From the NCBI GenBank assembly GCA_027450185.1, contig DAIDKF010000020.1, forward strand, positions 1 through 39,629: 39,629 nt of DNA. Direction: 5' to 3'. This document shows, in pieces, positions 1 to 39,629 of the stretch (the stretch's first letter is position 1; each line of letters opens with the position of its first letter). The translations under genes and the position numbers were made by a program. Origin of the DNA: Granulicella sp. (GTDB lineage: Bacteria > Acidobacteriota > Terriglobia > Terriglobales > Acidobacteriaceae). The notes under the pieces are model-generated. The model ran no database searches and was not told the DNA's origin. It saw only the letters and a list, made by a program, of their open reading frames with translations.

Positions 1-8
1 GATCGGCG

Positions 9-1262
9 ATGAGAGAGATGTGGAAGCGGGCGGCCGGAGTGGAAGCTTCGGGTGTGGAAGCATCGGGCGAGAACATGGGGGAGCGGAAGACGGCCATCAC
101 TCCGCTGGGATTGAGCTCTATCTTTGCGCCGTTCCGGACGACGGGCGTGCAGAATGCGCTGCCCAAACCGACGGCGCAGAATCTGCGGCGGTTTGCTGAG
201 ATGCCGGTGGCGCGGCGGGCGATCAACTGCATCAAAGACCGGATTGCGTGCATGGATTGGCAGATCGAGGTGCGGCGCGGTGCGGGCGAGGATGTGGCCG
301 GCGATCGCGCGCAGCGAGCCGAGGCACTGACCAAGTCATTCGATACACCGAACGAGACTGACAGCTTTCGTACGCTGATCGAGCAGGTGATCGAAGACAC
401 GCTGGTGGGCGGCTTTGGCGCTGCAGAGATTGAGATCGGAGAGGGCGATCTGCCGGTGCGGCTGTATCCGGTGGATGGCGCATCGATCCAGGTGAACGCC
501 CATTGGAAGGGCGATCCACATGATCCGCGCTATGCGCAGATCACGGGCAAGCTCGGAGCGGAGGCGCTGGTACCGCTGCTCGACCATGAGTTGATGTATG
601 TGCGGCTCAATCCGCGCAGCCACACGCCGTTTGGGTTGGGCAAGGTAGAGGTTGCATTTGAATCGATCTCACACTTTCTACAGGCCCACCGGTATGCCGG
701 CAGGATGGCTTCGAATGGCGTGGTGCAGTATGCGCTGTGGATGAATCAGCAGACGCCGGAGCAGCATGAGCGGCTGATCCGCTGGTGGCAGGATGAGGTC
801 GAGGGGTCGGGTCGGGTTCCGGTGTTGAGCTCGGAGCAGAAGCCCGAGGTGCTGAAGTTCGCGGCCGGCACGGATGCGGATCTGCATCTGGAGTGGCAGC
901 AGTTTCTGCTGACCATGATCGCGAATGCATTTGATATTCCCGCCATGATGCTGAACGTGACGCAGAATGTGAATCGGTCGACCGCTGGCGAGCTGGCGGA
1001 TGAAGCGTTTCAGAATGCGATTGTTCCGCTGGCAAAGTTGATCGCCGACCACCTGACGCGCGATGTGATTGCGAAGCGCCTGGGGTGGAACGATCTGAGA
1101 TTCGTCTGGACGGACCTGGAGAGCCGCGATGAGATGGTCGAGGTGGAGATCCAGACGAAGTTGCTGGCTGCGGGAGTTCTGTCGGTGGCGGAGGTGAGGT
1201 CGATGCGTGGCCTTGCACCGGCAGAGTTAGCAAGTCCGTTGGTCGAGCCGCAAGGCGCGTAG
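9..1262 (+). CDS. Phage portal protein (HK97-type, Phage_portal family), 5' end possibly outside the window
   Basis: Portal proteins form the dodecameric ring at the capsid vertex through which DNA is packaged and to which the neck is attached. The translation carries the usual portal features: a helical N-terminal region (MPVARRAINCIKDRIA, about residue 60), a central stretch on positioning (DHELMYVRLNPRSHTPFGLG, about 192-211), and the C-terminal stem and crown part with FDIPAMMLNVTQNVNRSTA (about 314-332). The length (417 aa) fits the family. The first in-frame ATG is at 9, another at 18, and the frame is open to the left edge, so the true start may lie upstream. No ribosome binding site is visible for the ATG at 9. 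It heads a run of structural genes on the same strand; a large terminase would be expected just upstream, outside the window. Family assignment is from sequence reading and is strong; the exact start is not. Confidence 0.87.
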   Translation: MREMWKRAAGVEASGVEASGENMGERKTAITPLGLSSIFAPFRTTGVQNALPKPTAQNLRRFAEMPVARRAINCIKDRIACMDWQIEVRRGAGEDVAGDRAQRAEALTKSFDTPNETDSFRTLIEQVIEDTLVGGFGAAEIEIGEGDLPVRLYPVDGASIQVNAHWKGDPHDPRYAQITGKLGAEALVPLLDHELMYVRLNPRSHTPFGLGKVEVAFESISHFLQAHRYAGRMASNGVVQYALWMNQQTPEQHERLIRWWQDEVEGSGRVPVLSSEQKPEVLKFAAGTDADLHLEWQQFLLTMIANAFDIPAMMLNVTQNVNRSTAGELADEAFQNAIVPLAKLIADHLTRDVIAKRLGWNDLRFVWTDLESRDEMVEVEIQTKLLAAGVLSVAEVRSMRGLAPAELASPLVEPQGA

Positions 1263-1310
1263 TGCTGGCGCGTTGCGTGTCGATTGAAGGAGAGCGAAGA
1301 GGAGGCATGT

Positions 1311-1910
1311 GTGGAGAAAGCAGTGCAGTTGCGTCGAGTGGTGCGGCAACGTTGCAGAGGACGCGAGCTGCGTGCGATGGCGGTGGAGTTTCCGGAGGTA
1401 GCCGGTCATCCGAACCGGTTGCCCTTCGAGGGCTGCCTGACGCTGGTGGATGTCCCGAGCGACAAGGCGCCGAGTGGGGCACGCGGTCATCGGGTGGTGC
1501 TGACGAGGGAGGCTGCGGAGGCGGCGCTGCCGAGCCTGCTGGGCATGGCGGTGGACTACAAGGCTGGGTGGGATGGACATGATGCGCGGCAGAAGTGCGG
1601 CATCATCACGTCGGCCCACCTGGAGGGAAGCAAGCTGCTGGTGAGTGGCTTCCTGTTTGCGCGGGATTATCCGGAGATGGAGGCGAAGGTTGGCGGTGTT
1701 GCAGCCGAGGCCGGCAGCGCGATGGGGATGAGCTATGAGTTGGCAGATGCGCATGTAGCGGATATGCGAGACACCGTCTGGCGGTTGACACGAGCGACGT
1801 TTACGGGTGCGGCGATTCTGCTGCGCGAGAAGGCGGCGTATCGTGCAACATCTTTTCGCGTGAACCGCAGAGCCGAACACCGGCAGGCACGAGCCGCTGT
1901 GACGAAGTAA
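1311..1910 (+). CDS. Putative prohead maturation protease / capsid assembly protein
   Basis: The gene lies exactly where the capsid maturation protease sits in HK97-like modules, between portal and capsid genes. The protein (about 199 aa) has a central block GMAVDYKAGWDGHDARQKCG, then a stretch ending GSAMGMSYE, then FTGAAILLREKAAY. A His in the first block and a Ser in GMSYE could be the His/Ser pair of a prohead protease, but that is a tentative reading and no perfect family signature is seen. The chosen start is GTG at 1311, preceded by an AGGAGG-type site at 1300-1305 with a 5-base spacer. The frame can be extended to TTG 1284, which lacks such a site. If it is not the protease it is another capsid-assembly factor. 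Confidence 0.6.
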   Translation: MEKAVQLRRVVRQRCRGRELRAMAVEFPEVAGHPNRLPFEGCLTLVDVPSDKAPSGARGHRVVLTREAAEAALPSLLGMAVDYKAGWDGHDARQKCGIITSAHLEGSKLLVSGFLFARDYPEMEAKVGGVAAEAGSAMGMSYELADAHVADMRDTVWRLTRATFTGAAILLREKAAYRATSFRVNRRAEHRQARAAVTK

Positions 1911-1947
1911 GACGTCCTGACGGACGCCAGAAAGATGGAGGAGAGCA

Positions 1948-2379
1948 ATGGAAGATAGCAACGTGGTGGATTTGATGGAAGCAACCGAACGATTGGAAGC
2001 AGTCGCAGAGGCACTGGAGCAGGCGGCTGCGCTGCTTGCTGAGAGGCAGGTGGCGCTGGCGGCTGAGGCTGAGGAGCATGTCGGGCGGATTGTGGCGACG
2101 GTGGAGTCGGCACGCGAGGCTGAGTTGGAGCGGCGACTCGTCGAGGCTGAGGCGAAGATTGCCGAGCTCACGGCGTCGGCTGCTCCGCAGTCGCAGGGAC
2201 GCAAGACGTTGCCGACAGGCATGGCAACGATGCTCGCAAAACAGGGAGTGACGCTGGAGTTGGGAGCGTCCGGTGCATCGATTGAGGCTGGCGCGCTGGA
2301 TAGCGCGCTGACGAGCCTGGGCATCGAGCAGCGTATCGCGGTGAAGTCAGAGTTGAGACGCGCCGGCTTGCTGGGTTAG
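1948..2379 (+). CDS. Coiled-coil phage protein, candidate scaffolding protein
   Basis: This 143-residue protein is mainly Ala/Glu-rich alpha helix (about residues 5-75), with heptad-like spacing that suggests a coiled coil. A short proline/glutamine hinge (SAAPQSQGRK, about 78-87) follows, then a small C-terminal helical domain. A helical, charged protein directly before the capsid gene is what a scaffolding protein usually looks like, and the upstream gene is the putative protease that would remove it. ATG 1948 is preceded by a clear GGAGGAGAG-type site. I recognise no conserved family motif, so the scaffolding role rests on position and composition only. Confidence 0.55.
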   Translation: MEDSNVVDLMEATERLEAVAEALEQAAALLAERQVALAAEAEEHVGRIVATVESAREAELERRLVEAEAKIAELTASAAPQSQGRKTLPTGMATMLAKQGVTLELGASGASIEAGALDSALTSLGIEQRIAVKSELRRAGLLG

Positions 2380-2430
2380 GTGTCGGATCGCTTCGGTCGA
2401 TAGGACCGCGTGTAGATAAGAAGAAAACAA

Positions 2431-2465
2431 GGCGCAGCCGGACTTCGATCCGTCTGCGCCTTTTT
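2431..2465 (+). terminator. Rho-independent terminator-like hairpin just before the capsid gene
   Basis: GGCGCAG at 2431-2437 pairs with CTGCGCC at 2454-2460. The stem continues inward with CGGA/TCCG after one mismatch, leaving a six-base loop, and five T residues follow at 2461-2465. This is a textbook intrinsic terminator, yet it lies inside a phage structural operon only 21 bases before the capsid ATG. Confidence 0.75.
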
Positions 2466-2486
2466 ACAGAGATACGAGGAGACAAA

Positions 2487-3458
2487 ATGAACGCGAAGTT
2501 TACGCAGATCAACGCAACGGCGGACTACATCGGACCGGGTGCTATTGAAGTTCCGATCTATCAGACAGAGATCCTGGACCTGGTGCGCCGTCGTGGCGTC
2601 TTCGGCCAGCGCATCAAGCAGGTTCCGGCGACGGGTCATCCGTCACGCTACTTTGAGGAGACGGCGATTCCTGCTGCCGCAGCCTCGTCGGCATTCGTCA
2701 ATCCGCGCGCCATCGTGCCGACCATCGTGCAGCCGACCCGCATCGAGAACAGTGTTCCGCTGAAGGCGCTGGTTGCACAGATCGACTACAACCTGTTCGA
2801 TCTTGAGCTGGGCAAACAGCAGAGCCAGTTTGCCTATCTGCAGGCCAAGGACCTCACCGACACTGTGGATGGCGTTCTGCGCACGCACGATATCGCGCTG
2901 TGGAACGGTACTGACACGAGCCTGAGTTCGCCGACGACCGCGCAGTACTTTGGCGCTGTCGGGCAGATTGCGGCTGGCGGTAATACGACTACGATCAGCA
3001 CAAGCGAGAGCATTGTCGACGGATTGAAGTCGACCATTGCGCAGATGCTTTCCAATACCAGCTTCGGTGTTCGTCCGACTGCGATCTATGCGAATCCGGT
3101 GCTGCTGGATCTGATCGATCGCGAGATGAAGACGGAGTTCAACGTGGTTCTGAACACGAAGAACATCGAGGGCGGCCTCACGGTGAAGACGCTCAGCACG
3201 CAGGCGGGCGACATTCCGCTGATTCCTGAGTGGACGCTGCCTTACACCGGTGTCCCAGGATCGGGCTCTGCGGTACTGCCGGCCTACATCGTGACCGAGG
3301 ACCTGATCGAGTATCACTGGCTGGGCGAGCCGAATCCGCGTGTGTTCCAGCTTGGTCTACAGGGCTCGCTGGCTAGCCAGTATGCCGTGGTCAAGTTTGG
3401 AGCGGTGGTGGTGAAGGGCGCGAGCTATGCGCACTATCAGGTGCTGGTCGATCGCTAG
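2487..3458 (+). CDS. Phage major capsid protein (HK97 fold)
   Basis: A 323-residue structural protein in the canonical place for the capsid subunit. The N-terminus lacks a long delta-type scaffolding domain, consistent with the separate scaffold candidate upstream. The pattern reads as an HK97-fold coat protein: an N-terminal arm, an E-loop-like segment about residues 45-80 (TGHPSRYFEETAIPAA), a long spine-helix region (QAKDLTDTVDGVLRTHDIAL, about 119-138), the family-typical ATAIYANPVLLDLIDREM-like segment at about 201-218, and a C-terminal strand-rich part ending VVKGASYAHYQVLVDR. ATG 2487 follows an ACGAGGAG site. The gene is isolated by a terminator upstream and a hairpin downstream, so its transcript level may be set separately from its neighbours. 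Confidence 0.82.
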   Translation: MNAKFTQINATADYIGPGAIEVPIYQTEILDLVRRRGVFGQRIKQVPATGHPSRYFEETAIPAAAASSAFVNPRAIVPTIVQPTRIENSVPLKALVAQIDYNLFDLELGKQQSQFAYLQAKDLTDTVDGVLRTHDIALWNGTDTSLSSPTTAQYFGAVGQIAAGGNTTTISTSESIVDGLKSTIAQMLSNTSFGVRPTAIYANPVLLDLIDREMKTEFNVVLNTKNIEGGLTVKTLSTQAGDIPLIPEWTLPYTGVPGSGSAVLPAYIVTEDLIEYHWLGEPNPRVFQLGLQGSLASQYAVVKFGAVVVKGASYAHYQVLVDR

Positions 3459-3469
3459 AACGAACGGGG

Positions 3470-3494
3470 GCCGGAGTGTGGTGGGCGCTCCGGC
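3470..3494 (+). repeat. Hairpin after the capsid gene
   Basis: GCCGGAG at 3470-3476 and CTCCGGC at 3488-3494 form a perfect 7-bp inverted repeat with an 11-base loop, 12 bases after the capsid stop codon. The following bases are only weakly T-rich, so it is more likely an mRNA 3'-end stabiliser or an attenuator than a strong terminator. Confidence 0.5.
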
Positions 3495-3534
3495 TTCGTC
3501 CTGATGCGGGTGCGAGGGAAGAAGGAGAGAAGCG

Positions 3535-4146
3535 ATGGGATATTTGTTGCCAGCAGATTATGTGGCGTTTGGACTATCGGCGGACACGGCCGACTCGTGG
3601 GTGACGACCGCCTCGTCGATGATCGAGGCCTACTGTCGGCGGCCGTCGTTGATGTCTGCAAGTTATACCGAGCGGATGAGAGTGCCGATTAGGCGGCAAA
3701 CCGTACGGCTGAGTTATGGCCCGCTGATCAGCGTGGACTCGATCCGGGCACAGTATGCGCGACCCGGTTATGGGAATGATTTCTACGGCGACTTTGTGTA
3801 TGAGACCGGATACGCCGCAGCGTTTGCGTTGCCGGGTCAGTGGGTGAGTGTAGACCCATCGACTGTCTATGTGAGCCTGCCGACAGGAGAGTTTCACTTT
3901 CCATGGAACATCATGGGAATGCGTTACTGCGAGGCCGAAGTCACCTACACGGGTGGCCTGACAACGGTGCCGACTGCGGTGCAGGTAGCCTGTGCGCAGA
4001 TTGTGCGCAATGCGCAGGCGACGCCTGGCCTGAATGTGAAGTCCAGCAAGATGGACACGCTGCAGACGCAATACTTCAGCGACTCGCTGATGGATAGTCA
4101 GGTGCAGGCGCTGCTGCAGCCGTATGTGGCAGAGAGGCTTGGTTAG
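3535..4146 (+). CDS. Head-tail connector / adaptor protein (gp6-like)
   Basis: A 203-residue protein immediately after the capsid gene. The N-terminus (YLLPADYVAFGLSADTADSW followed by an SSMIEAYCRR segment) resembles the helical start of phage head-tail connector proteins, where a short helix bundle leads to a conserved IeayCgR-like patch. A beta-rich middle and a final helical region (VQVACAQIVRNAQATPGLNV, about 149-168) also fit. Adaptors bind the portal ring and extend the neck. The ATG at 3535 follows GAAGGAGAG. The stop codon is two bases from the next ATG, so the two genes are translationally linked. Assignment rests on motif resemblance and position. Confidence 0.68.
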   Translation: MGYLLPADYVAFGLSADTADSWVTTASSMIEAYCRRPSLMSASYTERMRVPIRRQTVRLSYGPLISVDSIRAQYARPGYGNDFYGDFVYETGYAAAFALPGQWVSVDPSTVYVSLPTGEFHFPWNIMGMRYCEAEVTYTGGLTTVPTAVQVACAQIVRNAQATPGLNVKSSKMDTLQTQYFSDSLMDSQVQALLQPYVAERLG

Positions 4147-4148
4147 CG

Positions 4149-4556
4149 ATGAATGCTTCTACGGATTTACTACAGTCAGGCGATGGGGTGATGCGTTGCG
4201 CGGACGCGGTGATGCGTGCAGCAGGTGGCGTATCTGTGCTGCTGCGGATTGCGGCGCCCGCGGTATCGGGCGATGATGCAGAGCAGTTGGGACTGGCGAC
4301 GCCGGAGTTTCAGGACATGCCGCTGGGGCCGGCAACATTTCGCCAGTCGGGTAGCGTTGCGAAGTTGCTGGTGTCGGGGAGTACGGTACAGGTGTTGGTG
4401 GGGTCGCTGGGGTATGACTCGGCAGATGTGTTGTTCGAGACAGCGGTGGGCGTGTTGATTGGTGACCTGTTGTACAAGATCACGAATAGCATCGCGTTGC
4501 AGGCAATGGGCACGGTCTACTCCTATGCGCTGACACTAGTGCCACCCGTTCGCTAG
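4149..4556 (+). CDS. Small phage neck protein, possible head-closure (stopper) protein
   Basis: A 135-residue protein between the adaptor and the next neck gene, the place of head-closure proteins in siphovirus-like modules. The sequence is a small alpha/beta protein without membrane segments; the second half (LVSGSTVQVLVGSLGYDSAD and onward) is predicted strand-rich. I recognise no family signature. It starts two bases after the preceding stop codon. The function is inferred only from gene order. Confidence 0.5.
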   Translation: MNASTDLLQSGDGVMRCADAVMRAAGGVSVLLRIAAPAVSGDDAEQLGLATPEFQDMPLGPATFRQSGSVAKLLVSGSTVQVLVGSLGYDSADVLFETAVGVLIGDLLYKITNSIALQAMGTVYSYALTLVPPVR

Positions 4557-4591
4557 CGGAAAAGACGAGCGAAGAACCGAAGGAGGTTCGT

Positions 4592-5098
4592 GTGCAGAAC
4601 GCGAAGGATACGTTCTATGAGGTATTGCGAAGCAGATTGGTCGTGCTGAATCCAGAGCGGACCATTGTGCTGCGCGGAGTGGTGAGACCAGGTGTACTGG
4701 TGGAGGAGAACGAGCTTCTTTCGGCAGTGGCGCTGCCGGATTGTTTTCGGATGCGATGGGAAGTGAGCGCAGTGGACGCCAACGGAATCATGCCGCTGGT
4801 CACGCTACAGTGCGCCATCGACTACGAGACGGCCGGAACATCAATGAACACAGGAATGGATCGAGGGCGTGCGCTGGCGGCGATGGACGCAGAGTTGCAG
4901 GCGGCAGTGAATGCACTGCCCAGGACGACGCTGAAGATGAACTACTCGGGGCTCGTTAGCGGAGGCGCGGCAGTCGCGATGACTACCAGTGTGTGGTGGA
5001 GTGAGGTGGCGTTTGGAAAGACGGTCATCAAGGATGATCGGCTGGCTCGCACCGCTACGGTCAACGTGATGAGCTTCCAGGAAGCAGGTGAACTGTGA
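4592..5098 (+). CDS. Phage neck / tail-terminator-like protein
   Basis: A 168-residue protein starting with GTG at 4592, well placed behind AAGGAGG at 4580-4586. It occupies the position of the tail terminator (tail completion) gene, between the stopper candidate and the tail-tube candidate. The centre is a mixed alpha/beta domain and residues 85-110 form a helix (MDRGRALAAMDAELQAAVNA). The stop overlaps the following start (GTGA), so it is coupled to the tail protein gene. Function is by gene order and size; there is no decisive motif. Confidence 0.5.
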   Translation: MQNAKDTFYEVLRSRLVVLNPERTIVLRGVVRPGVLVEENELLSAVALPDCFRMRWEVSAVDANGIMPLVTLQCAIDYETAGTSMNTGMDRGRALAAMDAELQAAVNALPRTTLKMNYSGLVSGGAAVAMTTSVWWSEVAFGKTVIKDDRLARTATVNVMSFQEAGEL

Positions 5099-6045
5099 GC
5101 AATTTGACGGCAATGACGACACCGATGGTGGGTCGCGTGAGTGCGTATTTCGCTCCGGTGAATCGTGCGGCACAGCAGCCGACCATCTTCGATGCAGCGC
5201 AGAGTGGAGCATTCGCGCTGAATAGTCCACCTGCTCCGTGGATCAGCCTGGGATGGATTATGGGCTTCGCGCGAAAGTGCGGCACGAAGATTGAAGCTGT
5301 GCGGACGGGTGCGCCTGCGACTACGTTGTTGCAGGCGCGGACGGAGATCGAGGCGACGGTGTCGTTCGCATTCGAGAGCTGGGGAAAGCTTCAACTTGCT
5401 CTGTCGGCGGGCACACAGCAGATGAACCTGCTTGCTGTTGCGGCTGGTGCGACGGGAGAAGGCTCGGGCGGAACGGCGGTCGCTGCGGTTGCGCTACAGA
5501 CGGGCTCGACGGCAACTGTGTTGCAGGTGGGCGCTACAGCGGCTGCTGCATTCAGTGTCGGCGAGTTGGTTGCAGTGGACATCGACTACGCAGCGCAGAC
5601 CGGATTCATCGGCAGCGGAGTAAGTGGAGCGTACGTGCAGACAGCGTTGACCGATGTGGACTATGTGCGACGTGTGACGCTGAACGTCGGGCGTATCGCC
5701 TCGATCAACAGTACGACGGGGGCACTCACGCTGGAATGGCCGCTGATTGCGGGCGTTCCGAGCGCGAGCATGAAGGTGAGCGGCGTGATGGGCTTCTGCG
5801 ACCGTGAGGGCTCGAGTTTTATTCAGGAATGGTCGGCGGTGTTTGTGGGTGAGGGCCAGCAGGGCGAGCGCATCATCTGGCACTATCCGCGACTGCAGGC
5901 GATGACTGGTGCGGCGGAAGCCAATGTAGTTGGCGGTGGTGGATACGAAAAGGTACAGCTCAGTGCCGCGTTTCGCGCTCTCCCGGTGACGGATCCGGTC
6001 GATGGAGAGACGGTCGTTTGCTTCCGTAGTTATGTGGCAAGTTAG
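5095..6045 (+). CDS. Tail-tube-like (major tail) protein
   Basis: A 316-residue protein that starts at GTG 5095, overlapping the previous stop by four bases. It is rich in Ala, Thr, Gly and Val and reads as largely beta structure, as in tail-tube proteins. An N-terminal segment (MVGRVSAYFAPVNRA) and an RGAP-ATTLLQARTEIEATVSF-like beta region lead to an inserted loop-rich section (about 120-220) containing SVGELVAVDIDYAAQTGFIG, and the C-terminus returns to strands. Major tail proteins polymerise into the tube through which DNA passes. The assignment comes from composition and from its place after the neck genes. A baseplate wedge or spike protein is an alternative, because no tape-measure gene follows. 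Confidence 0.5.
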   Translation: MSNLTAMTTPMVGRVSAYFAPVNRAAQQPTIFDAAQSGAFALNSPPAPWISLGWIMGFARKCGTKIEAVRTGAPATTLLQARTEIEATVSFAFESWGKLQLALSAGTQQMNLLAVAAGATGEGSGGTAVAAVALQTGSTATVLQVGATAAAAFSVGELVAVDIDYAAQTGFIGSGVSGAYVQTALTDVDYVRRVTLNVGRIASINSTTGALTLEWPLIAGVPSASMKVSGVMGFCDREGSSFIQEWSAVFVGEGQQGERIIWHYPRLQAMTGAAEANVVGGGGYEKVQLSAAFRALPVTDPVDGETVVCFRSYVAS

Positions 6046-6066
6046 GTTTGCGATGAAGGAGAGAAT

Positions 6067-8463
6067 GTGCGGATTACGATCGATAATCTGGATGGGCTAG
6101 GCGCGATCGACTACACCGAGGCGGTCGTCGCAGGGGGACCGATTACTGTGCAACGTGCGCTCAATGAGCCCTCGCGTTGCACGGCAGAGATCATGCTAGG
6201 AGTCGAAGGGTTGGCCGTGCCCGTGCGCCGCGGCAAGGTGACGGTAACGGCCGCCGATGCGACTTTGCTGTTCACCGGCTATCTGGCGACGGAGCCGGTG
6301 AGAATTTATTCGGGCAATGCGTCGACTGGGCCGGTGTATCGGGCGCGTGTAACGGCGGTCAGCGATGAGTGGTTGCTCGATAATCTAGGGTCGGGTGCGG
6401 GCCTGCGCGATGCGGAGTCGCTGGGGCTTGCTGGCACCGCGCTGGTGACGCAACTCGCAACGCGCGCACAGGCTGGCGGGTCAGCCGGTGTGACGGTGAC
6501 GACGTCGGGCACCGTTCCGGCGACGGGCTCATTTTCGGCGCGCGCATCCTCTCCCTTTAGCGTGAACGCTGCGAACGCTGCGAGCTCCGCGTATGCCGCG
6601 TATCGCGCGCTGAATGGGCAGATTCTGATACAGCCCGTGGGCAATGTGACCCACGCGTTTAGCGATGCCAACGGTACGCTGTCCGTCTCTGAGCTTCAGA
6701 CGACTGCCGTTCGCGAACTGGCGAACGACGTCACGATTACAGGAGCGGAAGAGCCCGCGGCCTACATCCAGGAAAACTTCTTTGGCGATGGCACGACGAC
6801 GGTCTTCGATCTGACCGAATCTGCGTATCGAGATACGAATCGTCTGCTCGTGCTGGATAATTTTACCGAGCCAAGCTTCAATCCAGCACAGTGGATTGTG
6901 GCCGATCCCGGCAGCTATCTTTCGCTGAGCTCGACCGGCCTGACGATGAATGGCGGCAACGGCTCCGACGGTCAGACAACCCTAACAGCAATCGATGCGA
7001 TAGAGATGGGCGGATCGATTGTTGTGCAGCTCAGCGGAGTTACACTTGCCGCCGCATGTGATGGGATGCTTGCGGGTATGTACCAGGGGCTTCCGGTGTT
7101 GGCCGAGTGCTTCGCTGGATTCCGTGTGCGTCAGAGCGTGAGCGGAACTGGTGGCGTTACGGTCATAGTTCCAGTCGTCAATGGGACTGAGGTAGGCACA
7201 GTGTTTACGCCGACAGTGGGTCATCTGTATACGCTGCGGATGCGGTTGCACTGCGTTGAGATGCAACGCGTAATGCAGCCGTACTATTGCATGGTCGATG
7301 GTGTGGTGCAGGGGTTTGGGAGCACCAGCGGCGTGGCCGCGCCTATGGATGTGGTGTTTGAACTTGTCGATGAGGGCGCTGCGTCGAACACTCCTGCAAC
7401 GGTGATCTATGACAGCATCGCAGCAGGTGGAACGTTGACCAGTACGCCGGCGACGTGCGCGTTTGTTCTGGCAAACTCCATACAGATGTTCGGTTCGGTG
7501 GCGGCGATCAGTGTGACGCGACCCGGAAGCATGTGGGTTGTGAGCACGCTGCCCGGTGGCACGTTACAGACTCGACTGATCGGCGTGGCGGGACAAGGCG
7601 TGGACTGTACGACCAGCTATGGCACGGCCGCTGGGGCACCGGGCAAGGTAACGTTTCTTGCCGGACGCGTTCCTGTCGCTGGTGAGCGTGTTACTGTGTA
7701 TTACCGCAACGAGCGGCGATCGGTGGCACGACTTGCGGACGCTACGAGTATTGCGTCCGAGGCGGTGAACGGGGCTCCAGGGACGTGTCGCTGGCTGGGT
7801 CGAGTCGCGCTTCCCGTCGCGCGCAGCAGTGTAGATTGCGAGAGCGCCGCGCAGGCAGTGCTCGCGTTTGCTAGCAGCCGCGCGGCTGCGGTTGCAGGGA
7901 CATATGCGCTGGTGAATCCTGCGCAGGACATATGGCCCGGTGATGTGCTGGCGATCACCAGTGCGGGAGTGACATCGTCGCTGCTGGTTCGCAGTGTAGT
8001 GGCGACCGACGGCGGAGCGGTGCCAGAGGTGCGTCACTACAAGGTGCGCTTCGCCAATGACTGGGCGACCGAATGGGCCGCAGGCATTGGATTGAAGCTG
8101 AGCGAAGAGATTGCGGCGGATGCGTATCTGCCGCAGGCCGCGTCGAGCGCGCCCGGTCAGGTGCTTGCGAACCTGCAGCAGTTGACCGTGACGAGCTTGT
8201 CGGATACTGCCATGCAAGTGGATGCCGGAATGGCTCCGCCTGCTGGCGGTGGGTTTGAGGTGCGGCTAAGAGACTGGTGGTTCGGCATGGGGGTAGATGG
8301 CGCGGACCTGGTGTTGCGCAGTCCGGTGCGTAGTTTCTCGATTCCATCCACTGCCCAACTCGAACGCTATTACGTGCGCATGTACGATGCGAGCACACCG
8401 CCGCTGTATTCACGGTTGTCCAGCGCAGTGTTTGTGAATATGCCGCTCAATGAGTTGGCCTAA
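6067..8463 (+). CDS. Large tail hub / tail-tip protein with inserted beta-sandwich domain
   Basis: A 798-residue protein starting with GTG 6067 behind AAGGAGAG. Residues 1-110 look like the first beta domain of phage tail hub proteins: a series of strands with GKVTVTAADATLLFTGYLAT, the pattern of Mu gp44 / T4 gp27-like hubs. A second hub-like section includes AVRELANDVTITG (about 217-229). From about residue 262 to 475 there is a glycine/serine-rich beta-sandwich-looking insertion (LVLDNFTEPSFNPAQWIVAD onward) that could be a carbohydrate-binding, concanavalin-like domain. After it the hub resumes (GERVTVYYRNERRSVARLAD; DIWPGDVLAITSAGV). The C-terminal 130 residues are strand-rich and may be a fibre-attachment or receptor-binding part. 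It ends the main structural run. Domain limits are by eye. Confidence 0.6.
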   Translation: MRITIDNLDGLGAIDYTEAVVAGGPITVQRALNEPSRCTAEIMLGVEGLAVPVRRGKVTVTAADATLLFTGYLATEPVRIYSGNASTGPVYRARVTAVSDEWLLDNLGSGAGLRDAESLGLAGTALVTQLATRAQAGGSAGVTVTTSGTVPATGSFSARASSPFSVNAANAASSAYAAYRALNGQILIQPVGNVTHAFSDANGTLSVSELQTTAVRELANDVTITGAEEPAAYIQENFFGDGTTTVFDLTESAYRDTNRLLVLDNFTEPSFNPAQWIVADPGSYLSLSSTGLTMNGGNGSDGQTTLTAIDAIEMGGSIVVQLSGVTLAAACDGMLAGMYQGLPVLAECFAGFRVRQSVSGTGGVTVIVPVVNGTEVGTVFTPTVGHLYTLRMRLHCVEMQRVMQPYYCMVDGVVQGFGSTSGVAAPMDVVFELVDEGAASNTPATVIYDSIAAGGTLTSTPATCAFVLANSIQMFGSVAAISVTRPGSMWVVSTLPGGTLQTRLIGVAGQGVDCTTSYGTAAGAPGKVTFLAGRVPVAGERVTVYYRNERRSVARLADATSIASEAVNGAPGTCRWLGRVALPVARSSVDCESAAQAVLAFASSRAAAVAGTYALVNPAQDIWPGDVLAITSAGVTSSLLVRSVVATDGGAVPEVRHYKVRFANDWATEWAAGIGLKLSEEIAADAYLPQAASSAPGQVLANLQQLTVTSLSDTAMQVDAGMAPPAGGGFEVRLRDWWFGMGVDGADLVLRSPVRSFSIPSTAQLERYYVRMYDASTPPLYSRLSSAVFVNMPLNELA

Positions 8464-8518
8464 GGATGAATCATCTGACAGATGACGAGGTGGGAGATGG
8501 CAAGGATGAGGTGGGTCG

Positions 8519-8743
8519 ATGACGGATTTTGAGAGCCAGGTCCTGCAGGAGCTGAGTGTCCTGAAGGCGCAGATGCAGCAGTTGATGGGCATCGGACAAC
8601 CAGGCCGGCTGAACCAATTGGAGGCACGCGTGGAATCGCATGAGCGCAGTGTGCAACGGCTGAAGGGCGTTATCACAGCCCTGAGCGCACTGTGGACCGC
8701 TGCACATCTCGCGCTGGCGTATCTGATGGAGAGGCATAACTAG
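8519..8743 (+). CDS. XhlA-like small membrane protein (candidate holin or phage lysis accessory)
   Basis: A 74-residue protein with an N-terminal helix of heptad character (VLQELSVLKAQMQQL), a short linker, a second helix (LEARVESHERSVQRLKGV) and a single C-terminal hydrophobic segment (ITALSALWTAAHLALAYLM). This coiled-coil plus one membrane segment layout is that of haemolysin XhlA-type phage lysis proteins, which act with a holin and a lysozyme. A GAGGTGGG site precedes ATG 8519. The only lysozyme gene in the window lies 4.8 kb away at 13531. It is the last phage gene of the cassette. Confidence 0.55.
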   Translation: MTDFESQVLQELSVLKAQMQQLMGIGQPGRLNQLEARVESHERSVQRLKGVITALSALWTAAHLALAYLMERHN

Positions 8744-8848
8744 TGCAGAGATCAGCACTGGCGGGCTATGCGGTGAGAAGTGAAACAGCTCCACTGGCAA
8801 TCCGTATGCCGGGAATAGCTTGCGCGCAAATATCTACGACAGTCTCCT

Positions 8849-10513
8849 CTACCCGATGTCCTCCGACCAGTTTTCGAGGCAGGCTTTGAAGTCGGCCATG
8901 AACTTGCCGGCATCGGCTCCGTCGATGATGCGATGGTCGAAGCCGAGGACGAAGTGCTGGACACTGCGAATTGCAATGGTGTCCTGACCATCTTTGTCGG
9001 TGAGCACGAGGACTTCCTTGCCGAGGCCGCCGATGGCGAGAATCGCCGACTGCGGCTGCGCAATGATCGGGGTCCCGAACTCCTCGCCGAAGATGCCGGA
9101 GTTGGTGATGGTGAAGGTGCCGCCGGCGACTTCGTCGGGGGCAAGTTTCTTGCCGCGAGCGCGGTCAGCAACGTCGACGATAGCGCGGGCGATGCCGAGG
9201 AAGCTCTTCTCTTCTGTTTGCTTGATGACGGGGACGATTAGTCCCCACTCCAGCGCAACAGCGATGCCGATGTTGATGTTCTTGTTGTAAAGGATCGCTT
9301 CGCTTTGCATCGATGCATTGACGATTGGATGCTTGCGCAGGGCCTGGATGGCAGCACGCGTGATGAAGGGCATGTAGGTCAGCTTCACGCCATTACGCTG
9401 CTCGTACTTGCCCTTCTCCTTCTCGCGCAGCTTCACGATGCGGGTCATGTCTACCTTGAATACCGTGTGGACGTGCGGGCTGGTGGCTTTGGACTCGACC
9501 ATGCGCTTCGCGATGATGGAGCGCATCTTGGAGAGTGGGACGAGTTCGCCGGGCAAGGGTGCCGGAGCCGGGGCTGCTGCGGCCTTGGCGGGTGCTGGCA
9601 TTGCTACGGGTGTTGCCGCTGCGGGCGGTTGAGGTGCTGCGGCGGGCGCAGGCGTCGTGGACTGCACAACAGCGTGTCCGCCTTCAATGTGGCCGAGGAT
9701 GTCCTGCTTGGTGATGCGGCCGGAGGCTCCGGTCCCAGGGATTTTGCGCAGGTCGACATTGTTCTCGGAGGCGATCTTGCGGACCAGCGGTGAGGAGCGG
9801 GGACGTTCGCCGACTGCGGCTGCGGGAGCAGCGGCCAAGGGCGAGGATGTGCCTGGCGCAGCGGTTGCAGAAGCCGCCGCAGCGGGTTGGGGTGTTGCTG
9901 CCGGAGCTGCGGTGCTTCCGCCGACGATGGCGACCACGGTGTTGATGGTGACGGTCTGGCCCTCCTGCACGCGGATCTCGGAGAGCGTTCCCGCGACGGG
10001 TGAGGGAATCTCGGCATCGACTTTGTCGGTGGAGATTTCGAAGATGGGTTCATCGCGCGCGATGGTGTCACCGACCTTTTTGAGCCACTTGGTGAGCGTG
10101 CCCTCGGTGATGGACTCGCCCATCTGGGGCATCAGGACTTCGGTGCCCGGACCTGTCACGACGGGCGCTGGAGTTGCTGGAGCTTCGGGCGCTGCAGGGG
10201 CAGGCGGAGCGGGAACCACCTCTTTCGGTGCGGAAGAGGCAAGCGTCGCGGCTGGACTCGATGCAGCAGCTTTGCCCGATTCGTTGATGGCGCAAACTAC
10301 AGTGCCAACGATGACGGTAGTACCCTCCTGCACCTTGATCTCGCCGAGTGTTCCAGCGGCAGGCGAGGGAATCTCGGCGTCGACCTTGTCAGTGGAGATT
10401 TCGAAGAGCGGTTCATCACGGGCGACGGTGTCGCCGGGCTTCTTGAGCCACTTGGTGAGGGTGCCTTCGGTGATGGATTCGCCCATCTGGGGCATGACGA
10501 CGTCGATTGGCAT
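8849..10513 (-). CDS. sucB: Dihydrolipoamide acyltransferase, 2-oxoacid dehydrogenase E2 (probably succinyltransferase)
   Basis: E2 forms the core of a 2-oxoacid dehydrogenase complex and moves the acyl group from its lipoyl arm to CoA. The 554-residue protein has two lipoyl domains (residues 1-77 and about 124-199), each with the lipoylation motif TDKVDAEIPSP (Lys43 and Lys164). A Pro/Ala-rich linker leads to a peripheral subunit-binding domain (SSPLVRKIASENNVDLRKIPG, about 240-278) and a catalytic domain from about 325 with the C-terminal DHRIIDGADAGKF (His527, Asp531). The twin lipoyl domains and the motif style resemble actinobacterial-type SucB, but a pyruvate or branched-chain E2 cannot be excluded without the E1 genes, which are not in the window. 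The start has GGAGAAG upstream. It is the last gene of the lpdA-DUF1348-lipB-E2 run. Confidence 0.88.
   Translation of the reverse strand: MPIDVVMPQMGESITEGTLTKWLKKPGDTVARDEPLFEISTDKVDAEIPSPAAGTLGEIKVQEGTTVIVGTVVCAINESGKAAASSPAATLASSAPKEVVPAPPAPAAPEAPATPAPVVTGPGTEVLMPQMGESITEGTLTKWLKKVGDTIARDEPIFEISTDKVDAEIPSPVAGTLSEIRVQEGQTVTINTVVAIVGGSTAAPAATPQPAAAASATAAPGTSSPLAAAPAAAVGERPRSSPLVRKIASENNVDLRKIPGTGASGRITKQDILGHIEGGHAVVQSTTPAPAAAPQPPAAATPVAMPAPAKAAAAPAPAPLPGELVPLSKMRSIIAKRMVESKATSPHVHTVFKVDMTRIVKLREKEKGKYEQRNGVKLTYMPFITRAAIQALRKHPIVNASMQSEAILYNKNINIGIAVALEWGLIVPVIKQTEEKSFLGIARAIVDVADRARGKKLAPDEVAGGTFTITNSGIFGEEFGTPIIAQPQSAILAIGGLGKEVLVLTDKDGQDTIAIRSVQHFVLGFDHRIIDGADAGKFMADFKACLENWSEDIG
9915..10513 (-). 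repeat. Internal duplication: two lipoyl-domain coding units in the E2 gene
   Basis: The segments about 10285-10513 and 9915-10144 encode near-identical lipoyl domains (both contain MGESITEGTLTKWLKK and ISTDKVDAEIPSP). At DNA level the two copies also remain visibly similar, for example around the lysine codons near 10385 and 10022. It is a domain duplication within one gene, not a mobile element. Confidence 0.75.
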
Positions 10514-10563
10514 GGGGAAGCTTCTCCGGGAGAGTCTGCGGCGCGTAAGAGCGCAACTTCAAG

Positions 10564-10569
10564 ATTATA
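10564..10569 (-). promoter_or_regulatory. Possible -10 element for the E2 gene
   Basis: Read on the minus strand, 10564-10569 is a perfect TATAAT about 50 bases before the E2 start codon, in the 119-base gap after lipB. No good -35 is seen at 16-18 bases. It may give E2 its own transcript in addition to read-through from lpdA. Confidence 0.35.
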
Positions 10570-10632
10570 CGGCTGTGGATAGGATGCGCGGGAGCACAAA
10601 AGGGCTATTCCGTACCGATCAGTACATTGCAA

Positions 10633-11367
10633 TCAGCGGTTTGGCTGGCCGATGGCGAGCAACTCGTCGAGGGATTCGACGGCCAGCATCTGGCGCTGGA
10701 AGACGCGGCCGAAGTTGGCGGAGATGCTGTTGGCGGCTTGCTCCAGGGTGGGCGGAGGAGTCTGCGGGGATTCGAGTTCGAGCGAGGTGACAGTGCGGTC
10801 GTTGATGCCGCAGGGGACGATCCAATCGAAGTCGCGCAGGTCGGTTGAGACGTTGAGCGCGAAGCCGTGCGAGGTGACCGCCTGTGAGACGTGGATGCCG
10901 ATGGCTGCGATCTTCTTCTCGCGAACGCTTCCGCCAGCGAGTGTCCAGACGCCGGTGAGCTTGCAGATGCGCTGCGTTGGAACGCCGAAGTCCTTACAGG
11001 TGAGGATGAGGGATTCTTCTATGAGCCGCACGAAGTCGACGGGGCCCAGGTGCGGACCTCGCTTGCCGGGGAGATCGCCGCGCAGGTCGAAGATGGGGTA
11101 GCCGACGAGCTGGCCGGGACCGTGATAGGTAACGTCGCCACCGCGGTTGATCTCGTGGATCTCGACGCCGCGGCGGGCGAGCAGATCGTCACTGGCGAGA
11201 ATGTTGGCGCGCGATGCGTTGCGGCCGAGCGTCAGCACGGGTGGGTGTTCGAGCAGAAGGAGTGTGTCGCCGATGAGGCCAGCCTTACGGGACGCAGCCA
11301 CCTCGAGCTGGAGGCGTAGTCCTTCCGAGTAAGAGATGCGGCCGAGTTGGAGAAGGTGTATGTGCAT
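10633..11367 (-). CDS. lipB: Octanoyl-ACP:protein N-octanoyltransferase
   Basis: LipB moves octanoate from acyl carrier protein to the lipoyl-domain lysine of E2-type proteins, the first step of lipoate assembly before LipA inserts sulfur. The 244-residue protein has the LipB signature RGGDVTYHGPGQLVGYPI (residues 75-92), the KIAAIGIHV segment with the catalytic lysine (Lys152), and the catalytic cysteine in IVPCGI (Cys186). I place the start at ATG 11367 (MHIHLLQLG). The longer frame to 11466 would run into the upstream gene and adds 33 residues with no family resemblance. It follows the DUF1348 gene by seven bases and precedes the E2 that is its likely substrate. No lipA is in the window. 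Confidence 0.94.
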   Translation of the reverse strand: MHIHLLQLGRISYSEGLRLQLEVAASRKAGLIGDTLLLLEHPPVLTLGRNASRANILASDDLLARRGVEIHEINRGGDVTYHGPGQLVGYPIFDLRGDLPGKRGPHLGPVDFVRLIEESLILTCKDFGVPTQRICKLTGVWTLAGGSVREKKIAAIGIHVSQAVTSHGFALNVSTDLRDFDWIVPCGINDRTVTSLELESPQTPPPTLEQAANSISANFGRVFQRQMLAVESLDELLAIGQPNR

Positions 11368-11374
11368 GTTGTTA

Positions 11375-11866
11375 CTACAGGCCGAGATCGCTGAGGCCAG
11401 GGTGATCGTCGGGGCGGCGGCCTGAGGGCCAGTGGAATAGGCGTTGCGCCTCAGTGATGGCGACATCGTTGATACTGGCGTGGCGAGTAGTCATGAGGCC
11501 ATTGGGGTCAAACTCCCAATTTTCATTGCCATAGGAGCGAAACCACTGACCGGCTTCGTCATGGGATTCATAGGCGAAGCGCACCGCAATACGGTTTCCA
11601 GTGAAGGACCAAAGCTCCTTGATGAGGCGATAGTCAGCCTCGCGCTGCCATTTGCGCGTGAGAAAGGCGACGATCTCCTCGCGTCCATTGATGAACTCAT
11701 TGCGGTTCCTCCAGCGGCTATCAATGGAGTAGGCCAGCGCGACGCGCTGGGGCTCGCGGCCATTCCATGCATCCTCTGCCTTGCGAACCTTCTCGACGGC
11801 AGTTTCGTGAGTGAACGGCGGAAACGGAGGCCTTTGTTCTGGGTTCACGAGTTCCTCCAGGGGCAT
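11375..11866 (-). CDS. DUF1348 / NTF2-like (SnoaL fold) protein
   Basis: A 163-residue protein with the DUF1348 pattern: [20 protein letters not shown] (19-38), [40 protein letters not shown] and [13 protein letters not shown]. These proteins have the cone-shaped NTF2/SnoaL fold; their biochemical role is not established. The gene is wedged between lpdA (5 bases away) and lipB (7 bases away), so it is almost certainly co-transcribed and probably translationally coupled with them. The spacing makes a role linked to lipoate or 2-oxoacid dehydrogenase metabolism worth considering, but nothing in the sequence proves it. The start at 11866 matches the usual family N-terminus. Confidence 0.85.
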
Positions 11867-11871
11867 CGTTC

Positions 11872-13320
11872 TTAAACGTTGATGGCCATGCCCTCAACCG
11901 AGGAGAAGGCGTCGAGCAGGCTCTCGGACAGTGTGGGATGGGCGTGGATGGTGAACATCAGCTCTTCGACGGTGGCTTCCATCTCCATCGCGACGACGCA
12001 CTCGGCGATGAGCTCGGTGGCTTGTGGACCGATGATGTGGACGCCCAGAACCTCGCCGTACTTTGCGTCGGAGACGACCTTGACGAAGCCGTCATGGGAG
12101 TCGACGATGGTGGCCTTGGAGTTGCCGACGAAGGGGAACTTGCCGACCCTGACCTGATAACCCTTCTCCTTGGCCTGCGCCTCGGTGAGGCCGACGCTGC
12201 CGATCTGCGGGTCGCAGTAGGTGCAGCCCGGGACACGGTCTTTGCGGACGGGGCGAGCATACTTTCCGGCGAGTTTGGTGGCTACGACTACTCCGCTCAT
12301 AGCGCCGACGTGGGCGAGTTGTGGCAGCCCCACGACGATGTCGCCGATGGCATAGACGCCGGGCTCTGTGGTCTCCATCCATTCGTTGACGGGGATGAAT
12401 CCGCGGTCGAGTGTGATCTTCACCTTGTCAAGGCCAGCGTCGGCCGTGCGGGGGCCGCGGCCGACGGCGACGAGAACCTTCTCGGCCTCCTTGACCTGCG
12501 GCTTGCCGGTGGCGTCGGTGAAACTAACCTTTGCGCCGCCTTTGATCTTCTCGATCTTCTCGACCTTGCAGCCGACGTTCACGTCGATGCCCCGCTTCTT
12601 GTAGGCGCGGGTGAGTTCCTTGGATACCTCTTCATCTTCAACGGGAACCATGCGCGGCAGGGCTTCGAGGATCGTGACTTCGGCGCCAAAGCTGCGGAAG
12701 ATGGAGGCGAACTCCACGCCGACGGCGCCGGAGCCGATGACGATGAGCGACTTCGGCAGCGCGGGCAGCGTGAGGATCTCCATGTTGGTGAGGATCGTGT
12801 CGTCGGCCTTGTAGCCCGGGAGCATGCGCGCGTCGGAGCCGGTGGCGAGCACAACCTTACTGCCGAGGACCTGGGTGGCGGTTTGCTGCTCAGAGGCCTG
12901 GGCCTTGCCTTTGTCCTCGGCGGTTACGTCGATGGTGAAGACACCAGCTTTTGCGGGGCCGGTGAGGCGGCCATGGCCGCGCACGACGGTAATCTTGTTC
13001 TTCTTCATGAGGAAGTCGAGGCCCTTGGTGTGCTTCACGATGATGTCGGTCTTGCGCTTGAGCAGGTTTGCCCAGTTGAGCGTTGGCGCGGACACGCCTT
13101 CGATGCCGTAGCTCTCCGCGTGCTTGAGATGGTCCCAGACTTCGGCGGTGAAGAGCATGGCCTTGGTGGGGATGCAACCCCAGTGCAGGCAGGTACCGCC
13201 GAGTACGTCGGTCTTCTCGATGAGGGCGACCTTGAGGCCGAGTTGCGCGGCGCGGATGGCGCAGGTGTAGCCGGCTGGGCCGCCGCCGATGATGACCAGG
13301 TCATAGATAGTTTCTGCCAC
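11872..13320 (-). CDS. lpdA: Dihydrolipoyl dehydrogenase (E3)
   Basis: E3 reoxidises the dihydrolipoyl arm of E2 using FAD and NAD+. The 482-residue protein shows the N-terminal FAD-binding [15 protein letters not shown], the redox-active disulfide [13 protein letters not shown] (Cys44, Cys49), the second dinucleotide fold [13 protein letters not shown], the second FAD motif GVYAIGDIV, and the dimer-interface catalytic pair HAHPTLSE (His461, Glu466). It is full length for the family. A GGAG site precedes the ATG at 13320. It heads the operon lpdA-DUF1348-lipB-E2, which places lipoyl attachment, lipoyl carrier and lipoyl oxidation under one upstream control. Confidence 0.96.
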
Positions 13321-13530
13321 GTCAGTGAACTCCGTTCGTTGGGCGTTAGCGGGAATGAAGCGCGGGGATGCAGCGCGCTCGTTCCGGGTTTATTCGACAG
13401 CTTAGTTTAGCCGCTGCAATGGCCCAGCGCCATTTGATGTTCGAGCCGCCATCCGCGATGCACGGGCGCAGGAGCAGGTTTGCAGGAGGCGTTTGAAGAG
13501 GTTTGCAGCGCTCATGGAGGTGCGCTTTTG

Positions 13531-14019
13531 ATGCCGGAGTTTACGTATAGCGAGAAGGGGTTGGCGCTCACACAGAGCTTTGAAGGCCTGCGACTGGTGG
13601 CTTATCAGGATCCTGTGGGCGTGTGGACGGTGGGATATGGCCATACAGGACCTGGGGTTGGCAAGGGCGTGAGTATTACGGCCACGGAGGCAGAGGCAAT
13701 GCTGCTTGCTGATCTTGAGGACGCGGTGCGCTGTGTGAACCGGAAGGTGACGGCAGCGATCTCGCAGGGGCAGTTTGATGCGATGGTGGACTTTTGCTTC
13801 AATGCGGGTCGCGGCAATTTCTTGCAGTCCACGCTGCTGCGGAAGGTGAACGCGGGCGACTTTGCGGGTGCTGCGGCGCAGTTTGGTTTGTGGGTACATG
13901 CCGACGGCGAGGTGGTACCGGGATTGGTGCGAAGACGTCAGGCGGAGGCGGAGATGTTCAGCGGCCAGCAAACCGCATTAGATCAGCCCAAAACCTTCGC
14001 AGCATCTTTGGCGAAGTAG
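13531..14019 (+). CDS. Phage-type lysozyme (GH24 muramidase)
   Basis: This 162-residue enzyme should cleave the N-acetylmuramic acid to N-acetylglucosamine bond of peptidoglycan. The T4-type catalytic triad is intact with the standard spacing: [11 protein letters not shown] followed by [10 protein letters not shown] gives Glu18-x8-Asp27-x5-Thr33. Further family segments are [15 protein letters not shown] and [13 protein letters not shown]. No signal peptide or signal-arrest-release helix is seen, so export would need a holin. ATG 13531 is preceded by GGAGGT at a 9-base spacing; an upstream TTG (13480) lengthens the frame but has no such site. It stands alone between lpdA and hemB, 4.8 kb from the phage cassette. 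Its last 12 codons are read from the antisense strand of hemB, with a 37-base overlap. Confidence 0.88.
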
Positions 14020-14972
14020 GTGACGATGAAGTCGGCACCGGCGCGGCGGATGCTGAGCAGGCTCTCGATCATGGCACGCTCGGGTTCGAGCCAGCCGCGC
14101 TGGAAGGCGGCATGAAGCATCGAATACTCGCCCGACACCTGATAGGCACCCATGGGTAGATCGAAGCGGTTGCGTGCCTCGCGAATGACGTCGAGGTAGG
14201 GCATGGCGGGCTTCATCAGCAGCATGTCGGCGCCCTCGGCGATGTCCTGCTCAATCTCGCGCATGGCTTCGCGGAGGTTGGCGCCGTCCATCTGGTAGGT
14301 GCGGCGGTCGCCAAACTGCGGAGCGGAGTCAGCAGCGTCGCGGAAGGGGCCGTAAAACGCAGAGGCAAACTTTGAGGCGTAGCTGAGGATAGGGGTGTTT
14401 TGTTTGCCGGTTTCGTCGAGCGCTACGCGCATGGCAGCCACACGGCCATCCATCATGTCGCTGGGTGCAACGATGTCCGCGCCGGCCTCGGCGAGTGAGG
14501 CGGCGGTCTTCGCCAGCAGAGCGACGCTGGAGTCGTTCTCTACCTGAAAATGGTCGCCGTCGCGTTGCACCATGCCGCAGTGGCCGTGCGAGGTGTACTC
14601 GCAGAGGCAGACGTCGGCAATGACAACCAGCGACTCGGCTGAGCGGACAGCCTTGATCGCGCGCAGACCGCGCTGCACGATACCGTCGGAGGCATAGGCT
14701 CCTGTGCCAAGCTCGTCTTTCGTATCAGGAATGCCAAAGAGAAGCAGGCCGCCGATCCCAAGCGCAGCGCACGCCTCGACCTCTTTGATCGCTTCGTCGA
14801 TGGAGAGATTAAAGACTCCAGGCATGCTAGTGATCTCACGCCTTACGCCAGTGCCTTCACAGAGAAACAAGGGGTAGATGAGCGCGCTAGGCTGCAGGTG
14901 TGTTTCGCGAACGAGGGAACGCATGGCTGCGCTGGAGCGGAGACGGCGGAGACGTGTTGCAGGAAATTCCAT
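13983..14972 (-). CDS. hemB: Porphobilinogen synthase (delta-aminolevulinic acid dehydratase)
   Basis: HemB condenses two 5-aminolevulinate molecules to porphobilinogen in tetrapyrrole synthesis. The 329-residue protein has the zinc-site cysteine cluster [14 protein letters not shown] (Cys122, 124, 132), indicating a Zn-type enzyme. It also has the two active-site lysines, [15 protein letters not shown] (Lys201) and [12 protein letters not shown] (Lys254, the Schiff-base residue). The length is normal. The start at 14972 has only a weak ribosome binding site. It is divergent from mutS2, with 76 bases between the starts, and its 3' end overlaps the lysozyme gene by 37 bases. Confidence 0.96.
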
Positions 14973-15048
14973 GTAACTATTCTATGGGCACGAGGCAGAG
15001 AACCCAACCATAATCACCGGTGTCCTTTCACCCCGTATCCTATAAACT

Positions 15049-17535
15049 GTGGCATTCATTCCTGAGATACCGGCTCCGTTGTCTGAGATTAGCGCCCAGG
15101 CTCTACAGTGGCCGGAGCTGATCGAATATCTGTCGCGTCGAGCGCAGTCGCCGCTGGGCCGGGAGTGGATTAGCGCGTTAGGGCCTAGCTTCGATGCGGT
15201 GTGGATTGGCCAGCAGCAGCAGCGCAACGCCGAGATGCAGCGGCTGATTGCTGGTGGCAGCTTCGACTTCCGCGGCGTCTTCGATGTGACTGATACGCTC
15301 GACAAGGCTCGGATTGAGGGTGCAGCGTTGGAGGCTGTCGAACTCCGCGCGGTGATCGTGCATGCGGAGCGCGTGGAGGCCTGGCGGCAAATGGTGCTCG
15401 CGCCGCCAGATACGGTGCGCGCGCAGTGGCTGGGGATGGAAGACTTGTCGGCTCCGTTGCTACCGCACGATCTGGGAAACCTGTTGCGTTCGTTGATCGG
15501 TAAGATTGAGCCCGATGGCAGCTTGAGCGACGACGCCTCGCCGGAGTTGCGGCGGATTCGTCGCGCGCTTGAGCATCAGCACCGTGCGATTGATGCGAGC
15601 CTGCGTCGCGCTTTGGCGAAGCTCTCGGAAGACGGCAGCACGCAGGATTCGCTGATTACGGTGCGCGGCGAACGCTTTGTGATTCCGGTGAAGGTTGAGT
15701 TCAAGCGCAAGGTCGGCGGCGTTGTGCATGGGTCGAGTTCCAGCGGGCAGACGGTTTTCATCGAGCCGATGGAGACCATCGAGCATAACAATGAGCTGAC
15801 GCGCCTGTTGGATGAAGAGCAGCGCGAGATTCACCGGATTCTTGTGGCGATGACCCGGGCCATCGCCGCCCAGGCCGAGGCTTTACTGCTGGGTGCGGCC
15901 ATTCTTGCGGAGGCTGACGCGCATCAGGCAATCGCTCGGTTTGCCGCGGAGTTTGCGTGTGTGCGCCCAAGCTTCGCCCCAGGCGATCCACTTTCTCCAC
16001 ACGACGAACCTTCCGATTTCAATCTGGTTGCAGCGCGGCATCCTCTGCTGGAGATGCGGCTTCGCATGCAGGGTGGCGCGATTGTTCCGTTGACCATCGC
16101 GCTGGCTGAAGGCATGAAGCAGATGATCGTCAGCGGGCCGAATACCGGTGGCAAGACGGTTGCTCTGAAGACCGCGGGATTGCTGGCGCTGATGGCGCAG
16201 GCAGGCGTGCCCGTCCCGGCGGAGAAAGCGCGGCTTCCGCTCTTCACTGCGATCTATGCAGACATCGGCGACGCGCAGTCGATCGAGCAGAATCTTTCTA
16301 CCTTCTCGGCGCACGTGGTGCATGTGGAGCGTATTGCGCGTGAAGCAGATGCGCGGTCCTTGGTGTTGCTCGACGAGTTGGGATCGGCGACTGATCCGGA
16401 GGAAGGCGCGGCGCTGGCTGTGGCTGTCGCTGAACATTTCCTTACGAGAAGCGCCTGGTGCATTATCACCACGCATCTTACCTCTCTGAAGGTCTATGCA
16501 GCGAAACACAAAGGCGTGTTGAATGCCGCGGTGGGATTTGACGAGGTCGCGCTGGCTCCGACGTATGAGTTGCGGCTGGGCGTGCCGGGTGCTTCGGCGG
16601 GATTGAATATTGCGGCGCGGCTTGGCCTTGATCCGGCGATTGTTGCGAATGCGCGTGCGCAGATGACGACGCAGCAGATCGATATCGGACGCTTTCTGGA
16701 TGAGTTACATGCACAGCTAACGGCTACCGCCACGGAGCGAGAGCGCCTCGTTGTGGCCGAGCGTGAGCTTGCTAGAGAGCGACTGCGACTCGATCAGGAG
16801 GGTCGTGCTGAGCAACAGGCACGCACGCGCGAGTTAGAGCGGCAACTGAAGAGCCTCATTGAAGATTTTGAGTCGCAACTGCGCGATACGGTGAAAGCGA
16901 TCGATGACAAGACGGTGGAGCAGAAGATTGCGCGCGACTCTGCCCTGCGGATTGCGAGGCTGAAGCGCGAGTTCTCCGAGCAGTTCCAGACCGCAGTGGT
17001 TGCGCACAATGCGCCGCAGCAGAGTGAGGCCGCAAGAAAGATCGTGGACCGCCAGCGCGAGCCAAAGATCGGAGACCTTGTTCGTTTGAAGTCTCTCAAC
17101 CGCGAGGGCCGCGTGGTGCGGGTGATCGACGCGAAGACGCTGGAGGTTGCAGTGGGCCCGATGAAGACCCGCGTGCCACGCAGCGATATTGCGGAGATTA
17201 TCGCTGTCGCAGAGAAGCCGCTGGATGCAGTGAGACGGCGCGGTGGTATCAGTGTTTCGACGAGCATGGGCGTTGACGACTCCGATTACGTCAGCTCGGA
17301 GATTAACGTGATCGGCCGCACTGCGGACGAGGCGGAGAGTGAAGTTGAACGGTTCCTCGAGCGAGCGTTTCTCGCTGGATTGCCGCGCATCCGCGTGGTG
17401 CATGGCGTGGGGATGGGCATCCTGCGCCGAACGCTGCGAGAGTTCCTCGGCAAGCATCCGCATGTGACATCGGTTTCCGAACCGCCGTACAACGAAGGCG
17501 GCCAGGGTGCGACGATTGTGGAACTGCGGCAGTGA
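15049..17535 (+). CDS. mutS2: MutS2 family ATPase/endonuclease (RqcU-type)
   Basis: MutS2 proteins are MutS-like ATPases with a C-terminal Smr nuclease domain. They have been linked to suppression of recombination and, in some bacteria, to splitting stalled ribosomes. The 828-residue protein has a MutS core, a Walker A GPNTGGKTVALKTAG (about 363), a Walker B/ABC region LVLLDELGSATDPEEGAALA (about 436-455), a long coiled-coil (about 560-640), a KOW-like small domain with KIGDLVRLKSLNREGRVVRV, and a C-terminal Smr domain containing IRVVHGVGMGILRRTLREFL. No N-terminal mismatch-recognition domain is present, as expected for MutS2. The start is GTG 15049 with no recognisable Shine-Dalgarno site. 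A TATCCT/TATAAA stretch ends only a few bases upstream (15036-15046), so a leaderless transcript is possible. Confidence 0.94.
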   Translation: MAFIPEIPAPLSEISAQALQWPELIEYLSRRAQSPLGREWISALGPSFDAVWIGQQQQRNAEMQRLIAGGSFDFRGVFDVTDTLDKARIEGAALEAVELRAVIVHAERVEAWRQMVLAPPDTVRAQWLGMEDLSAPLLPHDLGNLLRSLIGKIEPDGSLSDDASPELRRIRRALEHQHRAIDASLRRALAKLSEDGSTQDSLITVRGERFVIPVKVEFKRKVGGVVHGSSSSGQTVFIEPMETIEHNNELTRLLDEEQREIHRILVAMTRAIAAQAEALLLGAAILAEADAHQAIARFAAEFACVRPSFAPGDPLSPHDEPSDFNLVAARHPLLEMRLRMQGGAIVPLTIALAEGMKQMIVSGPNTGGKTVALKTAGLLALMAQAGVPVPAEKARLPLFTAIYADIGDAQSIEQNLSTFSAHVVHVERIAREADARSLVLLDELGSATDPEEGAALAVAVAEHFLTRSAWCIITTHLTSLKVYAAKHKGVLNAAVGFDEVALAPTYELRLGVPGASAGLNIAARLGLDPAIVANARAQMTTQQIDIGRFLDELHAQLTATATERERLVVAERELARERLRLDQEGRAEQQARTRELERQLKSLIEDFESQLRDTVKAIDDKTVEQKIARDSALRIARLKREFSEQFQTAVVAHNAPQQSEAARKIVDRQREPKIGDLVRLKSLNREGRVVRVIDAKTLEVAVGPMKTRVPRSDIAEIIAVAEKPLDAVRRRGGISVSTSMGVDDSDYVSSEINVIGRTADEAESEVERFLERAFLAGLPRIRVVHGVGMGILRRTLREFLGKHPHVTSVSEPPYNEGGQGATIVELRQ

Positions 17536-17818
17536 TCTTCAAGGGCGTCAGGTGTCCACCCGCGGGAGTTGCGCGAAATGGGTTCCGCTGAGCGGCCAAT
17601 TTCCCCGTTCGCTGCAACATATCCCCATTCGCTGCAGAGCTAGGGACATCCAGTTGCATCTCGCCTAAGCTGATGGATACGAGTCGTAGATGAACTACTC
17701 AACTCGGAAGCACTCATGGGCAGCCGAGTTCTGTGCTGAGTGGGCTTCGAGGATGTGAATCAATCTGGAACGAATCTCTCGCCGCGCGACCGTTGTGGCG
17801 AACCTTCAGGAGACGAAA

Positions 17819-19945
17819 ATGGGAAAAGTAACGAAGCTCTTTGAAAAGGGCGTAGTTCTCGGTGCAAAGGCAGGCTGGGGTGTGTTCAGCAAACTGAACT
17901 CGATCAGCCCCAACGAGAGCTTTACTCCGAAGTGGTCAGATAAGCCCCTTCTGAAGTCCTACCAGAAGGAGAAGCCGCCTCTCGGCTGGCCGCGTACCAC
18001 TGACTCGCTGTGTCCCAAGTGCGTGCCGCAGATCCGCCAGCAGATCGTGGATGGCAAGCTGCCCCATGAGATTCTGCTCAACGAGAAGGTTGGCGAGATC
18101 AAAGCGCAGATCATCGAGCGCGATGGCAAAATTCTGATGGTGAAGGATTGCCCCATCCACGGCCACTTTGAAGATGTGATGTCGATCGATCCCCCGATGA
18201 TGAAGCATCTGGAGGATGTCTTCCCGGGTCGCGATATTCGTGCCCACAACGACGGCAATCTGCACAACCACGGTACCTCGACTGTGACGCATGGGCGTGG
18301 CTCCGTGCTGACCATCGACCTGACCAACCGCTGCAACATGATGTGCGATCCGTGCTTCATGGACGCCAACCAGGTTGGGTTTGTGCACGAGTTGACGTGG
18401 GACGAGATCAAGACCATGCTCGACAACGCCATCACCATCAAGCCCAAGCGCCAGATGTCGGTGCAGTTCTCTGGCGGTGAGCCGACCTTGAGTCCGTACT
18501 TTCTGGATGCTGTCGCGTATGCCCGCAAGGTTGGTTATAACTCGGTGCAGGCTGCCACGAATGGCATTGAGTTTGCGAAGTCGAAGGAGTTTGCGAAGGC
18601 CGCCGCGGAGGCGGGTCTGCGCTACGCCTATCTGCAGTTTGACGGGATTGGCAATGCCGCGAACTCGCATCGCAAGGTCGGCAATGCGTTCGACGTGAAG
18701 TTGCAGGCGATCCACAATCTGCATGAGGCTGGAGTGGATATCGTTCCGGTTACGACCATTGTCAATGGCATCAACAACGAGCAGGTTGGCCGCATCATTC
18801 AGTTCGCGCTCGACAACCCGAAGAAGATCAACTTTTTATCGTTCCAGCCGGTCAGCTTCACTGGCCGCGATGAGGACATCTCGGACGAGCGCCGTGCGGC
18901 GCAGCGTTACACGCTCTCGCACATGGCGCACGATATCCGCGACCAGACGGGTCTGGGTGAAAGCACGCGCGACTGGTTCCCGATCAGCTTTATGTCCACG
19001 TTCAGCGATTGGGCCGATCTGGTGCATGGGCCGGAGCATGATTGGGGCCAGCTCTCATGCGGCTGCCACCCAAATTGCGGCATTGGCATGGCGCTGATGA
19101 TCGATAAGGAAACCAAAGAAGCTGTTCCAGTTACTGCGTTTCTGAATGCGACGCGTCTTGCTCAGGATATTGCTCGCGTAAACGATGCGGCACGCGGCAA
19201 GATTCTGACCATGGTCGGTGCGGCTCTCGCGCTGATCCGCAACTATGAGCCGGCCAAGGCACCCACGCACTTCAGCATCTTTTCACTGTTGGCGAAGTTC
19301 GATAAGTGCTTCGGCGCCACGGGGCGGCAGTATGGAAAGGTCACGGCGGACCGTACCATTGAAGACATCAAGATGCGGCGCGCCGATCGCTGGAACTTCC
19401 TGTTCATCGCAGGTATGTGGTTCCAGGATCTGTTCAACTACGACTTCCGCCGCACCGAGCAGTGCATCATTCCGTATGCAACGCAGGAGGGTGAGATCAG
19501 CTTCTGTGCTTACAATACAGGCATTGGCTGGCGCAACATCATCGAAAAAATGCACATGACCTCCTCGCTCACCAAGTGGTATGAAGAGCACGGTCGCCAT
19601 GAGATCTTTGCAGGCGGCAAGAAGGTCGGTCTGGAGAGGGAAGCCAAGTATGACCTGGTGCTTAATCAGGCGCATGTGGATTCGGCTGCGAACGACACCT
19701 TCGACAAGAGTGGCATCGCCAAGAATGCGCGCGAGGAGAAGATCCGCGCTCGCGATCAAAAGTTGAAGGAAGATGCCGAGAACGCCCGCATGGCCAAGCT
19801 GTATCGCAAGGAAATTCTCAAGGAACCAGAGCTTCCTGGAGGGTTCGTTGCGATTGGCGAGATCGGTGGACTGGGTGGCATCAAGCCCGCTGCGCACAAG
19901 GCTGAGGTCGTCAAGAACATTGAAGAGACAGTGGCTGGCGACTAG
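17819..19945 (+). CDS. Radical SAM enzyme of the tetraether / membrane-spanning lipid synthase type (Tes/Mss-like)
   Basis: A 708-residue radical SAM protein. The SAM cluster motif is RCNMMCDPC (Cys172, 176, 179), with GGEP at 219-222. Extra cysteines fall in groups: SLCPKC (65, 68) plus Cys111 in KDCPIHGHF, then SCGCHPNC (414, 416, 420), Cys497, Cys549 and Cys563. This arrangement resembles that of the archaeal tetraether synthase (MJ0619 type), with a Cys-rich N-terminal domain and auxiliary metal sites. Those enzymes join lipid tails by radical C-C coupling. Acidobacteria make iso-diabolic, membrane-spanning acids, so this is a strong candidate for that step. The N-terminal 30 residues are basic and amphipathic and could lie on the membrane. 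The C-terminal 100 residues are a charged helical extension. ATG 17819 has AGGAG six bases upstream; GTG 17795 is the less likely start. A terminator follows at 19972. Confidence 0.8.
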   Translation: MGKVTKLFEKGVVLGAKAGWGVFSKLNSISPNESFTPKWSDKPLLKSYQKEKPPLGWPRTTDSLCPKCVPQIRQQIVDGKLPHEILLNEKVGEIKAQIIERDGKILMVKDCPIHGHFEDVMSIDPPMMKHLEDVFPGRDIRAHNDGNLHNHGTSTVTHGRGSVLTIDLTNRCNMMCDPCFMDANQVGFVHELTWDEIKTMLDNAITIKPKRQMSVQFSGGEPTLSPYFLDAVAYARKVGYNSVQAATNGIEFAKSKEFAKAAAEAGLRYAYLQFDGIGNAANSHRKVGNAFDVKLQAIHNLHEAGVDIVPVTTIVNGINNEQVGRIIQFALDNPKKINFLSFQPVSFTGRDEDISDERRAAQRYTLSHMAHDIRDQTGLGESTRDWFPISFMSTFSDWADLVHGPEHDWGQLSCGCHPNCGIGMALMIDKETKEAVPVTAFLNATRLAQDIARVNDAARGKILTMVGAALALIRNYEPAKAPTHFSIFSLLAKFDKCFGATGRQYGKVTADRTIEDIKMRRADRWNFLFIAGMWFQDLFNYDFRRTEQCIIPYATQEGEISFCAYNTGIGWRNIIEKMHMTSSLTKWYEEHGRHEIFAGGKKVGLEREAKYDLVLNQAHVDSAANDTFDKSGIAKNAREEKIRARDQKLKEDAENARMAKLYRKEILKEPELPGGFVAIGEIGGLGGIKPAAHKAEVVKNIEETVAGD

Positions 19946-19971
19946 TCTGCAAGCGAAGATAAAAGTGATCA

Positions 19972-19998
19972 GGGTCGCCCGAAATGGGCGGCCCTTTT
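19972..19998 (+). terminator. Intrinsic terminator after the radical SAM gene
   Basis: GGGTCGCCC (19972-19980) and GGGCGGCCC (19986-19994) form a nine-pair stem with one G-T pair and a five-base loop. TTTT follows at 19995-19998. It lies 27 bases after the stop codon and separates the radical SAM gene from the PKS-methyltransferase pair. Confidence 0.8.
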
Positions 19999-20173
19999 GT
20001 TTGCTTCGTGGGCTTGACCTGGGGCTCTGCGCGCAGACGCGAGTACCCACATTTGTATGCTGAGATGGTCGAGAGCCCTATTCTTCAGGTGAGTGACGGA
20101 TCATCTCCATGCTCCGCAGGATGTTGACGTCATCCTCAATCCTTCCGATTTATTCGATGATGGGAAGTAAGTG

Positions 20174-21307
20174 ATGGATGATCCGTGTGTCATTCGCTGT
20201 CCGATGGTGCATCCTAGTAGATACCCGGAGGGCTATGTGACCCAAGCTTACATCAATCGCATTGCGTCCGCTGTACCAGAGGATGATGTCCACGGCGCGT
20301 TTGTGGCCTTTGCTGACCAGATGCTCGAGGATCCACGGGTGCAGCCGGTATTCAGGCGCATGGCTGCAAGGTCTGGCATACGGCGGCGCTTCTCCGTGCT
20401 GACACCGAATGCTGCGAGCACGGAGTTCACGGTCAACGCGCACGAGTTCTACACGCGCGGCAGTTTTCCCGATACGGCGAAACGGATGCAGATCTTCGAG
20501 CGCTTCGCGCCGAGGCTCGCACAGCGGACATTGGACAAGCTCATGCTTACTGAAGAGGAACGGCTTGGTGTGACACACGTGCTGGTTACGTCCTGCACGG
20601 GGCTGTACGCGCCGGGACTCGACTTCGATATCCTCGATCACCTCGGGCTGGACACGTCGGTGGAACGCACGATGATCGGCTTCATGGGATGCTATGCGGC
20701 GATTAATGGGTTGAAGCAGGCTCGGCATATCGTCCGGTCGGAACCTGCGGCGAAGGTGTTGCTGGTGAACCTGGAACTCTGCACGCTGCACCTGCAGGAG
20801 ACGCAGGACCTGGAACAGGTGCTGTCGTTCCTGGTCTTCGGCGATGGCTGCGCGGCCAGCCTGATCAGTGCAGAGCCGACGGGATTCGCGATGGACAGCT
20901 TCCGCTCCATTCTGATTCCTGAGACGCGGGAGTTGATCACATGGCGGATACGGGGGGTGGGGTTCGATATGCTGCTGTCGGGGAAGGTGCCGGGGGAGAT
21001 TGGGAAGGCGTTGGCGGTTTCGGGGGGCAAGGTGCTGGGTGGGTGCGGCAAGGAGGAGATTTCGCTGTGGGGAGTCCATCCGGGCGGGAAGTCGGTGCTG
21101 GATGCGGTAGAGCGCGGTCTGGGGCTGGCGGAGGATGCGCTGGCGGCTTCGCGACAGACGCTGGAGAGCTTTGGAAACATGAGCTCAGCGACCGTGATGT
21201 TCGTGCTGGAGCGACTGATGCAGGGAGCGCGTCCTGGGGAGAAGGGCTGTGCGATGTCGTTCGGTCCGGGGCTTACGGCGGAGACGATGCTCTTCCATGC
21301 CGTCTGA
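20174..21307 (+). CDS. Type III polyketide synthase (chalcone/stilbene synthase family)
   Basis: A 377-residue thiolase-fold enzyme that should extend an acyl-CoA starter with malonyl-CoA units and cyclise the product. The catalytic triad of type III PKSs is visible: Cys173 in GFMGCYAAINGLK, His302 in WGVHPGGKSVLD and Asn335 in SFGNMSSATVMF. VTSCTGLYAPGLD and the C-terminal SFGPGLTAETMLF are also typical. ATG 20174 is preceded by GTG 20171, and the ribosome binding site is weak. A TGACGTCA palindrome lies about 45 bases upstream (20125-20132). The gene overlaps the next methyltransferase by 11 bases. PKS plus methyltransferase pairs in other bacteria make methylated alkylresorcinol or alkylpyrone phenolic lipids; the starter used here cannot be read from sequence. 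Confidence 0.92.
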   Translation: MDDPCVIRCPMVHPSRYPEGYVTQAYINRIASAVPEDDVHGAFVAFADQMLEDPRVQPVFRRMAARSGIRRRFSVLTPNAASTEFTVNAHEFYTRGSFPDTAKRMQIFERFAPRLAQRTLDKLMLTEEERLGVTHVLVTSCTGLYAPGLDFDILDHLGLDTSVERTMIGFMGCYAAINGLKQARHIVRSEPAAKVLLVNLELCTLHLQETQDLEQVLSFLVFGDGCAASLISAEPTGFAMDSFRSILIPETRELITWRIRGVGFDMLLSGKVPGEIGKALAVSGGKVLGGCGKEEISLWGVHPGGKSVLDAVERGLGLAEDALAASRQTLESFGNMSSATVMFVLERLMQGARPGEKGCAMSFGPGLTAETMLFHAV

Positions 21308-22034
21308 GCCGGTGATGAACCTCTCGCGGCGAGCAGCGCCCTCGGAGCTGCCTGAGTGGATGGATGAACCGTGCTCGTATGAAGAGTTCCGCGCATGCCT
21401 GGTCGACCTGGGGCAGCTAAACCGGCTGACGCTGTCTTATCGTCCGACGTTGGCATTCCTTGACAGCATCGTTGCAACGAGCGGACGACCAGAGCCGTTG
21501 CGGATTGTGGATGTGGGTTCGGGTGGAGGCGACATGCTACGGCGCGTGGAGCGTTGGGCAGAGCGGCGAGGCGTTGCGGTTACGCTTACTGGCATCGACC
21601 TGAACCCTCATGCGGTGCGGGCGGCGCAGGAGTTTACGCCGGCGGCTAGTAAGATTACGTGGCTCACCGGCGATGCGTTCACTTATACGGAGCCGGTGGA
21701 TGTGGTGATGAGCTCCCTGTTTACGCATCACCTGGAGGAGGGCGAGGTGGTGCGTTTCCTGGCGTGGAGCGAGGCTGCTGCGCGGAGAGGGTGGTTCGTC
21801 AACGACCTGTGCCGCGAAGAGGTGCCCTTCCGGCTCTTCGGGTTGCTGGCCAAGACGATGCGCTGGCATCGGTTTGTGCAGCATGATGGGCCAGTGTCGT
21901 TCCGGCGCAGCTTCCGCGAAGAGGATTGGGTGCGGATGTTGCTTGCGGTGGGAATTGACGTTGAGGATGTGCGCCTGGCGCGATGGACTCCCGCACGCTT
22001 GTGCGTGGATCGGGTGAAGGGAAGACTGAGTTGA
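21297..22034 (+). CDS. SAM-dependent methyltransferase (class I) coupled to the type III PKS
   Basis: A 245-residue class I methyltransferase. The glycine-rich SAM motif is IVDVGSGGGDML, followed by an acidic residue in LTGIDLNPHAVRAA, a TWLTGDAF segment for the adenine side, and SSLFTHHLEEGEVVRFL as the post-motif region. The start ATG 21297 overlaps the PKS stop by 11 bases and has GGAGA upstream; a second ATG at 21315 is possible. The tight overlap with the PKS means coupled translation, so the substrate is most likely the PKS product, giving an O- or C-methylated phenolic lipid. A third gene, such as the flavoprotein hydroxylase seen in some phenolic-lipid operons, is absent here. Confidence 0.88.
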   Translation: MPSEPVMNLSRRAAPSELPEWMDEPCSYEEFRACLVDLGQLNRLTLSYRPTLAFLDSIVATSGRPEPLRIVDVGSGGGDMLRRVERWAERRGVAVTLTGIDLNPHAVRAAQEFTPAASKITWLTGDAFTYTEPVDVVMSSLFTHHLEEGEVVRFLAWSEAAARRGWFVNDLCREEVPFRLFGLLAKTMRWHRFVQHDGPVSFRRSFREEDWVRMLLAVGIDVEDVRLARWTPARLCVDRVKGRLS

Positions 22035-22193
22035 TGATGTGGACTCGGGTGCCCCTCTTCGCCCTTTCGTGCTTTCCCCGTATGTTATTCAAAAAAGTTG
22101 AGAGAAGAGTTATGGACCTTCCTGCGTAGATTGTCCTTATCGAGGATAGCTTCCTTAGTGCAGTAGCGCCTGCGGGTTGGGTCAAAGTCCAGC

Positions 22194-22281
22194 GGCCAGG
22201 ACGCCATCCCCTGGCCCCCTTCGCATCAATGCCTGATGTTTTGATGACTCAGGTGCTGCGGCCCGTTAACCTGTCCGCAGC
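22194..22281. repeat. Two hairpins between the methyltransferase gene and azoR
   Basis: GGCCAGG/CCTGGCC (22194-22200 and 22210-22216) and GCTGCGG/CCGCAGC (22255-22261 and 22275-22281) are perfect 7-bp inverted repeats in the 260-base gap between the convergent methyltransferase and azoR genes. Neither has a clean T tract, so they are termination-like structures rather than proven terminators. The rest of the gap shows nothing I can name. Confidence 0.4.
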
Positions 22282-22294
22282 GGCCCTGGATGCC

Positions 22295-22918
22295 TTATGC
22301 TGCGGCCAATGCCGCAACCGCCTCATCATGCGGCTGCAGAAACGCCGCGCGATCCGCCCCATAGTTCAGCGCCGCGGCTCCGCCAGCCGTGTGGAACGTC
22401 ACATCCCCAATCCCGATAAACCCAAACAGCGTCTTCAGGTACGGCTCGATGAAGTTCAACGACTCCAGCCCGGTCCCCGGTCCATACGCTCCGCCCGTCG
22501 CCACCAGAAACGTCGCCTTCTTCCCCGCCAGCAACGCCTTCGGCGCGCCATCGACATACGCAAACGTCCGTCCCACCCGCACAATCTGGTCAATCCACAG
22601 CTTCAGCACGCTGGGAATATTGAAGTTATGCATTGACACGCCAATCGCCAGTTCATCCGCCGCGTCAAGCTCCGCCAGCAGTTCATCTGATTTTGCCAGC
22701 ACCGCCTTCTGCTCCGCTGTCCGCTGCTCCGCGGGTGTATAGGCCGCCGCTACCCACTCTGCGTTGATCGACACCAACTCACTCTTGGTCAGGTCGCGCG
22801 TCACCACCGTCCCGCCCGGGTGCGCCTTCTTCCAGTTCTCAACAAAGGTGTTTGACAGGTGACGCGAAACTGAGGCCGCGCCCATCGGGCTCGAATCGAT
22901 ATGTAGTAGTGTAGCCAT
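22295..22918 (-). CDS. azoR: FMN-dependent NADH:azoreductase / quinone reductase
   Basis: A 207-residue flavodoxin-fold reductase. The start LLHIDSSPMGAASVSRHLS is the FMN phosphate-binding pattern of AzoR (SSPxxxxSxS-like). VSMHNFNIPSVLKLWIDQIVRVGRTF matches the family's P-x-N-F-x-I-P-x-x-L-K-x-W-I-D segment, and FLVATGGAYGPGTGLESLNF binds the flavin. These enzymes reduce quinones and azo compounds with NADH and often protect against thiol-reactive or quinone stress. The gene is divergent from a TetR regulator, with a 99-base gap full of CAAC/GTTG half-sites, so repression by that regulator is likely. Confidence 0.92.
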   Translation of the reverse strand: MATLLHIDSSPMGAASVSRHLSNTFVENWKKAHPGGTVVTRDLTKSELVSINAEWVAAAYTPAEQRTAEQKAVLAKSDELLAELDAADELAIGVSMHNFNIPSVLKLWIDQIVRVGRTFAYVDGAPKALLAGKKATFLVATGGAYGPGTGLESLNFIEPYLKTLFGFIGIGDVTFHTAGGAAALNYGADRAAFLQPHDEAVAALAAA

Positions 22919-22935
22919 GAAAATAATCTCCTTTA

Positions 22936-23003
22936 CAACAGTTGATGTCTAATCAACAGTTGTTGATTCCATATAAACACAACATTAGTTGTTTAAGCAA
23001 CAC
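22936..23003. promoter_or_regulatory. Operator-rich divergent control region (azoR / tetR)
   Basis: The AT-rich gap holds several copies of a CAAC/GTTG half-site. These include a 7-bp inverted repeat ATCAACA-GT-TGTTGAT at 22952-22967, CAAC-N4-GTTG at 22980-22991 and GTTG-N6-CAAC at 22988-23001, plus CAACAGTTGAT near 22937-22947. A TTGACA hexamer lies at 23004-23009. The arrangement suits a TetR-type dimer binding two or more sites to control both genes. Which copies are real operators cannot be told from sequence. Confidence 0.6.
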
Positions 23004-23017
23004 TTGACATAAATTTT

Positions 23018-23743
23018 ATGTATTCTTTTCCTATGGATCTCCCACAAGGCATCTCCGGCAAAACTACCCCAACGGCGCCCTCCACGTCCCTTGACGCGCT
23101 ACACCCCGTCGAATCTTCCTCGCCGGAATCCGTGCCATTGCCTGTTGAATCCCAGGACCCGCGCATACGCCGCACTCGTCAGCTTCTCCAGCAGGCCCTT
23201 GCTGAACTCCTTCGCACCCGCGAGTTCGACAAGCTCTCCGTCCAGGAGATCACCGACGCCGCTGGCCTCAACCGCGCCACCTTCTACGCCCACTACCCCG
23301 ACAAATTCGCTCTTCTTGAATGCATGGTCGCCGCCCGCTTTCACGCCCTACTGGACGAGCGCGGTGTCATCTTTGACGGCACCTGCAGCAACGCCCTCAC
23401 CGGCATCGTCCTCGGCGTCTGCGACTTTCTCGCCCAGACCCTCAGCCAGTTCGCCAACACTCCCTGCGGCGCCACCGGCCAACTACCCCCGCACATGGAA
23501 TCGGCCATCGTCGCCGTCGTCCGCCGCATGCTCCTCGACGGCCTCCGTAACCACCCGCCCGCCAGCAACTACCCCCCCGAACTTCTCGCAGCCACGACCG
23601 CGTGGGCCATCTACGGCGCAGCCAAAGAGTGGATCCAGACCCCCAATCGACCGCTTTCGGAAGAGATTGCCGCCACCGTCCAGCGCCTCGTCCTCCCCTT
23701 GCTCAATCCGCAGCCCGTTCAGCCCCCGCAAGTCCACACGTGA
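23018..23743 (+). CDS. TetR/AcrR family transcriptional regulator
   Basis: A 241-residue repressor-type protein. After a Pro/Ser-rich N-terminal tail of about 45 residues comes the TetR DNA-binding domain: IRRTRQLLQQALAELLRTRE, then the helix-turn-helix LSVQEITDAAGLNRATFYAH and YPDKFALLE. The C-terminal 140 residues form a variable ligand-binding domain. The likely target is the divergent azoR and its own gene. Starts at 23018 or 23033 are both possible, and neither has a good ribosome binding site. The TTGACA at 23004 is too close to serve either as a normal -35, so the true promoter lies further upstream or the transcript is leaderless from a later start. The coding strand is C-rich, unlike the plus-strand genes to the left. 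Confidence 0.85.
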   Translation: MYSFPMDLPQGISGKTTPTAPSTSLDALHPVESSSPESVPLPVESQDPRIRRTRQLLQQALAELLRTREFDKLSVQEITDAAGLNRATFYAHYPDKFALLECMVAARFHALLDERGVIFDGTCSNALTGIVLGVCDFLAQTLSQFANTPCGATGQLPPHMESAIVAVVRRMLLDGLRNHPPASNYPPELLAATTAWAIYGAAKEWIQTPNRPLSEEIAATVQRLVLPLLNPQPVQPPQVHT

Positions 23744-23783
23744 CGACCGTGTCTTCGTTAACGTATGCTTCCCCCACCTGCCG

Positions 23784-25895
23784 ATGATGCCCGCCCGCGC
23801 TTCCACAGTTTCTCGTCCTCGCCGCTGGGCCACCGCCGCGGTCCTCGCTCTGCTCCTCATCCTCACTGCGCAGATCCTCCACGCCATCCACGGCCAGTCC
23901 CTTACATGGGACGAGGGCGATCACATCTTCGCAGGCTACGAGAGCTGGGAGACCCATGACTTCGGCCTCAACCCCGAGCATCCGCCGATGGTCAAGCTCC
24001 TGGCCACTCTCCCGCTGCTCCCTCTCCATCTCAACGTCCCACCGCTACAGCATCGCTTCTTCAAGACCGAGTCCTACCTCGACGGCCAGCAACTCCTCTT
24101 CCACAACGGCCCCTCCGACGGCGGCCGCTACACCGCCGAAACCCTCGTCTTCCTTGCTCGCCTCCCGACCGTTCTCTTCGCTCTTGCCGCCGCTGTGCTC
24201 GTCTTCCTTGCTGCCTGCGAGATGTTCAGCCTCCGCGCCGGCCTCATCGCTCTCACCCTCTTCTGCTTCGACCCTACTCTGCTGGCCTTCGGTGCCTACG
24301 TTACAACCGACATGGCCGCCTCCTGCACCATCTTCGCTACCATCTACGCCCTCTGGCGCTATCTCCAGCGTCCCACCCGCGCACGCCTTTTCGTGGTTGG
24401 CCTTGCAGCCGGCCTTGCCCTCGCAGCCAAGCACTCAACCCTCCTGCTCGCCCCCATGCTCGTCCTCCTGCTCCTCGGCGAATTTGTCCGTCTCTGGCTA
24501 ACCCGTACATTCGCCTACCCCATGCATCGTGCGGCATCATCGCGGCTCACGTGGGCTGACGGTCCCGGCCCGCCCACGCTCCTCCGCTATGCTCTCCATC
24601 TCTTCACCGTACTCGCGGTCATCACCGTAACCGCCGTCCTCATCCTCTGGGCTTTCTATGGCTTTCGCTACAGCGCCCGTCCCGTCGGCCTCGCCCTCTC
24701 TCCCTCGCTCGCCGACTATGTCGGCCCCCTCGCCAGCATTGAAGCTCGCGGCATCCTCTTCGCCGCCCGCTTCCACCTCCTCCCCGAAAGCTACCTCTAT
24801 GGCCTCGCCGACGTCCGCAGGATGGCCAACGACATGCCCAGCTACTTCTTCGGCCACGTCTATCTCCACGGCATCTGGTACTACTTCCCGGCCGTCTTCC
24901 TCATCAAGTCCACGCTCTCCCTCCTCGCCGCGCTTGCACTCACTGCCTTCGCCCTCGCCCGCGGCTATCTACGCCTAGCCCGCGCCCTTTGGTTCCTTAT
25001 CGCCCCACCTGCACTCTACTTCGCAGTCGCTATGTCCTCGCACCTCAACATTGGCGCGCGCCATATCCTTCCCGTGTGGGTCTTCTGCTGCGTGCTCGCG
25101 GGCGCTGGTCTATCCGCGCTCATCGACCACAACCGCCGCTGGCTCTACTTCGCAGTCGCCATCCTCCTCTTCCAGATCGCCACCACCCTTCGCGCCTCCC
25201 CCAACTACATCCCTTACTCCAACGAAGCCTGGGGAGGTCCCACTCATACCTACCGCTACCTCTCCGACTCCAACACAGACTGGGCCCAGCAGCTCATAGC
25301 CACCTCCGCCTATCTTCGCCAGCATCACATCCGGCGCTGCTCCATCGCCTACTTCGCCGCACCCTTCATCCTCCCCGCTGACTACGGCATACCCTGCCGC
25401 CTCTTGCCCACCCCAGACTCTCTCTTCACCGACACCATCGTCCCCGCCCCCGCCCACATCGACACCCGTACGGATGGTCCCATTCTGATCTCCGCCGGCG
25501 ACCTCAGCAGCTTCGAGCTCGGCTCCAGCGTTCTCAACCCCTATCAGTCCTTCACCAACGTCACACCCACAGCCTTCATCGAGGACGGCATCTTCGTCTT
25601 CAACGGCAGCTTCGATATCCCCCTCGCCGCCGCTCTGGCTCCCACCCAGCGCGCCAACGCCCTCCTTGCCGCCAGCAACATCCCCGCCGCCCTTCAGCAA
25701 GCCACCCTCGCCGAATCTATCGCCCCCAATTCAGTTCAGCCCGAGATCGCCTTAGGCGATGCTCTCGCCGCAACCAACAATAAGTCTGCTGCCCGCCAGG
25801 CCTACGCCCGCGCCGCCTTCACCATCCAAACCATGGACCCCGACGCTCGCGCCCAGTGGCTTACCATCATCCAAAAGAAGCTCGCTGCCTTATAG
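23784..25895 (+). CDS. GT39-type (PMT-like) glycosyltransferase, membrane
   Basis: A roughly 703-residue polytopic protein of the GT-C type. The first membrane segment is followed by SLTWDEGDHIFAGYESW, the acidic Asp-Glu pair typical of the first external loop in GT39/ArnT-like enzymes, then HPPMVKLLATLPLLPL. About ten to twelve membrane segments follow (for example VFLARLPTVLFALAAAVLVF and YFPAVFLIKSTLSLLAALAL). The remaining part after about residue 460 is soluble; it contains SDSNTDWAQQL and ends in a short helical repeat-like region (ALQQATLAESIAPNSVQPEI). Such enzymes transfer sugars from polyprenyl-phosphate donors to proteins or lipids on the outer side of the inner membrane. The open frame continues upstream inside the tetR gene; the first ATG beyond tetR is 23784. 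It is 40 bases after tetR. Confidence 0.82.
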   Translation: MMPARASTVSRPRRWATAAVLALLLILTAQILHAIHGQSLTWDEGDHIFAGYESWETHDFGLNPEHPPMVKLLATLPLLPLHLNVPPLQHRFFKTESYLDGQQLLFHNGPSDGGRYTAETLVFLARLPTVLFALAAAVLVFLAACEMFSLRAGLIALTLFCFDPTLLAFGAYVTTDMAASCTIFATIYALWRYLQRPTRARLFVVGLAAGLALAAKHSTLLLAPMLVLLLLGEFVRLWLTRTFAYPMHRAASSRLTWADGPGPPTLLRYALHLFTVLAVITVTAVLILWAFYGFRYSARPVGLALSPSLADYVGPLASIEARGILFAARFHLLPESYLYGLADVRRMANDMPSYFFGHVYLHGIWYYFPAVFLIKSTLSLLAALALTAFALARGYLRLARALWFLIAPPALYFAVAMSSHLNIGARHILPVWVFCCVLAGAGLSALIDHNRRWLYFAVAILLFQIATTLRASPNYIPYSNEAWGGPTHTYRYLSDSNTDWAQQLIATSAYLRQHHIRRCSIAYFAAPFILPADYGIPCRLLPTPDSLFTDTIVPAPAHIDTRTDGPILISAGDLSSFELGSSVLNPYQSFTNVTPTAFIEDGIFVFNGSFDIPLAAALAPTQRANALLAASNIPAALQQATLAESIAPNSVQPEIALGDALAATNNKSAARQAYARAAFTIQTMDPDARAQWLTIIQKKLAAL

Positions 25896-26000
25896 CCAGC
25901 GGCTTTTCCCAACTACTACCTCAACCACCAAGCTCCCCGTCTCAGCCCACCCTCGAACACCACGCTCCTTTGCCACAAACAAAACTCGTCATCGCAACCG

Positions 26001-26026
26001 GAGCCACGCGACCTTAGGCGTGGCTC
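26001..26026. terminator. Perfect inverted repeat between convergent genes
   Basis: GAGCCACGC (26001-26009) and GCGTGGCTC (26018-26026) form a perfect 9-bp stem with an 8-base loop between the glycosyltransferase and RidA genes, which converge. There is no clean T run on either side, so it is probably a bidirectional 3'-end structure rather than a strong intrinsic terminator. Confidence 0.5.
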
Positions 26027-26080
26027 AGTGGAAAGACACCTGTTGCGCAGCGAGCTCCCGTTCCTGCCTTGCGCGAGAAG

Positions 26081-26494
26081 CTAGAGGGAGGGGGCGTGGG
26101 CGATGCAGTCAATCTCGATGAGGGCGTTCTTTGGGAGAGCTGCAACCTGGACGGTGGAGCGCGCGGGAGCGACGACGCCTTCGGGGGCGAAGTGGCTGGC
26201 GTAGAGGGTGTTCATCGCAGCAAAGTCAGCCAGATCCTTGAGGTAGACGGTGGTGCGAACAACATGGGCGAAGGTGAGGCCGGCGGCGGCGAGGACAGCT
26301 TTGAGGTTGTCGAGGACGCGAATCGTCTGTGATTCGATTCCACCTGCAACCAGTTCGCCGGTGGCGGGGTCGATGGGGATCTGGCCGGAGGTGTAGACGG
26401 TGTTGCCGATGTGGACGGCCTGAGAGTAAGGGCCAATGGCGGCCGGGGCGGCAGTGGTGGCGATGGCGGACTTGCTGGTGTGGTCGGGGCGCAT
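26081..26494 (-). CDS. RidA family protein (enamine/imine deaminase, YjgF/YER057c)
   Basis: A 137-residue trimeric RidA-family protein that should hydrolyse reactive enamine/imine intermediates from PLP enzymes such as threonine dehydratase. IGPYSQAVHIGNTVYTSGQI is the family N-terminal motif, VVRTTVYLKDLADFAAMN is the middle segment, and PARSTVQVAALPKNALIEID holds the conserved active-site arginine (Arg in ARSTV). The length is standard and the order of motifs is complete. It points away from the small GDCCVxC gene, with 113 bases between the two starts. Confidence 0.94.
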   Translation of the reverse strand: MRPDHTSKSAIATTAAPAAIGPYSQAVHIGNTVYTSGQIPIDPATGELVAGGIESQTIRVLDNLKAVLAAAGLTFAHVVRTTVYLKDLADFAAMNTLYASHFAPEGVVAPARSTVQVAALPKNALIEIDCIAHAPSL

Positions 26495-26607
26495 AAGATG
26501 GATTGTCGGCCAAAGGGGAGAGGCCGTGCAAGCAGAAGGGCTTCCAGGGAGTGCGGCTAATGGCTCTCCACATTACCCTGAGCCACAAAATACAGGAGAT
26601 CAAGGTG

Positions 26608-26826
26608 ATGGCTTCAGCCGTTACTCTGCAATCGGTGTTGACCTGTCCGCATTGTGGATATGCGTCGTCGGAGACGATGCCTTCAGATGCGTGTCAATTC
26701 TTTTATAAGTGCAGGCAATGCAAGGCCGTGCTGCGACCGAAGGTTGGCGATTGCTGCGTGTTCTGTTCGTATGGATCGGTGAAGTGTCCGCCGATACAGA
26801 TGGAGGATCGTTGCTGCCGAGGTTGA
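26608..26826 (+). CDS. GDCCVxC-domain small zinc-ribbon-like protein (Cys form)
   Basis: A 72-residue protein with LTCPHCGYASSETMPSDACQ, FYKCRQCKAVLRP and GDCCVFCSYGSVKCPP. The last block is the GDCCVxC signature. In some relatives the second thiol position is selenocysteine; here it is cysteine. Cysteines come in CxxC pairs, so zinc or thiol-redox chemistry is likely. The family has been seen near mercury and other thiol-related genes, which is background, not evidence here. I start it at ATG 26608 behind AGGAG; the longer open frame to 26503 adds 35 residues with no family resemblance. Confidence 0.85.
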   Translation: MASAVTLQSVLTCPHCGYASSETMPSDACQFFYKCRQCKAVLRPKVGDCCVFCSYGSVKCPPIQMEDRCCRG

Positions 26827-26860
26827 TGGCTGGGGGATTGGGTTGAACGCAGAAAAGTAG

Positions 26861-26907
26861 CAAACGCGGCAAGGGTGAGGATGTGGCTCTCGCCCTTGCC
26901 GCGTTTG
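26861..26907. terminator. Strong bidirectional terminator hairpin
   Basis: A perfect 15-bp inverted repeat (26861-26875 and 26893-26907) with a 17-base interior lies between the convergent GDCCVxC gene and the DEAD-box helicase gene. On the minus strand, CTACTTTTC follows the stem, so it is a good terminator for the helicase transcript. It probably ends both transcripts. Confidence 0.8.
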
Positions 26908-26923
26908 AGTGGGACTGCGCGGG

Positions 26924-28402
26924 TTAGCGTCCGCGAGTTTTGCCGCCAGTGCGACGGCCGGCGTTGCCGCCCTGAGAGCGACCTCCGCCTGAGCGGTTGA
27001 AGCCGCCGCCAGCGCCGTTGCGCGACCCGCCGGAGCCGCTGCGTGAACGCTGCGGTACGGAGTAGGGCGCGGACTCTTTGACAGAGCCGTCCGCGTTCTT
27101 CCAACTGCGGGTCTCCATCAGGAGCAGGTCGCCGGAGGGCTTGCTGAGGTCAACCGGCTTGTTGCGCTCTTCCTTGGCAAGGTTCTTGTCGGCCTCGTTC
27201 CAGGCGAACTTTATCTTCAGTTCGCGCTCCAGCTTGCGAGCGTCACCCTTTTCGAGCGGCGTGATGAAGGTGCTGGCGATACCTTTCGCCCCAGCGCGGC
27301 CTGTCCGGCCGATGCGGTGAACGAAGTCGTCTGAGCCATTGGGCAGGTCGTAGTTGACGACGTGTGCGATGTTGGAGATATCGATGCCCCGCGCAGCGAC
27401 ATCGGTGGCGACCAGAATGCGGCTACGGCCCGTAGCGAAGCTCTTCAGCGCAGCGGAGCGCTGTGACTGCGAGCGGTCGCCGTGGATGATCTCCACCTCG
27501 TGACCGAGCTTTTCGAGTTTGCGGCCGATGCGATCGGCGCCATGCTTGGTGCGTGAGAAGACGAGGTAGGTGCCATCTTCCTCGTTGAGCATCTTGTCGA
27601 GTTGGGAGAGCTTCTGGTCCTGCATGACGGTGTAGACGCGAAGCTCTACGGTATCGACCGGGTGCGAGGTGAGACCGATCTCGACACGGACTGGGGTCTG
27701 CACGTAATCCTTGACGATCTCGCGGATGTTGGCATCGAGCGTGGCCGAGTAGCACATCGTCTGGCGATCCTTGGGGAGCGCTGCGACGATACGCCTGATG
27801 GAGGGCAGGAAGCCCATGTCCAGCATGCGATCGACTTCGTCAAGGACCAGCATATCGACGTCCTTGAGGTTGACGGCCTTGCGGCGGAGGAAGTCTTCGA
27901 GGCGACCGGGTGTGGCGACGATGAGGCGCGGGCCGCGGCTGATCTGCTCCATCTGCGTGTTCTCAGAGAGGCCGCCGCAGACGAGCACCGCGTCGGTCTT
28001 GAGCGTTGGGCAGATCTTATGGAAGGCGTCGAGAACCTGCATGGCGAGCTCGCGGGTGGGGAGCAGGATGAGCGATAGAACCGGTGTCTTCTTGCCGCGC
28101 GTCGAGGGCACGGAGATTTCTTCGAGACGCTCGATCATGGGGATGAGGAAGCTGAGGGTCTTGCCCGTGCCGGTGGAGGCTGTGGCGAGGATGTCGTCGC
28201 CTTCGAGTGCGGGCGGGATGGCCCCGGCCTGGACGGGCGTGGGGGTGATGAAGCCGGCGGCGCTGAGCCGTGCCTTGAGGGATTCGGAGATCTGGAAGTC
28301 GTTGAAGGTGATGGCCGAAGCTTCAGCGGAGCTTGCGGTGATGCTACGTGAGACTTGCAGAGGTTCAGGGTTCAAGATGGAGTCAAGAGTGGGAGTAGGC
28401 AA
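26924..28402 (-). CDS. DEAD-box ATP-dependent RNA helicase (RhlE-like)
   Basis: A 492-residue RNA helicase. Motifs in order: Q motif FNDFQISESLKARLSAAGF with the Gln at 58; Walker A ATASTGTGKT (73-82); PTRELAMQ; TPGR; motif II DEVD (188-191) in place of the usual DEAD; SAT (219-221); and VI HRIGRTGRAG. The C-terminal tail is Arg/Gly/Ser-rich, typical for RNA-binding RhlE-like helicases. I place the start at TTG 28402, with AAAGGA six bases upstream, rather than TTG 28462, which has none. A leader of 300 or more bases lies upstream with a hairpin at 28645-28691, as often found for cold-induced helicases. The family is certain; the start is moderately sure. Confidence 0.92.
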   Translation of the reverse strand: MPTPTLDSILNPEPLQVSRSITASSAEASAITFNDFQISESLKARLSAAGFITPTPVQAGAIPPALEGDDILATASTGTGKTLSFLIPMIERLEEISVPSTRGKKTPVLSLILLPTRELAMQVLDAFHKICPTLKTDAVLVCGGLSENTQMEQISRGPRLIVATPGRLEDFLRRKAVNLKDVDMLVLDEVDRMLDMGFLPSIRRIVAALPKDRQTMCYSATLDANIREIVKDYVQTPVRVEIGLTSHPVDTVELRVYTVMQDQKLSQLDKMLNEEDGTYLVFSRTKHGADRIGRKLEKLGHEVEIIHGDRSQSQRSAALKSFATGRSRILVATDVAARGIDISNIAHVVNYDLPNGSDDFVHRIGRTGRAGAKGIASTFITPLEKGDARKLERELKIKFAWNEADKNLAKEERNKPVDLSKPSGDLLLMETRSWKNADGSVKESAPYSVPQRSRSGSGGSRNGAGGGFNRSGGGRSQGGNAGRRTGGKTRGR

Positions 28403-28644
28403 GGTTTTCCTTTTCAATCGGGTGAAGGGGAGAGTGATTGCAGAGACGCGAGGCGCTGGCAAGTGAAGCTTGCGAACGGTTGCGTGGATCCTGTTTCAGC
28501 ATTGCTTGGTTCTGGTCTCCCAGAGGCCCCATCGAGGGCGTCGTAAGCACTGCTGCTGCACGGCGAGGCATGATCCTGTGATCGGCCTGCTAGCCAGAGC
28601 AACCAACGCTTGAACAACTGGCGGTGGGTAGCGTATGTGGCGCT

Positions 28645-28691
28645 CGCGGTCTCTGGCCAGACTCGAATCCATTGGGAGTCATCTGCCCGCG
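28645..28691 (-). ncRNA. Structured 5'-leader hairpin of the helicase mRNA (candidate RNA element)
   Basis: Outer stem CGCGG (28645-28649) with CCGCG (28687-28691); inner stem AGACTC (28659-28664) with GAGTC and TCT (28676-28684), interrupted by one base. On the minus strand this would lie about 30-80 bases after the possible start of transcription. The element might be a thermometer-like or helicase-autoregulatory structure. It matches no RNA family I recognise. Confidence 0.3.
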
Positions 28692-28866
28692 GTGCCCTGC
28701 GTTAGTAATCCTTACGCACCTACAGTGTAGCACGGCCGTTGGGTGCGAGTTGGGATGGACGAGCAACGCTCAGGCAGAAGTGCCCGAGGCGGCTATAACC
28801 AGGGGTGCGGGGTGGAAGTTGCAAAGCGATCGCCGGACTCGCGATGGCGGCTGCTGTTGGAGAAAT

Positions 28867-28892
28867 CGAGGGGGTACGCTCGTCCCCCCTCG
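28867..28892 (-). terminator. Terminator-like hairpin after the winged-helix gene
   Basis: An inverted repeat CGAGGGGG...CCCCCTCG spans 28867-28892, directly after the stop of the small regulator gene read on the minus strand. The bases that follow on that strand are moderately T-rich (ATTTCT). It probably ends the peroxiredoxin-regulator transcript. Confidence 0.55.
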
Positions 28893-28897
28893 AACAA

Positions 28898-29116
28898 TTA
28901 AGCGAGCAAGGAGCGGCCGCGATCGGTTGGCGTGTAGAGGCTGTTGATCATGGTCACCAACTCGCCTTCGGCCAACTCGCGCAGTCCGGCACGCACGCGA
29001 AACAGCGGCAGGCTGGTGCGCGAAGCGACGTCCTCGGGCGAAGATGGACTTTCGAGGGCGGTCAACATCTTGCGGGCGGACTCGGTCAACTCTCCCTGGG
29101 GGCCAATACATGCCAT
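28898..29116 (-). CDS. Small winged-helix-like protein downstream of peroxiredoxin
   Basis: A 72-residue protein with a helix-turn-helix-like arrangement: LTESARKMLTALESPSSPED, VASRTSLPLFRVRAGLREL and ELVTMINSLYTPTDRGRSL. The last part looks like a wing with T-x-x-G, as in MarR/ArsR-type minimal winged helices. It has no cysteine pair for redox sensing, only one early Cys (Cys3). It begins 24 bases after the peroxiredoxin stop and has GGGAGAA before its ATG, so the two are probably one transcript. A regulatory role is inferred from fold and context only. Confidence 0.6.
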   Translation of the reverse strand: MACIGPQGELTESARKMLTALESPSSPEDVASRTSLPLFRVRAGLRELAEGELVTMINSLYTPTDRGRSLLA

Positions 29117-29140
29117 TGCGGTTCTCCCTGGTGCGCTCGG

Positions 29141-29827
29141 TTAGAGTGCTTTCTTGCAGAAGTACCAGTCTGTGCATTCGAAGCCGGCCTTGAGGCGAGC
29201 CTCTACGTCTTCCATGGTGGTGGGCGGCGGCACGATGACCTTTTCGCCGGGCTTCCAATTGGCGGGGGTGGCGACACCGTGCTTGTCGGTGGTCTGGAGC
29301 GCGTCGATGAGGCGGATGATCTCATCGGTGTTGCGGCCGGTCGTGAGCGGGTAGTAGATCATGGCGCGCACGATGCCATTGGGGTCAATGACGAAGACGC
29401 AGCGGCTGGTCTCGGTCTTGCTTTCGCCGGGGCTGACCATGCCGTAGAGCGTGGCGACATCCTTGTTGGAGTCGGCGATGATCGGGAACGGAATGTCGAT
29501 GCCGAACTTGTCTTTGATGTTGCGCACCCAGGCGATATGCGAGGTGGGGCTATCGATGCTGAGGCCCAGGAGTTCCACGTTGCGCTGGCGGAGTTCGGCC
29601 GCAATGCCGGCGAAGGCGAGGAACTCGGTGGTGCAGACCGGGGTGAAATCGGCTGGGTGGGAGAAGAGCACTACCCAGGTGCCGCGGAAATCTTCGAGGC
29701 GGATCTTTCCGTGAGTGGTAACGGCTTCAAATGCGGGCGCTGCCATCCCCAGCCGGGGTAAGGAGGCTGCGGGAGCAGCGTCTGAGACGTTGTGATCCTG
29801 AATTTTATTCGTTTCCTGGTTGGACAT
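29141..29827 (-). CDS. Peroxiredoxin (Prx6 / archaeal-type)
   Basis: A 228-residue thiol peroxidase that reduces H2O2 and organic hydroperoxides. The peroxidatic motif is HPADFTPVCTTEF (Cys65), and the conserved Arg lies in TETSRCVFVIDP. Prx6-type structure is shown by the long C-terminal domain with VATPANWKPGEKVIVPPP. The C-terminus ECTDWYFCKKAL has two cysteines (218, 224) like those of archaeal Prx6-type enzymes, which can take part in resolving the sulfenate. An N-terminal extension of about 28 residues, Asn/Asp/Ala-rich, precedes the domain. It is the first gene of a two-gene unit with the small winged-helix protein. Confidence 0.93.
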   Translation of the reverse strand: MSNQETNKIQDHNVSDAAPAASLPRLGMAAPAFEAVTTHGKIRLEDFRGTWVVLFSHPADFTPVCTTEFLAFAGIAAELRQRNVELLGLSIDSPTSHIAWVRNIKDKFGIDIPFPIIADSNKDVATLYGMVSPGESKTETSRCVFVIDPNGIVRAMIYYPLTTGRNTDEIIRLIDALQTTDKHGVATPANWKPGEKVIVPPPTTMEDVEARLKAGFECTDWYFCKKAL

Positions 29828-29970
29828 GTCTAGCTCTTTCCCTGGGAGGTAGATTCAGATTTGTGGGTGCAGTTGCCCCGCAGAAATGACTAGTATGTGG
29901 GATGAGACGGAGGGCAGAGGAGATGCTGCACTGAGCAAATGAGCCCGCGGAGTGTGCGCTATTCGGTGAG

Positions 29971-30906
29971 CTAGGAGTCTCGATTACGAGATGTCCCGCC
30001 AAAGCCGCGTGACTTCCGCTTTGGTGGGACTGGCTTCTTGAGTTGGGCGGCCTCGGGGAGAACCTTCTTGCGTTCTACTTTCTTGCCGGCCGCCGCGCGA
30101 TTCAGGGCCTGAACCTCGCCGGGGAGAAGCTCGCGGAAGCCTCCGGGAGGAACATCGAGAGTCAAAGCGCCGTAGCCGATGCGGCGGATCTTTTCGACAT
30201 GGTGGCCGATCTCTTCAAACATCTTGCGGAGCTGACGGTTGCGGCCTTCGGTGAGAGTGACCTCGTACCAGGGATTCTCGCCGCGGCGGACCTGCTCGAT
30301 CTTGGCGGGCTGCGTCAGGACGCGATCACGGCGGCCGGTGGAGCGGGTGTCGGCGAGGCGGCCGCGGTCGATCATGATGCCGCGGCGGAGCTGTTCGATG
30401 GCCGCGTCAGTGGGCGCGCCGGAGACTTTGACGAGGTACGTCTTGAGTACTCCTGTGGCGGCCTTGGAGAGCTTGTTGGCAAGCTCGCCGTCGTTGGTCA
30501 TCAGGAGCAGGCCTTCGCTGAGGTAGTCGAGGCGGCCGACGGGGAAGAGGCGGGGGAGCTTCATGTGCTCGCCGGTGGTCTTCTTCTGAGCGTCCTGGCC
30601 GAGGAGTTGTATGACGGTGGGACGGTGCTCAGGGTCGTCGAGGGTGGTGACGTAGCCGCGGGGCTTATTGACCATGAAGTACCGGGTGGGCTCGGGACCG
30701 TGGAGGAGCTTGCCATCGACGCGGATGTGATCGCGGGTGATGTCGGCGCGGGTGCCGAGCTCGGTGACGGTCTGGCCGTTGACGACGACGCGGCCTTCGA
30801 GGATGATGGCCTCGGCGGCGCGGCGGCTGGCGATGCCTGCCTGCGCAAGAATCTTCTGGAGGCGGTCGCCGCGGGGGGCGTCGCCGGGTTGGGGGACGGA
30901 CTTCAT
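29971..30906 (-). CDS. rluB: RluB/RsuA-type pseudouridine synthase
   Basis: A 311-residue pseudouridine synthase of the RsuA/RluB/RluE/RluF group. The N-terminal S4 RNA-binding domain is seen at about residues 14-75 (RLQKILAQAGIASRRAAEAI). The catalytic domain has YFMVNKPRGYVTT, the catalytic Asp127 in FPVGRLDYLSEGLLLMTNDG, and NRQLRKMFEEIGHHVEKIRR. A basic, Lys/Arg-rich C-terminal tail of about 40 residues may help rRNA binding. RluB modifies 23S rRNA, RsuA modifies 16S rRNA; the motif set alone does not decide which. It lies 48 bases after the DUF4142 gene on the same strand. Confidence 0.9.
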   Translation of the reverse strand: MKSVPQPGDAPRGDRLQKILAQAGIASRRAAEAIILEGRVVVNGQTVTELGTRADITRDHIRVDGKLLHGPEPTRYFMVNKPRGYVTTLDDPEHRPTVIQLLGQDAQKKTTGEHMKLPRLFPVGRLDYLSEGLLLMTNDGELANKLSKAATGVLKTYLVKVSGAPTDAAIEQLRRGIMIDRGRLADTRSTGRRDRVLTQPAKIEQVRRGENPWYEVTLTEGRNRQLRKMFEEIGHHVEKIRRIGYGALTLDVPPGGFRELLPGEVQALNRAAAGKKVERKKVLPEAAQLKKPVPPKRKSRGFGGTSRNRDS

Positions 30907-30954
30907 CTGTTCATTATCGCGTGTTTGGGTGATAGCGAGCTGATGAGCGCATGG

Positions 30955-31611
30955 TTATTCCTTGGCGTCCAAGGGAACGTTGTGTGTCTCGGCGATCTTC
31001 TGAAGAATCTGGAAGTGCTGCGCCAATACCGGTTCATCCAGTTTTGCGACCTTCTGCATGAGTGGATCTTTTGCGGACTCTTCGCTCTGGAACTCCTTCA
31101 GGCTATGCTGTTGTTCTTTGGCCATGTCCTGAAGATAGGCGGCGTCGAACGCCTGTCCGGAGAGGGATTGCAATCGCGTCATCTCCTTCTTCTCTTTCTT
31201 CGAAGGCCTCTTCGGTGTGCTGACGTCGAGTTTTTTGGCGAGGGGTTCTAACTGGCTGTCGAGTTGGGTGTGAATCCTGACCATTTGCTGACTGAACTGC
31301 TTGACATCGGCGCTGGCGGATTTTTGCTCGGCCAATTGGCTTATCTCGATCTGTGTCTGGTTGTCATCAAAGGCATCCTTCACGAACATCTGATCAGCGT
31401 AGGACGGAATAGACGCCTGGACGTTGGGCGCATCCGCGGGTAGCTCGTTGGCGAGGGCGGTTGATTGGCCGGGAATGGGCTGCTGCGTCGTCTGCGGAAC
31501 TTGCTGCTGCATGCCCTGCCCGGCTCCTTGCTGCTGGGCATACGCGGTAGAACCAGCTATAAGCAAGGTGGCCATAATTGAAAGGGTCTTGCAGGATGAC
31601 CGTGGAATCAT
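30955..31611 (-). CDS. Secreted DUF4142 protein
   Basis: A 218-residue protein with a cleavable signal peptide (SIMATLLIAGSTAYA, likely cleaved after the AYA) and a Gln/Pro-rich stretch to about residue 60. The DUF4142 domain follows: SYADQMFVKDAFDDNQTQIE, AEQKSASADVKQFSQQMVRI and AAYLQDMAKEQQHSLKEFQ. DUF4142 proteins are ferritin-like four-helix bundles of unknown function, usually periplasmic and common in acidobacteria and proteobacteria. The start at 31611 has GGAGGAAC upstream. The 182 bases to the BI-1 gene hold a CGCCG-GAAA-CGGCG hairpin at 31774-31787 and nothing else I can name. Confidence 0.87.
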   Translation of the reverse strand: MIPRSSCKTLSIMATLLIAGSTAYAQQQGAGQGMQQQVPQTTQQPIPGQSTALANELPADAPNVQASIPSYADQMFVKDAFDDNQTQIEISQLAEQKSASADVKQFSQQMVRIHTQLDSQLEPLAKKLDVSTPKRPSKKEKKEMTRLQSLSGQAFDAAYLQDMAKEQQHSLKEFQSEESAKDPLMQKVAKLDEPVLAQHFQILQKIAETHNVPLDAKE

Positions 31612-31793
31612 GCGATGTTCCTCCGTTTCACGAGCGAGAGCGCGGCGAAGATAGTGGACACTTGCGTGCCCACCCGACCGTACAGTCCAACTGCCTGGAG
31701 GTGTAGTTGCCGTGCTCTCTGTTTGCGATGCGAGCCAGGGCTTGATGTGTTGCTTTTTGCAGGGGCTGGGCGTCGCCGGAAACGGCGTTCGTG

Positions 31794-32489
31794 TTAGTCG
31801 CGGCGGCCGCCGGAGAAGAGTTGGGTGAGGGCGAGGAAGATGTTGATACCGTCGAGGTAGATGCTGAGTGCGAGCTCAACCGGTGTGGCTCCATCACCGC
31901 CCCTGTGGATGCGCATGAAGTCCACGACCACCAGCACGCTGAAGATGGCCAGCGTCAGGTAGGAGTAGACGTTGGGTGAGATGAAGTGGAAGAACATGCT
32001 CAGCACGCCAACCAGCACCAACGCCAGTAGCGCGGCGAAGGCGTAGTTCTGCACTCGGCGGTAGTCAAAGGTGAAGATCTGCGCGCCAATGCCGAGACAA
32101 CCCATGCCGACGGCCGTGGTCAGAGCGGCATTGAAGACCGCATTGCTATGGCCGGTGTGCAGCAGCATGTTGATCCAGGGGCTGATCTCGAAGCCCATCG
32201 CGAGGGACAGCAGAAGGAAGAGGCCGAAGGAGAGCATGGGCGTGTTGCGTGTGGCGCGGATGGCGAAGATCAGCGCGAAGGTCGCAATGACGCAGATCCA
32301 GAAGACACCGCCGGCGAAGTAGGGCGGCGCGATGTAGACGCCGACCGCCGAGGTGAAGAATCCGAGTGAGGCGATGACCAGTACCTGACTGAGCAGCGCG
32401 GATGTCGTGCGGGTTTGGGGGACTGCTCCGAAGCCGTTGCGGCTGCCATTGCGGCCGTCGATGATGATGGGATTATTGCGGGTGTCCAT
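31794..32489 (-). CDS. Bax inhibitor-1 / YccA family membrane protein
   Basis: A 231-residue membrane protein with seven hydrophobic segments, for example VLVIASLGFFTSAVGVYIAP, FWICVIATFALIFAIRATRN and FGLFLLLSLAMGFEISPWIN. The last segments and the C-terminal acidic loop VDFMRIHRGGD and LDGINIFLALTQLF are the family pattern. BI-1/YccA proteins are implicated in calcium leak and in FtsH-linked membrane quality control. I start it at ATG 32489 (MDTRNNPIII) behind AGAGGC, since the longer frame to 32603 adds 38 residues of unrelated sequence. It lies between the acyltransferase and the DUF4142 gene on the same strand. Confidence 0.88.
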   Translation of the reverse strand: MDTRNNPIIIDGRNGSRNGFGAVPQTRTTSALLSQVLVIASLGFFTSAVGVYIAPPYFAGGVFWICVIATFALIFAIRATRNTPMLSFGLFLLLSLAMGFEISPWINMLLHTGHSNAVFNAALTTAVGMGCLGIGAQIFTFDYRRVQNYAFAALLALVLVGVLSMFFHFISPNVYSYLTLAIFSVLVVVDFMRIHRGGDGATPVELALSIYLDGINIFLALTQLFSGGRRD

Positions 32490-32615
32490 AACGCCTCTTA
32501 CACAATACCGTACGCCTATATGACGCTTGAAGGCTGCAAAAGGTTCTGATCCCTGCGCGGACCTGGGAGCACGAAGGTCGTGGCCTGGAGCCGCATTCAG
32601 CACATTGGCGTGGTG

Positions 32616-33812
32616 TTACGAGTGGGCGGCAACGGGCTTCCCCGCTGAACTGTTGGGTTTGTGGTAAGGGAAGTGAGACTTTAAGGAAAGCCACCTTTTT
32701 TCATAGAGTTCAAAGCTAAGAACGGAGGCGACGGTGGTGGCGGCTAGAGCTATGAAAACGTATGCAGCGCCGCCTAGAGATGGCGAATGAAGCCGGTGCT
32801 GCAAAATAGACAGCAATCTGGCGACGAGAGGAAAAAATAAGTTGTGGTAGATGTACATTCCATAGCTGTACTTACCGAAGAAGCGAAGGATGCGGGTCTG
32901 GCCGAGCCGGCAAAGAGCAGTCTCGGGCTGGATGGTCCAGAGCAGGATGCAGGTAAAAAAGACGGCAAGCAGGGGAAAACCGGCGATCGCAAACCAGTTG
33001 TTGTGGTATCCGGCGTAGCCGTTATGGTGGATGATGGCGGCAAGCCCGGCGAGGGATGCAATGAATACAGGCTTGACGTGGCGGAGCATTCTCGTCAGGG
33101 AGACCTGGCGGCTGAGGATTGCGACCATCGCTCCGCATAACAGGCCGTCGCAATGGCTGGGAAGGTTCATGTAGGACCACTCCCACCCAGCCTGCGGTGC
33201 GATGTGGAGGAACAAAAGACGCACCAGAAGGGATGCAGCCATGCCACTGATACAGACTGAGATGAGGCGTTTGGCGTCCCGGACATAAAAGACAACCATG
33301 GGCCACACGAGATAAAACTGCTCTTCCACTGCAAGCGACCAGGTGTGGACGATACGGACGTACGGAGGGACCTCGCCCAGGCTGGGATCAACCTGCATTG
33401 CGATGTTGCCAAAGTAGAACAGGAACGAAAGATGACCGAGCCGCCACTGCAGGTGAAGAAAGGGGGTCAGTAAAAGAAGGATGAGCGCAACGCCGTAAAA
33501 GACAGGAAAGATGCGAAGCGCACGGCGCATATAAAAGTTGCGGAAGTAATGGGGATCATCGCTGGTATCAAGGAGGATGCCGGTGATCAGAAAGCCTGAA
33601 AGCACGAAAAACAGGTCGACGCCGGCCCATCCGCCAGCGGTGATCGGCTTGGCGAATAGTACCCAGCCGGTGTTTGTATGGGCGCTGACGCCGTAATGGA
33701 AGAAGAAAACAGCAAGAAATGCGATGCCGCGGAGTCCGTCGAGGCTCTGGATATGACGAGCCGAGACGCGGTTCCCGCTGCCTGCTGATGCTTCTATGGC
33801 TGCTCCCGACAT
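32616..33812 (-). CDS. Acyltransferase 3 family (OafA/YrhL-type) membrane enzyme
   Basis: A 398-residue polytopic enzyme that should acylate a sugar or lipid substrate at the inner membrane. The family's first-helix pattern is present: SLDGLRGIAFLAVFFFHYG with the catalytic His; then FFVLSGFLITGILL, the RRALRIFPVFYGV segment, HTWSLAVEEQFYLVWPM and LRFFGKYSYGMYIYHNLFF. About ten membrane segments are visible. No extra C-terminal SGNH domain is present, so it is the short OafA type. It starts 11 bases after the scpB stop, so the two are probably co-transcribed despite unrelated functions. Confidence 0.93.
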   Translation of the reverse strand: MSGAAIEASAGSGNRVSARHIQSLDGLRGIAFLAVFFFHYGVSAHTNTGWVLFAKPITAGGWAGVDLFFVLSGFLITGILLDTSDDPHYFRNFYMRRALRIFPVFYGVALILLLLTPFLHLQWRLGHLSFLFYFGNIAMQVDPSLGEVPPYVRIVHTWSLAVEEQFYLVWPMVVFYVRDAKRLISVCISGMAASLLVRLLFLHIAPQAGWEWSYMNLPSHCDGLLCGAMVAILSRQVSLTRMLRHVKPVFIASLAGLAAIIHHNGYAGYHNNWFAIAGFPLLAVFFTCILLWTIQPETALCRLGQTRILRFFGKYSYGMYIYHNLFFPLVARLLSILQHRLHSPSLGGAAYVFIALAATTVASVLSFELYEKRWLSLKSHFPYHKPNSSAGKPVAAHS

Positions 33813-33823
33813 AGGTAAAGATA

Positions 33824-34957
33824 TCAGGCGATCTCGGTCTTGTCCTTCGCAGTGAGTGCATGGGGAGAGGTGACGTCGCCGTCTTGTGGGGGGGCGATGA
33901 CGGCGGGTTCACCATCGCGTGGCTCGTCGGCCGGATAGCGATCGACCTGGTCGATGGATTCGGGCTCGGCGGGCTGGAGGTTGTGGCCTTCGAGTTCGAT
34001 GGGGTCGGTGCTGAGTTCGTCGTTCGGAGTGGAGGATTCAGCGAGCGCCTCAGCGGAATCCGATTCGGCGGAGTTGGACTCGGCAGGCGTAGATTCCATG
34101 GGAATCTCTTCCTGGACTGCTTCGTTGAGCTCGCCGGCCATCTTTTCAAACTCCTCGATGCTGGGGAGTTCGTTGATGTCCTTGAGGCCGAAGCGGAGGA
34201 GAAAGTCCTTGGTGGTCTTGTAGAGGATGGGGCGGCCGATGACCTGCTTGCGGCCGGCGGTGGTGACGAGCTTGCGGGTGAGCAGAGAGCCGAGGACGCC
34301 GGCGGAGTCGACGCCGCGGATCTCCGAAACTTCAGGGGCGGTGACGGGCTGTTTGTAGGCGACGACAGCGAGGGTTTCAAGCGCCTGGAGGGTGAGCTTC
34401 AGCGGCGGTTTGAGGCTCTTGACGAAGCCGCGGACGGCGTCGTGGTACTCGGGCTTGGTGGCCAGGCGGAAGCCACCGGCAACCTCGCGGATCTCAAGGC
34501 CGCGGTCGTTGTTGGCGTAGTCGGCGATGAGCTGGTCGAGGAGGAAGCGGAAGTAGTCGCGGAGCTTGCGTGCGGCGAGCTTCTGCTCTGCCTCGCGGAG
34601 CCTGGTGGCTGCGGCGGCTTCGCGAGCTAGCTGCTGGCCGGTGGGCTCGACGCTATCGGATGCGGTGGCCGGAGCATCGGGCGCTATGGGTTCGGCCGCT
34701 TCAACGGCTGGTTCGGCCTCGGTGGGGACGATGGCTTCGGCGTTGAGGGCTTCGGCGTCGTCGCGGGGCTCAGGTTCGCTGGCGCCGGTTTCGGCATCGA
34801 GGGCGGACTCGTCTTCGAGGGCGAGAGAGTGCTGCTGGGCGGCGATGGCGTCCAGTTCCGCCTGGCCTTCCTGGCCGAGCAGGCCGGTGAGTTGGGCCAG
34901 CGTTACGGGCTCTTCGGACGCGTAGATGACAGCTTCGATCTTGGCTTTGAGACTCAT
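33824..34957 (-). CDS. scpB: ScpB, chromosome segregation/condensation complex subunit with long acidic insertion
   Basis: ScpB is the kite-type subunit of SMC-ScpAB condensin. The start MSLKAKIEAVIYASEEPVTL (1-20) and the segments LRDYFRFLLDQLIADYANND, ALETLAVVAYKQPVTAPEV, EIRGVDSAGVLGSLLTRKLV and RPILYKTTKDFLLRFGLKD are typical winged-helix parts. At 377 residues it is about twice the usual length. Residues about 41-130 are an Ala/Glu/Pro-rich acidic insertion inside the first winged helix, and residues 290-377 form an acidic, Ser/Glu/Asp-rich tail; both look disordered. The ATG at 34957 is chosen over the frame extending to 35044. ScpA is not in the window. Confidence 0.92.
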   Translation of the reverse strand: MSLKAKIEAVIYASEEPVTLAQLTGLLGQEGQAELDAIAAQQHSLALEDESALDAETGASEPEPRDDAEALNAEAIVPTEAEPAVEAAEPIAPDAPATASDSVEPTGQQLAREAAAATRLREAEQKLAARKLRDYFRFLLDQLIADYANNDRGLEIREVAGGFRLATKPEYHDAVRGFVKSLKPPLKLTLQALETLAVVAYKQPVTAPEVSEIRGVDSAGVLGSLLTRKLVTTAGRKQVIGRPILYKTTKDFLLRFGLKDINELPSIEEFEKMAGELNEAVQEEIPMESTPAESNSAESDSAEALAESSTPNDELSTDPIELEGHNLQPAEPESIDQVDRYPADEPRDGEPAVIAPPQDGDVTSPHALTAKDKTEIA

Positions 34958-35147
34958 GGGTGCAGGGTAGAGTGTATCAACCCGCGCTGACCGCGGCAGG
35001 CAATAAATAGATTGTATCGGGTTGGCGGGATGGCATAAGATCATCGCGAATCATCGACCACTGTGTTTGGGTAGGCATTGCGGGCCTGTTTGTGACCGGC
35101 TGAAGGGCTGGTATCGACTTTGGGACTCGAACAGGAGCTACACCAAG

Positions 35148-35852
35148 ATGGTCAAACCTGCGCGGTTGCTGGATCAATACTTTTATCTCTTCATGGCGCT
35201 GCTGATTGCAGCCGTGGTGGCGTTCGGATTCAGCCGGACGGTGGAGGCGCGGCTGCTGCATGCGGTGCCCGCGCGGCCGTTCCTGCTGTATGTGCATGGA
35301 GCTGTGTTTTCGGCCTGGGTCGCTTTCCTGATTCTTCAGTCTCTGCTGGTCCGAACGCACCATGTGCGCTGGCATCGCGTGCTGGGCTGGTTCGGCGTTG
35401 CGCTGGGTTGCGCGGTGGTGGTGTTGGGCGTCTGGACGGCGATTGTGATGGCGCGGTTCCGAGTGGCACATCTGCATGGGCTCGGCGCGGTGTCCGTGCT
35501 GGGGCTTTCGTTCTATGACATTGCGGCGTTCGCTGTGCCGTTTGCGCTGGCCGTTGCGTGGCGGAAGAGGCCGGAGTACCATCGGCGGCTGATTATGCTG
35601 GCTAGCTGTGCGCTGACCTCCGCAGCGTTTGGCCGCTTTCCGCCGTCGCTGATGCCGAGGTATTGGTTCTTTGTTGGCGTGGACGCGCTGGTGCTACTGG
35701 GGGTGGTCCGCGACCTGATCGTCAACCGGCGCGTTCATCGGGTCTACACCGTCGGTTTGCCGGCCTTTATCGTGTGCCAGATGGCGGTGATGTACGTGCT
35801 GCTGACCGATGCTCCGTTCTGGCGAAGGATTGCGAGCGTTTTCCTGCGGTGA
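35148..35852 (+). CDS. Multi-pass membrane protein of unknown function (possibly DUF2306-like)
   Basis: A 234-residue protein with six or seven hydrophobic segments, e.g. YFYLFMALLIAAVVAFGF, FLLYVHGAVFSAWVAFLILQ, VLGWFGVALGCAVVVLGVWT and WFFVGVDALVLLGVVRDLIV. Conserved-looking histidines sit at membrane edges: HHVRWHRVLGW, AHLHGLG and EYHRRLIM. That pattern would suit a four-helix haem or quinone-linked membrane protein, but I recognise no exact family. ATG 35148 has AGGAGCT upstream; the frame extends to 35022 but that part looks like leader. It points away from scpB. Confidence 0.6.
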   Translation: MVKPARLLDQYFYLFMALLIAAVVAFGFSRTVEARLLHAVPARPFLLYVHGAVFSAWVAFLILQSLLVRTHHVRWHRVLGWFGVALGCAVVVLGVWTAIVMARFRVAHLHGLGAVSVLGLSFYDIAAFAVPFALAVAWRKRPEYHRRLIMLASCALTSAAFGRFPPSLMPRYWFFVGVDALVLLGVVRDLIVNRRVHRVYTVGLPAFIVCQMAVMYVLLTDAPFWRRIASVFLR

Positions 35853-35882
35853 GGTACCCCCCCTCCCCCCCCTCTATGCGTT

Positions 35883-35971
35883 TTCCAGTAAATGATTCAA
35901 AACAGGCAGGTTAATGCTCTTGTGTTCCGTAGATGATTCAATTCAGGCGGGTTGCAGGCAAATTATTCCAG
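35883..35971 (+). repeat. Three related short direct repeats
   Basis: Repeat 1 (35883-35912) and repeat 2 (35925-35953) share ATGATTCAA, a CAGGC core and GGTT, with one indel. A degenerate third copy lies at 35955-35971. They do not encode a plausible peptide. They look like a dispersed or REP-like family, but only copies inside this window can be seen. Confidence 0.5.
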
Positions 35972-36125
35972 GGAAAGGAGTTAGCTGCCACAAGATGTAG
36001 GGGTGTTGCTCAAGCGCTTCTTCGTGTTCGCTCAGCGCAGTGCTTGCTTGATCTTGCTTCGCTGATGAGGAGTTTGCCTTCCTGATTAAATTGTAGCGGG
36101 CTGGCGGGGGTGATTATGCCATGTT

Positions 36126-36153
36126 TTGAAAAAATATATCGCCTTTGTTTATA
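36126..36153 (+). promoter_or_regulatory. Sigma-70-like promoter pointing towards the 3' end of pit
   Basis: TTGAAA (36126-36131) and TTTATA (36148-36153) are separated by 16 bases in a locally AT-rich patch. No plus-strand gene follows; transcription would run antisense into the 3' end of the phosphate transporter gene. Confidence 0.4.
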
Positions 36154-36293
36154 GGGGTTTTGGATGAGTTAGGTGGCGTTTGGGGGTTGACAGGATTCCG
36201 GTCAGGCGGGAAGGGTGACCTTGCCCCCGGAATGCGTCTCTCATCAGCGTACTGGTTTTGGAGGTTTGTCCGGTTGCGGTTGAATCTTCGCGG

Positions 36294-37922
36294 TCAGGCG
36301 GCGAGATGGCTGAAGAGCCAGAAGAGGGAGCCGGAGAGCAGGGCCGCTACCGGGAGGGTGAAGACCCAGGCCATGGCGATGTTGCGGATGGTGGCCCACT
36401 GCAGGCCGCTGCCGTTGGCGGTCATGGTGCCGGCGATGCCGGAGTTGAGGACGTGTGTGGTGCTGACCGGGAGGCCGTAGGTGTCGGCGACCAGGATGGT
36501 GCACATGGCGACGAGTTGGGCGGCTGCACCCTGAGCATAGGTGAGGTGGGTTTTGCCGATCTTCTCGCCTACGGTGATGACGATGCGCTTCCATCCGACC
36601 ATGGTGCCAAGGCCCAGCGCAAGGGCTACGGCGACTTTGACCCAGGCGGGAATGAAGTGGGTGGAGCGGTCGAGATAGCCGCGGTAGGTGGAGAGGGCTG
36701 CGGCGTCGCCGGAGTAGAGAGCGGGGGCACCGGGGGTGGTGGGGAGCAGGCGGAGGGTCTCGCCGGTGAGGTACATCTGGGTGCGCACGGTGGACTGCAT
36801 GGTGGTGGGAATGCGGGAGATGGAGCCGTAGGCTGCGGTCTCGGCGCGGAGGTTGTCGATCTGCCGCTGGAGGGCGGGGAGGACGCTGGGGTTGTAGACC
36901 CGGGTGGTGACGAAGCGGTTGAGCTGGTCTTCAGGATCGAGTGTGGGTGAGCTTGCGTGAGGGTTGAGGTAGTGGCTGACGGCGGTGGAGGCCTGAGTGG
37001 AGATGGCGGCAAAGCTCTGGACGTCGCGGGTACTGAGGTGGTGGTTGAGAGCGAAGGCGGTGGGGACGGTGCCGACGAGGATGAGCATGATGAGGCCCAT
37101 GCCCTTCTGTCCGTCGTTGGAGCCGTGCGCGTAGGAGACGCCGCCGCAGGTGAGGATGAGCAGGGCGCGGATGTAAAAGGGCGGGGGCGTGCTGCCCTCG
37201 GGCTGCCTGTACAGACGGGGGTCGCGGGCGGCGAGTCTGAAGAGGACGAGGACGATGCCGGCGAAGAGGAAGCCGACGACGGGCGAGATGAGGAGAGCTT
37301 CGAGGACCTTCTTGATCTGGCTCCAGTCGAGGCCGGTGAAGCTGCCGGCACCCTGTTGAACCTGGTAGGCAAGAGCAACGCCGAGGATGGAGCCGATCAT
37401 GGTGTGGGAGCTGGAGACGGGCAGGCCCTTCCACCAGGTGGCGAGATTCCAGACGATGGCCGCGACCAGGACGGCGAAGACCATGGAGAAGTCGGAGCGC
37501 TTGTCGATGCTGAGGAAGAGGTGGGCGGGCAGGAGGCCGACGATGGCGAAGGCCACGGTGCCGGAGCTGAAGAGGACGCCGAGGAAGTTGAGCATGCCGG
37601 AGAAGACGACGGCGACGTGGGGGTCGAGGGAGTGGGTGTAGATGACGGTGGCGACGGCGTTGGCGGTGTCGAGGAAGCCGTTGACGAACTCGAAGCCGAG
37701 AGCGATGAGGAGGGCGATGCTGAGGAGGATGAAGGGGAAGAGAGAGTGAGAGGGAACGAGGGCGAGATCAGCCGAGAGCCTTTCGGCGATGAAGAGAAGG
37801 CCGCCAGCGAGCAGAAGAAGGAAGGCAAGGGTGCCGACTTTGCCAGGGGATGATTTAGCAAGCTTGGCTTCGAGTGAGGAAGTTGAGGGGGCGACTTGAG
37901 GGGTGATTACGGGGGTGGCCAT
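36294..37922 (-). CDS. Inorganic phosphate transporter (Pit family)
   Basis: A 542-residue member of the Pit/PiT permease family, which imports metal-phosphate with protons (or sodium). Two copies of the family repeat are visible: FEFVNGFLDTANAVATVIYT with WWKGLPVSSSHTMIGSILG in the first half, and SYAHGSNDGQKGMGLIMLIL with YGLPVSTTHVLNSGIAGTM in the second half. Many hydrophobic segments lie on both sides. A long hydrophilic loop of about 120 residues (about 305-420) with DPEDQLNRFVTTRVYNPS sits between the halves and makes the protein longer than E. coli PitA. The start ATG at 37922 has a weak ribosome binding site. It is followed, on the same strand, by the 3' repeat region. Confidence 0.92.
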   Translation of the reverse strand: MATPVITPQVAPSTSSLEAKLAKSSPGKVGTLAFLLLLAGGLLFIAERLSADLALVPSHSLFPFILLSIALLIALGFEFVNGFLDTANAVATVIYTHSLDPHVAVVFSGMLNFLGVLFSSGTVAFAIVGLLPAHLFLSIDKRSDFSMVFAVLVAAIVWNLATWWKGLPVSSSHTMIGSILGVALAYQVQQGAGSFTGLDWSQIKKVLEALLISPVVGFLFAGIVLVLFRLAARDPRLYRQPEGSTPPPFYIRALLILTCGGVSYAHGSNDGQKGMGLIMLILVGTVPTAFALNHHLSTRDVQSFAAISTQASTAVSHYLNPHASSPTLDPEDQLNRFVTTRVYNPSVLPALQRQIDNLRAETAAYGSISRIPTTMQSTVRTQMYLTGETLRLLPTTPGAPALYSGDAAALSTYRGYLDRSTHFIPAWVKVAVALALGLGTMVGWKRIVITVGEKIGKTHLTYAQGAAAQLVAMCTILVADTYGLPVSTTHVLNSGIAGTMTANGSGLQWATIRNIAMAWVFTLPVAALLSGSLFWLFSHLAA

Positions 37923-38017
37923 CGTGTTTGTCTTAGCTCACCGGAGAGGGAGCGCGGAACGCTTGAGGCTTCGAGAAGGTAAGTTCATAGAGAAAAAACA
38001 ACGGTGGAATTCAGGAC

Positions 38018-38059
38018 CCTCTAAGAGTCTAATCCCGGAGCGGCCTGGAGGCTAGAGGG
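38018..38059. repeat. Inverted repeat at the 3' end of the nucleoside permease gene
   Basis: CCCTCTA (38018-38024) and TAGAGGG (38053-38059) form a perfect 7-bp pair that includes the stop codon of the 38052 gene. The T content after it is low. It may mark the end of that transcript; terminator function is uncertain. Confidence 0.35.
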
Positions 38060-39137
38060 AGGGGATGTGGGCGAAGGTGGAGGGCCAGTCGGCGAGGAGT
38101 TTGTGGAGAACGGTGGAGCCGCAGAGGTAGGCGGATTCGAGGGCGATGCGGGAGCCGATGTAGGGTTCGGTGATGGAGTCGGCGGCGGTGTGGCCGGGGC
38201 GCTGCTCGGTGTAGTTGCTGGCGGTGCGGAGGACGAGGACGCGGTTGGGGTCGACGCGCTGCATGTTGCCGAGGCGCTCGATGGCGTTGAGGAAGCCGGC
38301 GTCCTCCATCTCGGAGGTGGCGAAGATGCCGCGGCCGCCGGTGTAGAGACGGACCCAGTCGCGGGCGTATTGGGTCATGATGCGGCCGTGCCAGTAGTAG
38401 TCGCTGGAGAAGGTGGCGCCGATGAGGACGAAGGGAGGACGGCGCGCGGCAGGGTGGTTGGTGAAGCCGGCGCGGTAGGCGGCGACGGTGGGGTCGTCGC
38501 CGAGGTTGAGGTCTTTGGTCTGGGCGTAGGCCCAGGCGGTGAGGGAGGGGTTGAGGGTGTAGAGGTTGGAGCGGGTCCAGGTGGTGTTGGGGACGGCGTC
38601 TGGGGCGGGACGGAGAGCGCCGGAGGGAAAGATGCCGTAGGGCCAGTCGGAGGGGGCTTCGCGAGGATCGATCTCGCGGGCGACGTCGTTGACGACGAAG
38701 TTGGCCCAGGCGGCGGAGCCGATGGAGGCGACGCGGGGGTCGATGCCGGCGATGCCGTTGATGAGGATGTAGGCGTGGGTGAGGTCGAAGCGGGGATCGA
38801 GGCCGAGAGCCATCATGGAGGCGGTGGCGTTGACCAGGGTGGTGCCGCTGACGATGCCCAGGATGGTGTGCTGGGGGTTGGTGCGGATGGGGTGGGTGCC
38901 GGAGGGGTCGAGGGTGTCAATGGGGCCGCCGGGGAAGGGGAGGGTCTCGGAGAGGTGCTCGCGCTCGACCCAGAACTGGAACTCGCCGGGGATGTCGCCG
39001 GTGTCGTGGCCGACCTCGAAGGTGGTGACGATGACGGCGCGGATGGGCCAGGGGTGCTGCGTTTGGGCGTGGGCGGCGGACGCGAGAAGCCGTGCGAACA
39101 GCAATGCAAATGCGGCGATGCGAAGGCGTGGGCGCAT
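38052..39137 (-). CDS. Purine nucleoside permease family (NUP) protein, secreted
   Basis: A 361-residue protein with a signal peptide (RIAAFALLFARLLASAAHA, likely cleaved after AHA). The remaining parts match the purine nucleoside permease (NUP) family: IRAVIVTTFEVGHDTGDIPGE, LGIVSGTTLVNATASMMALG, AYILINGIAGIDPRVASIG, ANFVVNDVAREIDPRE, GIFATSEMEDAGFLNAIERL and LRTASNYTEQRPGHTAAD. Despite the family name the fold is nucleoside-phosphorylase-like and the protein has no membrane helices beyond the signal, so it is probably a periplasmic purine nucleoside enzyme or binding protein. GGAG is placed well before ATG 39137. It lies upstream of the Pit gene on the same strand but 129 bases away. Confidence 0.9.
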   Translation of the reverse strand: MRPRLRIAAFALLFARLLASAAHAQTQHPWPIRAVIVTTFEVGHDTGDIPGEFQFWVEREHLSETLPFPGGPIDTLDPSGTHPIRTNPQHTILGIVSGTTLVNATASMMALGLDPRFDLTHAYILINGIAGIDPRVASIGSAAWANFVVNDVAREIDPREAPSDWPYGIFPSGALRPAPDAVPNTTWTRSNLYTLNPSLTAWAYAQTKDLNLGDDPTVAAYRAGFTNHPAARRPPFVLIGATFSSDYYWHGRIMTQYARDWVRLYTGGRGIFATSEMEDAGFLNAIERLGNMQRVDPNRVLVLRTASNYTEQRPGHTAADSITEPYIGSRIALESAYLCGSTVLHKLLADWPSTFAHIPSL

Positions 39138-39327
39138 GGTGAACTCCGTGGAAGATGTGAGGTTTCAGGGTAGCGCATGCGGTGGGTGCTTCCGTCAAGC
39201 CGACTTCCCGGTACTAATCACGGTTGCTGAGAACTGTATGTGAAATTGCACACGGATGGCTTCACAGATAGTCTGTACGAAAGCGCGCGCCATGGCTGTT
39301 GATAACTGAAGGCAGTGGAGTTGACGT

Positions 39328-39629
39328 TTGCTAAATGTAGGAAGCAACGCCGGACGGTGGCTTATCCCGGGAATAATCGCCATAGTTTTCGCAGTATCAA
39401 GGCGCTATCTCCCGGCCCCCTCCAAAGTACTGATTTCCGAAGGTGAAGCCAGTGAGCTTTCACGCCTGCAATGGCCTGTCGGAGCATCAATGGTAAGCGT
39501 AGGCATTGCGTTCGGTTTTCTCCTTTACGAAGCTCTCAAATGGATGAACGCGGTATGGGGTCGACAAGACGGAAGCAGTCAAATTCTTATTTTGCCTACA
39601 CACGCCATTTGGGCAATCCTTGCGGTCTT
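39328..39629 (+). CDS. Membrane protein cut by the right edge (5' portion)
   Basis: An open frame of 100 codons begins at TTG 39328 with GGAG seven bases upstream and runs to the window edge without a stop. The translation has two hydrophobic segments (LIPGIIAIVFAV at about residues 12-23 and VGASMVSVGIAFGFLLYEAL at about 51-70), separated by a charged loop of about 27 residues. The base composition is less GC-rich than its neighbours. I recognise no family. A TGA lies just upstream in frame (39322), so the gene begins inside the window. The 190 bases before it hold no gene I can see. Confidence 0.5.
   Translation, partial: MLNVGSNAGRWLIPGIIAIVFAVSRRYLPAPSKVLISEGEASELSRLQWPVGASMVSVGIAFGFLLYEALKWMNAVWGRQDGSSQILILPTHAIWAILAV

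Follow-up and report, generated by a model that had tools for sequence, protein, structure and literature searches.

We describe a bacterial radical SAM protein, encoded at 17819-19945 of the window (by which we mean the whole stretch of DNA analysed, 39,629 nucleotides), that is like the tetraether lipid synthase Tes (MJ0619) in fold and active site but neither reaches the curated score cut-off for Tes nor carries its whole set of ligands. It belongs to a class, here called A, whose members lack the cysteines that hold the N-terminal [Fe4S4] cluster of MJ0619. Class A is probably a tail-coupling synthase of the Tes type that makes iso-diabolic acid with one cluster fewer. We regard this as a well-motivated candidate role. 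A role for bacterial homologues of Tes in making membrane-spanning lipids has already been put forward in print as a hypothesis; what is new here is the recognition of two classes, of the lost ligands and of the distribution. In the literature searched, which was partial in coverage, we found no paper that separates class A from class C (bacterial Tes) or notes the lost ligands, and no activity test of class A.

The gene and its relationship to Tes

The gene lies on the forward strand and encodes 708 amino acids, from an ATG at 17819 to a TAG stop at 19943-19945; there is an in-frame GTG at 17795.

17808..17812, + strand: AGGAG, likely ribosome-binding site, 6 bases upstream of the ATG
17819..19945, + strand: Tes-like radical SAM protein (window type, class A), recognized by open reading frame, domains, HMM, structure match and ligand alignment
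17822..17899, + strand: N-terminal helix, residues 2-27, basic and amphipathic, as modelled (pLDDT by blocks 79, 95 and 92)
19619..19942, + strand: charged C-terminal tail, residues 601-708, lineage-specific, with model confidence low from residue 665 on

The reading frame, its CX3CX2C motif (C172/C176/C179) and all the cysteines named in an earlier, sequence-only reading of this DNA are present. Two domains exceed their cut-offs, PF04055 (Radical_SAM) and PF23545 (Zn_ribbon_HMPTM, a rubredoxin-like domain). Relatives within the genus are 89-93% identical. The protein was said to be about 200 residues longer than MJ0619, and so it is when set against the MJ0619 chain of 526 residues that we used, the numbering of which runs 20 ahead of the published one.

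The gene is real and its similarity to Tes is far beyond chance. Among NCBIfam models it matches NF045702, the tetraether lipid synthase Tes, best (E 2.9e-94), and the solved structure closest to it by sequence is MJ0619 (7TOL/7TOM; E 3e-59, 30.8% identity), followed by MoaA at 4e-6. We also built an AlphaFold2 model from 32 sequences (mean pLDDT 74.2, pTM 0.78), whose confidence is low near the clusters and along the tail. Foldseek against the PDB places 7tom at the top for this model, with E 5.1e-26 and a TM of 0.80 by target and of 0.58 by query; 7tol also ranks at the top, with a TM of 0.81, and SkfB is third (E 1.1e-6, TM 0.41). HMM, sequence, fold and the alignment of the ligands all bear out the resemblance to MJ0619 that had been proposed from the sequence, and the structural superposition then suggested gives MJ0619 as the top match. 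Best matches to an unrelated radical SAM family, named at the time as the outcome that would speak against it, did not occur: the next model, TrsS, scores 213 bits, 100 below Tes, and the NirJ/AhbC types score 66-82 bits.

Tes is the top model, and its score of 316 bits stays under the curated equivalog cut-off of 450 bits; in our sample of the phylum the best listed match under that cut-off reaches 350 bits. Because of this shortfall, the separate clade described below and the absent N-terminal [Fe4S4] cysteines, class A is not a Tes equivalog.

The sequence-only reading laid weight on the two ends of the protein. Its basic amphipathic N-terminus is modelled as a helix, and a stretch of similar make-up is found in the 11 relatives compared. 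The charged C-terminal extension of about 100 residues is also there, and it varies: the window protein has 119 residues beyond residue 590, five of the 11 relatives only 53-67. We rejected the tail as a key feature on account of this variation; a lineage-specific extension is unlikely to be the key part.

Cluster ligands

The window protein was aligned with MJ0619 (residues 35-512) and 125 homologues. By their scores the homologues fall into four classes: class A, the window type, with 83 sequences (the host's family contributes 45), class B (3), class C (37) and class D (archaeal-like, 2). The ligands were checked again in 80 named class A relatives, the best 80 of 582. For MJ0619 the available part of PMC9433317 gives rubredoxin ligands C9/C12/C33/H36, an N-terminal [Fe4S4] held by C73/C77/C80 and a His, the radical SAM CX3CX2C, a C-terminal [Fe4S4] with a labile Met439, and Tyr459. 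Ligand numbers follow that paper; C338/C455/C470 and H83 are assigned as ligands from conservation.

17990..18184, + strand: rubredoxin-like domain PF23545, ligands C65, C68, C111 and H114 (the cysteines in 83/83 class A, H114 in 82/83)
18257..18289, + strand: site of the missing N-terminal [Fe4S4] ligands, where MJ0619 C73/C77/C80/H83 align with N147/H151/S154/T157
18332..18355, + strand: CX3CX2C, radical SAM [Fe4S4] ligands C172/C176/C179 (83/83 class A, 80/80 named)
19058..19078, + strand: CGCHPNC motif with C414, C416 and C420 (= MJ0619 C338, a C-terminal cluster ligand as judged from conservation)
19307..19309, + strand: Cys497, named in the sequence-only reading
19415..19507, + strand: rest of the C-terminal cluster site, Met533 (= Met439), C549 (= C455), Tyr553 (= Tyr459) and C563 (= C470)

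Two of the sites of MJ0619 beside the radical SAM cluster are matched. The cysteine group 65/68/111 singled out earlier is a real site, the C-x2-C ... C-x2-H of rubredoxin (C65/C68/C111/H114), and its cysteines are found in 80/80 named relatives. The C-terminal [Fe4S4] site, with its labile Met and its Tyr, corresponds to C420/C549/C563/M533/Y553; all five residues occur in 83/83 class A sequences, and among the named relatives C420 occurs in 80/80 and the other four in 79/80, with one gap. The group 497/549/563, proposed at the same time, does not form a site. The residues that correspond are 420/549/563 with Met533, and we rejected Cys497 as a ligand since it is Cys in only 28/83 class A sequences and in 0/80 named ones.

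The other auxiliary cluster of Tes, the N-terminal [Fe4S4], has no cysteines to align with, a point that the earlier reading overlooked; the window protein has N147, H151 and S154 there. All three positions are without Cys in 83/83 class A sequences (three have gaps at 147) and in 80/80 named relatives (one gap at 147), and the latter have no Cys at all in residues 140-165. One class A sequence, L127, has a Cys elsewhere in this stretch. H151 and S154 are invariant in class A. Class C keeps C73/C77/C80 and the His in 37/37. Class A suggests that the N-terminal cluster is dispensable for at least one branch. Class A has also an extra CxC: C414 and C416 are invariant, and the cysteines of CGCHPNC are present in 80/80 named relatives. 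Of the class C sequences, 30/37 have a Cys aligned with C416 and 0/37 have one aligned with C414.

Classes A to D

In a tree of 59 sequences, drawn with midpoint rooting that does not fix the position of the root, classes A and B form one clade (support 100/100) on a stem of 1.68 changes per column. Class C, class D and MJ0619 all fall outside it, in a tree where long branches lead to MJ0619 and to two class C rows and where MJ0619 and class D are unlike in amino-acid composition. Identity to MJ0619 is 29-37% for class A (29-32% in the host's family) and 40-44% for class C.

Class B is the sister of a second class A subgroup. Its members have lost the equivalents of C420, C549 and Y553 (3/3 each) and have kept the rubredoxin and radical SAM sites, and they likely run a different chemistry. 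They are paralogues (L128, L129 and L130, in genomes G117, G130 and G077). The two class D sequences, L070 (G429) and L071 (G457), are archaeal-type Tes, 46-48% identical to MJ0619 with the Tes ligands kept. Their presence in two genomes filed as Acidobacteriota is due either to transfer or to bin contamination.

Distribution

The sequence-only reading assigned this DNA to an acidobacterium, and that phylum is correct. In the 150 genomes of the host order, with class A counted at E 1e-200 or below, class A occurs in 135: 131/136 in the host's family and 4/14 in the second family. One copy in the host's family (G064:C1:980579-982711) has an in-frame stop, which is a broken gene or a sequencing error. 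Among the matches listed, six of the 14 genomes of the second family have only a Tes-range match (five listed rows at 39% identity, and G007, judged by its E-value; the alignment assigns two of the six, G001 and G025, to class C). None has both class A and a Tes-range match among the matches listed (down to 1.4e-90), and four, all less than 90% complete, have neither class among those matches.

Of 396 Acidobacteriota genomes that sample the phylum, 185 carry class A at E 1e-160 (166/353 good genomes; 97/209 genera). A Tes match over the cut-off is found in 37/396, two of them being the archaeal-like class D; both kinds occur together in 15/396 and neither in 189/396. Eight or nine of these 189 have a middling match to the Tes HMM, about 1e-57 to 1e-72 (G232, G239, G367, G420, G425, G474, G499, G525), perhaps a further subfamily; G425 and G499 belong to the class containing G225. 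In that class, presumably Holophagae, the class A query matched 0/73 genomes at 1e-40, a search that held no known matching genome; the same query matched elsewhere in the phylum.

Among the best 80 of 582 matches, named class A records of the phylum include Bryobacterales, Pyrinomonadaceae, Aridibacter famidurans, Luteitalea sp. and Blastocatellia. The Bryobacterales, Pyrinomonadaceae/Aridibacter and Luteitalea records we take to represent SD3, SD4 and SD6. Class A is also present in records titled, as recorded, Holophagales (L139) and Thermoanaerobaculia (L146), which blurs any argument from absence in Holophagae. Three two-contig genomes of 3.7 Mb with class A (G284, G307, G342) may be Chloracidobacterium, which has two chromosomes and in which iso-diabolic acid is reported (PMC12816986, available part).

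Outside the phylum, class A appears among the best 80 of 582 matches in Sorangium cellulosum, Minicystis rosea, Polyangium, other delta/myxobacterial records and one Latescibacterota record. In Polyangia, the class of Sorangium, 23/114 genomes have a match at 1e-40, which in one case is fragmented. Seven sequences from Sorangium, Minicystis and Polyangium (L158, L160, L162, L165, L167, L196, L216) have the residues of the window protein at the checked ligand positions except at 147. We found no report of iso-diabolic acid or diacid lipids for Polyangia, or for these three genera, in the literature searched.

Gene context

When 69 class A loci are compared, the widest-shared neighbour groups occur in 6/69 and none points to lipids. 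The MutS2, HemB and E3 subunit neighbours of the class A gene in the window are shared only with the same-genus locus L133 among the 69. With neighbours shared in at most 6/69 loci, we rejected gene context as a clue to function.

An operon of class A with Tes was considered as well. Four genomes (G042, G012, G022, G094) carry a class A gene and a class C gene on the same strand, 0.2 to 6 kb apart; at locus L118 only 245 bases separate them on one strand, and at L119, L120 and L121 opposite-strand genes are called between them. In at least nine other genomes class A and Tes are on different contigs (G241, G477, G483, G543; also G157, G165, G172, G174 and G187, where class A is assigned by score only). 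The operon was rejected because of those opposite-strand genes in three of the four cases and the different contigs in at least nine genomes. In the window's own genome (54% complete) the other Tes-like genes are only two weak radical SAM matches at 25% identity.

Several other genes of the window can be mentioned. Phage-like genes at 9-1262, 3535-4146 and 13480-14019 encode a portal protein, a head-tail adaptor and an endolysin, the last standing alone between the E3 (lpd-like) gene and hemB; five other open reading frames tested between 2487 and 8463 gave no PHROG match. Positions 8849-10513 encode E2 (two lipoyl domains) and 11872-13320 encode E3 of a 2-oxoacid dehydrogenase; such complexes can supply branched fatty-acid primers. 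Just downstream of the class A gene, at 20171-22034, there is a gene resembling type III polyketide synthases (118 bits with the DpgA model, under its cut-off). A methyltransferase gene comes next and overlaps it, and neither has a match in the other 68 loci compared.

Proposed function and its alternatives

Class A would join the ends of two fatty-acyl tails, probably iso-C15 phospholipid tails, by Csp3-Csp3 coupling, and the products would be membrane-spanning lipids of the iso-diabolic acid type. SAM at the C172/C176/C179 cluster would be cleaved to give a 5'-deoxyadenosyl radical, which would abstract a hydrogen from the end of one tail. The resulting radical would be held on a sulfur of the C-terminal cluster (C420/C549/C563, with Met533 as labile ligand), and a second SAM would lead to a second tail radical that attacks the carbon held there. 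This mechanism is the one known for MJ0619; for class A, we infer the substrate, the product and the ability to work without the N-terminal [Fe4S4]. The available part of PMC9433317 describes the use of two SAM for each bond and a lipid-sulfur intermediate associated with the C-terminal cluster. It also reports that the M439A and Tyr459 variants are still active, so conservation of the Met and the Tyr is not proof of the reaction.

The match to Tes by HMM and to MJ0619 by sequence and fold speaks for synthesis of iso-diabolic acid by class A, as does the coupling site, kept in 83/83 class A and 79/80 named sequences. The distribution agrees in several respects. Class A is present in 131/136 genomes of the host's family, to which Edaphobacter presumably belongs. 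Iso-diabolic acid makes up 11.8-30.4% of the fatty acids in six Edaphobacter columns, and two new strains were grown aerobically (PMC11354219, available part). The available part of PMC13274423 cites a survey of 46 strains from seven SDs in which SD 1, 3, 4 and 6 yielded iso-diabolic acid, and attributes iso-diabolic tetraesters to Koribacter; class A is found in records that we take to represent SD3, SD4 and SD6, and in the class presumed to be Holophagae it is found in 0/73. In the second family of the order 4/14 genomes have class A, 6/14 have a Tes-range match only and none has both among the matches listed. Zeng et al. proposed bacterial Tes homologues as the makers of brGDGT, and the available part of their paper gives one Tes homologue, 32% identical to M. 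acetivorans Tes, for the brGDGT producer Edaphobacter aggregans, and 40-42% for those of Solibacter and Koribacter (PMC8941075); for S. usitatus, one or both Tes homologues are discussed in what is available of PMC10087280. Since 32% fits the class A of the host's family (29-32%) and not class C (40-44%), in a comparison where the queries differ, the E. aggregans homologue is probably class A.

Other observations count against iso-diabolic acid as the product: the HMM score under the Tes cut-off; the missing N-terminal cysteines of class A; the lack of a lipid gene among common neighbours (at most 6/69 loci); class A in Polyangia (23/114); the 189/396 Acidobacteriota with neither class A nor Tes over the cut-off; the class A and Tes genes that are near each other in four genomes and on different contigs in at least nine; and Mss, which could make the lipid instead. 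If an enzyme of the Mss type or a class C Tes makes iso-diabolic acid, class A could carry out a related change of membrane lipids, such as a chain cross-link or a ring. We consider this unlikely, though in its favour are class C, with all Tes ligands kept in 37/37; the 37/396 genomes with Tes over the cut-off; the 15/396 genomes that hold class A together with such a Tes; and the Mss matches in 11/97 Black Sea Acidobacteria MAGs (PMC11868695, whose available part also states that bacterial Tes activity is not yet confirmed). However, Tes over the cut-off, at 37/396 with two of these being class D, is too rare for a lipid common in SD1, whereas class A is in 131/136, and E. aggregans is reported, in the part of the paper available, with one Tes homologue of class A-like identity. 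The published Mss matches may or may not include class A.

It is quite improbable, in our estimate, that class A acts at its C-terminal cluster on some different long hydrophobic substrate, so that the overlap with iso-diabolic acid reflects ancestry only. Class A in Polyangia (23/114) and in one Latescibacterota record, the separate clade with its long stem of 1.68, the missing N-terminal ligands and the extra CxC would all suit such an enzyme, but its coupling site, Met and Tyr included, is nearly or fully invariant, and the three class B sequences with their lost ligands show what a changed chemistry might look like. A peptide- or cofactor-modifying enzyme of the SPASM, NirJ or TrsS type is very improbable. 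TrsS is the second HMM and the NirJ/AhbC types follow, yet Tes scores 100 bits more than TrsS, the PF23545 rubredoxin domain is present, and MJ0619 is the only solved structure that matches most of the fold; HMM, sequence, ligands and fold largely refute this reading.

Returning to class A as the maker of iso-diabolic acid, a further suggestion can be made, more tentatively. Class A might be an aerobe's synthase that dropped the surface [Fe4S4]N and gained a CxC beside the C-terminal cluster, so that iso-diabolic acid is made in oxygen-respiring Acidobacteria. If this somewhat doubtful idea is correct, Sorangium, Polyangium and Minicystis are predicted to make membrane-spanning lipids not yet reported. 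In hand-picked genomes, cytochrome oxidase subunit I is found in 28/30 with class A only versus 21/29 with a Tes-range match only (Fisher two-sided p 0.042, uncorrected for relatedness). Within the second family of the order it is present in both kinds, 10/10. These counts are weak evidence that loss of the N-terminal cluster helps in oxygen. In the available part of PMC9433317 this cluster of MJ0619 is surface-located, and the roles of the remaining cofactors are called unclear.

Soils and sediments record past temperature and pH in their branched tetraethers, which are built on iso-diabolic acid. Which enzyme couples the tails in Acidobacteria is still to be proven, and our analysis points to one candidate gene. 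The label 'Tes homologue', as used for Acidobacteria, takes in two distinct classes. Class A offers a natural variant of MJ0619 without one cluster, to which the structure paper assigned no definite role, and organisms outside the phylum can now be named whose lipids can be checked.

Comparison with known systems

The TrsS radical SAM (seleno)protein model (NF045646) resembles the window protein as the second-best HMM (213 bits), but its best stretch covers only residues 93-378 and is below its cut-off of 490. As a probe for Mss this model was uninformative: at 1e-15 it matched E. coli and ten other controls besides Thermotoga maritima. The Mss of T. maritima is alike in proposed product type (diabolic-type diacids), and in the available part of PMC13274423 a Tes-like architecture is reported for models of Mss. 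It differs in that the T. maritima genome, taken as a stand-in for the sequence of the tested Mss, has no PF23545 match at 0.001 and no match to the Tes HMM at 1e-40.

Class C Tes is found in the same phylum as class A, is its near neighbour in four genomes and has the same C-terminal cluster positions. In contrast to class A it keeps C73/C77/C80/H83 in 37/37, is 40-44% identical to MJ0619 and falls in a different clade. Compared with MJ0619 (GDGT-MAS, Tes) itself, the window protein has no N-terminal [Fe4S4] cysteines and has the additional, invariant CxC; it is longer by 56 residues ahead of the first rubredoxin Cys and by a tail of about 100, and the identity is 30.8%; yet the two share the fold (TM 0.80-0.81 by target, 0.58 by query), the rubredoxin site, the radical SAM cluster and the positions of the C-terminal [Fe4S4], with its labile Met and conserved Tyr.
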